From: Dehalococcoides mccartyi
GTDB lineage: Bacteria > Chloroflexota > Dehalococcoidia > Dehalococcoidales > Dehalococcoidaceae
DNA: 64,000 nucleotides
Direction: 5' to 3'
Assembly: GCF_001889305.1 (NCBI RefSeq)
Contig: NZ_CP013074.1
Span: forward strand, 806,001 to 870,000
In this document: positions 1 to 64,000 of the stretch, piece by piece
Position numbering within the stretch: the stretch's first letter is position 1
Layout: each line of letters starts with the position of its first letter
Program-made: the position numbers and the translations under genes
The notes under the pieces: model-generated
The model's input: only the letters and a program-made list of their open reading frames with translations
Told to the model about the DNA's origin: nothing
The model's database searches: none

Positions 1-128
1 TCCAAATCTATATCTTCCATACAGTGTTCGGCCAATGCCTTGGGTTCAGATACGTTTAAATAACGGGCAGGAATAATGGCATCCGTATCAACATTTTCAC
101 CGTATTTATGTACAAATCCTTTTAACAT
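1..128 (-). CDS. leuD: 3-isopropylmalate dehydratase small subunit, N-terminal part (cut by window edge)
   Basis: Only the first 42 codons lie in the window. The translation begins [20 protein letters not shown], and the [13 protein letters not shown] stretch is the usual N-terminal signature of LeuD/aconitase swivel-domain proteins. With LeuC it isomerises 2-isopropylmalate to 3-isopropylmalate in leucine synthesis, in the cytoplasm. A ribosome binding site (CTAGGAGAA) sits just before the ATG at 128. It follows leuC by about 70 bases on the same strand and is probably co-transcribed. The C-terminal part lies outside, so completeness cannot be judged. Confidence 0.93.
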
Positions 129-199
129 CTTTTCTCCTAGCTGAATAAAGCCTGTTTTAAACAAGAGCTTCTTCGTATCCCTCTGACAGGGTTAACTAT

Positions 200-1453
200 T
201 TAAATTTCATCGGGATGGGCAATGTACCCCTTGATGGCAGTAGCGGTGGCAACTGCCGGCCCGGCCAGATATACTTCGCTCTTGGGGCTGCCCATACGCC
301 CTACAAAATTGCGGTTAGTGGTTGCCAGACAGCGTTCACCGGCGGCCAAAATACCCATATGCCCGCCGAGGCAAGGACCGCAGGTGGGAGTGGAAACCGC
401 AACCCCGGCATTGATAAAGGTTTCAATATAGCCGGCCTTCAGGGCGTCCAGATAGACCTGCTGCGAACCGGGTATAACAATAGTCCGCAAATCAGGGTTA
501 ACTTTATTCCCTTCAAGTAACTTGGCAGATATGGCCAAGTCTTCCAGCCTGCCGTTAGTGCATGAGCCGATGATAACCTGGTCAACCTTTATTTTACCAA
601 TCTGGCTGATGGGACGGGCATTTGCCGGTGAATGCGGCAGTGATACCTGCGGCTCAAGTTTGGAAATATCAAAATTATATGTTTTGGCATAAGATGCATC
701 AGCATCATTATCATAAACCGTGTACTGGCGTTTGGCTCTGGGGGTTACATATTCCAGGGTTTTTTCGTCAACCCTGAAAAGTCCTGCCTTGCCGCCAGCC
801 TCTATGGCCATATTTGACATGGTAAAGCGGTTTTCCATGGATAGGGCATCAATAGCCTCTCCGCAGAAATACATGGCAGAGTACAAAGCCCCGTCTACCC
901 CTATTTGCCCTATGGTGTACAAAATCAGGTCTTTGCCGCCAATCCATTTAGGCAGCTTGCCCGAATAGTTAAATTTAATGGTGAGGGGGACTTTCATCCA
1001 AACCTCACCGGTTGCCATGGCGGCGGCTATATCTGTTGAGCCCATGCCGGTAGTAAAAGCGCCAAGTGCCCCGTAAGTGCAGGTGTGCGAATCAGCGCCT
1101 ACCACAATATCCCCCGGCAGTACCAGACCCTGCTCGTGCAGGATTACGTGCTCAACGCCCATTTTGCCGCATTCGAAAAAGAGTATCCCCTGCTCACGGG
1201 CAAATTCACGCACCATTTTTACCTGTTCGGCAGATGCAATGTCTTTGTTGGGTACAAAATGGTCAGGCACAAAAACTATCTTATTGGGATCAAACACCTT
1301 GCTGACCCCAATCTTTTTAAATTCTTTAACGGCTATAGGTGCGGTAATGTCATTAGCCAGTACCAGGTCTACCTTGGCATTTATAAAATCACCCGGGCTG
1401 ACCTGTGTTTTACCGCTGTGGGCGGCCAGTATTTTTTCAACTAAGTTCATCAT
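200..1453 (-). CDS. leuC: 3-isopropylmalate dehydratase large subunit
   Basis: A 417-residue aconitase-family protein, the length of the shorter LeuC/homoaconitase-type large subunits rather than the roughly 465-residue E. coli type. It carries the cysteines that hold the [4Fe-4S] cluster in GSCTNGR and in TPTCGPCLGG, plus the VGADSHTCTYG segment. It works with LeuD in leucine synthesis. Two ATG codons are adjacent at the start (1453 and 1450); GGAGAGG lies upstream and suits the second slightly better. The gene follows an MgtC-like gene and precedes leuD in the ilv-leu operon. A homoaconitase-like relative is the only alternative, and the operon context argues for LeuC. Confidence 0.95.
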   Translation of the reverse strand: MMNLVEKILAAHSGKTQVSPGDFINAKVDLVLANDITAPIAVKEFKKIGVSKVFDPNKIVFVPDHFVPNKDIASAEQVKMVREFAREQGILFFECGKMGVEHVILHEQGLVLPGDIVVGADSHTCTYGALGAFTTGMGSTDIAAAMATGEVWMKVPLTIKFNYSGKLPKWIGGKDLILYTIGQIGVDGALYSAMYFCGEAIDALSMENRFTMSNMAIEAGGKAGLFRVDEKTLEYVTPRAKRQYTVYDNDADASYAKTYNFDISKLEPQVSLPHSPANARPISQIGKIKVDQVIIGSCTNGRLEDLAISAKLLEGNKVNPDLRTIVIPGSQQVYLDALKAGYIETFINAGVAVSTPTCGPCLGGHMGILAAGERCLATTNRNFVGRMGSPKSEVYLAGPAVATATAIKGYIAHPDEI

Positions 1454-1470
1454 AACCTCTCCAAGAATAT

Positions 1471-1872
1471 CTAACGGAATTTTACCCGGTCAATAAGTAA
1501 TATAAGCAGTATCACACCGGTACTGACGGCGGATAAAAAGTACATACCTGCACCCACCGCCAATCCTATGCCGGCAACAGCCCAGATAGTGGCGGCAGTG
1601 GTTAACCCCTCAACATGTCCCTCTGACTGGCGGAGTATAGCCCCCGCTCCCAGAAAGCCCACCCCGGTAACTATCCCGGCAGCTATCCGGCTGATATCCG
1701 TTTCTGAAAAACCATATATAGATACCAGCGTTATCAGGCAGGAACCCACGCAGATAAGAGTATTGGTGCGCAGCCCGGCTGCCTTGCCCGAGCGTTCCCG
1801 TTCATAACCAATAGCACCGCCCAGTACCACGGCCAGCAGAATGCGAAACAGCATTTCCACTTCTATCGGCAT
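1471..1872 (-). CDS. MgtC/SapB-family membrane protein
   Basis: A 133-residue hydrophobic protein with about four predicted membrane segments. It carries the conserved N-terminal GGAIGYERER motif and the GLRTNTLICVGSCL segment typical of the MgtC/SapB core domain. It lacks the extra soluble C-terminal domain of Salmonella MgtC, so it is a minimal SapB-type member. The family is linked to magnesium stress and virulence in some bacteria, but the molecular function of this short form is unknown. It lies between leuA (15 bases upstream) and leuC (17 bases downstream), with AAGGAGCGA before the ATG, so it is very likely co-transcribed with leucine genes although it has no known role there. Confidence 0.85.
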   Translation of the reverse strand: MPIEVEMLFRILLAVVLGGAIGYERERSGKAAGLRTNTLICVGSCLITLVSIYGFSETDISRIAAGIVTGVGFLGAGAILRQSEGHVEGLTTAATIWAVAGIGLAVGAGMYFLSAVSTGVILLILLIDRVKFR

Positions 1873-1887
1873 GGCATGTCGCTCCTT

Positions 1888-3405
1888 TTAAGATGCGTTC
1901 TTGACCCTGAGCAAACGGTTTAAAGCGTTCATATAAGCCTTGGCACTGGCTACTATTATATCCGTATCTGATCCGCGTCCGGTATATGTTACCCCGTCAC
2001 TCTCAATACGGATAAGCACTTCACCCAGTGCATCAATGCCGGCCGTAACAGACTTGACCGAAAACTCAGTCAGTTTGTTAGGTACATTTACTATTCGGTT
2101 TATGGCCTTGTAAACAGCATCTACCGGCCCGCTGCCCAAAGCGGCATCTTCAACTGCCCCGCCGTTCGGGGTGGTTAGTCTGACGGCAGCAGTGGGTATG
2201 CCTCGGTCTCCGGAGGTAACCTGTATCCGGTCCAGATGATAAAGCTCAACTGTAGTCCGCAGTTCTTCGGCAACCAGGGCTTCTATGTCACGGTCGGTTA
2301 CGTCCTTCTTTTTATCGGCCAAATCTTTAAAGGCTTTGAATGCGCGGTCAAAATCTTCTTCGTTGAGGTCAAAACCCAGCTCTGTCAGGTGCTGTTTAAA
2401 GGCATGGCGGCCGGAAAGTTTGCCCAGCACCAGACTGGAAGCCTGAATACCCACTTCTTTGGGGTCCATAATCTCAAAAGTTTTAGCCATTTTAATAACG
2501 CCGTCCTGGTGGATACCTGACTGGTGGCGGAAAGCATTTTCACCCACCACAGCCTTGTTGGGCTGGATAGCAAAACCGGTCAGAGCGCTGACCAGGCGGC
2601 TGCTGCGGTATATTTCCTGGGTGTTTATACTCGTTTCAAAGTTGAAATAGTCACTTCGGGTGCGCAGTGCCATCACCACTTCTTCCAGTGCGGCATTGCC
2701 GGCACGTTCGCCTATGCCGTTCAGGGTGCATTCCACCTGTCTGGCACCGTTTTTAACCGCAGCCAGCGAATTGGCTGTACCCATGCCCAAATCATCGTGG
2801 CAGTGTACGCTTATTACCGCTTTGTTTATATTAGGTACATTCTGGCGGATACCCTTTATGAGTTCGCCGAACTCACTGGGGATAGCGTAACCCACAGTAT
2901 CAGGTATATTCAGGGTGGTAGCCCCGGCATCTATAACTGCTTCCAGCAGTTTATAAAGAAACTCCGGGTCAGAACGGCTGGCATCCATAGGTGAAAACTC
3001 TATATCATCAGTATAGCTTTTGGCTCTGGCAACCATAGTACGCGCCAGCTCCATTACTTCTTCACGGCTCTTTTTTATCTGGTGAACCATGTGTATTTCA
3101 GACGAAGAAATAAACACATGAATTCGGGGGTGGGCAGCTTCTTTCAAAGCCTCCCAGGCACGGTCAATATCAGCCGGTATAGCTCTGGCCAGACCGCAGA
3201 TGACAGGGGTGCGCACTTCCTGGGCTATCAGCTTTACCGCTTCAAAATCACCGGGAGAGGTGATGGGAAAACCTGCTTCAATGATATCCACCCCCAGTTT
3301 TTCCAGCTGCCGGGCTATCTCCAGTTTTTCCTGTGCATTCAAAGACGCACCGGCAGCCTGTTCTCCATCTCTGAGGGTGGTATCAAAAATTTTTATTTTG
3401 TCCAT
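1888..3405 (-). CDS. leuA: 2-isopropylmalate synthase
   Basis: A 505-residue protein with the DRE-TIM aldolase domain at the N-terminus ([15 protein letters not shown] at residues 6-20), the metal-binding HCHDDLGMG motif near residue 200, and the C-terminal LeuA allosteric domain (about 360-505). The enzyme condenses 2-oxoisovalerate with acetyl-CoA as the first committed step to leucine; the regulatory domain is where leucine feedback acts in the family. The ATG at 3405 has AAAGGA upstream. Citramalate synthase and Re-citrate synthase are related, but the length, the regulatory domain and the position beside leuC/leuD favour LeuA. A TATAAT box and a small upstream reading frame precede it. 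Confidence 0.95.
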
Positions 3406-3446
3406 GACAAAAATCCTTTCTGAAAGAAAATTACTCTATATTTAGC

Positions 3447-3452
3447 ATTATA
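3447..3452 (-). promoter_or_regulatory. Possible internal promoter -10 box before leuA
   Basis: The minus strand reads a perfect TATAAT about 40 bases before the leuA ATG. No good -35 hexamer lies at 17-18 bases (the best is a TCTGGA-like sequence). A secondary leucine promoter inside the ilv-leu operon is plausible but unproven. Confidence 0.4.
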
Positions 3453-3561
3453 ACCGGATACCCCTCTTCGTCCAGAAAGAGGGGCTGCTAAGGATGAGAA
3501 GTTTCCCTTCAGCCAGGCTGTGATACAGTCCGCTTATATTATTTGGAATGTAATCTGTCAT
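3448..3561 (-). CDS. Possible 37-residue leader peptide upstream of leuA
   Basis: In the 175-base gap between ilvC and leuA the minus strand contains an ATG-to-TAA frame of 37 codons. Its centre reads KLLILSS, four consecutive aliphatic codons CTT CTC ATC CTT (Leu-Leu-Ile-Leu), followed at once by an 8-bp hairpin (arms CCCCTCTT/AAGAGGGG, positions 3461-3484). Leu-rich codons followed by a hairpin resemble amino-acid leader peptides. The ribosome binding site is poor and there is no U-run after the hairpin, so this is only a candidate. Confidence 0.3.
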   Translation of the reverse strand: MTDYIPNNISGLYHSLAEGKLLILSSPSFWTKRGIRL

Positions 3562-3580
3562 GGTTATTTTAAAATACCCT

Positions 3581-4579
3581 TTACTTTTTCTTTTTCAGCC
3601 AGCTCATCATAGAGCGCAGTTCGGCACCCACTTCTTCAATAAGGTGCTCAGACTCCATGCGGCGTAGGGAGTTATAAACAGGGCGTCCGGCCTGATTTTC
3701 CAGTATCCATTCCTTGGCAAAGCTGCCGTCCTGAATCTCGCCCAGTATCTCACCCATAGTTTCATAGGTTTCTTCGTTGATAACTCTGGGACCGCGGGTG
3801 AAGTCACCGTATTTGGCGGTGTCAGAAATGGAATCACGCATATAGGCAATACCACCCTGATACATCAAGTCTACAATCAGCTTGAGCTCATGCAGACATT
3901 CAAAATAAGCCACTTCGGGCTGGTATCCGGCTTCCACCAGGGTTTCAAAGCCGGCTTTGACCAGAGAGGTAGTGCCGCCGCATAAAACGGCCTGCTCACC
4001 AAAAAGGTCGGTTTCGGTTTCTTCGGCAAAAGTGGTTTCCAGTATGCCGGCACGGTTAGAGCCGATGCCCTTGGCATAAGCCAGAGCCATTTCTTTGGCC
4101 TTGCCGCTGGCATCCTGTTCAACAGCAATCAGCGAAGGAGCGCCTGCACCCTCGGTGAAGACCTGTCTCAGCATATAGCCGGGGCATTTGGGGGCAATCA
4201 TGGTCACGTCTACAAAAGACGGGGGGACTATCTGCCCGTAATGAATATTGAAGCCATGGGCAAACATCAGCATTTTGCCGGGTTTCAGTCCCTGTTCAAC
4301 AGAGTCTTTATAAATCTTGGACTGAGCGGTATCAGGGGCCAGCATCATAATAATGTCAGCCTTTTTCGCCATTTCGGCTACGCTCATCACCTCGAAACCG
4401 TCAGCGGTGGCCTTTTTCCAGCCGCGTCCGCCTTCCACACAAGCCACAATAACCTTCAGACCTGAATCACGCAGGTTTTGGGCGTGGGCATGACCCTGCG
4501 CACCATAACCGACAATACCGATAATTTTCTTTTCAATAAGGCTTAAGTCACAGTCCTTATCGTAATATATAACAGCCAT
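3581..4579 (-). CDS. ilvC: Ketol-acid reductoisomerase (NADP-dependent type)
   Basis: A 332-residue class I KARI. The N-terminal Rossmann fold shows [13 protein letters not shown] at residues 24-36, and the knotted C-terminal domain carries the acidic metal-binding residues (for example [12 protein letters not shown] and [12 protein letters not shown]). It converts 2-acetolactate and 2-aceto-2-hydroxybutyrate to dihydroxy acids in valine and isoleucine synthesis, using Mg2+ and NAD(P)H. Length matches the short bacterial form. It follows ilvN by 18 bases on the minus strand. A lysine-rich tail (WLKKKK) ends the protein. Confidence 0.97.
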
Positions 4580-4597
4580 TTTTCCTCCTAGAGCTTT

Positions 4598-5134
4598 CTA
4601 CTCTTTTGTTTTTAATTCTTTAGATGATTGCAATTCAGTAGCGGTAGCAAGCCCGCCGCGCGTCATGGCAATACGGCCGGTGCGGGTTATTTCCTTTATA
4701 CCAAATGCACGTAACAGATTATATAGCGAATTTACTTTTTCTTCATCTCCGGTTACTTCCACTGTCAGCGAGTCGGAAGCTACATCCACTATCTTTGCCC
4801 TGAAAATATCTACAATCTGCATTATTTCACTGCGGTTGGCCGGAGTGGATTTCACTTTTATGAGGGCCAGTTCGCGGCAGATAATATCCTGCCCGGTAAT
4901 ATCTGAAACCTTGACCACGTCTACTACTTTATCAAGCTGTTTGCGTACTTGCTCAACCATGGTATTTGCCCCGTCAACCACAATGGTCATACGGGAAAAA
5001 CCCGGCGTTTCGCTACGTCCGACTGCAATGCTGTCAATATTAAAACCACGCCGTCTGAAAAGGCTGGCCATGCGGTTTAATACGCCGGGCCTGTCTTCAA
5101 CTAAAGCTACTATGGTATGCTTCGTCGGGGACAT
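4598..5134 (-). CDS. ilvN: Acetolactate synthase small (regulatory) subunit
   Basis: A 178-residue protein with an N-terminal ACT domain (HTIVALVEDRPGVLNRMASLF at residues 6-26, with the RRRGFNIDSIAVG loop) and the C-terminal ALS_ss domain, the usual IlvH/IlvN arrangement. It binds the catalytic subunit IlvB and confers valine feedback in the family. The start overlaps the 3' end of ilvB by 25 bases, implying translational coupling. The serine/lysine-rich C-terminal tail is not part of the conserved fold. Confidence 0.95.
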   Translation of the reverse strand: MSPTKHTIVALVEDRPGVLNRMASLFRRRGFNIDSIAVGRSETPGFSRMTIVVDGANTMVEQVRKQLDKVVDVVKVSDITGQDIICRELALIKVKSTPANRSEIMQIVDIFRAKIVDVASDSLTVEVTGDEEKVNSLYNLLRAFGIKEITRTGRIAMTRGGLATATELQSSKELKTKE

Positions 5135-6819
5135 GCACTCACCTCTTTCTTAGGTTCTTCCAGTACTTCGTGGAGAGCGGCGCCGGGAGGAACCATGGGA
5201 TATACGTTTTCTTCAGGTTCAATAACAAAATTCAGAAGGAAAGGTCCTTCGGCAGACATAGCCTGTTCAATAGCTGGTCGGACATCTTCCTTGCGTTTAA
5301 CATTTAAAGCAGGTATGCCATAGGCTTCCGCAATTTTTATAAAATCAGGGCAGCCCAAAGGAGTGGCAACGTAATTTTTATTATAGAATAAATCCTGCCA
5401 CTGGCGAACCATACCCAGATAACCGTTATTGAAAACAGCTATTTTTACCGCAGCCCTTTCCTGCACTATTGTCCCCAGTTCTTGCATATTCATCTGAAAG
5501 CCACCGTCACCGGCAATGCACCAGACAGTTTCGTCAGGGCAGCCAACCTTGGCGCCCAAAGCGGCCGGCAGGTCAAAGCCCATAGTGCCCAAGCCTCCGG
5601 AGGTTACCAGAGAATTGGGGCGGATATAGGTGTAATGCTGAGCCGCCCACATCTGGTGCTGACCCACACCGGTAACCACAATGGCATTGCCGCCGGTAGC
5701 TTCGCTTATCTGTTGGACTATATACTGAGGCAAGATAAGGTCAGTATGCCTTATGGAAAGCGGAGGGTGTTCCCTGCGCCAGTTTTCCAGTTGTCTTAGC
5801 CAGTCCGGGTGCTGAACGCACTCCACCTGTTTGTTGAGTGATTTAAGTACGGTTTTTACGTCACCCACTATAGGTACATCTACTCGTACATTTTTGCCTA
5901 TTTCAGCCGGGTCTATATCTATATGAATAACGCTGGCATGGGGAGCAAATGAGCTTAGCTTTCCGGTAACCCGGTCATCAAAACGCATGCCGATAGCTAT
6001 TATCAGGTCTGTAGCTGCTACAGCCATATTGGCGTAAGCCATACCGTGCATACCCAGCATGCCATAACTTAGTATATGGTCTTCGGGGAAACTGCTGACA
6101 CCCAGCAAAGTGGTAATAACGGGTAGCTGGCAGTTTTCCGCCAAAGTTTTAAGTTCCTCGTTGGCACCGGATATATTCACCCCGTGACCGGCAATAATCA
6201 CCGGTTTCTCAGCTGTTTCTATCAGCTTGGCAGCTTTTTGTATCTGCATCAGGTTGCCCTTTATAACGGGTTTGTAGCCAGGTAAATCAGGTTCATCAGG
6301 GTATTCAAATTCCGCCTGTTCAATGAATACGTCTTTGGGTATATCTATCAGCACCGGGCCAGGGCGTCCGGTTCGGGCTAAATAAAAAGCTTCCTTTATA
6401 GTATCCGCCAGCGCACTTGCTCTGGTTACCAGATAATTTTGCTTGGTAATTGGTAAAGTAATACCGGTGATATCAATCTCTTGAAAAGCGTCCTTGCCGA
6501 TAAGGTTACGGGTAACCTGACCAGTTATAGCTACCATGGGTATAGAATCCATGTATGCATTGGCAATGCCGGTAATCAGGTTGGTAGCCCCCGGTCCCGA
6601 AGTCGCTAAGCAGACCCCAACTTTGCCGGTAACTCTGGCAAAGCCGTCAGCGGCATGGGCGGCACCCTGTTCATGCCGCGTCAGAATATGCCTTAAGGCG
6701 GGGTACTGGGGGAAAGTATCGTACAGAGGCAAGAGTACTCCACCCGGATACCCGAAGATTACATCTGCTCCTTCTTTAAGCAGACTTTCACATACTATCT
6801 GGGCGCCAGTCAATTTCAT
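5110..6819 (-). CDS. ilvB: Acetolactate synthase large (catalytic) subunit
   Basis: A 569-residue thiamine diphosphate enzyme with the three standard domains. The N-terminal TPP-binding domain (MKLTGAQIVCESLLKEGADV, then FGYPGGVLLPLYD and the catalytic Glu in LTRHEQGAAHAADG) is followed by the central FAD-binding domain and the C-terminal TPP domain with the GDGGFQMNMQELGT metal and diphosphate motif. It makes 2-acetolactate from two pyruvates, or 2-aceto-2-hydroxybutyrate from pyruvate plus 2-oxobutyrate. It follows ilvD by 21 bases and overlaps ilvN, with which it forms the holoenzyme. Confidence 0.96.
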   Translation of the reverse strand: MKLTGAQIVCESLLKEGADVIFGYPGGVLLPLYDTFPQYPALRHILTRHEQGAAHAADGFARVTGKVGVCLATSGPGATNLITGIANAYMDSIPMVAITGQVTRNLIGKDAFQEIDITGITLPITKQNYLVTRASALADTIKEAFYLARTGRPGPVLIDIPKDVFIEQAEFEYPDEPDLPGYKPVIKGNLMQIQKAAKLIETAEKPVIIAGHGVNISGANEELKTLAENCQLPVITTLLGVSSFPEDHILSYGMLGMHGMAYANMAVAATDLIIAIGMRFDDRVTGKLSSFAPHASVIHIDIDPAEIGKNVRVDVPIVGDVKTVLKSLNKQVECVQHPDWLRQLENWRREHPPLSIRHTDLILPQYIVQQISEATGGNAIVVTGVGQHQMWAAQHYTYIRPNSLVTSGGLGTMGFDLPAALGAKVGCPDETVWCIAGDGGFQMNMQELGTIVQERAAVKIAVFNNGYLGMVRQWQDLFYNKNYVATPLGCPDFIKIAEAYGIPALNVKRKEDVRPAIEQAMSAEGPFLLNFVIEPEENVYPMVPPGAALHEVLEEPKKEVSACPRRSIP

Positions 6820-6840
6820 TTTCTCATTGCCCCCTTAGAC

Positions 6841-8508
6841 TTAGTCTTTAAAAACCGCCCCGGTACTGGCCGAGGTGACATTTTCCGTATAATACTTCAA
6901 ATAGCCATTTTTTATCTTCGGCTCGAACACAGGCACATTTGCCAGACGTTTCTGGATTTGTTCATCTGAAAGCTCTACTGAGAGCTTGTAGTTATGGATA
7001 TCAATATTTATCATATCCCCGTCCTGTAGGGCGGCTATAGGTCCGTGCGCGGCTGCTTCCGGTGAAACATGTCCCATGGCGGCCCCTCGGGTTGCGCCTG
7101 AAAAACGCCCGTCCGTAATCAGGGCTACTTCTTTATCAAGTCCCATTCCGGCCAAAAGTGATGTTGGGGTAAGCATTTCCCTCATACCCGGTCCGCCTTT
7201 AGGCCCTTCATAACGGATAACCAGTACATCACCCGGGTTTATTTTACCGCCCATAATGGCTTTGGTAGCCAGCTCTTCAGAATCAAATATACGGGCAGGC
7301 CCGCGGTGAACCATCATCTCCGGGGCAACTGCAGAGCGTTTAACTACACTGCCGTTTGGTGCCAGATTTCCGAATAGAATAGCCAGCCCGCCCTTGGGTG
7401 AGTACGGGTTTGAGGCAAAACGAATGACTTTATTATCTGCTTTGGGTGCGTCATCTGCCAACTGGCCTATGGTTTTGCCGGAGACAGTCTGGGCATCATT
7501 TTTCAGCCATGGTTTCAGCTCTTTCAGCACGCTGCCTATTCCGCCTGCCTGGTCAAGGTTTTCAATATGGTATGGGCCTGATGGGCGGAGCTTGCACAGA
7601 TTAGGAGTACAATCACTTATACGGTTTATCTGCTCCAGTGAAAAATCAGCCCCGGCTTCATGGGCAACCGCCATAACATGCAGAACCGAATTGGTGCTGC
7701 CGCCCAGTGCTACGTCCAGACTGAAAGCGTTGTAAATAGCATCCGGTGTTATTATATCTTTAGGGCGTGTATTATCTTTTATCAGGTGCATTATCTGCTG
7801 GCCGGCCTTTTTAGCAAGCTGTGTGCGGCGTGAATCCACCGCCGGTATAGTGCCATTGCCGGACAAAGCCATGCCCAGTGCTTCTGTAAGACAATTCATA
7901 GTATTGGCGGTAAACATTCCGGCACAGCTGCCGCAGCCGGGACAGGCTACTTTTTCAAGTTCCAGCAGTTCTTCTTCGGTCATCTGCCCTTTGGCCACCT
8001 GACCGACAGCTTCAAAAACACTGTTTAAATCAACACAGCTGACCTGGTCATTTTTCCTTAAACGTCCTGCCAGCATGGGGCCGCCGCTGACAAATATAGA
8101 GGGAATGTTCAAACGGCAAGCAGCCATGAGCATACCGGGAACAACCTTATCACAGTTAGGTATAAAAACCAGTCCGTCAAAAGCGTGAGCCATAGCCATA
8201 ATCTCAACTGTGTTGGCAATGATTTCACGGCTGGGCAGGCTGTATTTCATGCCGGCATGGTTCATAGCAATGCCATCACAAACCGCAATGGTATTAAATT
8301 CAAAACCTACGCCGCCGGCAGCATTTATGCCTTCTTTGACGGCTTCGGAAATCTGTCTGAGGTGAATATGTCCGGGGACTACTTCGGTAAAGCTATTTAC
8401 AATACCGATAAAGGGTTTTTGGAAACTTTCTGTATTCAGACCCAGGGCACGCAGCAAAGACCGGTGAGGGGCACGCTCAATACCTGATTTGACATCTTCG
8501 CTTTTCAT
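6841..8508 (-). CDS. ilvD: Dihydroxy-acid dehydratase
   Basis: A 555-residue IlvD/Edd-family enzyme that dehydrates 2,3-dihydroxy-isovalerate and -methylvalerate to the 2-oxo acids. Cluster-ligand and signature segments are present: [15 protein letters not shown] (about residue 118) and [19 protein letters not shown] (about residue 189). It is the first gene of the ilv-leu operon. The ATG at 8508 is preceded by CGGGAGCGCATAT, and by a promoter and terminator-like hairpin in its 100-base leader, pointing to control at this position. Confidence 0.96.
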
Positions 8509-8533
8509 ATATGCGCTCCCGTTTGAAAGAATT

Positions 8534-8555
8534 AAAAACCGTCCTCAAAGGACGG
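8534..8555 (-). terminator. Intrinsic terminator-like hairpin in the ilvD leader (possible attenuator)
   Basis: On the minus strand a perfect 7-bp stem (CCGTCCT/AGGACGG, loop of three bases) is followed directly by TTTTT, a textbook intrinsic terminator. It lies after the predicted ilv promoter and 26 bases before the ilvD ATG, so it would stop transcripts starting at that promoter as well as read-through from the upstream gene. The bases ACGGG of the ilvD ribosome binding region could pair with CCCGT in the 5' arm as an alternative fold. Confidence 0.7.
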
Positions 8556-8583
8556 GTTTACGACAGATTATTGGAAGTGTTTA

Positions 8584-8612
8584 ACCATAACACAGTCCAC
8601 GTTTGCTGTCAA
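8584..8612 (-). promoter_or_regulatory. Sigma70-type promoter of the ilv-leu operon
   Basis: The minus strand reads TTGACA (8612-8607), a 17-base spacer, then TATGGT (8589-8584). The -35 hexamer overlaps the TGA stop of the upstream tsaC/sua5 gene. The predicted start near 8577 leaves a leader of about 70 bases containing the terminator-like hairpin. Confidence 0.75.
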
Positions 8613-9250
8613 GCTGAAAGGCTGGTTTTACCCGCTGTTTTAAGTATATCTGCTTCTTTTATTGCCCCCTGGCGGATAATCTTCAATTCATTATTGTTTA
8701 CAGCTACTATGGTAGATTCCACTCCTCCGCTCACCTGACCCCCGTCAAGGATAAAATCCACCCTGTCACCCAGTTGGCTTCGGGCTTCAGTGGCATTTAG
8801 TGAGCTTTTACACCCGCTGAGGTTGGCGCTGGTGCCGGTAATTGGTTCACCGATTCGTTTCAGCATTTCAATTACCGCTGGTTGGTTAGGTATCCGTATG
8901 GCTACTGTTTCATTTCCGCCGGTTAGTTCAAGCGGAATATTATTTGTCTTCGGCAGTACCAGGGTAAGTCCTCCCGGCCAGTATTCTGCAGCCAGTTTAC
9001 GGGCCAGCTCCGGAAAAACCTTGGCTACCTGATTTATCTGCGAGACGTCCCCTATCAGGGCGGGCAGACCTTTGGTATTGGCTCGGCCTTTTATGTCAAA
9101 TACACGGTTTACTGCATGGGTATTTCGGGCTAATGCCCCAACTGCATAAACAGTGTCTGTCGGGAATATTACTACTCCGCCTTCTTTAAGTATCCTGACG
9201 GCGTTGGTTATCTGGTTTTCCATATCCTCATTAAATCGGTTATGTGTCAT
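8609..9250 (-). CDS. tsaC: Threonylcarbamoyl-AMP synthase (Sua5/YciO/YrdC family)
   Basis: About 213 residues consisting of a single YrdC domain, with the IFPTDTVYAVGALA motif, the KGRANTKGLPALIGD segment and the GTSANLSG motif. The enzyme makes threonylcarbamoyl-AMP from threonine, bicarbonate and ATP for t6A at position 37 of ANN-decoding tRNAs. The long frame opens at 9271, but the ATG at 9250 has AAGG upstream and is preferred; an ATG at 9223 is also possible. It lacks the C-terminal Sua5 domain, so it is the short TsaC-type form. A YciO paralogue cannot be excluded. Confidence 0.88.
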   Translation of the reverse strand: MTHNRFNEDMENQITNAVRILKEGGVVIFPTDTVYAVGALARNTHAVNRVFDIKGRANTKGLPALIGDVSQINQVAKVFPELARKLAAEYWPGGLTLVLPKTNNIPLELTGGNETVAIRIPNQPAVIEMLKRIGEPITGTSANLSGCKSSLNATEARSQLGDRVDFILDGGQVSGGVESTIVAVNNNELKIIRQGAIKEADILKTAGKTSLSA

Positions 9251-9289
9251 ATATTTATTACCTTGTGCCATTTACAAATTGGTAGATAT

Positions 9290-9318
9290 ATCTAAATACT
9301 CTTGGGTTATTTAGTCAA
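9290..9318 (-). promoter_or_regulatory. Predicted promoter of tsaC/sua5
   Basis: The minus strand reads TTGACT (9318-9313), 17 bases, then TTAGAT (9295-9290). The -35 is good and the -10 is weak. Transcription would start near 9283, upstream of all candidate starts of the gene. Confidence 0.45.
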
Positions 9319-9374
9319 GTATTATCAGGCTTGTACCATGTAAAAACAGACCTGTTTGCTTTACAATTTTAGCC

Positions 9375-9380
9375 TATAAT
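9375..9380 (+). promoter_or_regulatory. -10 box before guaA
   Basis: A perfect TATAAT lies 20 bases before the first guaA ATG, with only a weak -35 (CTGTTT at 17 bases). Transcription would begin near 9387 and give a leader of about 14 bases. This supports the far-upstream start, and so the N-terminal extension of GuaA. Confidence 0.5.
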
Positions 9381-9400
9381 GTTAAGCTACCATCAAGAAA

Positions 9401-11083
9401 ATGATGAGCGAAATGAATAATAAACAATCAGCCGAGAGCCTAAGAGTTTCCACTACTGGGGATATTGAAGTCTCTACCTATTTGGAAATAGCCAAAGAAA
9501 AATCCGGTGCCAAGCCGGAGTGCATTGCTACTGGCGAAGAAAACCTGCGTGAGTCAATAGTAATTTTTGATTTTGGTTCACAATACAGCTTACTTATTGC
9601 CCGGCGCATACGCGAAATGCATGTCTACTGCGAGCTGGTTTCTCATGACACTCCATGGGAGAAAATAGCCCATCTGAATCCTAGAGGGTTTATTCTCTCC
9701 GGCGGACCATCCAGTGTGTATGAGCAGGGAGCACCTTTAGCTCCGGCCTATATATTTGAAAGTAAACTGCCTGTTCTGGGTATTTGCTATGGTATGCAGG
9801 CTATCACCCAGCAATTGGGTGGCGTAGTTGAACATAGTGAGAAACGTGAATACGGGCATGCTTTGCTTCATTCAAACGTGGTTAATACGGACCTTCTGGC
9901 AGATATGCCTGAACCTTCTCCCGTTTGGATGAGCCATGGGGATCGTATTGAGAAAATGCCGGCAGGGTTTACGGCTCTGGCCTACACTGAAAACTGCCCG
10001 GTTGCAGTTATGGGTAATGAATTTGATATTTACGGATTGCAGTTTCATCCCGAGGTTGTTCATTCTCCTCACGGTAAAATCATTCTTAAAAATTTCGTTT
10101 TCAATATATGTAAATGCCATGCTAACTGGACTATGGGTAATTATATTCAGGAAAGCATACAAAACATACGTGAGCAGGTTGGTGGCGGGCAAGTTATCTG
10201 TGCACTTTCCGGCGGTGTAGATTCGGCGGTTGTGGCTTCACTCATTCATAAAGCCATTGGTGAACAATTAACTTGCATTTATGTAAATAACGGCCTTCTC
10301 CGCCGTGAAGAGGCTGACCGCACACTGCACGTCTTTAAAAACCATATGGGCATGAAAATAATTTATGTAGATGCCGTTGACCGCTTTCTTGAAGGTCTCA
10401 GCGGTGTTACTGACCCCGAACAAAAGCGCAAGGTTATCGGAAGCGAATTTATAAAGGTATTTGAAGATGAAGCCTGTAAACTTGGCACGATTGACTTTCT
10501 GGCACAAGGAACACTTTATCCTGACGTTATAGAAAGCGTTTCTTCTGTGTCTAAAGCTTCTGCCAAGATAAAAAGCCATCATAACGTGGGCGGCCTGCCT
10601 GCCCATATGAAGTTAAAACTTATAGAGCCTTTGCGCTATCTCTTTAAAGATGAAGTGAGGCTGCTGGGCAAAGAGCTGGGTCTGCCGGACGAAATGATTT
10701 GGCGTCAGCCCTTCCCCGGCCCCGGTCTGGCAATACGTATTATAGGCGAAGTTACCCGTGAAAAGCTGGAAATCCTCCGCGCGGCGGACTGGATTGTAAT
10801 GAGCGAAATTAAAAAAGCCAAAATGTATCACCAGGTATGGCAAAGCTTTGCTATCCTGACCGATGTTAAATCTGTGGGTGTTATGGGTGATTTCCGCACC
10901 TATGGTTATCTGGTAGCTATCAGGGCTGTAACCAGTGAAGATGCCATGACTGCAGACTGGGCGAAACTGCCTTATGATTTGCTGTCGGTTATATCCAACC
11001 GTATTGTTAATGAGGTTAAAGAAGTGAATAGGGTGGTTTATGATATAAGCTCCAAACCGCCTTCCACTATTGAATGGGAGTAA
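9401..11083 (+). CDS. guaA: GMP synthase (glutamine-hydrolysing)
   Basis: A 560-residue protein with the class I glutamine amidotransferase domain (nucleophile Cys in GICYGMQ, His and Glu in LQFHPEV), the ATP pyrophosphatase domain ([14 protein letters not shown]) and the C-terminal dimerisation domain ending in STIEWE. It converts XMP to GMP in the cytoplasm. The family is usually about 510-525 residues. Here about 50 extra residues precede the [16 protein letters not shown] start of the amidotransferase domain. The TATAAT box just upstream suggests the extension is transcribed; a start codon inside it remains possible. It heads a run of purine genes. Confidence 0.96.
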
Positions 11084-11089
11084 GGCATT

Positions 11090-11401
11090 ATGACCGGCGG
11101 TTATATCATGGGGAGGGGCTACACTCCCGAGACTTGCATAGATGAGGTCAAAAAAGCTCTTACAGGTTTGGGTGGTCGGGCCTCTGCCGAAGAGATATTG
11201 CTTACGGTCAGAAAAAAAGGCCATTGGAGTGATGAAACTGTCTGGCAATGCATGGAGTCAAATACCATAAATTTCCCGCCTGCCTGCCGGCATAATACGG
11301 ATACTGACTCAAAATTCCTTTTCTTAAGGGAAGACGGTAATTATGAATTCTATGCCCCCAAGTGGCATGGACGCTATGAGCGGGGTAAAAGAATAGTTTA
11401 G
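11090..11401 (+). CDS. Small winged-helix-like protein of unknown function
   Basis: A 103-residue basic protein, six bases after guaA and 19 bases before purD. The segment ETCIDEVKKALTGLGGRASAEEILLTVRKKGHWSDETVWQCME has the spacing of a small winged-helix domain (three helices, with ADEI-type and WSDETV-type turns), followed by a strand pair (FLFLREDGNYEFYAP). I do not recognise a specific family. An alternative ATG lies at 11108 after a GG-rich stretch. The position in a purine operon suggests co-expression with purine synthesis; DNA binding is only inferred from the predicted fold. Confidence 0.65.
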   Translation: MTGGYIMGRGYTPETCIDEVKKALTGLGGRASAEEILLTVRKKGHWSDETVWQCMESNTINFPPACRHNTDTDSKFLFLREDGNYEFYAPKWHGRYERGKRIV

Positions 11402-11420
11402 TTTTGCTTAGGAGACAACT

Positions 11421-12698
11421 CTGAAAGTTCTGGTTATTGGAAATGGGGCAAGGGAGCATGCTATTGTCTGGAAGTTTTCCCAAAGCCCGAAAATCACTAA
11501 AATTTACGTTGCCCCCGGCAACGCCGGTACAAGCCTTATAGCTGAAAATGTAGCTATAAGCTGCACAAATATCAAAGATTTGCTTTCCTTTGCCAAAGAC
11601 AAAGCCATTGATATTACCTTTGTAGGACCTGAAGCACCTCTGGCAGGAGGGGTTGTAGATGTGTTTGAATCAGAAGGCCTGCGTATATTCGGCCCCTGCC
11701 GTGAAGCTGCCCAGTTGGAATCCAGCAAAGTTTTTACCAAAGAGCTGCTTCTTTCAAATAAAATTCCCACTGCTTACAGCCGCAGTTTTTCCAGTTATGA
11801 AAAAGCTTGTTCTTATTTGAGTAGGCTGGATATGCCGGTTGTGATAAAGGCGGATGGTTTGGCAGGTGGTAAAGGAGTTACGGTTGCCCAAACTCATGAG
11901 CAGGCTATGGCGGCTTTATCAGATATAATGGAGGCCAAAATATTCGGTGAAGCCGGTGAACATGTAGTTATAGAAGAGTGCATGGTGGGGCAGGAAATGA
12001 GCTTTTTTGCCGTTACTGACGGTAAAACTGTTGCACCTTTAAGTGCTGCTTGTGATTATAAACGGATTTATGATGGGGATAAGGGTGCTAATACTGGCGG
12101 TATGGGCAGTTATACGCCCCCTGCTTTTTTTACCCCCGAATTAAAGGAAGAAATAATGTCCCGCATTCTATTGCCGGTTATAAAGGCACTGGCGGATCGG
12201 GATATCGTATATAAAGGTGTTTTATATGCCGGTTTGATGATAACCGCTGAAGGGCCAAAAGTGATGGAGTTTAATGCCCGCTTTGGAGACCCCGAAACTC
12301 AGGTTTTAATGCCCCTGCTCAAGACAGACTTGCTTGAGATAGTGGAAGCCACTATTGAAGGCCGTCTTGACAAACTCAATATTGAAATGGAAGATTCATC
12401 TGCAGTCGGGGTTGTGCTGGCTTCTGGCGGATATCCGGCTGAATACCGTAAAAAATTACCTGTAAGCGGTCTTTCAGATATACCCTCGGATATACTTGTT
12501 TTCCATGCCGGCACAGTAGCTTCTGAAGAGGGCGAAATACTTACTAATGGCGGACGGGTACTTTGTCTTGTCAGTAAAGGCAAAAATATAGAGGAAGCCA
12601 GAGACAATGTATATAAAAATATTGACTGCATTTCTTTTGAAGATTGCCATTATCGTAGGGACATAGCCTTGTTAAATGGGAGGGAACTATGCCATTAG
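11421..12698 (+). CDS. purD: Phosphoribosylamine-glycine ligase, apparent CTG start
   Basis: A 425-residue GARS with an ATP-grasp fold. The N-terminal KVLVIGNGAREHAIVWKF matches the family start. The ADGLAGGKGV ATP-grasp loop and the MEFNARFGDPETQ metal-binding motif are present. It joins 5-phosphoribosylamine and glycine in purine synthesis. The family N-terminus falls at 11421, where the only possible initiator is CTG: TAG lies four codons upstream in frame, and the first ATG would delete 53 residues, including the substrate-binding N-domain. AGGAG sits six bases before the CTG. So either CTG is the true start or the base differs in the living genome. Confidence 0.9.
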   Translation: MKVLVIGNGAREHAIVWKFSQSPKITKIYVAPGNAGTSLIAENVAISCTNIKDLLSFAKDKAIDITFVGPEAPLAGGVVDVFESEGLRIFGPCREAAQLESSKVFTKELLLSNKIPTAYSRSFSSYEKACSYLSRLDMPVVIKADGLAGGKGVTVAQTHEQAMAALSDIMEAKIFGEAGEHVVIEECMVGQEMSFFAVTDGKTVAPLSAACDYKRIYDGDKGANTGGMGSYTPPAFFTPELKEEIMSRILLPVIKALADRDIVYKGVLYAGLMITAEGPKVMEFNARFGDPETQVLMPLLKTDLLEIVEATIEGRLDKLNIEMEDSSAVGVVLASGGYPAEYRKKLPVSGLSDIPSDILVFHAGTVASEEGEILTNGGRVLCLVSKGKNIEEARDNVYKNIDCISFEDCHYRRDIALLNGRELCH

Positions 12699-13153
12699 TT
12701 AGTATTGTTATGGGGTCTAAGTCTGACGCCGAGGTTATGAAGCCTACCGAAGAGATACTGGAGAAAATGGGTATTTCATTTGAAACTCTGGTTATGTCTG
12801 CCCATCGCACTCCGGAAAAAGTGCAGGAGTTTTGTCTTAATGCGCCCGCACGGGGTATTGAACTGGTTATAGCTGCTGCCGGGGGGGCGGCTCATCTGCC
12901 GGGAGTGATTGCCAGCTGGCTGACACTGCCAGTTATCGGCGTACCTGTTGCTTCAGGTGAACTTAAAGGAATTGATGCCCTGTACTCTATAGTCCAGATG
13001 CCGGCCGGTATACCGGTAGCTACAGTAGCCATCGGCTCTGCCGGTGCTAAAAATGCGGCATATCTGGCGGCTGAAATACTGGGTTTAAAATATCAAAATA
13101 TCCGTCAGGCGTATGAAAGCTACCGTCGGGAACTTAAAGGTGAGAACAAATGA
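12689..13153 (+). CDS. purE: N5-carboxyaminoimidazole ribonucleotide mutase (PurE)
   Basis: A 154-residue protein matching the short PurE. It shows MGSKSDAEVM near the N-terminus, the catalytic SAHRTPE segment at about residue 43, and the AAAGGAAHLPGVIAS loop. It rearranges N5-CAIR to CAIR, or carboxylates AIR directly if it is class II; the class cannot be decided by eye. It overlaps the end of purD by 10 bases and is followed by purB with a 4-base overlap. No purK lies in this window. Confidence 0.94.
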   Translation: MPLVSIVMGSKSDAEVMKPTEEILEKMGISFETLVMSAHRTPEKVQEFCLNAPARGIELVIAAAGGAAHLPGVIASWLTLPVIGVPVASGELKGIDALYSIVQMPAGIPVATVAIGSAGAKNAAYLAAEILGLKYQNIRQAYESYRRELKGENK

Positions 13154-14505
13154 TAGAGCGATATAGCCGCCCTCAAATGAAAAAGGTCTGGTCAGATGAA
13201 AGTAAATTTGCTTACTGGCTGGATATTGAAATTGCCGTCTGCGAAGCTTGGGCGAAGATGGGGGCAATTTCAAGGGAGGATATCACTAAAATAAAGCTGG
13301 CGCGCTTGAACTTTAAGCGCATGGAGGAGCTTCTGAAGGAAACTCACCATGATATGACGGCTTTTTTGGGTTCTGTAGCCGAAAGTCTGGGTGAAGAATC
13401 CCGCTTTATTCATATGGGCATGACTTCATCTGATGTGATGGATACGACTCTCAGCCTTCAGCTTGTGGAAGCTTCAAAGATACTAAACAACGGTGTTAAA
13501 GACCTGATAAATGCTTTGGCTGCCAAAGCTATGGAATATAAATATACTGTCCAAGTGGGACGTACTCATGGTGTTCATGCCGAACCCATTTCATTCGGAC
13601 TGAAACTGGCCTTGTGGATGGAAGAAATGAAACGCAACCGCCAACGTCTTGCGGAGGCCACTAAGGCTATTACCGTAGGTAAAATGTCAGGAGCGGTAGG
13701 TACTTATGCTACTTTATCCCCTGAAATTGAAGAGATAGCCTGCAAAAAACTGGGGCTTTCACCCGCCTCTATTTCAAATCAGGTAATCCAGCGTGACCGC
13801 CATGCCCAGTACATGACTACTCTGGCTATTATCGCCGGTTCGCTGGAAAAGTTTGCTACCGAAATACGGGCTCTTCAGAAGACTGAATGCCACGAGGCTG
13901 AAGAACCATTTGAAAAAGGGCAAACCGGTTCGTCAGCTATGCCTCATAAGAAAAATCCTGAGCTTTGCGAACGAATTTGCGGTATTGCCCGTATAATACG
14001 CGGCTATTCCGTTACCGCCATGGAAAATCAGCCCTTGTGGCATGAGCGGGATATCAGCCACTCCTCTACCGAACGGGTAATAATGCCTGATGGCTGTCTG
14101 CTGCTGGATTACGCTTTGCACATTTTTACCAATGTTATAAAGGGTCTAAATGTTTTCCCTGAACAGATGGAAAAGAATCTTAACCTTACCGGCGGTCTGG
14201 TTTATTCACAGAGAGTTATGCTTGCCCTGATAAACAAGGGGCTTTCACGCCAGCAGGCATACAAAATGGTACAGAGGAATGCCATGCGCACTTGGCAAGG
14301 CGAAGATAATTTTATGAACCTGCTCAAGGCGGATGCCGAGGTTATGGAACACCTTTCTTCTGCCGAAGTTGACGAATTATTTGACTACAAATTTTATCTG
14401 CGCTACATAGATGATATATTCAGACGGGTAGGGCTGACTAATTCCCAGTGGAAGAAAGGCGGGGATGCCTCCTCTGATGAAGGACTGTCACCCAGAGCTA
14501 TATAG
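13150..14505 (+). CDS. purB: Adenylosuccinate lyase
   Basis: A 451-residue member of the fumarase/aspartase superfamily. The superfamily signature loop appears as GSSAMPHKKNPELCE near residue 260, with the upstream VGRTHGVHAEPISFG and GMTSSDVMDT segments supplying catalytic His and substrate-binding residues. It acts twice in purine synthesis, on SAICAR and on adenylosuccinate. The ATG overlaps the purE stop (ATGA), so translation is probably coupled. The C-terminus ends directly at the purC start codon. Confidence 0.96.
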   Translation: MIERYSRPQMKKVWSDESKFAYWLDIEIAVCEAWAKMGAISREDITKIKLARLNFKRMEELLKETHHDMTAFLGSVAESLGEESRFIHMGMTSSDVMDTTLSLQLVEASKILNNGVKDLINALAAKAMEYKYTVQVGRTHGVHAEPISFGLKLALWMEEMKRNRQRLAEATKAITVGKMSGAVGTYATLSPEIEEIACKKLGLSPASISNQVIQRDRHAQYMTTLAIIAGSLEKFATEIRALQKTECHEAEEPFEKGQTGSSAMPHKKNPELCERICGIARIIRGYSVTAMENQPLWHERDISHSSTERVIMPDGCLLLDYALHIFTNVIKGLNVFPEQMEKNLNLTGGLVYSQRVMLALINKGLSRQQAYKMVQRNAMRTWQGEDNFMNLLKADAEVMEHLSSAEVDELFDYKFYLRYIDDIFRRVGLTNSQWKKGGDASSDEGLSPRAI

Positions 14506-15420
14506 ATGACTGATAAAAAAGTACTTATGGAAACTGCCCTGCCTCTGCCTTCTTTTATAAAAGGAAAAGTGCGTGATACTTATCTGCTTGGTGATAAACT
14601 GCTTATCATTGCCAGTGACCGTATTTCCGCTTTTGATGTGATACTGCCTTCAGGCATACCAGGTAAAGGAAGGGTGCTTAACTGTATTTCATCATTTTGG
14701 TTTGAGAAAACTGCTCATATAATACCCAATCATGTTATAGAGCTGGTTGAAGATGTAAATTGTCTGGATAAATACCTGCCCGTAGCCGAACGGTTCAAAT
14801 ATCCGGAATATTTAAACAGCAGAAGTATGGTAGTCAAAAAAGTTAAGCGTGTTTCGGTTGAGTGTGTAGTGCGTGGTTATATTGCTGGGTCAGCCTGGAG
14901 TGAATATAAAAAGACGGGTACTGTAAATGGTGTCTCTATGCCGAAAGGTCTTTTGCAAAGTCAGGAGCTACCAGAACCTATATTTACCCCTACCACCAAG
15001 GGAGACGGCGAACATGACCGCCCCATGTCTATTGCTGAACTGGAAGCTATGGTCGGCAAAGAACTGGCTGATAAACTGGCTAAAAAGAGTTTGGAACTCT
15101 ATAAATTCGGACGGGAATATGCCCGCCAAAGGGGTATTATTATAGCTGATACCAAGTTTGAGTTTGGTCTGGACGGCTCAGAGCTTATCCTTATTGATGA
15201 AGCACTTACCCCGGATTCCAGCCGTTTCTGGGATGAAAAAACCTATAAAGTGGGCGAAGCCCAGGATAGCTATGACAAACAACCCGTGAGGGATTATTTG
15301 GAAGCTATCGGCTGGGATAAAGAGCCTCCAGGCCCGGTATTGCCGGATGAAGTTATAAAGTCAACTACCTGCCGTTATGAATACGCTTACGAAAGAATAA
15401 CCGGCCTGAAGTTGGGTTAA
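14506..15420 (+). CDS. purC: SAICAR synthetase
   Basis: A 304-residue phosphoribosylaminoimidazole-succinocarboxamide synthase. Family motifs include GKVRDTYLLGDKLLIIASDRISAFD at the N-terminus and the ADTKFEFGLD stretch near residue 215. It couples CAIR to aspartate using ATP. The length fits the longer, yeast-like form rather than the roughly 240-residue E. coli form. Its ATG directly abuts the purB TAG. A hairpin terminator follows. Confidence 0.96.
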   Translation: MTDKKVLMETALPLPSFIKGKVRDTYLLGDKLLIIASDRISAFDVILPSGIPGKGRVLNCISSFWFEKTAHIIPNHVIELVEDVNCLDKYLPVAERFKYPEYLNSRSMVVKKVKRVSVECVVRGYIAGSAWSEYKKTGTVNGVSMPKGLLQSQELPEPIFTPTTKGDGEHDRPMSIAELEAMVGKELADKLAKKSLELYKFGREYARQRGIIIADTKFEFGLDGSELILIDEALTPDSSRFWDEKTYKVGEAQDSYDKQPVRDYLEAIGWDKEPPGPVLPDEVIKSTTCRYEYAYERITGLKLG

Positions 15421-15442
15421 CCTGCTAGCGTGGATATATATA

Positions 15443-15462
15443 AAAGGGGCGAAAGCCCCTTT
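15443..15462. terminator. Bidirectional terminator between purC and hisB
   Basis: AAAGGGGC-GAAA-GCCCCTTT forms an 8-bp stem with a stable GAAA tetraloop, with T-rich sequence on one side and A-rich on the other. It lies between two convergent operons and can serve both. Confidence 0.75.
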
Positions 15463-15485
15463 CCCTATTCTACAAATCGTTTAAA

Positions 15486-16076
15486 TCAGTTTTCCAGCAT
15501 ACCTTTGGTGCTGGGGGCAATGCCTTCGCGTCTGGGGTTTATACCAGTAGCTTTGTCCAGTGCCCGTGCCAATGCTTTGAAAAGAGCTTCTGCTTTGTGA
15601 TGGTCATTAGAACCGTAAAGAATGCGGGCATGTAAATTTAGCCGACCCTCTATTGCAAAAGTCTCCAGAAAATGCCTGACTAGGTCCGTGGGAAAACCGG
15701 TAAGGTCATTTTTAGCAAACGGCAAATCCAGCACTGCATATCCCCTGCCGCTCAGGTCCAGAGCTACTGAAGCCAAGGAATCATCCATAGGTACAGTTGC
15801 ATCTGCCATGCGGACAATACCCTTGCGTTCCCCTAACGCCTCGTTAAAGGCTTTACCCAAAGTGAGTGCCACATCTTCCACCAAATGATGTATATCATCC
15901 CCGTTGGCAGAGATATTTATGTCAAATAAACCATGCTTAGCCAGTTGGGAAAGCATATGGTCAAACAACCTGACCCCGGTACACATTTCAGCCTGCCCGC
16001 TGCCATCCAGATTCAGACTAAGGCTTATGGTGGTTTCGGTGGTCTGTCTTTTTATAGATGCTGTTCTACTGGTCAT
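15486..16076 (-). CDS. hisB: Imidazoleglycerol-phosphate dehydratase
   Basis: A 196-residue monofunctional HisB, without the phosphatase domain found in E. coli. The paired metal-binding motifs are present: [16 protein letters not shown] and [15 protein letters not shown] in the first half, and [36 protein letters not shown] in the second. It dehydrates IGP to imidazole acetol phosphate. The reading frame is open to 16097, but ATG 16076 has GGGGGA upstream and begins just after the hisC stop (TAACATG), so it is preferred. It is the last his gene before the terminator. Confidence 0.94.
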
Positions 16077-16077
16077 G

Positions 16078-17166
16078 TTATTCCCCCATTTCCCCAAGCG
16101 CTTTTAACAGTGCGTCTGTATCTTCGGGCTTGCCCACTGAAAACCGCAGGCAGTTTTCCATCATCGGTGCATCAAAGCATCTTACCAAAATGCCCTGTAA
16201 CTCCAGTGCCTGCTGAATGTCTTTTGCCTTGCCTTTAATAAGTTTGCACAGTATAAAGTTAGCCGCAGACGGATAAGGCTTCAGCCAGCTAAATTTGCTT
16301 AGTTCAGTATATAACCGTTTACGTTCATCCACAATCTTTTTTACGGTTTCCAGCATATATTCACGCTGGAGCATAGTCTGGCGGACGGCAGTATCCGCTG
16401 CAATGTTTACTGAATAAGGGTCTTTGATACGTGATAAGTAGTCTGCAATCATCGGCGGGAAAAGCCCGTAACCTACCCGCAGTCCTGCCAGCCCTGCCCA
16501 TTTGGAAAAGGTACGCAGTATCATAAGATTTGGATACTTAGCCATATCCGAAATCATAGTCTGGCCTGTAAACTCGTAATAAGCTTCGTCAACCACGGTG
16601 GGTACGCCCAAATCCAGTATTTGTATTATATCCTCTTTGCTTATGGCTGTACCGGTGGGGTTATTGGGGGCGGCTATAAATATAAGCTTGGTTTTTGGAG
16701 TAAGTGCATTTTTAATGCCGCTGATATTTACATTATAACCGGCATCACGCGGCACATTGACTACGGTTCCGCGGTTCAAATCAGTATAAAATTTATACAT
16801 GGCGAAAGTAGGCGGGCAGTTGATAACCTCATCTCCGGGGTTTATAAACAGCCTCAGCAGTAAGTCTATCAACTGGTCAGAGCCTGCCCCGCAGATAATC
16901 TGCTCCATATTTACGCCGGTATATTCCGCCAGCAAACGGCGGATTTCAAATTGGGTGGCATCAGGGTAGATATGGTACTGGTCAAAGGCAGCCATAGCCT
17001 GCCGTACCGCTGGTGCAGCCCCGTACAGGTTTTCATTGGCATCCAGCTTGATTATCCGGTTTTTTGTCTTTACCAGTTCCGGTGCTTTGCAGGCAGAATA
17101 GCCGGCAAACCCTTCTAGATCTGTCCGCATATATTTTTTCATATCATATGTCATATTAGTTCTCAC
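16078..17166 (-). CDS. hisC: Histidinol-phosphate aminotransferase
   Basis: A 362-residue PLP-dependent class I/II aminotransferase with the [11 protein letters not shown]-terminal motif, [16 protein letters not shown], and the PLP-lysine region [16 protein letters not shown]. It transfers the amino group to imidazole acetol phosphate. The frame opens with GTG at 17166, directly after the hisD stop (TAAGTG); in-frame ATGs at 17154 and 17142 could also be starts, and the family consensus begins close to the latter ([12 protein letters not shown]). It sits between hisD and hisB. Confidence 0.94.
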
Positions 17167-18477
17167 TTATCCCATTCGCTTTAAGGCGGCTTCGGCATGG
17201 CATTCCAGCCCTTCGGCTCTGGCAATAGTGGCAGCGGCTTTCCCCAGCTTTGCCATTTCCTCTTTGCTCACGTTTACAATATCTATATATTTTACAAAAT
17301 CCAGTATATTAAGCGGGGAGCTGAAACGGGCAGTGCCTGAGGTGGGTAAGGCATGGCTTGGCCCAGCTACATAATCCCCCATTACCACACTGGCTTTTTC
17401 TCCGTAGAAGATACAGCCAGCGTGATTTATGCGGGACAAATACTGTTCTGAATCCTTTACCAGCAGGCATAAATGTTCGGCAGCATACATATTGGCCAGC
17501 GTAATGGCCTCGTTCATATTATCCACAACCGCAATCAGCCCGTTGTCCTTTAAAGACTGCCGGATAATATCCTTTCGGGCACAGGTATCGGTTTTTGCTT
17601 CCACGATATCGTTTACTTTGTTTGCCATTTCCTTAGATGTAGTCACCAGTATCGAGGCAGCCAGTGGGTCATGTTCGGCTTGAGCCAGTATATCAGAGGC
17701 ACAATATTCGGCGTTAGCATATTGATCAGCAACTAACAGCACTTCGCTGGGGCCTTGAAGCCCGTCAATGTCCACCACTCCGAATACGGCTTTTTTGGCC
17801 AGTGTAACAAATATATTACCCGGCCCGCATATCTTGTCTACTTTGGGAATAGATTTGGTGCCGAAGGCAAGCGCTGCCACCGCCTGAGCACCGCCGCAGG
17901 CAAATACCCTGTCTACCCCGGCTATATAAGCGGCAGCCAGAGTGGGCGCAGGTATTTTCCCGTCTGCTCCCGGCGGGGTGACCAGTATAATCTCTTTTAC
18001 GCCGGCTTCTTTAGCCGGAATGGCGGTCATCAGCACAGTTGACGGGTAAAAAGCTTTGCCGCCGGGTACATACAAGCCTACCCTTCCCAGCGGGCGGATA
18101 AGCTGCTTGCCCTGCATAATTTCAGCTGCTTTCCAGACAGCCTCTTTCTGAAAGCGGTGATAAGCCCGCACCTGAGCGGCGGCAAGTTTCAGTGCCTCAA
18201 ATAGTTCAGCAGGTATTTCACCAGCGGCCTGTTTTATTTCGGCTGGACTTACCTCAAGTTTTGAAATAGCGGCACGATCAAACTTCAGGGTATACTCTAA
18301 AACAGCTTTATCACCCTGTTTGCGTACATCTGCAATAATACCATTTACAGCTTTTTCGGGGTCAACCCCTAGCCGTCTGGCAAGTTCGGTTCTCTGGGTT
18401 TCGTCCAGAAAAAAACCGGCTTTATCCTGGCGGGAGAGCCTTTTTTCTGCTTGGGCAAACCCGCGGATTATTTCCAT
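17167..18477 (-). CDS. hisD: Histidinol dehydrogenase
   Basis: A 436-residue NAD-dependent zinc enzyme that performs the last two oxidations to histidine. It has the family core VYVPGGKAFYPSTVLMTAIPAKEAG, the CGPGNIFVTLAKK segment, the QAEHDPLAASILVT region with catalytic and zinc residues, and GPSHALPTSGTARFSSPL. Length is normal. It starts seven bases after hisG. The C-terminus reads EGLECHAEAALKR, as usual for the family (His and Glu ligands). Confidence 0.96.
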   Translation of the reverse strand: MEIIRGFAQAEKRLSRQDKAGFFLDETQRTELARRLGVDPEKAVNGIIADVRKQGDKAVLEYTLKFDRAAISKLEVSPAEIKQAAGEIPAELFEALKLAAAQVRAYHRFQKEAVWKAAEIMQGKQLIRPLGRVGLYVPGGKAFYPSTVLMTAIPAKEAGVKEIILVTPPGADGKIPAPTLAAAYIAGVDRVFACGGAQAVAALAFGTKSIPKVDKICGPGNIFVTLAKKAVFGVVDIDGLQGPSEVLLVADQYANAEYCASDILAQAEHDPLAASILVTTSKEMANKVNDIVEAKTDTCARKDIIRQSLKDNGLIAVVDNMNEAITLANMYAAEHLCLLVKDSEQYLSRINHAGCIFYGEKASVVMGDYVAGPSHALPTSGTARFSSPLNILDFVKYIDIVNVSKEEMAKLGKAAATIARAEGLECHAEAALKRMG

Positions 18478-18483
18478 TTTACT

Positions 18484-19890
18484 TTAGGCCTCCAATGCCT
18501 TTTTAAGCATACCTATTACCGTGTTTATCCGTTCGCTCTTGGCGGTGGAAACTACGCTCTGATAGTTGGCTATAACACAGGCGGTAGATTCAAACAAAGT
18601 ATCTATTATTTTCAGATTGTGGCGGGCAATAGTACCGCCGGTTTCGGTATTTTCCACCAGCATATCCGCATCTTCCGGCAGAAAAGCCTCAGTTGCACCC
18701 CAGGTTGGAACAATGCGGTAATGCCCCAAATGGTTGCTTCTGGCGTAAAAGTCAGAAATATTGGTATATTCGGAAGCTATCCGCATTTCGCGGCTGCCGC
18801 AGTAATCTTTCAGTTCGTCCAGATTGGAAACCGGCACGTCGTTATGCACCACCGCCACCAGTTTTACCCAGCCGTATTTCAAATCCAGCAGTTCCTTTAC
18901 CGGGCTGGTCGGGAACTGGTAAAGATGGTCAGTCAGCCAGTCACGCCCGGTAATAGCCAGGTCAAAATTGCCGTTGGCTACCTGTATGGGCATATCCTGG
19001 GGGCGGATTACCTTTACCGCAATGCCGTTTATGCCGAATGCCGGACGGTGATTGCCCGTGGCAGATGGGTAGTCTTCAATAGCTATCCCCGCGGCATCCA
19101 ATATCTTACGGACATGGGGCTGCTGATGCCCGTCAGGCAGTGCCAAACGCACAGTATCATCCGGCATATCCAGAAAAGATGGCTGGCAGCCATTTACTGG
19201 TTCAATCTTAATATCTTCTGCTTTGGGTTCAACATAGCGGCTGATATTTGCCATTACAGATGAAATAGCCCCGCTCAGGTCTTTTTCCTCAAGGCTCTGG
19301 CTGTTGGCTATCAGATAGGCTTTAAAATCCAGTACTTTGGCGATGGAACGCAGATTTTTCTTGGCCAAGTCAGCTTCAGACTTGCGCGGCAGAATAACCA
19401 CTTCGGCAGTATCCGGCGGATAGGCTTCCGCCGAACCCCAAAGCGGGAAAATACTGAAATTTTTAAGCCGCAGTTGCATAGCGAAAGCCTCGGCGATATT
19501 CGGGTATTCACTGGCTATGCGTATACGGGTATTGCAAGCTGAGAGTGCTGCCAAACTATCATATGGGCTGTTTACAGCCGTAGCCGCATATAATGAGCCA
19601 TGCCCGTAGCCCAGATTTTTCAGTTTGACTATATTGCTGGAAGGGTAGCGTGAAGTCAGCTCGGTAAGCCAGTCTGCCCCGCATACACCCAAATCATAGT
19701 TGCCTATGGCCAGCTGAATGGGTATATCCTTCTCGTGAAATATCTTGGCGGACATTTCAGGGTTGGAAACTGATTTAAAGCAGTATATTTTTGCCTTATC
19801 AACGTAACCGTCAAGCCCCCACTGGCTTTTTTCCAGCAGGGCTTTGGTATCACCAAGCAATCTGCCTTTTGGCAGAGCCACTCTAAGCAT
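18484..19890 (-). CDS. hisG: ATP phosphoribosyltransferase, tandem-duplicated HisG fusion
   Basis: About 468 residues, twice the length of the short HisG that pairs with HisZ. It is two HisG catalytic domains in one chain (residues about 4-220 and 249-471, counted from an in-frame GTG at 19899). Both halves keep the G-N-Y/F-D-L...G-x-DWLT and RIASEYxNI motifs. The first half keeps the N-terminal ALPKGRL motif but its PRPP loop is degraded (VVILPRKSEADLAKKNL). The second half has lost the first motif (ALPDGHQ) but keeps the loop (VENTETGGTIARHNL). The protein starts histidine synthesis from PRPP and ATP. The ATG at 19890 has GGTGA upstream and overlaps the hisZ stop. Confidence 0.93.
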   Translation of the reverse strand: MLRVALPKGRLLGDTKALLEKSQWGLDGYVDKAKIYCFKSVSNPEMSAKIFHEKDIPIQLAIGNYDLGVCGADWLTELTSRYPSSNIVKLKNLGYGHGSLYAATAVNSPYDSLAALSACNTRIRIASEYPNIAEAFAMQLRLKNFSIFPLWGSAEAYPPDTAEVVILPRKSEADLAKKNLRSIAKVLDFKAYLIANSQSLEEKDLSGAISSVMANISRYVEPKAEDIKIEPVNGCQPSFLDMPDDTVRLALPDGHQQPHVRKILDAAGIAIEDYPSATGNHRPAFGINGIAVKVIRPQDMPIQVANGNFDLAITGRDWLTDHLYQFPTSPVKELLDLKYGWVKLVAVVHNDVPVSNLDELKDYCGSREMRIASEYTNISDFYARSNHLGHYRIVPTWGATEAFLPEDADMLVENTETGGTIARHNLKIIDTLFESTACVIANYQSVVSTAKSERINTVIGMLKKALEA

Positions 19891-21121
19891 CTTCTTCACC
19901 GCTTAGCAGGCATATTACCTCGGCCTGATTTTTAAACTCTGTGGTTTTGTCTTCAATCAGGTCTGTTACTTCATAGCTGTCAGCCGCTTTAACCGTAACT
20001 GCCCAGCCATAAGCGGCCGTATCCACACCGGGGTAAAAAAGCTCAGCGCTTATGCCGCACTCGCGGATAAGGTTAGCCATTTCGTAGGCGTTTTTAAGGT
20101 TATCACCTTCATATTTTATAAGTATTTTTTCTTCTACCATGTCATACATATCTTCGGCATCTATCATAGGTATAAGGCGGTTCAGATACAAAGCAAACCC
20201 GGCTGCCGGTTTATCAGGACCGCCCAGCAGGGGGATAAGCTTGTCATAGCGGCCGCCGCCGCCCACGTGTTCGCCGTTTACGAACAAATGGAAAATTACC
20301 CCTGTATAGTATTCAAAACCTTTGCCTGAGGCAAGGTCTATCTGGTAGCTGACACCCAGCTTATCCAGTATATCTACCCCTGCAATAAAATCATTCAGGG
20401 GTTCTTCCAGGTCACCGCCGGCAGCCCCGGCCATGGCCATAACGTTTTTCAGGAAAGCGGCTGAAGTGCCTTTGTTTTCCATCAAGAGTTTCAGGGTGCG
20501 GAAAAGTTCAGGCTTTTCGGCCTCAAGTCTGCTCATCAGAGCAACGTCCCCGTCCAGCAGTTGGTCAAATATCTTATGCTGTTCATCAGTATTCGGCTCA
20601 AGCTGGGCCAATACCGCTTTTATAAGCTGGGCATGTGAAAGCCTTAGCTCCACATCTTCAAAACCCAGTCTGGACAGGGTTTCCAGTGCCAGTGTGATTA
20701 ACTCGGCATTAGCTTCCGAACCGGTAACGCCGATAAGCTCGGCTCCTAGCTGCCAATTTTCGCGGGATTTTTTGCCTGTTTCATCAAAGCGGAAAATATT
20801 GGAGGTATAGCACAAACGGGCAACTTCCATTTCACGGAGGTTATCTATATAAAGTCTGGCAGCCGGTATAGTGCCGTCCGGCCGCAGTACCACCCTTTCG
20901 CCGCTCCAACCGTCCCAGTCCAAAAAGGAATATACCCTTTTAAGCATTTGAGGGGTAAGTGTGCCGCTTGAGGTAAATAGGCTGAGGTATTCCAGCATGG
21001 GGGTACGCACTTCTTCGTAACCCCATGTAATGCAACTGTCATGGAAAATGCTCTCTATATACCTGAACCGAAGCATATCTTCGGGCAATAAATCACTGCA
21101 GCCTTTACAACGCGCAATCAT
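19883..21121 (-). CDS. hisZ: ATP phosphoribosyltransferase regulatory subunit (HisRS-like)
   Basis: A 412-residue paralogue of histidyl-tRNA synthetase. It shows class II synthetase motifs (GCSDLLPEDMLRFRYIE; motif 2-like YTSNIFRFDE; motif 3-like GGGGRYDKLIPLLGG) and a C-terminal anticodon-domain-like region. It lies first in the his operon and overlaps hisG, which is what HisZ does: it activates short HisG and senses histidine. A true HisS cannot be fully excluded, but the context and a degenerate second half favour HisZ. Confidence 0.88.
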   Translation of the reverse strand: MIARCKGCSDLLPEDMLRFRYIESIFHDSCITWGYEEVRTPMLEYLSLFTSSGTLTPQMLKRVYSFLDWDGWSGERVVLRPDGTIPAARLYIDNLREMEVARLCYTSNIFRFDETGKKSRENWQLGAELIGVTGSEANAELITLALETLSRLGFEDVELRLSHAQLIKAVLAQLEPNTDEQHKIFDQLLDGDVALMSRLEAEKPELFRTLKLLMENKGTSAAFLKNVMAMAGAAGGDLEEPLNDFIAGVDILDKLGVSYQIDLASGKGFEYYTGVIFHLFVNGEHVGGGGRYDKLIPLLGGPDKPAAGFALYLNRLIPMIDAEDMYDMVEEKILIKYEGDNLKNAYEMANLIRECGISAELFYPGVDTAAYGWAVTVKAADSYEVTDLIEDKTTEFKNQAEVICLLSGEEDA

Positions 21122-21197
21122 GTTCTTCTACTCCGTTTAAAGTTAGTCTGTAGATTTTACAATACCCGGCCTGACCAAGCAAATGGTAGTAAAGTTA

Positions 21198-21227
21198 TTG
21201 AAATATTATACCTTATAGCAATATACT
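21198..21227 (+). promoter_or_regulatory. Predicted promoter of the nfeD-slipin pair
   Basis: TTGAAA (21198-21203), an 18-base spacer, then TATACT (21222-21227), about 36 bases before the NfeD start. It lies in the 141-base divergent gap next to hisZ. Confidence 0.5.
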
Positions 21228-21262
21228 TTAGTCGTCTTGTATTGGCTGATGAAGGAGTAAAG

Positions 21263-21553
21263 ATGAGCTGGTATTGGATTGCCCCTTTAATCATCATAGC
21301 GGTGCTGGTAATTATTTTCGTGGTAAATCAAGTGGTCAGTGCTCACCTAAAACAAGCTGCCACCGGCAAAGAAGAGCTGTACGGCAAAAAAGCTTTGGTA
21401 AAAACCCCGCTAAACCCCGAAGGCAAAGTGCTATATGACGGGGAGATATGGGCGGCGCATATTGAAAACGGCACTGCCGAAGTGGGACAGGAAGTGGTTA
21501 TAGTACGTCTGGAAGGATTGAAATTGTACGTCAAAATGGAAAGGAACGAATAA
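21263..21553 (+). CDS. NfeD-like short membrane protein with OB-fold
   Basis: A 96-residue protein with one N-terminal membrane helix (WYWIAPLIIIAVLVIIFVVN) and a C-terminal OB-fold-like domain (GKKALVKTPLNPEGKVLYDGEIW ... VGQEVVIVRLEGLKLYVK) typical of NfeD C-terminal domains. NfeD proteins partner with SPFH/slipin proteins at the membrane. The slipin gene follows immediately, with the stop and next ATG adjacent. The ATG at 21263 has AAGGAG at ideal spacing; a TTG at 21242 is a poorer start. Confidence 0.85.
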   Translation: MSWYWIAPLIIIAVLVIIFVVNQVVSAHLKQAATGKEELYGKKALVKTPLNPEGKVLYDGEIWAAHIENGTAEVGQEVVIVRLEGLKLYVKMERNE

Positions 21554-22357
21554 ATGGAAGAAACCTTAAATACCTTAATTACGGTTGGTGTGGTTCTGGT
21601 TATACTGCTGCTTATACTCAGTATGGCTGTCAAGGTAGTTGCCGAGTACGAACGGGGTGTCATATTCCGGCTGGGGCGGCTTATCGGCGGCAAAGGGCCG
21701 GGTTTATTCTTCCTTATCCCCTTTGTGGACCGCATGGTAAAGGTTGACCTGCGGGTAGTTACTATGGATGTACCCGGACAGGAAGTTATTACCCGTGATA
21801 ATGTCACCGTAAGGGTTAACGCCGTGGTTTATTTCAGAGTGGTAGACCCTGAGGCCTCGGTGGTGAAAGTGGTTGACCATTACCGGGCTACTTCCCAGAT
21901 TTCCCAGACTACCCTCAGAAATGTACTTGGCCAGTCAGAGCTTGACGAACTGCTCTCCCAGCGTGAAAAACTGAACCAGATACTTCAGCAGATTATAGAC
22001 GAAGCTACTGCCCCGTGGGGTGTTAAAGTCAGCATTGTAGAAATAAAAGAAGTGGAACTGCCCGAAGCTATGAAACGGTCTATGGCCGCTCAGGCTGAAG
22101 CCGAGCGGGTACGCCGTGCCAAGATTATTCATGCCGAAGGCGAAATGCAGGCTTCCCAGAAACTGGCTCAGGCCGGCAAGGTTATTGCCAAAGAGCCGGT
22201 CAGTCTGCAGCTGCGTTACCTGCAAACCATGACCGAAATTGCTTCAGAACACTCTAACACTATAATTTTCCCTGTGCCGGTAGACCTTATCAGCATGTTC
22301 ATGGATAAAGGGAAAGGCATGACTAACCCGAAGACTGAAAAAGACACTAAAGAATAG
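21554..22357 (+). CDS. Slipin/stomatin-like SPFH-domain protein
   Basis: A 267-residue protein with an N-terminal hydrophobic helix (about residues 8-28), then the SPFH domain ([49 protein letters not shown]) and the conserved stomatin tail ([22 protein letters not shown] pattern). Family members form membrane-associated oligomers that organise membrane domains and are often regulated by a neighbouring protease or NfeD. It is paired with the NfeD-like gene. A HflC/HflK assignment is less likely because only one SPFH gene is present. Confidence 0.9.
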
Positions 22358-22373
22358 TTTTGTACCATCAGAT

Positions 22374-22412
22374 AAATAAGAAGGCCTGCTTTCAAAGCAG
22401 GCCTTCTTATTT
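22374..22412. terminator. Bidirectional terminator between slipin and birA
   Basis: A perfect inverted repeat with 19-base arms (AAATAAGAAGGCCTGCTTT and its complement) around a single C. It lies between convergent genes, with T-rich ends on both strands. Confidence 0.85.
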
Positions 22413-22428
22413 ATGTATATATTAAATA

Positions 22429-23217
22429 TCAATCAGCATGCCTCAGGCTTACGTCCCCCGCCATTATATGCACCAGATTACCATCCGCCAGCCGTATTCT
22501 CAGGCTGCCATCCGGATTGACAGTTTCCACTATCCCCCTATAAATATCTCTGCCGCTTGTTACGTCTACTTCTTTACCTAGTGTAATCAGCCGTTTCTTC
22601 CACATTTCAAACACACATTCACCGTGTTCTTTTAAATAAAGATACAGCCTTTCAAACTCGTGCAGAAAGCCAAGTATCAGTTTCTCACGGCTTACAGGTT
22701 TCCCGGTATGGTTTATCAGGCTAGTTGCAATATCTCTTAGTTCGGGGTAGGTTTGCATATCGGTATTTACATTTATACCCAACCCTACCGCACTGGAATT
22801 CACCTGTCCGTCCCGTATATCATTTTCTATCAGCATTCCGCATACTTTTTTACCTTTTATCAGGATATCATTCGGCCATTTCAGTTCGGTCATTATACCG
22901 GTTGTATCTTCTATGGCAAAACTGACTGCCAGTGAAGCAGCCATTATCAAGCGTGAAAGTTCATTTTGATTGGGGTGCAGTATAAATGACATGTATATGT
23001 TACCCTGGGGTGATAACCACAACCGTTTCAGACGTCCATGTCCCTCTGTTTGCCTTTCGGTTATTATCACTGTACCGGCTTCGGCACCTTTGCGTGCCAT
23101 ATCCATTGCTACGGTCTGGGTAGATGCAGTTTCCGGCAGATAAATTATTTCCCTTCCCATAAAACAGGTGTGCAGATTATTTCGGATATCATTTATAGAT
23201 ATACAAGACATGCTCAT
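22429..23217 (-). CDS. birA: Biotin-[acetyl-CoA-carboxylase] ligase
   Basis: A 262-residue monofunctional biotin protein ligase. It has the TASTQTVAMDMA start of the catalytic domain, a biotinyl-AMP loop reading EGHGRLKRLWLSPQGNIYMS, the KWPNDI motif, and the C-terminal SH3-like domain (EVDVTSGRDIYRGIVETVNPDGSLRI). The loop differs from the common GRGRxGR pattern. It lacks the N-terminal DNA-binding domain of bifunctional BirA. It attaches biotin to a carboxylase carrier protein. GGAG precedes the ATG at 23217. Confidence 0.92.
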   Translation of the reverse strand: MSMSCISINDIRNNLHTCFMGREIIYLPETASTQTVAMDMARKGAEAGTVIITERQTEGHGRLKRLWLSPQGNIYMSFILHPNQNELSRLIMAASLAVSFAIEDTTGIMTELKWPNDILIKGKKVCGMLIENDIRDGQVNSSAVGLGINVNTDMQTYPELRDIATSLINHTGKPVSREKLILGFLHEFERLYLYLKEHGECVFEMWKKRLITLGKEVDVTSGRDIYRGIVETVNPDGSLRIRLADGNLVHIMAGDVSLRHAD

Positions 23218-23305
23218 ATATTTCTCCGGAAGTTTAAATATCTGGACTTTACAGCAAAGACCATTATATTATACAACAACAGGCACATCGGGGGAGTAAA
23301 CTGCT

Positions 23306-23860
23306 ATGCCGTCCAACCCTCTGGAAGAATATAACCGCAAACGTAATTTTGCTAAAACTGCTGAACCTTCTGGTGTACGAAGTGCACTCTCTGTACAGCC
23401 AGTATTTGTTGTCCAAAAACACCTTGCCAGCCGCCTGCACTATGATTTCAGACTGGAAATTGATGGGGTTTTAAAATCATGGGCTGTTCCCAAAGGGCCA
23501 TCTGCCAGCCCCAAAGAAAAACGGCTGGCTGTGCCTACCGAAGACCATCCCATGCAGTACGCCTCTTTTGAAGGTGTAATACCGGCGGGTGAATACGGGG
23601 CGGGGCAGGTGATAGTCTGGGATAGAGGCACTTTTACAAACCTTAAAGCAGGAAAAACACTGGCAGAGTCTTATGACACAGGACATCTGGTAATAGAACT
23701 TCAGGGTGAAAAACTCAGAGGCGGATATTCGCTTTTACGGACTAAAATGGGCTGGTTGATGGTGAAGATGGAAGATGCATTTGCCCGCCCGTTGTCAAAT
23801 ATACTTGATGAACAACCGGCTTCGGTGATAAGCGGAAAATTGGTTGAAGATATTACTTAA
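23306..23860 (+). CDS. Stand-alone LigD-type 3'-phosphoesterase domain protein
   Basis: A 184-residue protein equal to the phosphoesterase module of LigD. Manganese and catalytic residues are recognisable: His39, His45, Asp47 and Arg49 in QKHLASRLHYDFRLE, and His81 and Tyr85 in EDHPMQYASFEG, followed by IPAGEYGAGQV. In LigD this module removes 3'-phosphates and ribonucleotides at break ends during non-homologous end joining. Here it stands alone with no ligase, polymerase or Ku gene in the window. GGGGGAG lies before the ATG. It is divergent from birA. Confidence 0.9.
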   Translation: MPSNPLEEYNRKRNFAKTAEPSGVRSALSVQPVFVVQKHLASRLHYDFRLEIDGVLKSWAVPKGPSASPKEKRLAVPTEDHPMQYASFEGVIPAGEYGAGQVIVWDRGTFTNLKAGKTLAESYDTGHLVIELQGEKLRGGYSLLRTKMGWLMVKMEDAFARPLSNILDEQPASVISGKLVEDIT

Positions 23861-23899
23861 AACAGGCTTAGCGTCTATATACACAGGGGGAGTTAATCT

Positions 23900-24796
23900 A
23901 TGAATGTAGTAGAAACACATGGCATATCTAAAATATATGGACGGAATATCATAGTAGATAATTTGTCTCTTAGCCTTGAACAGGGGCAGATTATGGGGCT
24001 TATTGGACCTAACGGGGCAGGCAAAACTACCACTCTCCGCATGATGATGGATATTATAAAGCCTGACAGCGGTAAAGTGCTTATACTGGGCGAACAGATG
24101 AATGCTGACGCCCAGAATCATATCGGCTATCTTCCTGAAGAACGCGGGCTTTACCGAAAGCAGAAAATTATAGATTCTCTGGTATATCTGGCTAGTTTAA
24201 AAGGCATGAACCCTTCTGCTGCCAAAGCTAAGGCTTTGGAATTACTGGAAAAAGTGGGGCTTTCAGCCCATGCTGAAAAAAAGATTGAGCAGCTTTCACA
24301 TGGCATGGGGCAGTTGGTACAGTTAGTTTCCGCTATTCTTCATGACCCGGTTCTGATGATAATAGATGAACCGTTTAACGGGCTTGATCCGGTAAATGTT
24401 CAGCTGGTAAAGAATCTGATGCTGGAGTTACGCAGTAAAAATAAATCACTTATCCTTTCTACTCACCGCATGAATGAAGTAGAAGAAATGTGTGATCGGG
24501 TTTGCATGCTTAATAAAGGTCAGCAAGTGCTTTACGGCAATCTGGTTGATATCAAAAATCACTACCGCAGCAATACTCTTGAAGTAGATTACGAAGGTGA
24601 ATTCCCACCTCTGGATAAAGTTCTTGATGCCAAAGCGGAAAGCGGCAAAGCTCATATTATATTAAATGGAAACACCACTGCCCAGAATGTGCTGGTGCAA
24701 CTGGTAAACAGCGGACTGATTATTCACCGCTTTGAAATAGCTACTCCTACTTTAAATGATATTTTTATCAGCATTGCAGGTAAGAAAAATGTCTAA
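23900..24796 (+). CDS. ABC transporter ATP-binding protein (NatA-like)
   Basis: A 298-residue ATPase with Walker A GPNGAGKTTT, a modified signature LSHGMGQLVQL (usual form LSGGM), Walker B LMIIDEPFNGLDP, and a C-terminal accessory region of the DUF4162 type found in sodium/lipid-type exporters. It overlaps the start of the permease gene, with which it forms an ABC-2 exporter. The substrate is unknown; a sodium-export role is only by family analogy. GGGGGAG precedes the ATG. Confidence 0.9.
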   Translation: MNVVETHGISKIYGRNIIVDNLSLSLEQGQIMGLIGPNGAGKTTTLRMMMDIIKPDSGKVLILGEQMNADAQNHIGYLPEERGLYRKQKIIDSLVYLASLKGMNPSAAKAKALELLEKVGLSAHAEKKIEQLSHGMGQLVQLVSAILHDPVLMIIDEPFNGLDPVNVQLVKNLMLELRSKNKSLILSTHRMNEVEEMCDRVCMLNKGQQVLYGNLVDIKNHYRSNTLEVDYEGEFPPLDKVLDAKAESGKAHIILNGNTTAQNVLVQLVNSGLIIHRFEIATPTLNDIFISIAGKKNV

Positions 24797-26006
24797 ATAC
24801 AGTATTGTTTTAAAACACGAGTTCATGTCAACCTTGAAACGCAAAGGTTTTTTGATAACATCACTGGCTTTGCCGGTGCTGGGTTTGGTGGGTATTTTGG
24901 TGGGTATGGTGGTGCAGGATATAAACGCACAGCCGGATACTGCCGAACCCCTGCAAATAGGTTATGTGGATCAGGTGGGGGTTTTCAGCGGCTATCAGGA
25001 ACAGCCAGGGGTTGTACTGGTGCCTCAAACAGACTCTCAGACAGCGGTTGATAATATGCTAAATGGGGAACTGGACGAATTTCTCATTATACCTGAGAAC
25101 TATATAAATACCGGTATAATTCAGCGTTTTACCCTGGAAACTGAAATTTCTCCCGGCGGGGATATTTCTTACGCTATATCCAGCTTTCTTACCTCAAATC
25201 TTTTAGGCGGCAAGGTGGATGCCGATATCTTAAGCCGTGTACAAAACCCGTTTGCTCTGGTAAATACCGTTATAGACGAATCCGGCCAGCCGGCACCTGG
25301 TCAGGGCGGCATTCCCAACTATATTGTTTCCTATCTTTTCGGCATTCTTTTGTTGTTGGCCATATTTACGGCTTCTGGCTATCTGCTGCAAGGGCTGAGT
25401 GAGGAAAAAGAAAACCGTATTATGGAAGTACTCCTTTCTTCTGTCACCACCCGTGAACTTATGACCGGCAAAATAGTAGGTCTGGGTCTGGCTGGACTTA
25501 TACAAGTCACTTTCTGGCTGGTATGTGCATGGGGTCTGGTTCAATTTGCTACTAAAACCTTCGGCGACATTCTGGGGGCTTTATCTATACAGGCGGATAT
25601 GATAATAGTCTGTCTGGTTTTCTTTGTACTTGGCTATTTTCTGTATTCCATACTTATGGCGGCGATTGGCGCTATTACCTCTAACGTGCGCGACGGGCAG
25701 CAGCTGTCAGTTATTGTTACTATGTCTGCAGCTTTTCCTTTTTACCTGATGCCGTTTATTTTGGAAGGTGGAGATAGTATCCTGAACAAAGCTCTTTCAC
25801 TTTTCCCTATGACCGCACCTATTACCATTATCATGCGGATGGGTACGGGTATCCCTGTATGGGAGATTGTATTGGCAGCTATTCTTCTAAGCCTTACTAT
25901 TTGGCTGTTTTTCGGGTTAGCCGCCAAATTATTCAGAGTATTTTTGCTTATGTATGGTAAAACCCCCAGCATAAAAGAAATACTGCACCTTATCAGGCAA
26001 ACTTAG
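24789..26006 (+). CDS. ABC-2 type permease (NatB-like)
   Basis: About 405 residues. One membrane helix near the N-terminus (GFLITSLALPVLGLVGILVG) precedes a large extracytoplasmic domain of about 150 residues, then five or six helices in the second half, the NatB/YhaP layout. The motif GLSEEKENRIMEVLLSSV near residue 205 is typical of ABC-2 exporters. The ATG at 24789 (MSKYSIVLKHEF) overlaps the ATPase stop, showing coupling; the frame is open to 24756 but gives a less likely start. Confidence 0.9.
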   Translation: MSKYSIVLKHEFMSTLKRKGFLITSLALPVLGLVGILVGMVVQDINAQPDTAEPLQIGYVDQVGVFSGYQEQPGVVLVPQTDSQTAVDNMLNGELDEFLIIPENYINTGIIQRFTLETEISPGGDISYAISSFLTSNLLGGKVDADILSRVQNPFALVNTVIDESGQPAPGQGGIPNYIVSYLFGILLLLAIFTASGYLLQGLSEEKENRIMEVLLSSVTTRELMTGKIVGLGLAGLIQVTFWLVCAWGLVQFATKTFGDILGALSIQADMIIVCLVFFVLGYFLYSILMAAIGAITSNVRDGQQLSVIVTMSAAFPFYLMPFILEGGDSILNKALSLFPMTAPITIIMRMGTGIPVWEIVLAAILLSLTIWLFFGLAAKLFRVFLLMYGKTPSIKEILHLIRQT

Positions 26007-26067
26007 GCTGGCCGAGAGCAAAGCCGATATTTTGTACGGCTAAACAGGCTGGAAAGCTGCCAAGCCC

Positions 26068-26096
26068 TTTACTATTCGGCCGAATTGCTCTAAAAT
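26068..26096 (+). promoter_or_regulatory. Promoter of tRNA-Gly with a palindrome in its spacer
   Basis: TTTACT (26068-26073), 17 bases, TAAAAT (26091-26096). Transcription would start near 26103, seven bases before the tRNA. The spacer begins with the perfect 12-bp palindrome ATTCGGCCGAAT (26074-26085), a possible operator. Confidence 0.6.
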
Positions 26097-26109
26097 AGCC
26101 TCAAAACTT

Positions 26110-26184
26110 GCGGGTGTAACTCAGCGGTAGAGTGCTTGCTTCCCAAGCAAGACGTCGCGGGTTCGAATCCCGTCACCCGCTCCA
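26110..26184 (+). tRNA. tRNA-Gly (anticodon CCC)
   Basis: A full cloverleaf: acceptor GCGGGTG/CACCCGC, a D arm with AGCGGTA, anticodon stem CTTGC/GCAAG with loop TTCCCAA (anticodon CCC, reading GGG), T arm GCGGG-TTCGAAT-CCCGT, discriminator T and an encoded CCA. It is followed after 25 bases by a small protein gene that may share its transcript. Confidence 0.95.
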
Positions 26185-26209
26185 TAACAAATTTAGAAAG
26201 AGGTGCTGC

Positions 26210-26425
26210 GTGGGAACTGCAATTGATTACCAAAAGCAAATGACCGAAATCGTGTATGTGAACCTGCCAGGGCCTGAAGAACCTCAACCAGGCATGACAG
26301 GTGGAGAACTCCTCCATGGTTTTTTGGCTGAACTCAACAGGGCTCCTTCGGCTGAAACGAGGGCTTTTGTAAGCACTTTAGCCGCCAAGTGGAATATTCA
26401 TTACCGCAACAGCAGCGGTCGCTAA
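26210..26425 (+). CDS. 71-residue protein, first of a tandem pair, unknown function
   Basis: A GTG start with AGAAAGAGG upstream gives a 71-residue protein beginning MGTAIDYQKQMTEIV. The protein is soluble and has no cysteine. It carries a central PGPEEPxPGMTGGELLHGFLAEL segment and ends AAKWNIHYRNSSGR. It matches the following gene at 58 of 71 positions. The pattern (short strand, Pro-rich turn, helix, basic tail) could suit a small regulator, but I recognise no family. The gene lies just after tRNA-Gly. Confidence 0.75.
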   Translation: MGTAIDYQKQMTEIVYVNLPGPEEPQPGMTGGELLHGFLAELNRAPSAETRAFVSTLAAKWNIHYRNSSGR

Positions 26426-26470
26426 TATCCCCCCGCACTTATCCCGTCAAGGGGGTAAAAGAGGTGCATC

Positions 26471-26686
26471 ATGGGTGTAGCAATTGAATACCAGAAAGTT
26501 ATGACCGAGATTGTGTACATTAACCTTCCCGGTCCCGAAGAGCCTATGCCCGGTATGACAGGCGGAGAACTCCTCCATGGTTTCTTGGCGGAGCTTAACC
26601 GTGCAGTTTCACCTGAAAGCCGGGCATATGTAGCTTCATTGGCTGCCAAGTGGAATATCCATTACCGTAATTCCTCTTCCAAATAA
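26471..26686 (+). CDS. 71-residue protein, second of a tandem pair, unknown function
   Basis: An ATG start with AAGAGG upstream gives a 71-residue paralogue of the preceding gene (58 identical positions; the differences are mostly conservative, such as Asp/Glu, Val/Ile and Phe/Tyr). Conservation through the GMTGGELLHGFLAELNRA and LAAKWNIHYRNSS blocks shows both copies have been under protein-level selection. A 45-base gap separates them. No function can be assigned. Confidence 0.8.
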   Translation: MGVAIEYQKVMTEIVYINLPGPEEPMPGMTGGELLHGFLAELNRAVSPESRAYVASLAAKWNIHYRNSSSK

Positions 26687-26916
26687 ATCCGTTTGTGATT
26701 ATATAGTAGCTTCGGTAAGCATCTGTGACGCGATGCACCGCGGTATCTTGTCTTGCCAACCAGGCACTCCTCCGCATAAGCCGCAGATATTATTTCCCGT
26801 TTTTTGTTAGCCGCTTTACTCAAGCAATATTTACGTGCTTGCCCATACACTTCTCAGTTACCACTCAGTAACTATTTGTATTTTGCTGCAACTGGTGTGA
26901 ATTGCAATAAAAATGA

Positions 26917-26945
26917 TTGACAAAAACAGTTTTCTGAAATAATCT
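26917..26945 (+). promoter_or_regulatory. Promoter of the MacB-like ABC exporter operon
   Basis: TTGACA (26917-26922), a 17-base spacer, TAATCT (26940-26945). It is the best promoter in the 287-base gene-free stretch 26687-26973, where I see no other gene or RNA. It lies about 30 bases before the TTG start of the permease. Confidence 0.65.
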
Positions 26946-26973
26946 TTTTTAAACAGCCAACAGGTGAGCTTAT

Positions 26974-28197
26974 TTGAAAGAGATTTTGCATTACGCCTGG
27001 ATAGAAATTATCCGCCGTCCTGCCCGCAGCATTGGCAATATGCTGGGCTACAGCTTGGCACTAGCCATTGTCGTAGTATTGTTTTCAGTGCTCAGTTTTT
27101 CTCAGGACGCCTCTACTGCGGTACTTAATTCTACCGGTACTCATTTCATAACTTATCTCCCCCAGTGCAACACCGAAGCCTGTGCTGTAGACCTGAAAGA
27201 TCCGCTTCACGAAGGTTTTATAGCCAACAATACTCCGGCAAAAGTAATTTCAGCTGATATTGTCAGCCAGATAACGGCGCTTGATACCGTCAAAGATGCC
27301 TCGGCTTTTATTCTGTTCCGTTTTTACGACGAAGCCACCGCTAAATACACTCTGGTAGCAGGTTTTGACCCTCTTAATGGCACGGCAGTTAAAACTAACT
27401 GCTGTGCCGCCGGGGATATTATCCAGGGCGAATTCCTTACCTCAACTGATACCGGGCTGGTCATGCTTGAGGAATCCTTTGCTCTGGCTGAAAACCTTCC
27501 GGTAGGTTTCCGGCTGGATATAGGCGGACAGAGCTTTCAGGTGGGGGGAATTATAAATGCGGGCATACGCCCCGGCAAAGCTGATGTCTATATGCCTATA
27601 AACGAGCTTCGCACTCTTATAAATACCCGCCTTAATACTGCTCTGCCATCAGATGCAACCAACATTATACTGGTGGAATCTGCCGGTGCAGATGTACATT
27701 ACCATGCTATAAATCAGGTAGAAGAAATAATGGGTGACCGTAGTCTGGTTTCCACTTATGCCTGTTCCAAACCAGCTTCAACCGCCATGGGCATAGGTGA
27801 AAATGGCATCTGGCTGATTTCAGGTATTTTGCTTATAAGCGTAATTGCTTTAGCCTTGAAATCTGAATATTCGGCGGTACTGGAACGGCGGCGGGATATT
27901 GGTATCTTAAAAGCCATAGGCCTTAACAACAGCACTATTGTCTGGCAGATAACAGCCCAATCAGTTATACAGGCACTTATCGGAGCCGGAGCAGGTATTT
28001 TGCTGGGTATTATACTTATATACACTGTGCCGTTTGCCAGTCTCAGCGGAATTGTCAGCCAGGATACGCTGGGGATTGACTGGACGGTCACGCTGAGCGC
28101 TTTCGGTCTGGCCATAGCGGGCGGAATAATAGCCGGGATAATCCCCGCCGTAAGCGAAGCCTCAATGCGCCCGGCTGAAAGCCTGAGGGGGCTCTAG
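26974..28197 (+). CDS. ABC transporter permease, FtsX/MacB type
   Basis: A 407-residue protein with one N-terminal membrane helix (about residues 18-40), a large periplasm-side MacB-like domain (about 45-270), and three C-terminal helices forming the FtsX domain, including the ERRRDIGILKAIGLNNSTI coupling segment. The first codon is TTG with AGGTGA upstream. The next gene, two bases downstream, is the ATPase, so the pair forms a mechanotransmission-type or lipoprotein-type transporter. The cysteine-rich patches in the outer domain (CNTEAC, TNCCAA) are unusual and could form disulfides or bind metal. Confidence 0.88.
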   Translation: MKEILHYAWIEIIRRPARSIGNMLGYSLALAIVVVLFSVLSFSQDASTAVLNSTGTHFITYLPQCNTEACAVDLKDPLHEGFIANNTPAKVISADIVSQITALDTVKDASAFILFRFYDEATAKYTLVAGFDPLNGTAVKTNCCAAGDIIQGEFLTSTDTGLVMLEESFALAENLPVGFRLDIGGQSFQVGGIINAGIRPGKADVYMPINELRTLINTRLNTALPSDATNIILVESAGADVHYHAINQVEEIMGDRSLVSTYACSKPASTAMGIGENGIWLISGILLISVIALALKSEYSAVLERRRDIGILKAIGLNNSTIVWQITAQSVIQALIGAGAGILLGIILIYTVPFASLSGIVSQDTLGIDWTVTLSAFGLAIAGGIIAGIIPAVSEASMRPAESLRGL

Positions 28198-28198
28198 A

Positions 28199-28909
28199 AT
28201 GAAAAGGTCCAGCCTGGAAGCCATAAATCTTCACCGTTCTTTCCGGAAAGGTGTCCAATCCATACCCGTTTTACGGGATATCAATCTGAGGGTTGAGCCG
28301 GGTGAAGTGGTGGTTATCCGCGGCAAGAGCGGGGCAGGTAAGTCCGTTCTCCTCTGGATATTATCCGGTTTAGACAATCCGGATTCAGGAAAGGTGCTTT
28401 TTGACGGGCGGGAATTAAATACACTTAGCAATTCGCAACGCTCTGAACTCCGCCGAAGCCGCCTGGGCATTATTTTCCAGAATTTTAATCTGATTGGTTC
28501 GTGGAATACATATGAAAACGTGGCAATCGCCTTACGTAATTCAGCGCTTTCAACGCTTGAAAAATCAGAGCGGATTCACCGTATTTTAGCGGATTTGGGA
28601 CTATCAGACAGGCTTCAAAATCTGCCCTCAGAGCTAAGCATCGGGCAGCAGCAAAGGGTGGCTATTGCCCGGACAATGGCCGCCAAACCCGAAATAATAC
28701 TGGCAGATGAGCCCACCGGTGATGTAGACCCCGAAACAGGGGCTGAAATAATAGAGATGCTGCTTTCACCTGTAAAAGCAGGTAAAGCCGGGTTGGTAGT
28801 AGCTACCCACGGCAATTTCCCGCTAGCGGTTGCTACCAGGGTATATACTCTAAGCGATGGTGTTTTAATACCGTTTGAACCTTCTACTGCCCCCGCTGCT
28901 CAATCCTGA
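28199..28909 (+). CDS. ABC transporter ATP-binding protein, LolD/MacB type
   Basis: A 236-residue ATPase with Walker A GKSGAGKSVLL, signature LSIGQQQRVAIA (usual LSGGQ), Walker B IILADEPTGDVD and the H-loop ATHG. It follows its FtsX-type permease after one base. The substrate is unknown. The TGA stop at 28907 is also part of an extended -10 promoter element for the next gene. Confidence 0.92.
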   Translation: MKRSSLEAINLHRSFRKGVQSIPVLRDINLRVEPGEVVVIRGKSGAGKSVLLWILSGLDNPDSGKVLFDGRELNTLSNSQRSELRRSRLGIIFQNFNLIGSWNTYENVAIALRNSALSTLEKSERIHRILADLGLSDRLQNLPSELSIGQQQRVAIARTMAAKPEIILADEPTGDVDPETGAEIIEMLLSPVKAGKAGLVVATHGNFPLAVATRVYTLSDGVLIPFEPSTAPAAQS

Positions 28910-28915
28910 TATAAT
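28907..28915 (+). promoter_or_regulatory. Extended -10 promoter of hemW, giving a leaderless mRNA
   Basis: TGATATAAT: the TGA stop of the ATPase gene supplies the TGn of an extended -10, followed by a perfect TATAAT (28910-28915). The expected start, seven bases on, is the A of the hemW ATG at 28922. No -35 is evident. Confidence 0.45.
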
Positions 28916-28921
28916 ATTCTT

Positions 28922-30058
28922 ATGACTGAAAACAGCCTTGCTTTGTATATGCATTTCCCTTTTTGCCTTAAAAAATGCGGATACTGCTCGTTTGTTTCTT
29001 ATACAAATAAGCTTGAGCACATACCTGATTATGTAAACTGCCTGAAGAAAGAAATAAAGCTGCGGACAGATGGGCTTTGCTTCCACAGCCTGTATTTTGG
29101 CGGGGGCACACCCAGTCTTTTATCACCGGCGCAGATAGCAGATATCATATCCGGTATAAAGACTTCTGCCCGGATTTTACCCGATGCGGAAGTTACCTTA
29201 GAAGCAAATCCGGGTACTCTTACCCTGCAGTATCTTGAACAAATAAACCGCCTTGGCATAAACCGCTTGAGCTTGGGTATCCAAAGTTTTTCAGATGTAG
29301 AACTGGCAGTGCTGGGGCGTTTGCATAATACCACCCAGGCACAGGATGTATACAAAAAAGCCCGAGCCGCCGGTTTTGACAATATAAACCTTGACCTTAT
29401 TTATGGCCTGCCCCATTCTACTCCTCTTTCTTTTAAGACCAATCTCAATGAAGTGCTGAAACTGGCACCGGAGCATATTTCACTCTATGGTCTGACTTTG
29501 GAGGAAGACACCCCTATGTATCTGCAGGTACAAAAAGGGTTATTGCCCTTTATGGATTCTGAAATTGCCGCTGACCAGTATCAGCTGGCTGAAGAAATGC
29601 TGGATAATGCCGGATACCGTCATTATGAGATATCCAACTGGGCTAAACCGGGATACCAAAGCCTCCATAACCTCACCTACTGGCAAAACAGGCCATATCT
29701 GGGTTTGGGTGTAGCAGGGCATTCATTTTTTCAAAATTGCCGTACAGCTAATGATATAAATCTTGATGAGTATTTATTCTGCTGGCAGAATAATTGTCCT
29801 CCTAAGCCATCTGAAAATATATATGTAGACTTGGCTAATCAGCTGGCGGAAACTATCATACTGGGTCTTCGGTTGGACAACGGGGTAAGTGCCGAATATG
29901 TGGAAAACCGTTTCGGCCCGTGCGTTATGGATGTGTATTATCCCCAGATTCAGGAATGTGTTGAGCTTGGGCTCTTGGAAGAACATGACAGATGTATCCG
30001 CTTGACACCTAGAGGCCGTTTGCTTTCTAACGAGGTTTTCTGGCGTTTCTTGCCTTAA
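28922..30058 (+). CDS. hemW: HemW-like radical SAM protein (coproporphyrinogen III oxidase-like)
   Basis: A 378-residue radical SAM protein with the CxxxCxxC cluster motif (CLKKCGYC, residues 15-22), the GGGTPSLL SAM-binding segment, and a C-terminal HemN_C-like domain. It lacks the long N-terminal region of true HemN. HemW proteins bind heme and deliver it to membrane heme proteins; many are mis-annotated as coproporphyrinogen dehydrogenase. No other heme genes are nearby. It precedes lepA, a common pairing in bacteria. Confidence 0.88.
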   Translation: MTENSLALYMHFPFCLKKCGYCSFVSYTNKLEHIPDYVNCLKKEIKLRTDGLCFHSLYFGGGTPSLLSPAQIADIISGIKTSARILPDAEVTLEANPGTLTLQYLEQINRLGINRLSLGIQSFSDVELAVLGRLHNTTQAQDVYKKARAAGFDNINLDLIYGLPHSTPLSFKTNLNEVLKLAPEHISLYGLTLEEDTPMYLQVQKGLLPFMDSEIAADQYQLAEEMLDNAGYRHYEISNWAKPGYQSLHNLTYWQNRPYLGLGVAGHSFFQNCRTANDINLDEYLFCWQNNCPPKPSENIYVDLANQLAETIILGLRLDNGVSAEYVENRFGPCVMDVYYPQIQECVELGLLEEHDRCIRLTPRGRLLSNEVFWRFLP

Positions 30059-30119
30059 AGATTAAAATACGCTAATTTATATATTCAGCAATCACAAGCA
30101 TATAGTTAAAGTTGGTGAT

Positions 30120-31937
30120 ATGAGTCAATCCAGTGTAAGAAATTTCTGCATTATTGCCCATATAGATCACGGCAAGTCCACTCTGGCTGACCGTTTGATA
30201 GAGATGACCGGTACTCTTCGGCGTGACGAAATGTGCGAACAGGTTATGGACAGTATGGAGCTTGAGCGTGAGCGCGGCATAACCATAAAAGCCAAGGCTA
30301 TCCGTCTGCGTTATATCTCGAAGAACAATCAGGAATACCGCCTGAATCTTATAGACACTCCCGGACACGTGGATTTTTCTTATGAAGTTTCACGGACTAT
30401 TGCCGCTTGTGAAGGGGCTATCCTTGTCATAGACGCAACTCAAGGCATTCAGGCCCAAACCCTGGCAAACGTTTACCTTGCAATAGAGTACAATCTGGAA
30501 ATTATTCCGGTTATTAATAAAATCGACCTGCCCGGGGCTGATATCCCGCGGGTAATGGGTGAAATTAAAAGTGTATTGGGTTACGATGAAGATTCCGTAA
30601 TCCAAATCAGTGCAAAATTGGGTTTGGGCGTACCGGAATTGCTGGAAGCTATTGTAACCAGAGTGCCTGCCCCCAAGGGTAATGCTAATCTGCCTCTGCG
30701 GGCGCTTATATTTGATTCACATTATGACCCATACAAAGGTGTGGTTGCCTATTTGCGGGTAGCCGACGGTAATATAAACAAGGGTGATGACCTGCGCCTG
30801 ATGGGACAAGGCACAGAATTCAAAGTGCTTGAAGCCGGATATTTTGCCCCTGCCCAGGTAGCTGCTTTGAGGCTTGATGTAGGTGATGTAGGTTATATAG
30901 CCACCGGGCTTAAGTCTGTAGGTGAATGCCGAGTGGGTGATACAGTGACACTGCAGCATGGGGGTGCAACCCAGCCGCTTATTGGTTATCATCCGGCCAA
31001 AGCCATGGTCTTTGCCGGCATCTATCCCACCCAGACAGATGACTATCACGAACTGCGTGAAGCTATGGAAAAGCTAAGCCTGAATGATGCTTCACTATCT
31101 TCTGAACCGGAATCCAGCCCGCTTTTAGGTCACGGATTCCGCTGCGGTTTCTTGGGGCTGCTCCATCTGGATATAATAGTTGAAAGGCTGGAACGTGAAT
31201 TTAACCTTTCACTGGTAGTAACCTCCCCCGGTGTCAGCCTGACAGTCACCCGTACCAGCGGTGAAGTCCTTACAGTCGTAAACCCAAATGAAATGCCTTT
31301 GCCACACGAAATAGCCCGTATTGAAGAGCCGTGGGTTTCGGTGGTGATTATAACCCCTTCAAAATATATCGGTACGGTTATGGATTTAGTCCGGGAAAAT
31401 TACGGCGTTTATAAAAATACCGAGTATCTGGGGCAGCTGGCCATGAGTGAGCTTGGGCAGCGGGTACAGCTTCATTACGATATGCCTCTGCGCTCCATAC
31501 TCACCACTTTTCATGACCAACTGAAAAGCCGCACTCAGGGTTATGCCTCATTGGACTACGAGTTTATCGGCTACCGCGATGCTCATCTTTCCAAGATAGA
31601 CGTTCTGGTGAATGATGTACCGGTAGATGCTTTCAGCCGTATTATTCCTCCGGATAAAGCTCATGAAATAGGTGAAGCACTGGTAAAGAAGCTGAAGGAA
31701 ATGATACCCAGACAGCTATATCAAGTCACTCTTCAGGCGGCTATCGGCAGTAAAATTGTGGCACGGGCTGACATATCTGCCAAACGCAAAGATGTAATTG
31801 CCAAGTGTTACGGCGGTGATATTACCCGTAAACGTAAACTTCTGGATAAACAGAAGGAAGGCAAGAAGAAAATGCGTCAAATTGGCAAAGTGGAAGTGCC
31901 AAAAGAAGCATTTTTAAGTGTCCTGAAACTTCAATAA
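30120..31937 (+). CDS. lepA: Elongation factor 4
   Basis: A 605-residue translational GTPase. G1 is AHIDHGKSTLADRL, G2 the RGITIKAKA region, G3 DTPGHVD, G4 NKIDLPGA, and domains II, III and V plus the LepA-specific C-terminal domain ending KKMRQIGKVEVPKEAF are present. It acts on the ribosome, promoting back-translocation or initiation-stage assembly depending on the study. The ATG at 30120 has GGTGAT before it. It follows hemW by 61 bases. Confidence 0.97.
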   Translation: MSQSSVRNFCIIAHIDHGKSTLADRLIEMTGTLRRDEMCEQVMDSMELERERGITIKAKAIRLRYISKNNQEYRLNLIDTPGHVDFSYEVSRTIAACEGAILVIDATQGIQAQTLANVYLAIEYNLEIIPVINKIDLPGADIPRVMGEIKSVLGYDEDSVIQISAKLGLGVPELLEAIVTRVPAPKGNANLPLRALIFDSHYDPYKGVVAYLRVADGNINKGDDLRLMGQGTEFKVLEAGYFAPAQVAALRLDVGDVGYIATGLKSVGECRVGDTVTLQHGGATQPLIGYHPAKAMVFAGIYPTQTDDYHELREAMEKLSLNDASLSSEPESSPLLGHGFRCGFLGLLHLDIIVERLEREFNLSLVVTSPGVSLTVTRTSGEVLTVVNPNEMPLPHEIARIEEPWVSVVIITPSKYIGTVMDLVRENYGVYKNTEYLGQLAMSELGQRVQLHYDMPLRSILTTFHDQLKSRTQGYASLDYEFIGYRDAHLSKIDVLVNDVPVDAFSRIIPPDKAHEIGEALVKKLKEMIPRQLYQVTLQAAIGSKIVARADISAKRKDVIAKCYGGDITRKRKLLDKQKEGKKKMRQIGKVEVPKEAFLSVLKLQ

Positions 31938-31951
31938 TTTGCTATTTTGCC

Positions 31952-31980
31952 TTGCCAAAGGGCAATTAGTGTGTTACAAT
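31952..31980 (+). promoter_or_regulatory. Promoter of the Ech-type hydrogenase operon
   Basis: TTGCCA (31952-31957), 17 bases, TACAAT (31975-31980). The predicted leader is about 90 bases and contains a long imperfect hairpin. Confidence 0.6.
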
Positions 31981-31993
31981 ACCGCCACTTAAG

Positions 31994-32050
31994 CTACTTT
32001 CGGGTATTCTATTGTCTTTTGTATACGTATGTTTTCGTGCCCGTAAGTAG
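31994..32050 (+). promoter_or_regulatory. Hairpin in the leader of the hydrogenase operon
   Basis: Arms CTACTTTCGGG (31994-32004) and CCCGTAAGTAG (32040-32050) pair at 10 of 11 positions around a 35-base loop. It has no U-run, so it is not a terminator; it may stabilise the mRNA or bind a regulator. Confidence 0.4.
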
Positions 32051-32076
32051 ACATTACTAAAAAGGAAGATTAGATT

Positions 32077-34023
32077 TTGGCCATTAGTCTTATTGCTATT
32101 GCCGTTCTCTTCCCCTTTGCAGCCGGCTTGATTTGTCTGTTTCTGAAAAACACCCTTCTCCGGTCTGGGCTTGTTGCCTCCTCTGCTATTGTGCTTATTT
32201 CCAGCTCTATTCTGTTGTTTTCACAGGGTGGTTTACCTATTGAATACAGTCCCGCCCACCAGTGGGATAGTATTATTTTGATATTGGACTATGTTTTGCT
32301 GGCGTTCTTCTTGTTTGTGGGCGTCAAAGATATTATTAAGAACGGTTGGAGTGCCAGAGGTATTCTAACTTCCGGTTTGGTGCTTTCACAGATAATCCTA
32401 CTCGGTCTATTTGAGTTTGTTTGGGCACCTGCCGTTCCGCTTTCTTCAGAACCGGCTTTTTTTATTGATCAGCTCTCTATTATCATGTGCCTTATTATTT
32501 CCATTATCGGTTCGCTTATACTTCTTTACGCAATCAAATATATGAAAGATCATGAGCATCATCAGCATCTTGGCATCACCCGCCAGCCCCGTTTCTTTTT
32601 CTTTATGACCATACTGCTGGGTGCTATGAACGGCATTGTCTTTTCTGATAACCTTCTCTGGATATACTTTTTCTGGGAAATAACTACTTTATGTTGTTTT
32701 GCCCTGATCGGACATGAACAAACCAAAGAATCTATAAATAATGCGTTCCGGGCATTGTGGATGAATCTGATAGGCGGTCTAGGTTTTGTGCTGGCTATCA
32801 TTTATGTCTTTACAAATTATGACAGCATCTCCCTGCAAGCCTTGATAACCAACCCGGCCATAGCCATGGCACCTCTTTTCTTCCTGTTTATAGCCGCTTT
32901 CACCAAAGCAGCCCAGGTACCGTTTCAAGGCTGGCTTTTGGGAGCAATGGTGGCACCGGTGCCTGTTTCTGCTTTACTTCACTCCTCCACCATGGTCAAA
33001 GCGGGCATTTACCTTTCTATCCGTTTGGCACCGTCTATTACCGATACTGCTTTGGCTACTTTAATTGCCCTGTTCGGGGCATTTACCTTTATGGTAACTG
33101 CCATTATGGCCATAAGCCAGCGTGAATCCAAGAAAGTTTTGGCCTACTCCACCATTTCAAACCTTGGGCTGATTATAATGTGCGTAGGTATAAATACTCC
33201 TTTGGCAATTACTGCTGCCATTGTGCTCACCATTTTTCATGCCATATCTAAAGCGCTGCTCTTTATGTGTGTAGGCGTTATAGACCACTCTATGGGCAGT
33301 CGAGACATTGAAGATATGGAAGGCCTGGTACGCCGTTATCCTTTGATAGCCGGCATAACAGTTGCCGGTATTCTCTCAATGATGCTGGTGCCTTTTGGTA
33401 TGCTGCTGGGTAAATGGGCTGCCATAGAGGCTACTTCAGCTATGTCAGGGTTTATTTCGCCGCTGGTGTTCCTGCTGCTGGTTATAGGTTCGGCGGCTAC
33501 TACCGTTTTCTGGGTGAAATGGCTGGGGCGTTTTTTCAGTGTAACACCTGGAATTGTGAAAATACGTTTTGAACGTTTTTCATTTTTATATCACAGCCCT
33601 TTACTGATGTTGCTGGCTTTTGCCGGAGTGTTCAGTATAGGGGTGATATCCTTCTATGAAAGCTTTATTTTACCGGCTGTAACTGCTTTCTATCCGAATG
33701 TCATTGACACTTCAAATGGATTTTTTGGAAGTGCCGCAGGTTTATTTACCGCCTGGCCGCTTTTTATCCTGCTGGCCATAGCCATTATACTGGTGCCGGT
33801 TTTATTTAAACCCAAAACTAAAAACCTCAGCACTGCCTATATGTGCGGTGAAAATGTAAGCACTTCAGCTGACAGCTTTTATTCTGTAGCTGATGGTGAA
33901 ACTAAACTAAAGCTGGGGTCTATGTATCTTGACACCCAGTTTGCCAATTCCCATCTGGATACCGGGCTAAAAATAGTTGGCCTTTTGATACTGGTTAGTA
34001 TGCTGGTAGTGGTGCTGATATGA
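32077..34023 (+). CDS. echA: Ech-type hydrogenase membrane subunit, NuoL/antiporter-like
   Basis: A 648-residue, strongly hydrophobic protein with about 15 membrane helices. It contains the antiporter-family core TKAAQVPFQGWLLGAMVAPVPVSALLHSSTMVKAG at about residues 278-312, with the lysines and histidine of the proton channel of NuoL/M/N and EchA/HyfB. It is the ion-translocating arm of the membrane hydrogenase. The start is TTG at 32077 with AGGAAG upstream. The last four bases overlap the next gene. It is the only antiporter-like subunit in the operon, as in Ech hydrogenases. Confidence 0.9.
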   Translation: MAISLIAIAVLFPFAAGLICLFLKNTLLRSGLVASSAIVLISSSILLFSQGGLPIEYSPAHQWDSIILILDYVLLAFFLFVGVKDIIKNGWSARGILTSGLVLSQIILLGLFEFVWAPAVPLSSEPAFFIDQLSIIMCLIISIIGSLILLYAIKYMKDHEHHQHLGITRQPRFFFFMTILLGAMNGIVFSDNLLWIYFFWEITTLCCFALIGHEQTKESINNAFRALWMNLIGGLGFVLAIIYVFTNYDSISLQALITNPAIAMAPLFFLFIAAFTKAAQVPFQGWLLGAMVAPVPVSALLHSSTMVKAGIYLSIRLAPSITDTALATLIALFGAFTFMVTAIMAISQRESKKVLAYSTISNLGLIIMCVGINTPLAITAAIVLTIFHAISKALLFMCVGVIDHSMGSRDIEDMEGLVRRYPLIAGITVAGILSMMLVPFGMLLGKWAAIEATSAMSGFISPLVFLLLVIGSAATTVFWVKWLGRFFSVTPGIVKIRFERFSFLYHSPLLMLLAFAGVFSIGVISFYESFILPAVTAFYPNVIDTSNGFFGSAAGLFTAWPLFILLAIAIILVPVLFKPKTKNLSTAYMCGENVSTSADSFYSVADGETKLKLGSMYLDTQFANSHLDTGLKIVGLLILVSMLVVVLI

Positions 34024-34868
34024 ACGAATGGTTGCTGGTTGCCCTAGCCCTGGTTTTGCCCCCGGTACTCGGCAGTTTGCTTCGCGGGTTTGACCGTATA
34101 TTAACTGCCCGCATGCAGGGAAGATTCGGGCCGCCTTTGCTTCAGCCTATCTACGATACTATCAAGCTGCTTGCCAAACGCCGCATGATTACTGGCCGTA
34201 TGCAGGCCGTTGGTTCTATAGGTTACCTGCTGTTTATCATGGCGGCTACAGTCATGTTTTTCCTCGGCCAAGACCTGCTGCTGATTGTACTGGTGCTGGG
34301 TGTGGCAGACGTATTTCTGGTTGTGGGTGCTTTTGCCACCCGTTCCCCGTACAGCCAGATTGGTGCCAACCGTGAGCTTCTGCAGATACTTTCTTATGAA
34401 CCTATCTTGATTATAATGGCTATCGAGCTTTATGTTGCTAACGGCAGTTTCATGATTTCCGAAATAGACCAGCCCTTGCTGCCCTCATTGTGGCCCATAT
34501 TGCTCACCCTGGTTCTGGTACTGGTTATTCTTATGCGTAAATCCCCGTTTGATATATCTTCTTCGGAACATGCCCATCAAGAACTGGTGAAAGGTGTATT
34601 TACCGAATATTCAGGCATTCACCTTGGGCTTATAGAAATTGCTCATATGTACGAACTGATACTGGTACTGGGATTTATCTCTCTCATGTGGCTTCCGGGT
34701 ATTGTGCCCGGCGTTGCCCTGGCACTGGGTTGCTGGTTTTTGGTGCTGGTGATTGACAATATTACAGCCCGTCTTACCTGGTCGTCCATGCTCAAAATAT
34801 CATGGATGTTCGGGCTGGGTTTGGCGTTGGTTAACCTTATCGGACTTTCAGTACTGGGAGGGGCATAA
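34020..34868 (+). CDS. echB: Ech-type hydrogenase membrane subunit, NuoH-like
   Basis: A 282-residue membrane protein with about seven or eight helices, the NuoH/EchB/HycD family. It shows LQPIYDTIKLLAKRRMITGR near the N-terminus and the acidic loop HQELVKGVFTEYSGIHLGLIEIAHMYE (about residues 187-213) that corresponds to the NuoH loop coupling electron transfer to proton movement. It anchors the hydrogenase small and large subunits. It overlaps echA by four bases (ATGA). Confidence 0.92.
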   Translation: MNEWLLVALALVLPPVLGSLLRGFDRILTARMQGRFGPPLLQPIYDTIKLLAKRRMITGRMQAVGSIGYLLFIMAATVMFFLGQDLLLIVLVLGVADVFLVVGAFATRSPYSQIGANRELLQILSYEPILIIMAIELYVANGSFMISEIDQPLLPSLWPILLTLVLVLVILMRKSPFDISSSEHAHQELVKGVFTEYSGIHLGLIEIAHMYELILVLGFISLMWLPGIVPGVALALGCWFLVLVIDNITARLTWSSMLKISWMFGLGLALVNLIGLSVLGGA

Positions 34869-35336
34869 TTGGATTTTGTTACAAAGTCCCAGATAAAATC
34901 ACCTTGGCTGCTCCATTTTGATTGCGGCAGTTGCAATGGGTGTGATATTGAAATACTGGCCTGCCTTACCCCTATTTATGATGTTGAACGTTTCGGCATT
35001 GTAAACATGGGAAACCCCAAACACTCGGATGTACTTCTGGTAACCGGCCCCGCCAATAAACGTAATTACCGTGTTTTACAAAACTTGTATCAGCAAATGC
35101 CTGACCCAAAAGTAGTTATTGTTATAGGCACTTGCGGTTGCAGCGGCGGTGTTTTTCATAACTGTCCGAATATACTGGGCGGTGTAGATAAGGTAATACC
35201 TGTAGATGTTTATGTCCCCGGCTGTGCCGCCAGACCAGAAGCCATTATAGACGGTGTGGTTATGGGACTTGGCAAGCTGGCTGAGAAAAAAGCTAAAGCC
35301 AAAGCCGATGCCAAATGTGAGGAACAGCATGTGTAA
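34869..35336 (+). CDS. echC: Ech-type hydrogenase small subunit, NuoB-like
   Basis: A 155-residue protein with four conserved cysteines for the proximal [4Fe-4S] cluster: two in DCGSCNGCDIE (about residues 19-25), one in GTCGCSGG and one in PGCAARPEAI. This is the electron-transfer partner of the NiFe subunit. The start codon is TTG, overlapping none of echB but directly following its TAA. The Lys/Ala-rich tail (AEKKAKAKADAKCEEQ) is an unusual extension. The next gene starts inside its last codons. Confidence 0.92.
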   Translation: MDFVTKSQIKSPWLLHFDCGSCNGCDIEILACLTPIYDVERFGIVNMGNPKHSDVLLVTGPANKRNYRVLQNLYQQMPDPKVVIVIGTCGCSGGVFHNCPNILGGVDKVIPVDVYVPGCAARPEAIIDGVVMGLGKLAEKKAKAKADAKCEEQHV

Positions 35337-35814
35337 TTGTGAGACTAAAACACCTGAGGTTATTGACTTGTCCAAGCTGGACAATATCCTTGACGGTTAC
35401 CGTGATAAAGCTGATATGCTTATTCAGGTGCTCTTAAAAATTCAAAAAGAATACAACTGGCTTCCCAAAGAGGCTTTGTATAAAGTAAGCCAAATCCTGA
35501 ATGTACCTGTGAATAGGGTTTATCATGTAGCCACTTTCTATAAACTTTTCAGCGTAATACCCAAAGGCAAGCACAATGTAAGTGTCTGCGTGGGTACTGC
35601 TTGCCACGTATTTGGTGCACCCAAGATACTTGACCGCCTGGAGAAATCACTGGGTATAAAAGCCGGCGAAACTACTCCTGACCTTAAGTTCTCTCTTGAA
35701 ACGGTAAACTGTCTGGGTTGCTGTGCTTTAGGGCCGGTTGTGGTGGTTGACGGCCATTATCATGGCAAGTTGCCTACCGCCGATGCTGAAAAAATATTGG
35801 CAGACTACGATTAG
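35329..35814 (+). CDS. NuoE-like [2Fe-2S] subunit in the hydrogenase operon
   Basis: A 161-residue protein of the NuoE/HymA/HndA family. It has an N-terminal helical domain (LIQVLLKIQKEYNWLPKEALYKVSQ ... VYHVATFYKLF) and a thioredoxin-like [2Fe-2S] domain with CVGTACHVFG and CLGCCALGP. These proteins normally sit beside NuoF to relay electrons from NADH. The start chosen is ATG 35329, with GAGGAACAGC upstream, overlapping echC by eight bases; the frame is open further upstream but would run through echC. Four extra N-terminal Cys/Glu-rich residues (MCNC) are odd. Confidence 0.92.
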   Translation: MCNCETKTPEVIDLSKLDNILDGYRDKADMLIQVLLKIQKEYNWLPKEALYKVSQILNVPVNRVYHVATFYKLFSVIPKGKHNVSVCVGTACHVFGAPKILDRLEKSLGIKAGETTPDLKFSLETVNCLGCCALGPVVVVDGHYHGKLPTADAEKILADYD

Positions 35815-35824
35815 TTAGGAGCAT

Positions 35825-37750
35825 ATGATGCCAAGGCTAAATACTCCGGCTGAGCTGGAAATACTGCGAAAAAAACTGGTTGAAAAACAGTCTGCCAACC
35901 GTCTCTGCATAACGATATGTTGCGGCACCGGTTGTCGGGCATTGGGTTCGGTTAAACTGGTAGATGCTTTCCGGGCTGAGCTTGCCAAACAGGGCCTGGA
36001 AAGTTCAGTTGATATTAAAGAGACCGGCTGCCATGGTTTTTGTGAAAAAGGTTCGGTAGTTGTTATCTATCCCCAAAATATCTGCTATTTCCATGTAAAA
36101 CCTGAAGACGCCGCAGACGTTGTTGCTAAAACAATAAAAACCGGCGAACTGGTAGACCATTTGCTTTACAAAGACCCTGCCAGCGGCGAAAGGCTGGTTT
36201 ATCATCAGGATATCCCCTTTTACAAATATCAGGAACGGACTGTACTGGGCGATAACGAGCATATAAACCCCCAGAATATAGAGGATTATATCCAGCGGGG
36301 CGGTTATTCCGCCCTGGTTAAAACTCTTTTCCACATGACCCCTGAATCAGTACTGGACGAAGTGGACAAAGCTAACCTGCGGGGGCGCGGTGGCGGCGGT
36401 TTCCCGGCCGGTAAAAAGTGGCGAACTACCCGTGATGCCGCAGACCTTGTCAAATATGTACTAGTTAACTGTGACGAAGGTGATCCGGGGGCATTTATGG
36501 ACCGTTCCATCATGGAGGGGAATCCCCACTGTGTATTGGAAGGTCTAGCTATCGGGGCTTTTGCAATCGGTGCAAAAGAAGGTTATATATATGTCCGTGC
36601 TGAATATCCTCTGGCGGTGGAAAACCTGTATGCTGCCATAAGGCAGGCAGAGGAGTATGGTCTGCTTGGTAAAAATATACTTGGCTCCGGCTTTGATTTT
36701 ATTGTCAAAGTCCACGAAGGTGCAGGCGCTTTTGTTTCCGGCGAATCTTCGGCCCTAATGACTGCCATTGAAGGACGGGTCGGTGAACCCCGCCCCAAAT
36801 ATATCCGCACTGCTATCAAGGGGCTCTGGGATAAACCCTCAAATCTAAATAACGTGGAAACCTGGGCTAATGTCCCCCATATTATAAACAAAGGGGCGGA
36901 GTGGTTCAGGTCTATCGGTACCGAAGGCAGCAAAGGCACCAAAATATTTGCTTTGGTTGGCAAGGTTAACAATACCGGATTGGTAGAAGTGCCTATGGGT
37001 ACTACCCTCCGGGACATTATATTTAAAATAGGCGGCGGTCTGCGTGACGGTAAAAAAATAAAAGCTGTACAGACAGGCGGTCCGTCAGGCGGCTGCATAC
37101 CCGAAAACCTGCTGGATTCGCCTGTTGATTATGATGTGCTGAGTAAACTGGGTTCTATGGTAGGTTCAGGCGGGCTTATCATAATGGACGAAGAAACCTG
37201 CATGGTAGATATTGCCCGCTATTTTATAAACTTTCTTTCAGACGAATCCTGCGGAAAATGCCTGCCCTGCCGCGAAGGACTCCGCCAGCTGGTAGATATA
37301 CTTACCCGTATTACCGAAGGCAAAGGCACTATGGCAGATATGGACACTCTGGAAGACCTGAGCGGGGTGATGAGTGAAGCCTGCCTGTGCGCTTTGGGAC
37401 AGCAAGCCCCCAATCCTTTGCTGACCACCCTTAAATATTTCCGCCATGAATACATTGACCACATTAAAAACAAACACTGCGAAGCCGGTGTCTGCAAAGC
37501 CTTGCTTACTTTCTATATTGACCCTGACAAATGCAAAGCCTGCATGATTTGCGCCCGAAACTGCCCCACTGATGCCATCAAGGGCGGCAAAGGGCTTATT
37601 CATACTATAGAACAGGATAAATGCATCAAATGCGGTGCCTGTCTGGATACCTGCCCGGCCAAATTTGATGCGGTCAGGAAAATATCCGGCATACCTGTCC
37701 CACAAAATGTACCGTCTGAACCTATTCCTTTGAACCGGAAGGCAGAATAA
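35825..37750 (+). CDS. NuoF/HymB-like NADH-binding FMN/Fe-S subunit
   Basis: A 641-residue multi-domain protein. Residues about 1-110 are a thioredoxin-like [2Fe-2S] domain (ICCGTGCRALG ... ETGCHGFCEKGS). Residues 150-400 form the FMN/NADH domain (GRGGGGFPAGKKWR, NCDEGDPGAFMDR). Then come SLBB, the N3 cluster domain (SCGKCLPCREG, CLCALG) and a C-terminal 2x[4Fe-4S] ferredoxin (CKACMICARNCP, CIKCGACLDTCP). This is the layout of HymB/HndC, which oxidise or reduce NAD(P). It would provide pyridine-nucleotide access for the hydrogenase complex. It ends one base into the next ATG. Confidence 0.93.
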   Translation: MMPRLNTPAELEILRKKLVEKQSANRLCITICCGTGCRALGSVKLVDAFRAELAKQGLESSVDIKETGCHGFCEKGSVVVIYPQNICYFHVKPEDAADVVAKTIKTGELVDHLLYKDPASGERLVYHQDIPFYKYQERTVLGDNEHINPQNIEDYIQRGGYSALVKTLFHMTPESVLDEVDKANLRGRGGGGFPAGKKWRTTRDAADLVKYVLVNCDEGDPGAFMDRSIMEGNPHCVLEGLAIGAFAIGAKEGYIYVRAEYPLAVENLYAAIRQAEEYGLLGKNILGSGFDFIVKVHEGAGAFVSGESSALMTAIEGRVGEPRPKYIRTAIKGLWDKPSNLNNVETWANVPHIINKGAEWFRSIGTEGSKGTKIFALVGKVNNTGLVEVPMGTTLRDIIFKIGGGLRDGKKIKAVQTGGPSGGCIPENLLDSPVDYDVLSKLGSMVGSGGLIIMDEETCMVDIARYFINFLSDESCGKCLPCREGLRQLVDILTRITEGKGTMADMDTLEDLSGVMSEACLCALGQQAPNPLLTTLKYFRHEYIDHIKNKHCEAGVCKALLTFYIDPDKCKACMICARNCPTDAIKGGKGLIHTIEQDKCIKCGACLDTCPAKFDAVRKISGIPVPQNVPSEPIPLNRKAE

Positions 37751-38343
37751 TGGAAGAAATCAAGCTTACCATAGATGGCAGGGAAATTACTGCTCAAAAC
37801 GGGCAAACTGTTTTTCAGGCAGCGGCCGCAACTGGTATTCATATACCTTCGCTTTGCTTTCATGAGCAGCTTGAACCATACGGCGGATGCCGTGTATGCA
37901 GCGTGGAGGTAGTAACAGGCTCGCGCTCCAAGGTGGTAGCTTCGTGTGTTTATCCGGCATCAAACGGTCTGGTAGTAAATACCAATACCGAAAAAATACG
38001 CCATATCCGCAAGGTACTTATAGAGTTGCTGCTTACTAAAGCCCCCGCTTCAAAACCCATACGAGACCTGGCTGAAGAATATGGTGCGGATACCGCCCGC
38101 TTCAGTCATGATGCTTCTTTTTGTATACTCTGCGGCTTATGCGTGCGCTACTGTGCCGAGGTTAAAAAGGCCAATGCTTTGTGCTTTATCAGCCGGGGTA
38201 CTCAGCGTGAAGTAACGTTTGTACCTGAAATTGCCAACCGTGAATGTGAAAAGTGCCAGCAATGTTTTGATATTTGTCCCACAAACTTTATCCGGGCTAA
38301 TTTTGAAATGGCCAAAGCTCTCACTTTCGGGACTGAGGAATAG
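37750..38343 (+). CDS. NuoG/HydA N-terminus-like iron-sulfur protein
   Basis: A 197-residue protein matching the N-terminal Fe-S module of NuoG, HndD and HymC but without their catalytic or molybdopterin domains. It has a plant-type [2Fe-2S] site (SLCFHEQLEPYGGCRVC ... ASC), then two [4Fe-4S] motifs (CILCGLCVRYC and CEKCQQCFDIC). It would bridge NuoF-like and hydrogenase clusters. It overlaps the previous stop (TAATG) and is followed two bases later by the EchD fusion gene. Confidence 0.9.
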   Translation: MEEIKLTIDGREITAQNGQTVFQAAAATGIHIPSLCFHEQLEPYGGCRVCSVEVVTGSRSKVVASCVYPASNGLVVNTNTEKIRHIRKVLIELLLTKAPASKPIRDLAEEYGADTARFSHDASFCILCGLCVRYCAEVKKANALCFISRGTQREVTFVPEIANRECEKCQQCFDICPTNFIRANFEMAKALTFGTEE

Positions 38344-38345
38344 TT

Positions 38346-39731
38346 ATGTTAGAAAATGCTGAATATATAAAAACCGAAGAACTGCTTGACCAAACCCAAA
38401 AGCTCTATGACGAAGGGGCAATATTCTGTACGGCTTCCTGTATAGACTTAGGTGATGAATTTGAAGTCATTTACCACTACAATCTGGAAAATGGCCTTAG
38501 GATGAAGCATCTTCGGTTAAAAATAGATAAAAATGAAACTGTTTCCAGTATTTCAAACATATATCTATGTGCTTCGCTTATTGAAAACGAAATGCAGGAG
38601 CTTTACCAGCTCAAACTCAGCAAAATTGCCATAGATTTCAGCGGCGGGTTTCTGGTCACCAAAGAAACCCCCAAAAGCTATATGATAAAAGCCCCTGATT
38701 ACAAGCTTATTCCGGTAGAACGCCTGACTGCCCCCTGCCAAAAGGCCTGCCCCGCCGGCATAGATGTATCCCGTTATGTCCGCCTTTGCGGCGAAGGGAA
38801 TTATGATGCGGCCTTGGCTGTAATCAAACAGGCCATGCCCTTCCCAGGAATATTGGGGCGGGTTTGCCTGGCCCCCTGTGAATCTGCCTGCCGCCAAGGC
38901 AAGTGCGGAGAATCTATAAGCATCAAACAGCTTAAACGGGCGGCCTATGAATACGGCCATTATACAGATACCATCACCGCCAAACCCACCGGCAAAAAAG
39001 TGGCCGTGGTTGGCTCTGGTCCGGCTGGCTTGGCAGCAGCTTATTTTCTGGCTAAAAAAGGGCATAAAGTAACTGTGTTTGAGGTTTTGCCGAAAGCCGG
39101 CGGCTATATGCGGGTAGGCATACCTGAATATGCACTGCCCCGCCAGATACTGGATGCCGAAATTGAAAACGTTGCCAAACTGGGTGTTGAGTTCAAGCTG
39201 GGTACAGCCGTAAATTCGCTGAGTAGCCTCAAAGAAATGGGGTTTGATGCCACTTTGCTGGCGCTGGGTGCCAATCAGGGAGTACGCCGCTCCAACATAA
39301 TAGCCGCTTTCAGCGGAGCTACAGACGTATTTAAAAAATTCGGGCTGGCAGTTGAAAATATAAACGGCAGCAATGTGCTTAAGGTTGACGATGATACGCT
39401 TAGTACTTCGCAGGAGGGTGTTTTTGCCTGCGGAGACGCCGTAAACGGGCCTACATCTGTTATTCATGCCGTTGCCTCCGGTAAAAAAGCGGCCGCCAGT
39501 ATAGACAAATATCTGGGCAGTGACGGCAAGTGGGTATACGAAAATATTGTAGCCCACGAGCCGGTATCCCGTGATATTTTCCTTGAACGTATTTTACCCA
39601 AGAGCAAACCTTTGAGTGTTAAATATGATATTAAGCAAGCCAAAGAGCGAAATGAAGAAATTGCCGGCTATAGCCGTGAAGTTGCCGCCGCCGAAGGCAA
39701 ACGCTGCTGGCGCTGTGATTTGGAGGAATAA
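38346..39731 (+). CDS. EchD/NuoC-like domain fused to an FAD domain of the GltD family
   Basis: A 461-residue fusion. Residues 1-118 resemble the short EchD/NuoC subunit (EVIYHYNLENGLRMKHLRLKI). Residues 127-200 carry the cysteine motifs of the glutamate synthase small subunit and dihydropyrimidine dehydrogenase (CQKACPAG, CLAPCESACRQGKC). Residues 215-395 bind FAD (VVGSGPAGLAAAYFLAKKGH; FACGDAVNGPTSVIHA). The NAD(P)H-binding insert that normally follows the DATLLALGA strand, with its GGGNVAMD motif, is missing. So the flavin domain could accept electrons but not bind NAD(P)H in the usual place. It sits between Fe-S and NiFe subunits. Confidence 0.88.
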   Translation: MLENAEYIKTEELLDQTQKLYDEGAIFCTASCIDLGDEFEVIYHYNLENGLRMKHLRLKIDKNETVSSISNIYLCASLIENEMQELYQLKLSKIAIDFSGGFLVTKETPKSYMIKAPDYKLIPVERLTAPCQKACPAGIDVSRYVRLCGEGNYDAALAVIKQAMPFPGILGRVCLAPCESACRQGKCGESISIKQLKRAAYEYGHYTDTITAKPTGKKVAVVGSGPAGLAAAYFLAKKGHKVTVFEVLPKAGGYMRVGIPEYALPRQILDAEIENVAKLGVEFKLGTAVNSLSSLKEMGFDATLLALGANQGVRRSNIIAAFSGATDVFKKFGLAVENINGSNVLKVDDDTLSTSQEGVFACGDAVNGPTSVIHAVASGKKAAASIDKYLGSDGKWVYENIVAHEPVSRDIFLERILPKSKPLSVKYDIKQAKERNEEIAGYSREVAAAEGKRCWRCDLEE

Positions 39732-40811
39732 ATGGCACGCACAGTAATACCCTTCGGGCCACAGCATCCGGTATTCCCTGAGCCGGTACAGCTTAAACTG
39801 GAATGCGAAGACGAAACGGTAGTCGGAGTTACGCCTGTTATCGGTTATGTACACCGCGGGGTAGAAAAGGCCTGTGAGATAAATACCCTGCGGCAGAATA
39901 TATTTCTGGTAGAACGTATCTGCGGCATCTGTTCAATCCAGCACGCCCTTTGCTATTGCCAGGGCATAGAGGAACTGGCCGGTATTGAAATTCCCCAGCG
40001 GGCGCATTATCTGCGCACTGCCTGGGCTGAGCTTTCCCGTCTTCACAGCCATAGCCTCTGGCTGGGTTTGTTGGCGGATGCACTCGGTTTTGAAAGTCTG
40101 TTCATGCAAATCTGGCGCGCCCGTGAGATTATCCTGGATATACTGGAGATGACTGCCGGACACCGGGTTATCACCTCTGCCTGTGTGGTGGGCGGGGTAC
40201 GCCGTGACATAGATGATGAGATGCTGAAAAAGACTGAAAATATGCTGGGTGAGTTTAGAAAGATGATGGATAAAACTATCCTGCCCACCCTGCTGAATGA
40301 CCCCACCTTGAAAAAACGGACTGTAGGCAAAGGTATTTTATCCTATGACCAGGCTGTTACTTTAGGATCTTGCGGCCCTACCATGCGCGGCAGCGGCGTT
40401 TCGTCTGATGTCCGTTCCACCGGGTATGCCGCTTTTAAGGAGTTGGGCTTTGAACCGGTAGTGGAAACTGCCGGAGACAGCTATGCCCGTACTTTAGTAC
40501 GCACCCGTGAATTATATCAATCTATAGACCTTACTCTGGCGGCTCTCCATCAGATGCCTGCCGGTGAAATAATGGTTAAGGCAGATGCCTATCCTGAAGG
40601 GGAAATATTCACCCGGGTGGAACAACCCCGAGGTGAACTTACTTACTATATAAAGGCTAACGGCACCAACCACCTTGATAGGTGCAAAATACGCACCCCC
40701 ACTTTTGCAAATATCCCTACCCTATTGGTAATGCTGCCGGGGTGTGAACTGGCAGATGTGCCTGTTATTACCTTATCTATAGACCCATGTATATCCTGCA
40801 CGGAGCGTTAG
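39732..40811 (+). CDS. echE: Ech-type [NiFe] hydrogenase large subunit
   Basis: A 359-residue NuoD-related protein with both NiFe-site motifs intact: RICGICSIQHA (about residues 62-72) and the C-terminal DPCISCTER. The four nickel cysteines are thus present, unlike in NuoD. The chain ends three residues after the last Cys, as in Ech enzymes that need no C-terminal proteolysis. It makes or oxidises H2 at the cytoplasmic face, coupled to proton movement. ATG 39732 follows the fusion gene TAA directly. Confidence 0.94.
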   Translation: MARTVIPFGPQHPVFPEPVQLKLECEDETVVGVTPVIGYVHRGVEKACEINTLRQNIFLVERICGICSIQHALCYCQGIEELAGIEIPQRAHYLRTAWAELSRLHSHSLWLGLLADALGFESLFMQIWRAREIILDILEMTAGHRVITSACVVGGVRRDIDDEMLKKTENMLGEFRKMMDKTILPTLLNDPTLKKRTVGKGILSYDQAVTLGSCGPTMRGSGVSSDVRSTGYAAFKELGFEPVVETAGDSYARTLVRTRELYQSIDLTLAALHQMPAGEIMVKADAYPEGEIFTRVEQPRGELTYYIKANGTNHLDRCKIRTPTFANIPTLLVMLPGCELADVPVITLSIDPCISCTER

Positions 40812-40820
40812 GAGAAGGCT

Positions 40821-41165
40821 ATGCCCTGGATGATAGGAACAATACTTAAAAATTTGTTTTCAACTCCCCCCACCCGCCGCTACCCATACGAAAAACGGGA
40901 GTCATTTGATGGTTCACGCGGTAACATTACCTGGGATGCCGGGCGTTGTGATATGTGCAACGATTGTGCCCGGGTCTGCCCTGCCCGCGCTATTACGCTT
41001 AAACCGGAAAAACACATTATAGAGTATGACCCGTTGAAGTGTATTTACTGCGGGACCTGTACTGAGACATGTCTGCAGCATGCCATTATCCAGCATCCGT
41101 TGTATGCTGCACCTCAGGTTGAACATATTTGCCAGATAACCGAAGTACATCACTACCGCTACTAG
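40821..41165 (+). CDS. echF: Ech-type hydrogenase ferredoxin subunit, NuoI-like
   Basis: A 114-residue protein with two [4Fe-4S] motifs (CDMCNDCARVCP and CIYCGTCTETC) in the NuoI/EchF arrangement, and an N-terminal stretch (MPWMIGTILKNLFSTPPTRRYPYE) typical of NuoI-like peripheral membrane ferredoxins. It takes electrons from ferredoxin or the upstream flavin subunits and passes them to EchC. It is the last gene of the operon, nine bases after echE. Confidence 0.92.
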   Translation: MPWMIGTILKNLFSTPPTRRYPYEKRESFDGSRGNITWDAGRCDMCNDCARVCPARAITLKPEKHIIEYDPLKCIYCGTCTETCLQHAIIQHPLYAAPQVEHICQITEVHHYRY

Positions 41166-41180
41166 GCAAATAGTTTCTTT

Positions 41181-41216
41181 AATAATCAATCCCTGTTACA
41201 ACCGGGGTTGATTATT
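41181..41216. terminator. Hairpin between echF and epmA
   Basis: Arms AATAATCAATCCC and GGGGTTGATTATT pair over 13 bp (one G-T) around a 10-base loop. It lies in the convergent gap; U-runs are short, so it is a moderate bidirectional terminator. Confidence 0.55.
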
Positions 41217-41244
41217 TGACAAGCAAAAACATTATGTCAATATG

Positions 41245-42174
41245 TCAGGCAGTGTCTGCGGTAAATGGCATTACGTCTTGTATTTGGTCTGTATTACAGA
41301 AAAACATAACCAGGCGGTCTATACCCAGTGCATTTCCTGCACAAACGGGCAAATGTTTTACGGCCTCTAAAAATTTATCAGGTGAAACTACCCGTCTATT
41401 CTGTTCGGATTCTATCAGCCATTTTTCTTCGGCAAAACGGCTTGCCTGCTCAAGCGGGTCTGTCAGCTCTGAATAGGCATTGGCCATTTCCAAGCCGGAT
41501 ATAAAAAACTCTGCTCGTTCGGCTACTTCCGGTTTAGTCTCTTTTATCCTGGCCAGAGATGCCATTTTAGCCGGATAATCCATCAGCACCATAGGCTGTT
41601 CGGATGGAAAAGACGGAATAACCTTTAACACCAGGTCATCATCAAAACGCTTTCCATCATCTATAATTATAGGATTCCAGCCTGCGATATCCCTAAACGC
41701 ATCATGTACCGTTTTGCGTTCCCACGGGGGGGTAAGGTCAATATTATGCCCCAGATAAGAAACCATGGGTTTGCCAAAAAGCTTCATGGCGATATAATAA
41801 AATAGATTCTCGGTATCAGTTATCATCTGCAGGTAATCTGTTCCGACCCTATACCATTCAAGCATACTGAATTCAGGGTTGTGATGGCGGCCTTTTTCTT
41901 CAGCCCGGAAACAGCGGCTTATCTGATAGATGGTTGTATATCCCGCTGCCAGCATACGCTTCATATACAGTTCAGGTGAGGTCGACAGATAACCATTTTG
42001 GCATTCAATCGGTTTTATATAGCGTTCCGGCGCAACTGAGGGAACAAAAACAGGGGTCTCCACTTCCAGAAACCCCTGCTCATTGAAAAAACTGCGGATT
42101 AAACCCAGGATTTGCATGCGGCGTTTCAGGTTATCTTTCAGTCTTTCCAGCCGCTGCCTCTCATCAGAATACAT
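41245..42174 (-). CDS. epmA: Elongation factor P lysyltransferase (EpmA/GenX-like)
   Basis: A 309-residue class II lysyl-tRNA-synthetase-like catalytic domain without the N-terminal anticodon-binding domain. It has STSPELYMKRMLAAG (motif 2 region), CFRAEEKGRHHNPEFSMLEWY, and the motif 3 segment GNALGIDRLVMF. EpmA attaches beta-lysine to EF-P. The gene is directly downstream of efp on the same strand (five bases), supporting the role. The partner aminomutase EpmB is not in this window. A truncated LysS is the main alternative. Confidence 0.9.
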   Translation of the reverse strand: MYSDERQRLERLKDNLKRRMQILGLIRSFFNEQGFLEVETPVFVPSVAPERYIKPIECQNGYLSTSPELYMKRMLAAGYTTIYQISRCFRAEEKGRHHNPEFSMLEWYRVGTDYLQMITDTENLFYYIAMKLFGKPMVSYLGHNIDLTPPWERKTVHDAFRDIAGWNPIIIDDGKRFDDDLVLKVIPSFPSEQPMVLMDYPAKMASLARIKETKPEVAERAEFFISGLEMANAYSELTDPLEQASRFAEEKWLIESEQNRRVVSPDKFLEAVKHLPVCAGNALGIDRLVMFFCNTDQIQDVMPFTADTA

Positions 42175-42179
42175 TACAG

Positions 42180-42746
42180 TTACTTCTTGTTGCCTACTCT
42201 TTCAACATAGGCACCGGTACGGGTATCTACTTTTATAATATCCCCTGCCTTCATAAATGTTGGCACACCAATTTCCATGCCATTGGAAAGTTTGGCTGGT
42301 TTATTCTGGGCAGTTACTGTTTCCTTGCCTGTACTCATGGAAGTTTCAATTACTTCCAACTCAACAAAATTAGGCAGCGTGATTTCAATAGGCGTATCAC
42401 CTAAAAGCTGCACAGGGATAACCATGCCATCTTTCAGGAAAACGCCTCTTGAACCCATGCGGTCTTCAGCCATATAGTGCTGTTCAAAGGTGTCAGTGTT
42501 CATAAATATATAATTGCCGTTTTCATGATAGAGATACTGCATATCATAGGTAGATACATCAGCTTCTTTGAGCTTATCCCCGGAATGAAAAGTGCGCTCC
42601 AGAATACCGCCGTCCATTAGGTTGCGGAATTTTATCCTGTACACAGCGCTTCCTTTGCCCGGCTTCATAAAATCCACATCATCCACGTTGTACGGTATAT
42701 CATCCAACAGGATTTTCTTGTTCTTGCTGACTTCCTCTATATTCAT
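42180..42746 (-). CDS. efp: Elongation factor P
   Basis: A 188-residue EF-P with three OB-like domains. The KOW-like N-domain loop is MKPGKGSAVYRIKFRN, with Lys31 in the PGKG position, the lysine that is beta-lysylated in EpmA organisms. The conserved C-domain ends KVDTRTGAYVERVGN. It relieves ribosome stalling at polyproline stretches. The start MNIEEVSKNKK has GAAAGG upstream. It is divergent from the MarR gene and co-directional with epmA. Confidence 0.95.
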   Translation of the reverse strand: MNIEEVSKNKKILLDDIPYNVDDVDFMKPGKGSAVYRIKFRNLMDGGILERTFHSGDKLKEADVSTYDMQYLYHENGNYIFMNTDTFEQHYMAEDRMGSRGVFLKDGMVIPVQLLGDTPIEITLPNFVELEVIETSMSTGKETVTAQNKPAKLSNGMEIGVPTFMKAGDIIKVDTRTGAYVERVGNKK

Positions 42747-42791
42747 ACTGGCCTTTCGTATTAGAAAATACTAAATGTGTTCAATCCGAAA

Positions 42792-42821
42792 ATAATAATG
42801 TATATACGTGTACCAAGTCAA
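42792..42821 (-). promoter_or_regulatory. Promoter of efp-epmA with possible operator
   Basis: The minus strand reads TTGACT (42821-42816), 18 bases, TATTAT (42797-42792). The interrupted palindrome ACCAA-6-TTGGT (42812-42827) overlaps the -35, a possible site for the divergent MarR protein. Confidence 0.5.
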
Positions 42822-42838
42822 ATTGGTTGTCAGGTATA

Positions 42839-42867
42839 TTGACGCTATTATTTTTTGTAATTATAAT
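42839..42867 (+). promoter_or_regulatory. Promoter of marR-MMPL operon
   Basis: TTGACG (42839-42844), exactly 17 bases, TATAAT (42862-42867). The -10 lies inside the 10-bp palindrome AATTATAATT (42859-42868), which could be an autoregulatory site. Confidence 0.7.
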
Positions 42868-42935
42868 TAGTGATAAGCAAATAGTTGTAGTAACAATAAA
42901 TATTCATGTCACCAATATATATTGAGAGAACACAC

Positions 42936-43421
42936 ATGACTAAGGAAAATTGCTTTGAAAATGCAAAAACAATCCTGGTTAGTGATATTCTGGGCCTTAT
43001 CCAGAAACTTTATACTGAAGCACTGGTAGTACCGCAGGGATTGCTGGAAACAGAAATTACCATGCCCCAGTTACGAGTACTATTACTATTGCGTTTGAAT
43101 GGGCCGCTTTCTATGGGTGTCATATCCAGAAAACTTTGCATTGGTTTGGCTACCCTTACGGGTATTGTAGATCGTCTGGTCAGGCAAGGCTTTGTAGAAC
43201 GCGAAACCCCACCGGATAACCGCCGTGTAGTTATCTGCCATTTGACCGAAAAGGGGATCTCTCATTATGAGAGTCTGTGGCAGTTTACTACAGACAAAAT
43301 AGCTGAACTGTTGGATGGGGTAGACAACGAAGGTTTGTCTGTAATACGCAACGGTTTCTGCATACTGGAAAAATCAGCTGCCAGCAAATCAGCGGCTATC
43401 GAAAATACTAATAGGATTTAA
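42936..43421 (+). CDS. MarR-family transcriptional regulator
   Basis: A 161-residue winged-helix regulator. The DNA-binding core runs through MPQLRVLLLLRLNGPLSMGVISRKLCIGLATLTGIVDRLVRQGFVERETPPDNRRVVICHLTEKG, with the Asp-Arg-Arg wing. MarR proteins usually repress a neighbouring efflux gene and respond to small phenolic or lipophilic ligands. The exporter gene follows after four bases. The frame is open from 42906, but ATG 42936 (MTKENCFENA) has GAGAGA at good spacing. The ligand is unknown. Confidence 0.88.
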   Translation: MTKENCFENAKTILVSDILGLIQKLYTEALVVPQGLLETEITMPQLRVLLLLRLNGPLSMGVISRKLCIGLATLTGIVDRLVRQGFVERETPPDNRRVVICHLTEKGISHYESLWQFTTDKIAELLDGVDNEGLSVIRNGFCILEKSAASKSAAIENTNRI

Positions 43422-43425
43422 TCAT

Positions 43426-46350
43426 ATGTTCAAAATCATCGCCGGGTGGGTCATAAAGTTTAAATATTTAGTAGTCAGTTTCTGGGTGATCCTAGCTGCT
43501 GTAATGGCATTTGCCGCCCCATCCTTACAGGAAGTAAGCAAACTGGACCAGTCCGGTTTTATGCCCACAGATTCAGATTCAACAAAAGCCAGTGCTCTGC
43601 TAAAGCAATACTTCCCAGATGAAATGGCCTCGGTTTCCGGTATGTACCTGATTATGTTTAACAAATCTACTCTCAGCCAGACCGATATGGATTATGCGAA
43701 TCTTATTAGTCAATGGCTGTCTTCGGAGGATGCACCTTATGGCATTGGTGAGATAGATTCGGTATTCAGTAACCCTCAACTATCCAGCCGCCTTATCAGC
43801 CCGGATAATACTACCATGCTAATCAATATCAGCTTGATGCAGTCCGCTCAAGACAAGCAATCTGAAATAATTATCAATGCTATTCACTCCCGGCTTACAG
43901 ATATACCTATAGGACTTGAGATATATGTATCAGGTGAGGCGGGTATGTTAAATGACCTGTATGCAGCTTTGGCAGACAGTATAGACCTGACTACGATAGT
44001 TACTATTATACTGGTTTCGGTTTTGCTGCTTATTATCTACCGCTCACCGGTAGCTTCACTTGTACCTCTGTTAACGATAGGCATTGCCTATCTGGTAAGC
44101 CGTGGTGTGCTTGGTTATATGGCCGAATCAGGGATAAATATCTGGTCACAGCTGGATATATTTATAGTGGTGCTGATTTTTGGTGTAGGTACAGATTACT
44201 GTTTATTTTTGATATCACGTTTCCGTGAAGAACTTCATAATGATCAAAACCGCTGGGATGCGCTGAAAACAGCTTTGGGACGTATTGGAGCAGTTGTTTC
44301 TGCCAGTGCCATAGCTCTTATAGTAGGCTTAATGGGTATGGCGATTGCCCGCTATCAGATGATTCAAACTATGGGGCCTTCGCTTAGTGTAACTATTGCC
44401 ATTACACTGCTGTGTGCTATTACAATTACTCCCGCACTGGCATCTATATTTGGCGGCAAAATATTCTGGCCAAGCAAATTTGATGCCAACCAGAAAGAGA
44501 AGCATGCTGCCTTATCCCCTACCAACAAATTTCGTTTCTGGAGTTGGGTGGGCACTATAACAACCAAGCACCCTTTGCCCATAGCTCTGGCGATAATCGG
44601 CTTGCTTTTTGTACCCTATACCCAGCTATCGCAACAACGGCTTTCATTTGATACTATCAGTGAACTCCCACAGGATGCGGAGTCTGTTATAGGTTTTAAT
44701 AAACTTGTGGAACATTTTAATATAGGTGAGATGATGCCCACCACGCTGGTACTGGCGGACAGAAACGGAAGAAGCTTGAGTACGGCTGATATTCTTGATG
44801 AACTGTCAGATTTGACTGCAAGTCTGGAAAGCCTAAAAGGTGTAGATGGTGTACAATCAGTGCTTCAGCCGGATGGTACTGCCGTCTCAGGTGCAGCACT
44901 TTTAGCTGCAAACCAGATACTTAATTTAATACCTGACCGGTCTTCAGAAAATACAACTCCCGCTGAGCTGGTTTCCGACCAGACTTTGGCAGGTTTTTGG
45001 TTTATAAAAACCTATCTCACGGAGCTTAATCAAAGTTTCCCTTGGGTGGCAGAAGAAACCGCCTATCAAAGTTCTATGGCATCGCTTGATAAGATAACAA
45101 ATATGCTTTTGGATATCCGTTATTCCGCTCAGATAGATACCCAGCTTAATGTACTTACTGAACAAATTCGCCAAACTGCAGATGCTTTACGAGTTGGGTA
45201 TCCTGCCAAAATTGAAATGATTTTTGCCGTTAAAGCTTATTTGGCTGAAAGTGCCCAGTCATATGGCTTTATTGCCGGTTTATATGACTATCAACAAGCT
45301 ATGCAAAAAATTGATAATATTGCGGCGCTGATTGCGCAAGCTAATAACGATGGCAGTATTGTTTCCGGACTGTATGGTCTGGCTTATTCCACCGAACATC
45401 TGGCGTTTGTAATAGGCAGTCAGGGGGTCTATCACCTATTTCCACAGTCATTGCCCGCAGATAGCTCATTATCCGGTACATCTAAAATACTGCTGGGTGA
45501 AATCGAATTATTCAGACAGAATATGCACTCTTTAAGTAGTATACTTTTTGCTCACGGCAACCCGTATTTTATATCCCAAACACTTATAAAGGCCTCACCG
45601 GAGCTAAATAGTCTGGTTAATATGTTTTATTCGGAAGATCAGTCAGGCGTACGCATATTTTTAACTCTTTCTGATTCTCCCTATAGCAACGCGGCAATGG
45701 ATACTATTTCTGAGATAAAAGCATTACTTCAACCAAATAATTCGGATGGGCAACTTTCAAGTTTGGAGTATGGTGTTCAAGGTACTAGCGCCACTAGCCA
45801 AGACGTCAGAGAAATGATTGAACAAGATTACACCAATATCCAAATGATAATCCTGGGAGGGGTTTTTCTGGTCTTGCTGATTCTTTTGCGAAGCATAGTC
45901 GCCCCTGTATATCTGCTCCTTACAGTCATGCTTAGCTACGGGTCAACCATGGGCATTATAACCTGGCTTTTTCAAGATTTGCTGGGGCATGCCGGTATAA
46001 GCTTCATGCTGCCGATTATACTATTTACTTTGATTGTGGCACTTGGCTCAGATTACAATATTTTCCTGGTATCGCGTATCCGCGAGGAATCCGAGAATAA
46101 ACCCATCAAAGAAGCTGTAAAAAATGCCATTTCTTCAACCGGCGGAGTCATTGTTGCCTGTGGCCTGATACTGGGAGGAACATTTGCGGCTATGCTCACC
46201 TCACCCATACTTACCATGTATCAGCTGGGGGCTGCTGTTGCTATCGGTATTATAATGGATACGGTCATTGTCCGGGGCATTTTAGTGCCATCGCTGGCAA
46301 CCATAGTTGGTCGCTGGAATTGGTGGCCATTTCACAAATTGAATAAATAA
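43426..46350 (+). CDS. MMPL/RND-family membrane exporter
   Basis: A 974-residue protein with the duplicated RND layout: one N-terminal helix, an outer domain, then a bundle of helices with TIVTIILVSVLLLIIYRSPVASL and the VGTDYCLFLISRFREEL motif (about residues 258-274), and a second half repeating this (LGSDYNIFLVSRIREE near residue 880). Asp residues in both motifs carry protons. MMPL members export lipids, siderophores or toxic hydrophobes. It is co-transcribed with the MarR gene. The substrate cannot be read from sequence. Confidence 0.92.
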   Translation: MFKIIAGWVIKFKYLVVSFWVILAAVMAFAAPSLQEVSKLDQSGFMPTDSDSTKASALLKQYFPDEMASVSGMYLIMFNKSTLSQTDMDYANLISQWLSSEDAPYGIGEIDSVFSNPQLSSRLISPDNTTMLINISLMQSAQDKQSEIIINAIHSRLTDIPIGLEIYVSGEAGMLNDLYAALADSIDLTTIVTIILVSVLLLIIYRSPVASLVPLLTIGIAYLVSRGVLGYMAESGINIWSQLDIFIVVLIFGVGTDYCLFLISRFREELHNDQNRWDALKTALGRIGAVVSASAIALIVGLMGMAIARYQMIQTMGPSLSVTIAITLLCAITITPALASIFGGKIFWPSKFDANQKEKHAALSPTNKFRFWSWVGTITTKHPLPIALAIIGLLFVPYTQLSQQRLSFDTISELPQDAESVIGFNKLVEHFNIGEMMPTTLVLADRNGRSLSTADILDELSDLTASLESLKGVDGVQSVLQPDGTAVSGAALLAANQILNLIPDRSSENTTPAELVSDQTLAGFWFIKTYLTELNQSFPWVAEETAYQSSMASLDKITNMLLDIRYSAQIDTQLNVLTEQIRQTADALRVGYPAKIEMIFAVKAYLAESAQSYGFIAGLYDYQQAMQKIDNIAALIAQANNDGSIVSGLYGLAYSTEHLAFVIGSQGVYHLFPQSLPADSSLSGTSKILLGEIELFRQNMHSLSSILFAHGNPYFISQTLIKASPELNSLVNMFYSEDQSGVRIFLTLSDSPYSNAAMDTISEIKALLQPNNSDGQLSSLEYGVQGTSATSQDVREMIEQDYTNIQMIILGGVFLVLLILLRSIVAPVYLLLTVMLSYGSTMGIITWLFQDLLGHAGISFMLPIILFTLIVALGSDYNIFLVSRIREESENKPIKEAVKNAISSTGGVIVACGLILGGTFAAMLTSPILTMYQLGAAVAIGIIMDTVIVRGILVPSLATIVGRWNWWPFHKLNK

Positions 46351-46382
46351 AAGATGTAAACCATAGTTAACAGCAGGCGTTT

Positions 46383-47027
46383 TTAAAATACTTTGCATTT
46401 ATAGCTTAAAAGTATTCTGCCCAAAACCTTTATCTTAGTTAAAGGCAAATGCTGACTGGTACCATTGCCATTTGAAAGTCGCAGTCCCTTTTCAGTGGAA
46501 TAAAGGCTGTACCCGTAAACGCCTTGATCTATCTGGCAGGCGTATAAATTTCCATCTTCAATAGCATGTTCCGCTTGAATTACCACCATTTCACCCTGAT
46601 AAATCCCAAAATGTTCAAGATGATTATCTTCGACCTGAAGGGCATAAATATTCTTTCGGTCTTCAACTATGCTGCGAGGGATAAGGAAACTCTTGTATGC
46701 CAAATCTCGTTGAGTCTTGCGTTCAGGCATGCATCCATGTACACAGATTTCCACTGTCTCAAGTCTTTTAAAAACAGTTTGGACTTCTGCCAATATATCT
46801 TCAATCTGTCTTGGGGATACCGGTTCATTTTCAGAAATAAGCTTGGCAGGTTCAATACCAAAAGCATTTGAAAGCTTATTTACAGTTGCTAGAGTAATAC
46901 TCTGCCTCTCACCTTTTTCCAGCTTTCTTATATATTGTCCTGAAAGCCCTGAACGGGTGCCTAGATATTCAGGCGTCCAACCCCGGGCCTTCCGAAACTC
47001 TCGTATTTTTTCGCCTATACTCATCAT
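46383..47027 (-). CDS. XRE-type regulator with a LexA/S24-like C-terminal domain lacking catalytic residues
   Basis: About 214 residues. The N-terminal Cro/C1-type HTH is MSIGEKIREFRKARGWTPEYLGTRSGLSGQYIRKLEKGER. The C-terminal half has the S24 fold pattern (YALQVEDNHLEHFGIYQGEMVVIQAEHAIEDGNLYACQI). The usual GDSM serine is replaced by His (DNHL), and the VKR lysine region reads YGYSLY, so self-cleavage is not expected. The start at 47027 or 47024 is supported by a promoter placed just upstream; the longer frame to 47051 would lie before the transcription start. The target is unknown. Confidence 0.82.
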   Translation of the reverse strand: MMSIGEKIREFRKARGWTPEYLGTRSGLSGQYIRKLEKGERQSITLATVNKLSNAFGIEPAKLISENEPVSPRQIEDILAEVQTVFKRLETVEICVHGCMPERKTQRDLAYKSFLIPRSIVEDRKNIYALQVEDNHLEHFGIYQGEMVVIQAEHAIEDGNLYACQIDQGVYGYSLYSTEKGLRLSNGNGTSQHLPLTKIKVLGRILLSYKCKVF

Positions 47028-47042
47028 TGTAATTATATAGAC

Positions 47043-47071
47043 ATTATGCACTTAAATTATGTAATTGACAA
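47043..47071 (-). promoter_or_regulatory. Promoter of the XRE/S24-like regulator
   Basis: The minus strand reads TTGTCA (47071-47066), 17 bases, CATAAT (47048-47043). Transcription near 47036 leaves about nine bases before the ATG, so the mRNA is nearly leaderless. Confidence 0.55.
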
Positions 47072-47271
47072 TATGTATTTTTCGGTTTTTTATCCGCATA
47101 AATGCATGAATATGCCGGGATAAATGGAACAATAAAACGTATATCACCGAAATATAAACAATAATGCAGTAAATATAGAGAAAATATGCTTAGTTAGCAA
47201 AAATAGGCATTGTAGTAATATGGTGGCTGAATATTTGACGAAAAACGGTTAGCAAAACACGAGGGAGTAAG

Positions 47272-47347
47272 TGGTAGGCCGTACAGGTCTCGAACCTGTG
47301 ACCCTCTGATTAAAAGTCAGATGCTCTACCAACTGAGCTAACGGCCC
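47272..47347 (-). tRNA. tRNA-Lys (anticodon TTT)
   Basis: The minus strand folds as a cloverleaf: acceptor GGGCCGT/ACGGCCT (first pair G-T), D arm GCTCAGTTGGTAGAGC, anticodon stem TCTGA/TCAGA with loop CTTTTAA (anticodon TTT), T arm ACAGG-TTCGAGA-CCTGT, discriminator A and an encoded CCA at 47272-47274. Confidence 0.95.
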
Positions 47348-47451
47348 ACAAACAGACGTTATTTTAGCATCGATGGGTAGGTTTTGACAAACTTTAAGCG
47401 GCTATTTTGGGGTTATTTTTGAAATATTTGTCACTATTAGCCAAATCTCAC

Positions 47452-47787
47452 CTATTTTGTTGTGGTTTCAGCTGGGATAGATTTAATTTCGAGGTTAGAT
47501 TTCCTTTTGCGGCGTTTCCAGCCTAATCCCTCCAGAAAATCACCTATAATTATTTCCTGATATGATTCATGGCGGAGAGATAAATCAGGGTTAATGCGGT
47601 ATTTTATGCCACGTCCCTCTTTTTTCTTGGCTATGTAACCTTCAGTTTCAAGATCGGCAATTATTTTTCTTACAGCCCGCTCGGTAATATGTATATTTTC
47701 AGCAATTTCGCGTGCGGTAATACGTGAATGTCTGGCTAAAAAACTTAGCACCAGTGCGTGGTTTGTAAGAAAAGTCCAGCTCGCCAT
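47452..47787 (-). CDS. Winged-helix regulator, ArsR/MarR-like
   Basis: A 111-residue protein whose first 75 residues form a winged helix: LTNHALVLSFLARHSRITAREIAENIHITERAVRKIIADLETEGYIAKKKEGRGIKYRI. The basic tail (GWKRRKRKSNLEIKS) may add DNA contacts. No metal-binding cysteines are visible, so it is not a classical ArsR sensor. AGGGGAG precedes the ATG. It diverges from the 23-codon peptide gene and the ArsB-like permease across a region of nested inverted repeats that it may bind. Confidence 0.8.
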   Translation of the reverse strand: MASWTFLTNHALVLSFLARHSRITAREIAENIHITERAVRKIIADLETEGYIAKKKEGRGIKYRINPDLSLRHESYQEIIIGDFLEGLGWKRRKRKSNLEIKSIPAETTTK

Positions 47788-47802
47788 TCATAACTCCCCT
47801 AA

Positions 47803-47831
47803 AATTTATGTCCAATTTTACCATTTGACAA
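47803..47831 (-). promoter_or_regulatory. Promoter of the winged-helix regulator
   Basis: The minus strand reads TTGTCA (47831-47826), 17 bases, TAAATT (47808-47803), about 15 bases before the regulator ATG. Confidence 0.5.
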
Positions 47832-47851
47832 GTGCTTTGATTAGTGATAAA

Positions 47852-47944
47852 TTATTCATGTTTTAGATATCATAACTAGTTATGCATGAATAACAGAACA
47901 TCCTGATTGTAAACTATTTTATTCATGCATGCAATATCTAAAAC
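47852..47944. repeat. Nested inverted repeats, probable operator region
   Basis: The outer arms GTTTTAGATAT (47860-47870) and ATATCTAAAAC (47934-47944) enclose inner arms TGCATGAATAA (47883-47893) and TTATTCATGCA (47919-47929). A further TTATTCATG (47852-47860) abuts the left outer arm, and the 12-bp palindrome ATAACTAGTTAT lies at 47872-47883. All repeats are exact. The block lies between divergent transcription units, as expected for a regulator-binding region. Confidence 0.7.
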
Positions 47945-48003
47945 TGACAACGTAAGTGTTGCCACATCGGGTACATTAGAGTGCACGAAAGGGGGTGACT
48001 ACA

Positions 48004-48075
48004 ATGGTTGACAAAAAACCCATGGCTCCTGCTGCCAAGCCCGGCGCTCCCGCTGCCAAGCCCGTTAAGAAGTAA
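48004..48075 (+). CDS. 23-residue Lys/Pro/Ala-rich peptide gene
   Basis: The ORF starts at ATG 48004 after a near-perfect ribosome binding site (AAAGGGGGTGA, five bases before the ATG) and encodes MVDKKPMAPAAKPGAPAAKP followed by VKK. The APAAKP unit occurs twice. A strong terminator begins 25 bases after the stop, so this looks like its own short transcription unit. The product is basic (net positive) and probably unstructured. It resembles the Ala/Pro/Lys tails of histone-like proteins in composition only. Alternatively it is a leader peptide for the permease gene that begins right after the terminator. Confidence 0.6.
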   Translation: MVDKKPMAPAAKPGAPAAKPVKK

Positions 48076-48099
48076 CTGGTAATTCACTGATGGTAAAGG

Positions 48100-48147
48100 G
48101 CAGGAGAATCTCTCTCGCATCAAGGGTGATTCTCCTGCATTATTTTT
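48100..48147 (+). terminator. Intrinsic terminator after the small peptide gene
   Basis: An 11-bp perfect stem (GCAGGAGAATC/GATTCTCCTGC; 48100-48110 and 48128-48138) with a 17-base loop, followed by ATTATTTTT. It ends at the start of the permease gene, so read-through would be controlled here. Confidence 0.8.
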
Positions 48148-48151
48148 GAAT

Positions 48152-49426
48152 ATGCTCTGGTTGCCTGTGTTAATATTCGTGGCCACTATTTTGCTGGTGG
48201 TTTTTAAACCTCGGCCTTTTAACGAAGCCGGGGCTATTTGTTTGGGTGTCTTTCTTATGCTTTTTACGGGGATTATTCCCCTTTCTAATATCAGCCAGAT
48301 ATTTTCGGCAAACCTCAATATTCTATTATTTTTCTTTGGTCTTATGCTGGTAAGTTATTTCGCAGAGTTATCCGGTTTTTTTAGTTCGGCGGCCAATCTA
48401 GCTTTAAAACTTTCCAAGGGTAATTCTTGGCGTTTGTTGGGCTTAGTTTTTGCTCTGGGTATTATCATCACTATGTTTATGTCAAATGATGCCACTGCCC
48501 TGCTCCTTACCCCGGTAGTTTTCATGCTTGTCAGCCGGTATGGGCTAAAACCTTTACCATACGTATTTGCTTGTGCCTTCGTGGCAAATACAGCCTCAAT
48601 GATTTTCCCATTTTCCAATCCGGTAAATTTATTGGCTGTAGACAAGTTTAATCTTAGTCTTAGTGAATATTTGACGTTTATGCTAATTCCTAGCCTACTT
48701 GCCATTACAATCACAATAGCTATATTTTATTTTGTTTTCCGGCGTGATCTTACACCAAGGTTTTCAATAATGGAGAACAAACCTGTTGCCTTAAATAATT
48801 ATTCACGCTCGGTCCGATTTACATTAATTTTTCTGGCAGCAGGTTGTCTTTTAACTTCCTTTATGGGGTGGCCGCTTGCAATTCCGCTTATGGTGACTGC
48901 TTTTATACTGTTAGGTATAACCTTAGTTTATAAAAAAATGGATTTCAATCATCTCAGACATTCTGTTTCATGGTCCATACTGCCATTTGTTCTGGGGTTA
49001 GCTTTCATGGTAAATGGGTTGGAAAATGCCGGGTTGACTACGACGCTTGGTAACTGGCTTTCCGGAACTATGGCTAGTGGTGGCCAACTGGAAACCGGGT
49101 TGATTACGTCTTTCGGCACAGCTATCGGTTCCAATTTTATAAATAACTGGCCGATGATGATGGTTTCAGTATCCAGTTTATCCGTCATAACTGATATCAG
49201 TGGCGGCAATGCATGGCTGGTCTATCAGGCTATTTTGGGCGCAGATTTGGGGCCTAATCTGCTTATAATGGGCTCATTATCTACTATGCTTTGGCTTATT
49301 CTCTTACGTAAACGGGGGCTGACAATAAAGCCCATGGAATACACAAAACTGGGGTTGCTCATCACTCCTCCGGTGCTTCTGATATCAACTTTGGCCATAT
49401 TTCAGTTGGGGAAATTGAGTAATTAG
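48152..49426 (+). CDS. ArsB/NhaD-superfamily anion permease
   Basis: About 424 residues with roughly 11 membrane helices. It contains the ion-transporter superfamily motifs MSNDATALLLTPVVFML (about residue 114) and, near the C-terminus, GADLGPNLLIMGSLSTMLWLILLRKRG, close to the ArsB pattern. Arsenite efflux is the family precedent, but SLC13-type anion transport is possible and no ArsA, ArsC or ArsD is nearby. The start is uncertain: ATG 48152 or TTG 48146, neither with a clear ribosome binding site, and both directly behind a terminator. It ends one base before the MFS gene. Confidence 0.82.
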   Translation: MLWLPVLIFVATILLVVFKPRPFNEAGAICLGVFLMLFTGIIPLSNISQIFSANLNILLFFFGLMLVSYFAELSGFFSSAANLALKLSKGNSWRLLGLVFALGIIITMFMSNDATALLLTPVVFMLVSRYGLKPLPYVFACAFVANTASMIFPFSNPVNLLAVDKFNLSLSEYLTFMLIPSLLAITITIAIFYFVFRRDLTPRFSIMENKPVALNNYSRSVRFTLIFLAAGCLLTSFMGWPLAIPLMVTAFILLGITLVYKKMDFNHLRHSVSWSILPFVLGLAFMVNGLENAGLTTTLGNWLSGTMASGGQLETGLITSFGTAIGSNFINNWPMMMVSVSSLSVITDISGGNAWLVYQAILGADLGPNLLIMGSLSTMLWLILLRKRGLTIKPMEYTKLGLLITPPVLLISTLAIFQLGKLSN

Positions 49427-49427
49427 T

Positions 49428-50813
49428 ATGAAAACAATCACTCGCAAGAGTTTGGATAATAGCATAAAAGACGGAGCGGCATATTCAGCAATGCTGGGGC
49501 TTACCCAGGACTACGTAACTCCTTTCGCTCTGGCACTAAAAGCTTCCGTACCTCAAATTGGTATACTGTCGGCTTTACCGAACTTATCAGTTGCTTTCTC
49601 ACAGCTCTTTGCCCCATTTCTTTCTGAAAGGGCTCAGAGCCGCAAGAGTTTCGTGTTCAAAGCAGTATTATTGCAAGCTGTATGCTTTTTACCTGCTTTT
49701 ATTATGCCTGTGCTTTTCCGTGATTTCGGAGTTTGGTGGCTAATACTCTGGTACACACTGGGTACTATGTTTGGTTCACTTGGTAATCCTGCCTGGTCAA
49801 GTCTGATGGCTGATTTGGTGCCGGGCTCTATTCGGGGGCGTTTCTTCGGTTATCGCGGCATGATAGCCGGCATAATGACTCTGGCATTTTCGCTGGCCAG
49901 CGGCTTACTTTTGCAGATAAGTACGGATACCTTGTTTTTAGGTTTCGGGCTTATATTTTTCGGTGCCAGTTTAGCTCGTTTTATTTCAAGTTTCTTTTTA
50001 AATAAAATGGAAGACCCTCAAGCCAAAGCCCCTGTGAAAGATGGCGTAAGCATGAAAGCTTTGGTAATGGATCTGAATAAAACCCCCATGGGGAAATTTA
50101 TATCTTATTCAGCGCTTATAAATTTCAGTACTTATATTGCCGCCCCATTTTTTGCTGTTTATATGCTGCGTGAACTTGGCTTTGATTATCTGACTTATAT
50201 AATAGTAATTTCCTCAGCTTCAGTTGCCAACTTCGTATTTATGAAGGTTTGGGGAAGGGTTTGTGATATATGTGGTAACGTAAAAATACTTAAATTATGC
50301 AGTATTTTTGTGCCTGTTGTGCCTTTGCTCTGGATATTCAGCCATAACATATATTATCTGATAGGTGTTCAGGCGCTTTCAGGAATAATATGGGCAGGTT
50401 TTCTGCTATCCGGTACCAACTACATTTTTGAAAGTTCAAACCGCCGTAACCGCATGCGGGGTTTTGCACTTTACACAGGCGGAAACAGTCTGGGGATTGC
50501 TTTAGGGGCACTTACGGGAGGTTTCTTAGTCAGTATTTTGCCCCAGCTGAACGGCTATCACATGCTAAGTCTTTTTCTTGTTTCGGTAATAGCCAGAGCA
50601 ATAGTAGTGAGCCTGTTTATAAATGGTATTAAAGAAATGAAACTCAAAGAAAATCCTATACCGCAGGCATTTATTTCTGCCTATAAACTGGATTTATTGG
50701 CTCTAAAAATCAAAATTATATCTCAGTCTATATTTCAGCTGCCGCGCATTTTCCGCCAGCCGCTCCGTTCTGGAATAGTGATAAGGATATTCCAGCTGAT
50801 TATCCGTTTCTAG
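49428..50813 (+). CDS. Major facilitator superfamily transporter
   Basis: A 461-residue protein with about 12 membrane helices. The MFS loop motif appears as APFLSERAQSRKSFVFK and, in the second half, as KVWGRVCDICGNVKIL. The middle cytoplasmic loop (about residues 190-215) separates two six-helix bundles. A basic amphipathic tail of about 55 residues follows the last helix. It begins one base after the ArsB-like permease stop and is probably co-transcribed with it. The substrate is unknown. Confidence 0.85.
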   Translation: MKTITRKSLDNSIKDGAAYSAMLGLTQDYVTPFALALKASVPQIGILSALPNLSVAFSQLFAPFLSERAQSRKSFVFKAVLLQAVCFLPAFIMPVLFRDFGVWWLILWYTLGTMFGSLGNPAWSSLMADLVPGSIRGRFFGYRGMIAGIMTLAFSLASGLLLQISTDTLFLGFGLIFFGASLARFISSFFLNKMEDPQAKAPVKDGVSMKALVMDLNKTPMGKFISYSALINFSTYIAAPFFAVYMLRELGFDYLTYIIVISSASVANFVFMKVWGRVCDICGNVKILKLCSIFVPVVPLLWIFSHNIYYLIGVQALSGIIWAGFLLSGTNYIFESSNRRNRMRGFALYTGGNSLGIALGALTGGFLVSILPQLNGYHMLSLFLVSVIARAIVVSLFINGIKEMKLKENPIPQAFISAYKLDLLALKIKIISQSIFQLPRIFRQPLRSGIVIRIFQLIIRF

Positions 50814-50892
50814 TTTGTAAAAATTTACCTCGGCCTGTTACAAAAATACGTTTGCGTATATATATATTTATGTAAATGCCCTGCCGTACCAG

Positions 50893-50921
50893 TTGGATTT
50901 GCCAATCTCCGGTACTATAAT
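50893..50921 (+). promoter_or_regulatory. Promoter of the M29 aminopeptidase gene
   Basis: TTGGAT (50893-50898), 17 bases, TATAAT (50916-50921), giving a start near 50928 and a leader of about 25 bases. Confidence 0.6.
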
Positions 50922-50952
50922 AAACCGTAATATATCTTAAGTGAGGCTTGCC

Positions 50953-52062
50953 ATGGTTGACCCGCGTACTGAAAAACTGGCCGATTTACTTGTTAACTAC
51001 TCTATCGAGGTAAAACCCGGCGATAAGGTTGCCGTTAACTATTTTAGCGGTGCATTGCCTCTGGCAGCAGAAGTATACAAGAAAATACTAGCTGCCGGCG
51101 GTCATCCATTAATGCAAGTTTCTAAAAATGAGTTTCTGGAATATCTGCTGAGATATGGTTCTGATGAACAGATAAGCTATGTTCATTTCCCACAGAGATA
51201 TATTACGGAACATTATGATGCCACTATCCACCTGCTGGCTGAAGAAAATACCAAGGCCATGACCAGTGTTGATCCCCGAAAAATGGTGGCCTTTGAAAAA
51301 GCCCGCACCGACCTTATGGAAACCAGTATGAGACGAACAGCAGAGGGGAATTTCCGCTGGGTTTTAGCTATTTATCCCACTAACGGATATGCTCAGGATG
51401 CAGGGATGAGTTTGGAAGAATATACTGATTTTGTTTACAATGCCTGCCTGCCGGATATGAATGACCCTGTAGCCTTTTGGAAAAATCTGAATAAGCGTCA
51501 GCAAAAAGTAGTAGATTGGCTTAAAGGTAAAAAACAGGTACATATCAAAGCCAAAGATACTGATTTGCACCTGAGCATTGAGGGACGCAAGTTCATAAGT
51601 TGTGATGGAAAGCTTAATATGCCTGATGGGGAAGTATTTACCGGCCCTGTAGAAGATAGTGCCGAAGGGCATGTATATTTCTCATATCCGGCCATAGAAG
51701 CCGGACGTGAAGTTACCGGGATACGTCTTTGGTTCAAAAAAGGCAAAGTAGTGAAAGCAACTGCCGAAACCAATGAAGAATTTCTGCTTAAAACATTGGA
51801 TACTGACTCCGGCGCTAGATATTTGGGTGAATTTGCTATAGGTACAAGTGAAGGAATCCAAAAATTTACCAAGCAAATACTCTTTGATGAAAAAATAGGG
51901 GGAAGTTTTCATCTGGCCTGCGGCGCAGGTTATCCTGAAACCGGCAGTGTAAATAAATCTGCTATCCACTGGGATATGGTATGCGACCTGCGGGACGGCG
52001 GCGAGATATGGGTAGACGGTGAGCTATTGTATAAAAATGGTAAATTTATTATCGAATACTAA
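50953..52062 (+). CDS. M29-family (AmpS-like) metalloaminopeptidase
   Basis: About 369 residues, the normal length of AmpS/AmpT/PepS aminopeptidases. The first domain is MVDPRTEKLADLLVNYSIEVKPGDKVAVNY. The metal ligands lie in the second half: Glu residues in PDGEVFTGPVEDSAEGHV and GEFAIGTSEG, His in SFHLACGAGYPETG, and His and Asp in AIHWDMVCDL. It removes N-terminal residues from peptides using two metal ions in the cytoplasm. The chosen ATG 50953 has GAGG at six bases; GTG 50941 is a poorer start. Confidence 0.9.
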   Translation: MVDPRTEKLADLLVNYSIEVKPGDKVAVNYFSGALPLAAEVYKKILAAGGHPLMQVSKNEFLEYLLRYGSDEQISYVHFPQRYITEHYDATIHLLAEENTKAMTSVDPRKMVAFEKARTDLMETSMRRTAEGNFRWVLAIYPTNGYAQDAGMSLEEYTDFVYNACLPDMNDPVAFWKNLNKRQQKVVDWLKGKKQVHIKAKDTDLHLSIEGRKFISCDGKLNMPDGEVFTGPVEDSAEGHVYFSYPAIEAGREVTGIRLWFKKGKVVKATAETNEEFLLKTLDTDSGARYLGEFAIGTSEGIQKFTKQILFDEKIGGSFHLACGAGYPETGSVNKSAIHWDMVCDLRDGGEIWVDGELLYKNGKFIIEY

Positions 52063-52083
52063 TTTTATATAGTCAAAATAATT

Positions 52084-52773
52084 ATGGCGGGGTGGCGGGA
52101 TATGCTTAAAATCGTATCACAAGACCATTCGTCTTTTACGGACAGGTACGAAGCCGGTGCTTTTTTAGCTATTGAACTTGGTAATCTGAAGGGCAAACAG
52201 GCAGTTGTACTAGGTATACCCCGCGGCGGGGTGGTTATTGCTTCCCAAATAGCTGACCGCCTTAGAGATGCCAGACTGGATATAGTCCTTTCCCGCAAAC
52301 TCCGTGCCCCATCCAACCCGGAACTAGCCATAGGTTCAATATCTGAAAATGGCCAGGCATATTTAAACCACCACCTGATCCATCAACTGGAGATTCCCCT
52401 TGAATATGTGCATAAAGAGACTGAATTTCAGCTTGACGAGCTTAAACGGCAGGCACGTGTTTACAGGGAAGTTATCCCCCGTATCCCCCTAAATAATCAC
52501 CTGGTTATAATAACCGATGACGGCATAGCTACCGGTTCTACCTTTGAAGCAGCTTTAACATCAGTACGGCAGGAATGCCCTGCCTATCTTATAGCAGCCA
52601 TCCCGGTAGGCCCGGAAAGTACTCTTAGGCGGCTGGAACATCTAGCGGATGAGGTTATCTGCTTAAAGTGCCCTAAGAAATTTGAATCAGTCGGACAGTA
52701 TTATTACTATTTTACCCAAGTAGATGACGATAATGTGCTTAATATATTAAAGCGTTTTCGCCATATATTATAG
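52084..52773 (+). CDS. Phosphoribosyltransferase-fold protein
   Basis: A 229-residue protein of the type I PRTase family. The PRPP loop is VIITDDGIATGST (about residues 141-153), with two acidic residues before the G-I-A-T-G loop. The N-terminal GIPRGGVVIASQIADRL is also typical of the uncharacterised bacterial subgroup often called putative phosphoribosyl transferase. The base it uses is unknown. ATG 52102 (MLKIVSQDHSS) has GGTGG upstream and may be the true start. It follows the aminopeptidase by 21 bases. Confidence 0.85.
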   Translation: MAGWRDMLKIVSQDHSSFTDRYEAGAFLAIELGNLKGKQAVVLGIPRGGVVIASQIADRLRDARLDIVLSRKLRAPSNPELAIGSISENGQAYLNHHLIHQLEIPLEYVHKETEFQLDELKRQARVYREVIPRIPLNNHLVIITDDGIATGSTFEAALTSVRQECPAYLIAAIPVGPESTLRRLEHLADEVICLKCPKKFESVGQYYYYFTQVDDDNVLNILKRFRHIL

Positions 52774-52943
52774 AAACCAGAACCAAATAGATTTACTCTG
52801 CCGGAGGTTATATTTTATATACATCTGGCGGTTTTAAACTCATATTTTTTACGCCGGGATTATTTTGCGGGCCTTTGAGCTAATAAACATGTTATAAATA
52901 TATAACGTGTTTATTAAATTGATTACCCTGGAAAGGATTTGCC

Positions 52944-52952
52944 TGTTATAAT
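52944..52952 (+). promoter_or_regulatory. Extended -10 promoter before the ferritin-like gene
   Basis: TGTTATAAT, a TGn followed by a perfect -10. No convincing -35. It lies in the 251-base gap 52774-53024, where I see no other gene; the leader would be about 66 bases. Confidence 0.5.
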
Positions 52953-53024
52953 AGGTTTTGTAGCAAAACAATATTTGATATAGCTGACACAAATATCCCC
53001 CGGAGAAGGAAAGGATTTTGCCGA

Positions 53025-53480
53025 ATGAGTGAAGAACTAAAAGAGTTGATTGAAGCGGCGATATACAAAGAAGTTGCCTCTCAGTCACTTTACCAGTTTG
53101 CCATGCAAAAAACCGACGATACATCGGTTATACAGCTTTTAGAAACACTGATACAGAACGAAGAAGGTCATCTAAAAATACTTAAAGATTTGCTGGTCAA
53201 AGGCAAATTTAAACCGAAGGCTATCACTCCCCGTTTGCAAACTCTTAAGCTGGATACCTATATTAAGGGCGGTACACAACTGGAAGGATCAGGTCTGCAG
53301 GACATACTTCTTTATGCTATTAAGGAAGAGCAATCAGCTGCAGAGTTCTATTCCCATCTTATGTCCACCTTTATAAGTCAGGAAGCCAAAGATATGTGCC
53401 GTTTTCTGGCTGCCGAAGAATTGGAACACAAACTAAAACTGGAACTGATTTATGATGACCTGTTTTTCATAGAAAATTAG
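53025..53480 (+). CDS. Ferritin-like (rubrerythrin-type) di-iron protein
   Basis: A 151-residue all-helical protein with paired ExxH motifs: AIYKEVASQSLYQFA and QNEEGHLKILKDLL in the first half, and IKEEQSAAEFYSHL and AAEELEHKLKLEL in the second, giving a four-helix di-iron bundle. It has no rubredoxin domain. Such proteins protect anaerobes against peroxide or store iron. GGAGAAGGAAAGG precedes the ATG. A protein-binding ferritin-like domain without iron is possible but all ligand positions appear filled. Confidence 0.85.
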   Translation: MSEELKELIEAAIYKEVASQSLYQFAMQKTDDTSVIQLLETLIQNEEGHLKILKDLLVKGKFKPKAITPRLQTLKLDTYIKGGTQLEGSGLQDILLYAIKEEQSAAEFYSHLMSTFISQEAKDMCRFLAAEELEHKLKLELIYDDLFFIEN

Positions 53481-53539
53481 GTTCGTAGACAGAATTTTGC
53501 TGTTAAAATACATGAATACCCAACAATCAGGAGGTTAAA

Positions 53540-54235
53540 ATGTCTGAAGATATCGCTAAAATACAAAAACCCGAAAGCAATAAATATGCGGATAAAAAGA
53601 AACTTTACGTTGTGCCGCTGGTGCTCGGCTGGAAGGAAGCTCCACCAGAATATGAAGCTATGCTTAGCCGTTACTGGAAAGAAGTTGGGGTGCAGCTTGC
53701 CCATCTGGAAAGCCGCATCGGTAGTGTCAATTATGTATTTCACGAATCTGTAGACCAAAACGGGATTGAAGGGCTGGATGTATTGACCAATTTTAGCCCT
53801 GTAAGCAAAGAAATGGCTCTCCGTTTTATAGAAAAGGGCGCAACTGTAGAGCTGACTGAAGATAATGAACTGGTGAGGGAATGTCTGGACTGGGAACGAT
53901 TTATGCTTATAGGTTTTACCAGCCAAAATGTATCAAAACTGGTATCCGAAAAATTCATTCAGGCGGTAAAGAGCAGATATGAGTTTATCCGCAACCGGAT
54001 AAGTGAAATAATAAAAGAAAATCAGGCCGGTGTACTTTTTATCCGCGAAGGCAATTTAATGCAATTTCCCACGGATATTGAAGTCTTCAGCGTAGCTCCA
54101 CCGGTTCTGGATGAAATTCACCGCTGGCTTAGAGAACGCCGTGATAAAATACCGGCTCAGTCAGAAGGTGATGATATTGATTCATGTATTGCCGAAGATC
54201 CGGGAAACACACCTCAGGCTAATGGCACTAAATAA
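53540..54235 (+). CDS. Conserved hypothetical protein
   Basis: A 231-residue soluble protein with AGGAGG at ideal spacing before the ATG. It is mixed alpha/beta, with an early strand KKLYVVPLVLG, a helix WKEVGVQLAHLESRIG, the segment VNYVFHESVDQNGIEGLDVL, and a long amphipathic helix (SEKFIQAVKSRYEFIRNRISEIIKENQ). The C-terminal 30 residues are acidic and disordered-looking. I recognise no family. It is convergent with two PAC2-family genes; the neighbours give no clear clue. Confidence 0.7.
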   Translation: MSEDIAKIQKPESNKYADKKKLYVVPLVLGWKEAPPEYEAMLSRYWKEVGVQLAHLESRIGSVNYVFHESVDQNGIEGLDVLTNFSPVSKEMALRFIEKGATVELTEDNELVRECLDWERFMLIGFTSQNVSKLVSEKFIQAVKSRYEFIRNRISEIIKENQAGVLFIREGNLMQFPTDIEVFSVAPPVLDEIHRWLRERRDKIPAQSEGDDIDSCIAEDPGNTPQANGTK

Positions 54236-54240
54236 TTAAA

Positions 54241-55047
54241 TTAACAGTTATCAAAAAGGCGGCTTATCTGGTCACTCAGCTGGTTACGGACAACGCTATC
54301 CAGACTAAGCCCGCCTTCCAACATACTTAATCCGTTTTCCACCTGCGCATTGGTTTGCCTTAGATTTTGTATCTGGTCAGATTGATATTGCGCCCTCTGA
54401 CTTATCTCGTCCAAATCTATCTCCAGTTCAAATCTATCACGCAGAAATTCAAGAAGAAGTAACTCAGCTGCAGCATCACCGCTTGTTTGCAGATAGAATG
54501 GTAAAACCTGCCACAGGCTCATGGCATTTATTCCGCATTTACCGGCCTGCCAAATCACAAATGAGTTTATATCTACCTTTTGGTTGGGCGGGGTGTCAAA
54601 ATTCATATTGCACTCAACCCCGGTATTTTCTAAACTGTATTTATGGATATCTGAATTTACTACCGCCATAAGGCGATGAGGTGCTGTGTGTGAAATCATG
54701 GCACCTACACTGCCCAAACAGATAATTTCATTTGCCTGATAGTCCGCGGCGGCTTTTATAAGTTTACTTATGTAATCATACTGGTTAAATTCCGGAATAC
54801 TCCCCTTGAATATAAGCAACTGCCTGCCGGACAGGTATTTCAGTGTACCTGCAGGGAAGTTTGCCAGATCTTCTCTTACAGCTATGCCGCTGAGTGAGAA
54901 ATATTTCTCTATCTCCAGTTCAAATACAACAGAGGCGGTATCCTGTTTTTCCATCTCCGCCAGTACTCTTTCGCTCAGTAAACCGAATTCACCTTGCCAG
55001 GCAATAATCAGACATTTTGCCTGCAATTTCTTAACTTCCATGTTCAT
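54241..55047 (-). CDS. PAC2-family protein
   Basis: About 268 residues. The core resembles the PAC2 (proteasome assembly chaperone 2-like, DUF75) fold, with QLLIFKGSIPEFNQYDYISKLIKAAADYQANEIICLGSVGAMISHTAP. The C-terminal third is helical and probably coiled-coil (QRAQYQSDQIQNLRQTNAQVENGLSML). Its start region overlaps the end of the upstream PAC2 gene, so the two are translationally coupled. Starts at 55047 or 55041 are likely; the frame is open to 55077. Function in bacteria without a proteasome is unknown. Confidence 0.75.
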   Translation of the reverse strand: MNMEVKKLQAKCLIIAWQGEFGLLSERVLAEMEKQDTASVVFELEIEKYFSLSGIAVREDLANFPAGTLKYLSGRQLLIFKGSIPEFNQYDYISKLIKAAADYQANEIICLGSVGAMISHTAPHRLMAVVNSDIHKYSLENTGVECNMNFDTPPNQKVDINSFVIWQAGKCGINAMSLWQVLPFYLQTSGDAAAELLLLEFLRDRFELEIDLDEISQRAQYQSDQIQNLRQTNAQVENGLSMLEGGLSLDSVVRNQLSDQISRLFDNC

Positions 55048-55939
55048 TCTGGTTATGGTCTTTCTTGAAAAATTCATTTATATTTTCTTTGAGCCACTTT
55101 TCATCATCATCGGAAATCCCTTGGTTTTCGCTTTGATGATAACGGTTATCCAGCTTCTGACGCACCAATTCCGGAAAACGGGAGTACATATCTGCAATCA
55201 TCTCATCAATTTCTCTAACCGATTCATCCATCCGGAATAAATCTACGCTGATACGTATCACATATCTTAAGGCTTCAAGAGAAGAACGGGAAGCATGCGG
55301 ATAAACCAACGGTAAGTGGGAAAGGTAATCAGGTATTTCGCCCATGAGACACGCAGCAGATATCTTTCGTTTTTGGGCTACGCCCAGTAAAAGCCCGTTG
55401 AGGCCGGAAATATTGGTTACAAAATTCTTGCCTGCCAGATTACTCTTGAGTTCCTCAGGCAAACGTTCCTGTATCATACCGAGAAAGTTTTTATTGTTGG
55501 CAACAGTCCAAACCTTGGGTTTGATTTTATGGTGAGTCATGGTGACTGCTGCGCCAAAGGTGATAATACGCTGACAGCCCAATTCTTCGGCTACGTCCAA
55601 TACACGGTTTGCCATGCGGTGTGCCCGGCTTCCCTGCGCATAAGTGTTCTGCCCATCAGCAGGCTGTTCGTCTCCCATGAATATTATGACATCCTGACCA
55701 CACCACTGCTGATAATAAAAACGGCTTAAAGGAAAACGCAGTTCCTGTTGAACACCATTTTTAATACTTACTCCGGCAGGGTAAAAAAACTCTTCAGGTT
55801 CTATATCTGCCAGAACTCCTGCCCCAAGATGATCACGCAAAGTGGCCAGGGTCACGATACCCACGTTGCCAATACCCGGCCAAGCCGCCAGCATTATTGG
55901 GGATTTCATTTCCGGCTTATTATGGTAAATTATTCCCAT
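55031..55939 (-). CDS. PAC2-family protein
   Basis: A 302-residue protein with the PAC2 pattern: MLAAWPGIGNVGIVTLATLRDHL near the N-terminus, DVIIFMGDEQP, VLDVAEELGCQRIITFGAAVTMTHH, and GLNGLLLGVAQKRKISAACLMGEIPDYLSHLPLVYPHA in the second half, matching archaeal and bacterial DUF75 proteins. The acidic C-terminal tail looks flexible. It is first of a two-gene unit with a second PAC2 protein. The 219-base stretch 55940-56158 beyond it shows no gene. Confidence 0.82.
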   Translation of the reverse strand: MGIIYHNKPEMKSPIMLAAWPGIGNVGIVTLATLRDHLGAGVLADIEPEEFFYPAGVSIKNGVQQELRFPLSRFYYQQWCGQDVIIFMGDEQPADGQNTYAQGSRAHRMANRVLDVAEELGCQRIITFGAAVTMTHHKIKPKVWTVANNKNFLGMIQERLPEELKSNLAGKNFVTNISGLNGLLLGVAQKRKISAACLMGEIPDYLSHLPLVYPHASRSSLEALRYVIRISVDLFRMDESVREIDEMIADMYSRFPELVRQKLDNRYHQSENQGISDDDEKWLKENINEFFKKDHNQNEHGS

Positions 55940-56158
55940 ACCTTTGCTTATACCCCTTACAATAATATATTAAAATTAATTTAAACGGCAATTCAGCCCG
56001 CCGTTATTTAGTATGCTAAATAGTACATGTTTGAGGGTTTCATAATAAACAGCTACACCCTTTTCAAGACATAATACTGCTTAAAGAATCTGCTGGATTT
56101 TTACTGATGTAAAAGAAACATGACAATATTGTATATTGGTATGTTTAAAGGGTTAATT

Positions 56159-56359
56159 TCAGTTTTCGAATAACCCCAGCAATTTTCCGAATAAAAAGAA
56201 TCCACTGATACTTATTAACAAAATAAGAACAAAGGTCAAAATAACCCGCGGAGAAAAGAAAGCTTTTATTATGGCACCGCGTACTAACTTGGCATGCTGC
56301 TGTTTTACCAGATTTTCCGCTGCTCTCCCAGCTAAATATTCATCTTGCAAGTCAGGCAT
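56159..56359 (-). CDS. Small single-span membrane protein
   Basis: A 66-residue protein with a charged N-terminal half (MPDLQDEYLAGRAAENLVKQ) and one C-terminal membrane helix (VILTFVLILLISISGFFLFGKLLGLF), a tail-anchored layout. There is no signal peptide and no recognised family. It lies 26 bases downstream of the 86-residue gene in the same direction, so it may belong to the homocysteine cluster transcript. Confidence 0.6.
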   Translation of the reverse strand: MPDLQDEYLAGRAAENLVKQQHAKLVRGAIIKAFFSPRVILTFVLILLISISGFFLFGKLLGLFEN

Positions 56360-56385
56360 GGCAAAAACCCTCTTAGACCAGCCAA

Positions 56386-56646
56386 TCAGCCCAGATATAT
56401 CTCAAGCGCATCTTCGGCTACAGTTATCAAACGTCGGGTGGTATCCAGTTTTATAGAGTACATATAGCTGGTTATGGGTGGTTTTTCATTTTTGGGATCC
56501 ATATAACGTACAAAATAATCTTCGATAATTATGCCGGTTTCAGAAACATATTTATCAATTTCAGGGTATTTGGAGGTCATGTTGGCTAAACGGACTGAAA
56601 GTATTTTTACTCTTTGGCCTTTTAGAAAACGTGGTGCCATCCCCAT
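56386..56646 (-). CDS. Small SH3-like conserved hypothetical protein
   Basis: An 86-residue soluble protein starting MGMAPRFLKGQRVKILSVRL. The KGQRVKIL opening, the central SETGIIIEDYFVRYMDP and the closing YSIKLDTTRRLITVAEDALEIYLG have the five-strand spacing of a small SH3/KOW-like beta barrel. Such proteins often bind RNA or act as adapters, but no function can be assigned. It lies 137 bases after the UPF0280 gene and before the small membrane protein. Confidence 0.65.
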   Translation of the reverse strand: MGMAPRFLKGQRVKILSVRLANMTSKYPEIDKYVSETGIIIEDYFVRYMDPKNEKPPITSYMYSIKLDTTRRLITVAEDALEIYLG

Positions 56647-56783
56647 TCCTCCATTGATGTTATTTTACTTTATCCAGCTTTATCAACCGGGTATTATTTT
56701 GAAAGATAGGAGAAGACACTCGTGCAATAATACGCTGCCCCCATCCAAGTATATACCGACATACTTTACCATATCTTTAGTTA

Positions 56784-57533
56784 TTAGGATACTTCCCCAT
56801 CGCCATTAGGCTTAAAAGGGCAAAGTTTTATATCACCCCAAATCCCTATTTTGTCATCTTTGATAAGTACCAGACCGTGTACTCCCTCTATTTTCTGCCC
56901 ATATTCCAATGCTGACGGAATATCCTCACAGGTTTTCACCAGATTGGCTACCGCAGTGGCAGCAGCATCTGCCAAAATGGCCGAGGTTGATACAACCATG
57001 GCCGCATCAGCCTTGCCGAAACTAAAACTATGCCCTACCGTACCGGATGATGTGCAAATCCCTAAGGGCCTATTTTCGGGACTTATTTCCAATGCCAATG
57101 TACCGCTTAAAGGAGATTTGCCGGCAAATATGCCAATCCGTCTGGCGGAAAGAGTATGTACAAATATATCTCCGCCGTTTTCAACCAGAATCTCCGGACT
57201 ATATGCTAAAAGCTCTTTGCCAACATATTGGGCTACTGCCCCGGCAACAGCTGCCATAGGCCCTACATCTGCTTTAGCTGCAGCTTCAGCCATATCGCGT
57301 ATAATGGGGCTGGAATCAGGATGAATTTTGACAGGTTTGAGACTGGAAGCAAAGACAGGATGACGCTTGATATAATCCGTGATTTCCTTACGGTACTTCC
57401 TGACAAAAAAATATGCTACTTCTTTAAGTTCTGTTGCAGCCAGTATTAATAAATCCGATTCCTCTTCAACCACTTGAAAGGAGTGCAGGCGTCCGGCATT
57501 TACCCAGTTTCGGTATGTACGGGGTTCATACAT
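56784..57533 (-). CDS. UPF0280 (COG2122) family protein
   Basis: A 249-residue protein of the ApbE-like UPF0280 family: DVGPMAAVAGAVAQYVGKELL (about residues 90-110), ENGGDIFVH, GICTSSGTVGHSFSFGKADAAMVVS and ADAAATAVANLV. In methanogens and other anaerobes this family clusters with a DUF39 protein and a NIL-domain ferredoxin in the sulfide-dependent homocysteine pathway. All three occur here in a row on one strand. Its own biochemical role is not settled; an FMN-transferase-like fold is suggested by family relationship. Confidence 0.88.
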   Translation of the reverse strand: MYEPRTYRNWVNAGRLHSFQVVEEESDLLILAATELKEVAYFFVRKYRKEITDYIKRHPVFASSLKPVKIHPDSSPIIRDMAEAAAKADVGPMAAVAGAVAQYVGKELLAYSPEILVENGGDIFVHTLSARRIGIFAGKSPLSGTLALEISPENRPLGICTSSGTVGHSFSFGKADAAMVVSTSAILADAAATAVANLVKTCEDIPSALEYGQKIEGVHGLVLIKDDKIGIWGDIKLCPFKPNGDGEVS

Positions 57534-57542
57534 ATTATCCCG

Positions 57543-57953
57543 CTAAAAGTGCAATTCCATAGCCCGCGGAGGGCATGATTGAATACATATGCCGCAAACT
57601 ATGCATTTTTTGGCATCAAACTTAATCTCTCTGCTCTCACTATCTATGCTGAAAGCATCTACCGGACACATAGTCACACACGCTCCGCAGTGCGTACAAC
57701 GATTTTCGTTGCGGGTTACTTCACGGCTTAAAGAATCTATCTTGACGCCGGCTTCATTCAGATAGGCAATACCCTTGTCATACGCCTCACGTTCACCGGT
57801 AATCTCCAGCACCATCAGGCCCTCTTTATCTGGGGTTATTGATGCTTTGAGAATATTAAAAGCCAAATCAAAATCCCGTATAAGGTGGTAAACAATAGGC
57901 CGGTCTACCAGTCTTTGAGGAAAGCGTAAAACTATTCTTTTAGATGTCTTCAT
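57543..57953 (-). CDS. NIL-domain ferredoxin of the homocysteine pathway
   Basis: A 136-residue protein. The N-terminal NIL domain (about residues 1-75: KRIVLRFPQRLVDRPIVYHLIRDFDLAFNILKASI) is followed by two [4Fe-4S] motifs, CTHCGACVTMCP and CIVCGICIQSCP. It matches the Methanosarcina MA1822-type protein that supports homocysteine formation from aspartate semialdehyde, probably by delivering electrons or sulfur to the DUF39 enzyme. It lies eight bases after that gene and nine bases before UPF0280. Confidence 0.9.
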   Translation of the reverse strand: MKTSKRIVLRFPQRLVDRPIVYHLIRDFDLAFNILKASITPDKEGLMVLEITGEREAYDKGIAYLNEAGVKIDSLSREVTRNENRCTHCGACVTMCPVDAFSIDSESREIKFDAKKCIVCGICIQSCPPRAMELHF

Positions 57954-57961
57954 GTTACCAC

Positions 57962-59188
57962 CTACAGGAGATGATGATTATCGTCACTCAGCGGGCGTTC
58001 TTTAAACGGCCGTATTTTAAGACCGGAGTCTATTCCCGGCAGAGGTGCAACCGGACTGGTAATTTCAAATCTGCCCTGCTCAATCCAGTCTTTTAGTTTA
58101 CCGGCAATTTCCCTGGCACGCGAATAGCTGCAAAGTGAAGCAGTAGGTATATTTTTACCGTTTATACTTACACTGCCACTGCGCAGCTGGGCATAAGTAA
58201 CTTCGGCAACCGCACCGGAACGCAGATTCGGATAAGCAGACGAATAATCGATAACTGTACCGATAATATCATTATCTGTAACAAGCGTAGACTCAAGTAT
58301 CTCTTCGGAGAGTATAGGTATAGGTACACCGATACCTACAGATAAAGTTACTCCATATCCCAACATACTGGTACCAACAAGATACCGGGAGTCCATTTGT
58401 TTCAGGTCACCTATAACGGTCAGCGTACCTGCCCCGCCTTTGGGTACACCGCTATCGGTTCGGGGAACACCGGGGTTATGCTGGGTACCTTGCCATGCGA
58501 TATAACCGACACCTCCGCCTAAAAATATGCGGCTGCCAATGCCTATCGTACGGTAATAAGGGTCATTAAGGAGAGGCGACAGCATACCGGCAGTGCAATA
58601 ATTTATGTTGCCCATATTAGGTTTTAAAACACCCATATAGGTATAGATGGTTTTGTCAGAAAGATTAACAGCTACATTATAGTTCTGGTAGGCATTACGC
58701 ATATTAAACAGCACAGCTTCGTTAAGGTCTTTTATATTTATATAGCTGGAAAGTCTCCGGCGGGGATAGCAGTCTGTTCCATAAGCGCTGGCTTCAAGAC
58801 GTATATCTTTGCCGGCCACCAATTCTTCTATCACGTGCCCGCCGCCGTAATTGAACTCACCCGGGTGAATGCGGTTTCGGGGATCATCATCCGGTAAAGC
58901 GTTAGCACCGATAAACAAATCTGCCGCCGCAAAAGCTGCATAGGCTGGCACATCATTTAAATACGCCCGGCCTCCGCCTAGTTTCATACGGGGATTGGTA
59001 TGGCCTATATTAAAATAAACCCCAGAGGAGCACATAGGACCAAAAGTGCCGGTGGTAACCACATCAACCTCTTTGAAGGTAGTTTTCAGCCCTTTTTCTT
59101 TGGCATAACCTACAATTTCTTCGGCCGTAAGGACAACAGCTTTGCCTTCTTTAACTCTCTGGTTTATTTCCTCCAGCGTTTTTTGCAT
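57962..59188 (-). CDS. DUF39 (COG1900) L-aspartate semialdehyde sulfurtransferase-like protein
   Basis: About 408 residues of the DUF39 domain without the C-terminal CBS domains of the Methanosarcina MA1821 protein. Conserved parts include TGTFGPMCSSGVYFNIGH and the catalytic-type Cys in ASAYGTDCYPRR. The family converts aspartate semialdehyde plus a sulfur donor to homocysteine in anaerobes. The chosen ATG 59188 has GAGG at six bases; the frame is open to a TTG at 59233 with a poor site. It is first in the unit with the NIL-ferredoxin and UPF0280 genes. Confidence 0.88.
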   Translation of the reverse strand: MQKTLEEINQRVKEGKAVVLTAEEIVGYAKEKGLKTTFKEVDVVTTGTFGPMCSSGVYFNIGHTNPRMKLGGGRAYLNDVPAYAAFAAADLFIGANALPDDDPRNRIHPGEFNYGGGHVIEELVAGKDIRLEASAYGTDCYPRRRLSSYINIKDLNEAVLFNMRNAYQNYNVAVNLSDKTIYTYMGVLKPNMGNINYCTAGMLSPLLNDPYYRTIGIGSRIFLGGGVGYIAWQGTQHNPGVPRTDSGVPKGGAGTLTVIGDLKQMDSRYLVGTSMLGYGVTLSVGIGVPIPILSEEILESTLVTDNDIIGTVIDYSSAYPNLRSGAVAEVTYAQLRSGSVSINGKNIPTASLCSYSRAREIAGKLKDWIEQGRFEITSPVAPLPGIDSGLKIRPFKERPLSDDNHHLL

Positions 59189-59248
59189 CTCAGCCCTCGC
59201 CTGAAACAAAGCCTGAAACAGGTACGTCTTCAAGCTAAAATTTAGATA

Positions 59249-59277
59249 ACTATATCACTTACAATAGTAGTCTTCAA
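59249..59277 (-). promoter_or_regulatory. Promoter of the homocysteine cluster
   Basis: The minus strand reads TTGAAG (59277-59272), 17 bases, TATAGT (59254-59249). Transcription from about 59242 gives a leader of about 54 bases to the preferred DUF39 start. Confidence 0.5.
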
Positions 59278-59345
59278 ACAAATATATCTGCTGCAGTGGT
59301 AATATAGTTATAATATAATAAAACGAAGTAGTACTTTTGGGGGAT

Positions 59346-59388
59346 TTAACTTACTAAAACTAACTTATACTATAGTATGATATCATAC
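59346..59388 (+). promoter_or_regulatory. pilT-like gene promoter with two overlapping palindromes
   Basis: TTAACT (59346-59351), 16 bases, TACTAT (59368-59373). Two perfect palindromes overlap by four bases: ATACTATAGTAT (59367-59378) and GTATGATATCATAC (59375-59388). They cover the -10 and the transcription start, where a repressor would act. Confidence 0.5.
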
Positions 59389-59407
59389 CTGTTTAAAAGG
59401 AAGACAA

Positions 59408-60487
59408 ATGCGCGCTGACGAATTATTGAAAATAGCGGTAGACAAAAAAGCCTCGGATTTGCATCTCCGGGTGCCAAACCCTCCCGTACTCAGGATAGAT
59501 GGTGCACTTAAGCCTCAGACAGACTGGCCGGTTTTATACAACAAGGCGATTGAGCAGATACTAGAAGAGATAACCACGCCCGAACAGCGTGAAATATTTT
59601 ATGCGGAAAAAGAGCTGGACTTTGCCTATAGCGTAGCCGGAGTGGCCCGTTTCAGGGTAAATGTGATGAGACAACGCGGTTCTATCAGCATTGCCTTCCG
59701 CCAAGTACCTTTTCAGATACGAAGCATAGATGAACTGGGCGTACCAAAAATCTGCAAAGAGCTTATTCTGAAACCGCGCGGGCTTATACTGGTAACCGGC
59801 CCTACCGGAAGCGGTAAATCCACCACCATGGCCGCAATGGTTGACCACCTGAACAATACAGATTCACGCAACGTTATTACTATCGAAGACCCTATTGAAT
59901 ACCTGTACACAAATAACCGCTGCATTATTGCCCAGAGAGATTTGGGTGACGATACCAAGTCTTTTTCCACTGCTTTGAAACATGCCCTTCGTCATGACCC
60001 TGATGTGATTTTGGTGGGTGAAATGCGTGACCTGGAGACTATTTCTACCGCCATCAGTGCCGCTGAAACAGGCCACCTAGTAGTGGGTACTCTTCATACC
60101 ACAGATGCCCCTCAGACTATAGACCGTCTGATAGATATATTCCCTCCTGACCAGCAGCAGATACGCATGCAGCTGTCTCTGGTTATTGAGGCAGTGCTGG
60201 TGCAAACCCTGTTACCCAAACTGGAAGGTAAAGGGCGGGTAGCTGCTTTTGAAATAATGGTGGCAAATACTGCCGTACGCAACCTGATACGTGATAAAAA
60301 AGCCCATGAACTTCACAATGTAATGCAGTTAAGCTCCAAAGACGGTATGCAGACACTTGACCAATCTTTGGCAAACCTGGTACGCCAAAATATGGTTTCG
60401 CTTGAAGAAGCCATGCTAAAAAGCAGCAATCCGGAAAGATTGCAAAAACTGCTTGCATACCAACAAACCAAGCAAAATCAGTTCTGA
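59408..60487 (+). CDS. pilT: PilT-like type IV pilus retraction ATPase
   Basis: A 359-residue secretion/pilus ATPase. The N-terminal PAS-like domain (ADELLKIAVDKKASDLHLRVPNPPVLRIDG) precedes the RecA-like domain, with Walker A GPTGSGKSTT (about residue 131), the Asp box ITIEDPIEY, Walker B VILVGEMRDLETI and the His box GHLVVGTLHTTDA. The C-terminus carries the PilT-type AFEIMVAN segment. PilT depolymerises type IV pili; the GEMRDLET motif fits PilT rather than PilB. No other pilus gene lies in this window, so the partner system is elsewhere or the protein has another task. Confidence 0.93.
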   Translation: MRADELLKIAVDKKASDLHLRVPNPPVLRIDGALKPQTDWPVLYNKAIEQILEEITTPEQREIFYAEKELDFAYSVAGVARFRVNVMRQRGSISIAFRQVPFQIRSIDELGVPKICKELILKPRGLILVTGPTGSGKSTTMAAMVDHLNNTDSRNVITIEDPIEYLYTNNRCIIAQRDLGDDTKSFSTALKHALRHDPDVILVGEMRDLETISTAISAAETGHLVVGTLHTTDAPQTIDRLIDIFPPDQQQIRMQLSLVIEAVLVQTLLPKLEGKGRVAAFEIMVANTAVRNLIRDKKAHELHNVMQLSSKDGMQTLDQSLANLVRQNMVSLEEAMLKSSNPERLQKLLAYQQTKQNQF

Positions 60488-60527
60488 ATACATCACTAGA
60501 AACCTACATCGTTTTATATAGATTTTT

Positions 60528-60573
60528 AGTATGGGCGGGTGATACGGATGTACAACCCGCCCATACTTTTTTT
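60528..60573 (+). terminator. Intrinsic terminator after pilT
   Basis: A 13-bp perfect stem (AGTATGGGCGGGT/ACCCGCCCATACT), 14-base loop, followed by seven T. A very strong rho-independent terminator. Confidence 0.9.
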
Positions 60574-60603
60574 ACATATTATCCCGGTATCGGCTAGATA
60601 AGT

Positions 60604-60623
60604 TCTAATACTTTAGTATTAGA
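60604..60623. repeat. Inverted repeat upstream of the nuo operon
   Basis: TCTAATAC-TTTA-GTATTAGA: perfect 8-base arms. It lies about 100 bases before the nuo promoter in the 275-base gap after pilT; a possible distal regulatory site. Nothing else is evident in that gap apart from the terminator and promoter. Confidence 0.4.
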
Positions 60624-60705
60624 CTTTATTATTAATTTTAGTCTTTTATAGAACTTTTAACACTTATATATACTATTTTGCAATACCATTACTTCATAAT
60701 TAAAC

Positions 60706-60735
60706 TTTACTCGGAAAGGGGACTAATGCTATAGT
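60706..60735 (+). promoter_or_regulatory. Promoter of the nuo operon
   Basis: TTTACT (60706-60711), 18 bases, TATAGT (60730-60735), leaving about 20 bases to the nuoA ATG with GGGGAGG upstream. Confidence 0.5.
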
Positions 60736-60762
60736 AGTAAAAAGTATTTCAGGGGAGGAATT

Positions 60763-61134
60763 ATGCTGATTGATTACGGCTATATTGCACTATTCCTTGT
60801 AGCTGCAATACTTTTCACAGCGGTAGTATTAGGACTGCCGGTTCTCCTGCAAAAAATAGGCATTATACCTAACAAGCCTGATAAAGTTAAAAATGCCGCT
60901 TACGAGTGCGGCGTGGAGACTCACGGCCGTACCTGGGTTCAGTTCAATTTCCGTTATTACTACTATGCACTCTTGCTTATAGCTTTTGATGTATTGCTAG
61001 TCTTTCTTTTCCCCTGGGCAACTCAAATTGGTTCTTTGGGATTTTACGCTTTTGGAATAGTATTTATCTTTTTGCTTATAGTCTTGGCGGGCTACCTGTA
61101 TGCATGGAAGAAGGGAGCTTTGGAATGGAATTAA
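60763..61134 (+). CDS. nuoA: Complex I subunit A
   Basis: A 123-residue membrane protein with three helices. The loop between helices 1 and 2 contains [44 protein letters not shown], the NuoA signature with its conserved Glu-Cys-Gly. It belongs to the membrane arm of the proton-pumping complex I core. GGGGAGG lies before the ATG. It is first in the operon and overlaps nuoB by 10 bases. Confidence 0.95.
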
Positions 61135-61727
61135 ACTCTGATAAACCGCTAAGCCTGCTTACTCTGGATGAAATTGACCAGCAGGAAGGCGGGGTAATTC
61201 AAAGCTTTCGCACAGGACATACATCGCCTTATCCTGACCCGGCTGACTGGTTGAGCGGCGACGAACCGCCTCCGGGGGTTTTTATTACTAGTGTGGAAAA
61301 GGTGCTTAATTGGTCACGCCATTATTCGCTTTGGCCGGTTATGTTTGGGTTGGCCTGTTGTGCTATTGAGATGATGTGCATGGCTGCTTCCCGCTGGGAT
61401 TTAGCCCGTTTCGGTATGGATATTTTCCGTGCCTCTCCCCGTCAGGCAGACCTGATGATAGTTGCAGGTACACTTACCTGGAAAATGGCTCCGTGGCTGC
61501 GAAGGATTTATGACCAGATGCCTGAGCCAAAGTGGGTGCTGGCCATGGGTGCCTGTGGCACCAGCGGCGGTTTATTCCGGGATTCATATTCGGTAGTACC
61601 GGGTTTCAATCTGGTAGTTCCGGTTGATGTATATGTACCCGGGTGTCCTCCCCGTCCGGAAGCCCTGATGAGAGCTATCATGGATATACACGAAAAAATA
61701 GACAAAACCCGTATCATAAAGAGATAA
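61125..61727 (+). CDS. nuoB: Complex I subunit B
   Basis: A 200-residue protein with the N2 cluster cysteines: two in [12 protein letters not shown], one in MGACGTSGG and one in [11 protein letters not shown]. The N-terminal 65 residues are an extension before the core domain. The chosen ATG 61125 overlaps nuoA and has GGGAGC upstream; the frame is open further up inside nuoA. It transfers electrons from the Fe-S chain to quinone at the interface with NuoD and NuoH. Confidence 0.95.
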
Positions 61728-61731
61728 ATTC

Positions 61732-62181
61732 ATGACCGCTGCACTTGATTATCAACAACTGAAGACTGATTTATCTGAGAAATTGTCTGGCATTGAAATT
61801 CAGGCAGAGGCTTCTTTTTTGCTGGTTCCCTCAGAGAATATACACAAAGTATGTGAATGTTTGACCTCTCTGCCGTCTATCCATATGGATTATCTGACAA
61901 ATCTTACAGCGGCAGATTATCCGGAATACATCGAAGTTATTTTTCACCTGAACTCAATTGAGCATAATACCTCTGTTACTCTCAAAACCCGCCTGACTGA
62001 CAAGGCTAATCCCAAAATGTCTTCGGTAATGGATATCTGGCGCGGAGCAGAGTTGCAGGAACGTGAAATTTATGACCTGTTCGGGGTGATTTTTGAAAAC
62101 CACATAGGCCTGAAACGCATTTTCCTGTGGGAAGGCTTTGAAGGTTATCCTTTGCGCAAGGACTTTGCAAATGGCCATTAA
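61732..62181 (+). CDS. nuoC: Complex I subunit C
   Basis: A 149-residue 30-kDa-type subunit with the family motif [36 protein letters not shown] near the C-terminus. It is separate from NuoD, unlike the fused NuoCD of E. coli. The end overlaps the start of nuoD by 11 bases. It has four bases between the nuoB stop and its ATG. Confidence 0.95.
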
Positions 62182-63274
62182 AACTGAAAACTTTATCTTG
62201 AATATAGGTCCTCAGCATCCGAGCACCCATGGTGTGTTCCGCCTGCGTATTGTTCTGGATGGTGAGGTAATTACCGACCTTGAGCCGGTTTTCGGCTATC
62301 TACACCGGGGTATTGAAAAACTGGCTGAGGGACGTACCTACCTGCAGGACATACCTTTTACAGACCGTCTGGATTATCTGGGCTCTATAACCAACAACCA
62401 CGCTTATGTTATGGCAGTGGAAAAGCTGGCCGGCATAGCAGTGCCGGAACGGGCTGAATATATAAGGGTGATACTGGATGAACTTCAGCGGCTGGCCAGT
62501 CATCTGGCGGGATTGGGCTTTTTCCTGAATGACTTGGGTGCCCTTCAAACCCCTTTGCTGTATATGTTCCGCGAGCGTGAAAAGATTGTGGAACTGTTTG
62601 ATATGTGCAGCGGCCAGCGCTTAAATTACAATTATTACCGTTTCGGCGGCTTTGTTCAGGATTTGCCGGAAGAATTCCTTCCTGCCCTAAAAAAACTGCT
62701 GGATACCTTGCCCGGTTTCATAGACGAATACGAACAGCTTATTTCCACCAATGAAATTGTGCTTATCCGCACCAAAGGTGTCGGCGTGCTAAAGCGTGAG
62801 CTGGCAATAAACTCCAGTGCTGCCGGGCCGGTTCTTAGGGCAAGCGGGGTAAATTGGGACATCCGCCGGAATGACCCGTATTCCATATATGACCGCTTTG
62901 AGTTTGACATACCCACCGCCCAAAACGGTGATACCTATGACCGCTATCTAGTGCGTATTCAAGAAATGCGCCAAAGCGTGCGGATACTCCGCCAGGCAAC
63001 CAAAGACCTGCCCGAAGGTGAAATAATGGGTAAAGCCCCCAAACTCCTTAAGCCACCTGCGGGTGAAGTTTACAGCCGCATAGAAGGACCTAAAGGCGAA
63101 CTGGGCTTTTACCTGGTTTCAGACGGCACGGATAAGCCTTACCGCTGGCGGGTGCGTCCGCCCTGCCTGTTAAATTTATCAGCTTTGAAGGATATGGTGG
63201 TAGGTTGGAAAGTGGCTGACCTTATGGCTATATTTGGCAGTATAGACATTGTAATGGGTGAGGTGGACAGATAA
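62171..63274 (+). CDS. nuoD: Complex I subunit D
   Basis: A 367-residue 49-kDa-type subunit beginning [21 protein letters not shown], with [18 protein letters not shown] and [24 protein letters not shown]. It lacks the four nickel-binding cysteines of the related hydrogenase subunit EchE, so it is a true quinone-reducing NuoD. The start at 62171 overlaps nuoC; the longer frame lies within nuoC. The stop overlaps the nuoH ATG (TAATG), with no nuoE, nuoF or nuoG in between. Confidence 0.95.
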
Positions 63275-64000
63275 TGTCTGACTTTTGGGTTCACCTGCTC
63301 GTTTATCTGGTGATACTTTTTGGTTTTGTGATTGTGAGTGTACTCATATTCATCTGGCTGGAGCGCCGTCTCATCGGCCGTTTCCAGCTTCGTCCCGGTC
63401 CTAACAGAGCCGGCCCTTTCGGCTTGCTGCAGCCTATTGCAGATGCTATAAAAGTACTTATTAAAGAAGATATTATTCCTTCAGAGGCAGATAAGGGAGT
63501 ATTCTGGTTAGCCCCGCTGGTGGCTTTTGTACCGGTAATGCTGATGTTTGCCGCTATCCCCTTTGCAGATGGGGCTATGCTGGTTGACCTTAATATAGGC
63601 ATACTTTATATCTTGGCTGTCAGTTCGGTAACTGTAATAGGTATATTTATGGCCGGCTGGAGCAGCAACAGCAAGTATTCCCTGCTGGGTGCCATGCGTA
63701 CCATAGCTCAGGAAGTAAGCTATGAAATACCGCTGGTACTTTCCATACTCGGTGTTGTTATGTTAACCGGTTCGCTTTCTATGAATGAGATAGTTAAAGC
63801 TCAGAGTGTCCCGTTTATTCTTTTGCAGCCTCTGGGTTTCTTTGTATACCTGTCCGCCGCCATGGCAGAAATTAACCGCACCCCGTTTGATTTGCTGGAA
63901 GCGGAGTCGGAGATTATTGCCGGTTTCCATACCGAATATTCCGGCATGAAATTCGGTCTTTTTTACCTTATGGAATATGCCGAAGTGCTGGCAGTTTCAG
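63274..64000 (+). CDS. nuoH: Complex I subunit H, N-terminal part (cut by window edge)
   Basis: The first 242 residues of NuoH. It shows the quinone-chamber segments ERRLIGRFQLRPGPNRAGPFGLLQPIADAIKVLIKED (about residues 30-66), EVSYEIPL, and EINRTPFDLLEAESEIIAGFHTEYSGMKFGLFYL near the window edge. These carry the charged residues that link quinone reduction to proton pumping. It follows nuoD with a one-base overlap. The remaining C-terminal helices lie outside the window. Confidence 0.95.
   Translation, partial: MSDFWVHLLVYLVILFGFVIVSVLIFIWLERRLIGRFQLRPGPNRAGPFGLLQPIADAIKVLIKEDIIPSEADKGVFWLAPLVAFVPVMLMFAAIPFADGAMLVDLNIGILYILAVSSVTVIGIFMAGWSSNSKYSLLGAMRTIAQEVSYEIPLVLSILGVVMLTGSLSMNEIVKAQSVPFILLQPLGFFVYLSAAMAEINRTPFDLLEAESEIIAGFHTEYSGMKFGLFYLMEYAEVLAVS

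Follow-up and report, generated by a model that had tools for sequence, protein, structure and literature searches.

A conserved tandem HisG fusion in Dehalococcoidia, probably a covalent pseudo-dimer with a single working site

The histidine gene cluster of Dehalococcoides mccartyi encodes two HisG domains in one chain, and the two do not keep the same residues: the PRPP loop is intact only in the second half (copy 2), while the basic residue corresponding to Arg56 of the Psychrobacter arcticus enzyme (PaHisG) is found in the first (copy 1). We consider it likely that this tandem is a covalent, asymmetric pseudo-dimer activated by HisZ, in which copy 2 holds the sole working site and copy 1 is a pseudoenzyme partner that completes it. 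The gene was found in a window of 64,000 nucleotides, the whole stretch of DNA that was analysed (contig NZ_CP013074.1, positions 806,001 to 870,000), where it forms part of a his cluster on the minus strand, in the order hisZ, hisG, hisD, hisC and hisB-like. The genes are as follows, in window coordinates.

19883..21121, minus strand: hisZ, 412 aa, HisRS-like regulatory subunit (Pfam tRNA-synt_His), immediately upstream of hisG and overlapping its start by 17 bases
18484..19899, minus strand: hisG-hisG tandem fusion gene, 471 aa, from the ORF, its translation and two HisG matches in one frame
17167..18477, minus strand: hisD, downstream of the tandem in the same cluster
16078..17166, minus strand: hisC-like gene, downstream in the same cluster
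15486..16097, minus strand: hisB-like ORF (imidazoleglycerol-phosphate dehydratase) at the end of the cluster, assigned by reading the sequence

The tandem starts at the GTG at 19899, with an alternative ATG at 19890. A preliminary description, made from the window alone, had proposed two HisG domains in one chain with HisZ encoded immediately upstream, and both points are borne out: Pfam HisG (3.3e-64) and NCBIfam hisG (2.7e-80) each match two stretches of the chain, the halves share 29% identity across 217 columns, and hisZ occupies the position described. A search of the 1.52-Mb genome confined the HisG matches to the tandem gene.

To follow the two halves beyond the window, we compared 150 distinct tandems with 59 single HisGs, numbering residues as in PaHisG and taking the key residues as named in PMC9734150. 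The window protein is laid out as follows.

19258..19887, minus strand: copy 1, residues 5-214 (HMM boundaries), HisG fold, predicted pseudoenzyme half, pLDDT about 90 or above over most of its length
19858..19878, minus strand: ALPKGRL of copy 1, residues 8-14, present here; KGR is missing in 43 of the 150 tandems
19789..19791, minus strand: Lys37 of copy 1, equivalent to Arg56 of Psychrobacter HisG by alignment and by an independent profile-profile alignment
19354..19395, minus strand: destroyed PRPP loop of copy 1, ILPRKSEADLAKKN, residues 169-182
19153..19257, minus strand: linker, residues 215-249, with low pLDDT at about residues 225-242
18520..19152, minus strand: copy 2, residues 250-460 (HMM boundaries and predicted fold), HisG fold, predicted catalytic half
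19120..19143, minus strand: ALPDGHQQ of copy 2, residues 253-260, with DGH in place of KGR
19042..19062, minus strand: ATGNHRP of copy 2, residues 280-286, a reworked Arg56 loop with Gly at position 56
18616..18657, minus strand: PRPP-binding loop of copy 2, VENTETGGTIARHN, residues 415-428

ALPKGRL without a PRPP loop in copy 1 and ALPDGHQQ with the loop in copy 2 are thus present in the window protein as first described. The complementary loss that had been read from them is real as a partition of residues, but the pair that marks it is the PRPP loop of copy 2 and the basic residue at position 56 of copy 1, not KGRL against ENTETGGT. When the halves are aligned with each other and with other HisGs, the catalytic residues are neither kept nor lost in both: the loop residues T180, G181 and T/S183 are present in 150/150 copy-2 halves, and an intact loop occurs in 0/150 copy-1 halves. 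The equivalent of Arg73 is found in every copy 2 (150/150) versus 18/150 copy-1 halves, and the equivalents of D94 and E163 in copy 2 are each present in 150/150. Position 56 shows the reverse pattern, being basic in 140/150 copy-1 halves and in 3/150 copy-2 halves, compared with 52/59 single HisGs. In copy 1 it is Arg in 134 chains, Lys in 6 (the window protein, two genomes of the same genus and three others) and non-basic in 10. The independent profile-profile alignment placed both the Lys/Arg of copy 1 and the Gly of copy 2 on Arg56 of PaHisG. Copy 2 has conserved arginines two and three positions past position 56, and the loss of Arg56 in this half is therefore partly a question of register. 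These arginines form part of an RRP motif, conserved at positions 58-60 of a loop that resembles neither copy 1 nor canonical HisG, both in the window (19042-19062) and in its relatives.

The KGR motif behaves differently. Only two of the 59 single HisGs contain it; Ser is the commonest residue at their position 32, and the KGR arginine is missing from most of the phylum's canonical single HisGs. With 57/59 single HisGs lacking it, KGRL was rejected as a marker of activity, and the loss of KGR cannot be taken as a sign of inactivity. The DGH that replaces it in copy 2 is nearly invariant (Asp in 149/150, His in 150/150, so that the position of Arg32 is His in all chains), which argues for a constrained replacement rather than decay.

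Strong purifying selection acts on the two halves alike, with Ka/Ks between 0.014 and 0.074 where it is defined. Mean identity is 49% within copy 1 and 58% within copy 2, suggesting that copy 1 evolves faster. The same asymmetry in 150 distinct tandems, the occurrence of the tandem in about 187 genomes and these low ratios in both halves exclude chance, a sequencing artefact or a recent duplication. The chain combines homologous halves, active-site residues that are intact in one of them, and selection on both, the marks of a fused pair of active and pseudoenzyme halves.

The reading that we favor starts from the dimer of the short-form enzyme. In Psychrobacter HisG, Arg56 crosses the dimer interface from its own subunit and reaches the PRPP pyrophosphate in the site of the other; the R56A variant is 42-fold slower and the R56K variant 24-fold slower, with no rescue by HisZ, and arginines 32 and 56 partially compensate for each other (PMC9734150). 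We propose that the homodimer of short-form ATP phosphoribosyltransferase has become a single covalent and asymmetric chain, in which copy 2 would be the only working site for PRPP and ATP. Copy 1, its PRPP loop gone, would have been retained since a HisG site depends on a partner subunit; its basic residue, in the place of Arg56, would most likely extend across the interface and contact the pyrophosphate leaving group in the copy 2 site, provided that the halves dock as canonical subunits do. Copy 1 would also offer a second face to HisZ, which would still activate the enzyme and bring the histidine feedback. For a single site in copy 2, Arg56 has to come from copy 1, and that of copy 2 itself is dispensable; this matches the observed pattern at position 56, and the absence of Arg56 from copy 2 argues that this half pairs with copy 1 rather than with the copy 2 of another chain. 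There would then be one site per chain instead of two per canonical dimer, so that the obligate pseudo-dimer with fewer sites suggested at the outset agrees with a fusion that is conserved and paired with HisZ.

Several observations go against this mechanism. The window protein and its genus carry at position 56 of copy 1 a Lys, which is a poor substitute in Psychrobacter; either the Dehalococcoides enzyme has made this Lys work or another residue has taken over. In addition, the position of Arg32 in copy 2 is occupied by His in every chain. The ten tandems whose copy 1 is non-basic at position 56 further indicate that such a residue is not absolutely required, and the nearby arginines of copy 2 make its own loss of Arg56 less clear-cut.

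The predicted structures are consistent with a fixed pairing of the two halves. AlphaFold2 gave a pLDDT of 90.4 and a pTM of 0.86 for the window protein, with poor order only at about residues 225-242, and values of 93.9 and 0.89 for a deep-branching relative. The alignments behind both models consisted of tandems only, and scores this high point to a defined placement of the halves relative to each other. A Foldseek search matched PaHisG chains at target TM scores of 0.84-0.91 over one half; as a test of docking the fold search was set aside, since single-chain matches that span one half are uninformative on the interface.

Copy 1 might instead be a regulatory pseudo-site that no longer binds PRPP but binds a nucleotide or effector (ATP, AMP or PR-ATP) and thereby controls copy 2, a role that may coexist with the donation of a residue in trans. 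Mammalian adenylyl cyclase provides a parallel, its degenerate second site having a control role. Several residues of the copy 1 pocket are kept, with Glu (133/150) or Asp (12/150) at the position of Glu163 and Lys30 retained in 131/150, and the selection acting on this half is strong. The same conservation could nevertheless be structural, and KGR, a potential phosphate holder, has been lost from 43/150 copy-1 halves; we regard a regulatory pseudo-site as improbable. We are equally reserved about the fuller picture of a single-chain heterodimer in which a live site is completed by its dead twin, the old pocket of the twin serves as an effector site, and HisZ stoichiometry and feedback are both changed; this combination is possible, though we doubt it.

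A plainer alternative holds that copy 1 is only a scaffold, which would hold copy 2 in its fold and against HisZ, position 56 being basic for the sake of folding and not of catalysis. The ten non-basic chains would fit such a role, as would the Lys of the window protein, given its poor performance in Psychrobacter. On the other hand, the distribution of the basic residue, 140/150 in copy 1 against 3/150 in copy 2, is the partition predicted by a trans-catalytic role, and we find it unlikely that copy 1 is a scaffold and nothing else.

The preliminary description had itself proposed a composite site, made from the KGRL loop of copy 1 and the PRPP loop of copy 2. The literal complementarity of the window protein favors this idea, and so does the fact that every tandem has at least one basic residue at positions 32 and 56 of copy 1 (0/150 with neither; hypergeometric P of 0.064), the two positions whose arginines partly compensate for each other in Psychrobacter. 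This leaves some room for a contribution of the copy 1 KGR. Yet KGR is missing from copy 1 in 43/150 tandems and from 57/59 single HisGs, and the association between positions 32 and 56 reflects few independent changes and is not significant in a phylogenetic test; coupled loss of the two positions was therefore rejected as support for a role of KGR despite the P value, and a composite site of this kind seems quite unlikely to us. It is very improbable that the tandem serves some purpose other than histidine synthesis, or represents a duplicate in decay or an assembly artefact: one genome does have the halves as two separate genes, but these share the asymmetry and fall within the fused group, and the tandem is the sole HisG of its genome, lies in a his cluster with HisZ, and recurs in about 187 genomes with Ka/Ks far below 1.

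The link to HisZ extends well beyond the window. A HisZ-like gene lies immediately upstream in nearly all tandems with enough flanking sequence, and the HisZ linked to tandems has lost the GxER of HisRS motif 3 in every tandem row listed and departs from the R259 motif. In the window genome, hisZ, which lacks both the GxER and the R259 motif, is a second HisRS paralogue beside a separate HisS. Among 18 genomes checked, those with a tandem had both HisS and HisZ, and those with only a long-form HisG (e.g., G089, G196 and G057) had one HisRS-like gene. The window hisZ falls under both NCBIfam cut-offs (213.4 versus 271.65 bits for hisZ, 214.8 versus 286.75 for hisS), and with such scores it may escape automatic naming. 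The regulatory domain of the long form, HisG_C (PF08029), gave no match in the window protein or in two other tandems (L095 and L105), and was present in all eight of the single HisGs that were scanned in the class and the phylum. Within family f65, some genomes have a tandem with HisZ and others a long-form HisG, as expected if the two are functionally equivalent. Two of its genomes have both, a tandem with its HisZ and, elsewhere, a long-form HisG that carries HisG_C (L095 and L108 in G138, L105 and L109 in G251); in these, the replacement of one form by the other is apparently in progress. Some single HisGs of the class also have a HisZ-like gene upstream (in the set L051-L060), and L053, the one scanned among these, has a HisG_C match as well, an unusual pairing of a long-form HisG with HisZ.

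The tandem is best filed as a variant of the short form. It shares with the HisGS-HisZ systems of Psychrobacter arcticus, Acinetobacter baumannii, Thermotoga maritima and Lactococcus lactis the HisG catalytic fold with its PRPP loop, an adjacent HisZ (by presence and motifs) and the lack of HisG_C. It differs from them in that the loop is found in copy 2 only and the basic counterpart of Arg56 in copy 1 only, and in that 471 aa and two non-equivalent domains take the place of a single homodimeric domain of about 200-230 aa, which would halve the potential sites per HisG pair. The long-form HisGL of the E. coli, Campylobacter and Mycobacterium type belongs to the same reaction family and is the alternative enzyme in related genomes, but it has a C-terminal HisG_C and no HisZ, whereas the tandem has HisZ and no HisG_C match. 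Class III adenylyl cyclases (C1-C2) and other fused enzyme/pseudoenzyme dimers likewise arose by duplication within a chain, with one site at a pseudo-symmetric interface and the partner retained; fold and reaction are unrelated in the cyclases, and the likeness is one of mechanism only.

Internal duplication and fusion are also known from the gene elongations of hisA, hisF, hisB and hisD, which unlike the present case are ancient and near-universal. In the parts consulted, papers on fused and elongated his genes give no case for hisG (PMC1963479, PMC7284861), and one of them describes the remaining his genes as free of internal repeats (PMC7284861). We found no description of a tandem HisG in the titles and abstracts of the open-access papers retrieved, and no open-access paper that joins Dehalococcoides with ATP phosphoribosyltransferase; the tandem is provisionally undescribed. 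HisG is a model of allosteric activation in which an arginine of the neighboring subunit has been proposed to complete each site, and the subunits of a homodimer cannot be mutated separately. The tandem separates the two roles within one chain, where simple point mutations could probe, one by one, what acts in cis and what in trans, whether a dimer is needed, half-of-the-sites behavior and HisZ stoichiometry. Fusion would also have led here, in a central pathway, to a clear instance of subfunctionalisation, and one that is fixed in much of the class to which the organohalide-respiring Dehalococcoides belongs.

In an unrooted tree, copy 1, copy 2 and the single HisGs each formed one group, with support of 100, 99 and 89 by a quick method for which deep branches are provisional. 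A root placed among the single HisGs would derive both copies from one duplication, a history that we likewise regard as provisional. In G074, a single fragmented assembly, the halves are two overlapping genes (L267, G074:C322, 1829-3194) in the order hisZ-hisG1-hisG2-hisD-hisC, with the asymmetry of the fused proteins. They nest among the fused halves (support 80) and the spacer falls short of the usual linker length, so that separate genes were rejected as the ancestral state; the arrangement is probably a later, secondary split of the fused gene.

The fusion is widespread in the class of the window and, in our sample of the phylum, restricted to it. In the order of the window, 39/41 genomes contained a HisG. 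Two matches were recorded in 37 of these 39, for the most part within a single frame of 460-500 aa. When class genomes were searched with a full-tandem model, the matches fell into two groups, scored as tandem at E < 1e-70 and as single at E > 1e-40, giving about 187 tandems and about 90 singles among 277 Dehalococcoidia genomes, that is, the fusion in about two thirds of those bearing HisG. The survey of Chloroflexota that had been called for placed all full-length tandem matches of the phylum sample (38/38) inside this class and detected no tandem in about 340 genomes of other classes (best E value 1e-37 with the same model), whose HisGs, among the matches listed, aligned with only the copy-2 half. 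A scan across 84,980 species gave 328 loci, of which the best 80 carried Dehalococcoidia, Dehalococcoidales, Dehalococcoides or Chloroflexi/Chloroflexota labels, bar two records titled Deltaproteobacteria (L171 and L199). These two contain a Dehalococcoidales-like tandem with about 55% identity and are probably mislabelled assemblies. Beyond these best 80 loci, tandems may also occur in other phyla. Several fairly complete genomes of the class (G055, G088, G133, G151, G259 and others) gave zero HisG matches, which suggests histidine auxotrophy or assembly gaps. One further genome, G234, has two differing single HisG genes (L110 and L111), one of them on a long branch of the tree.
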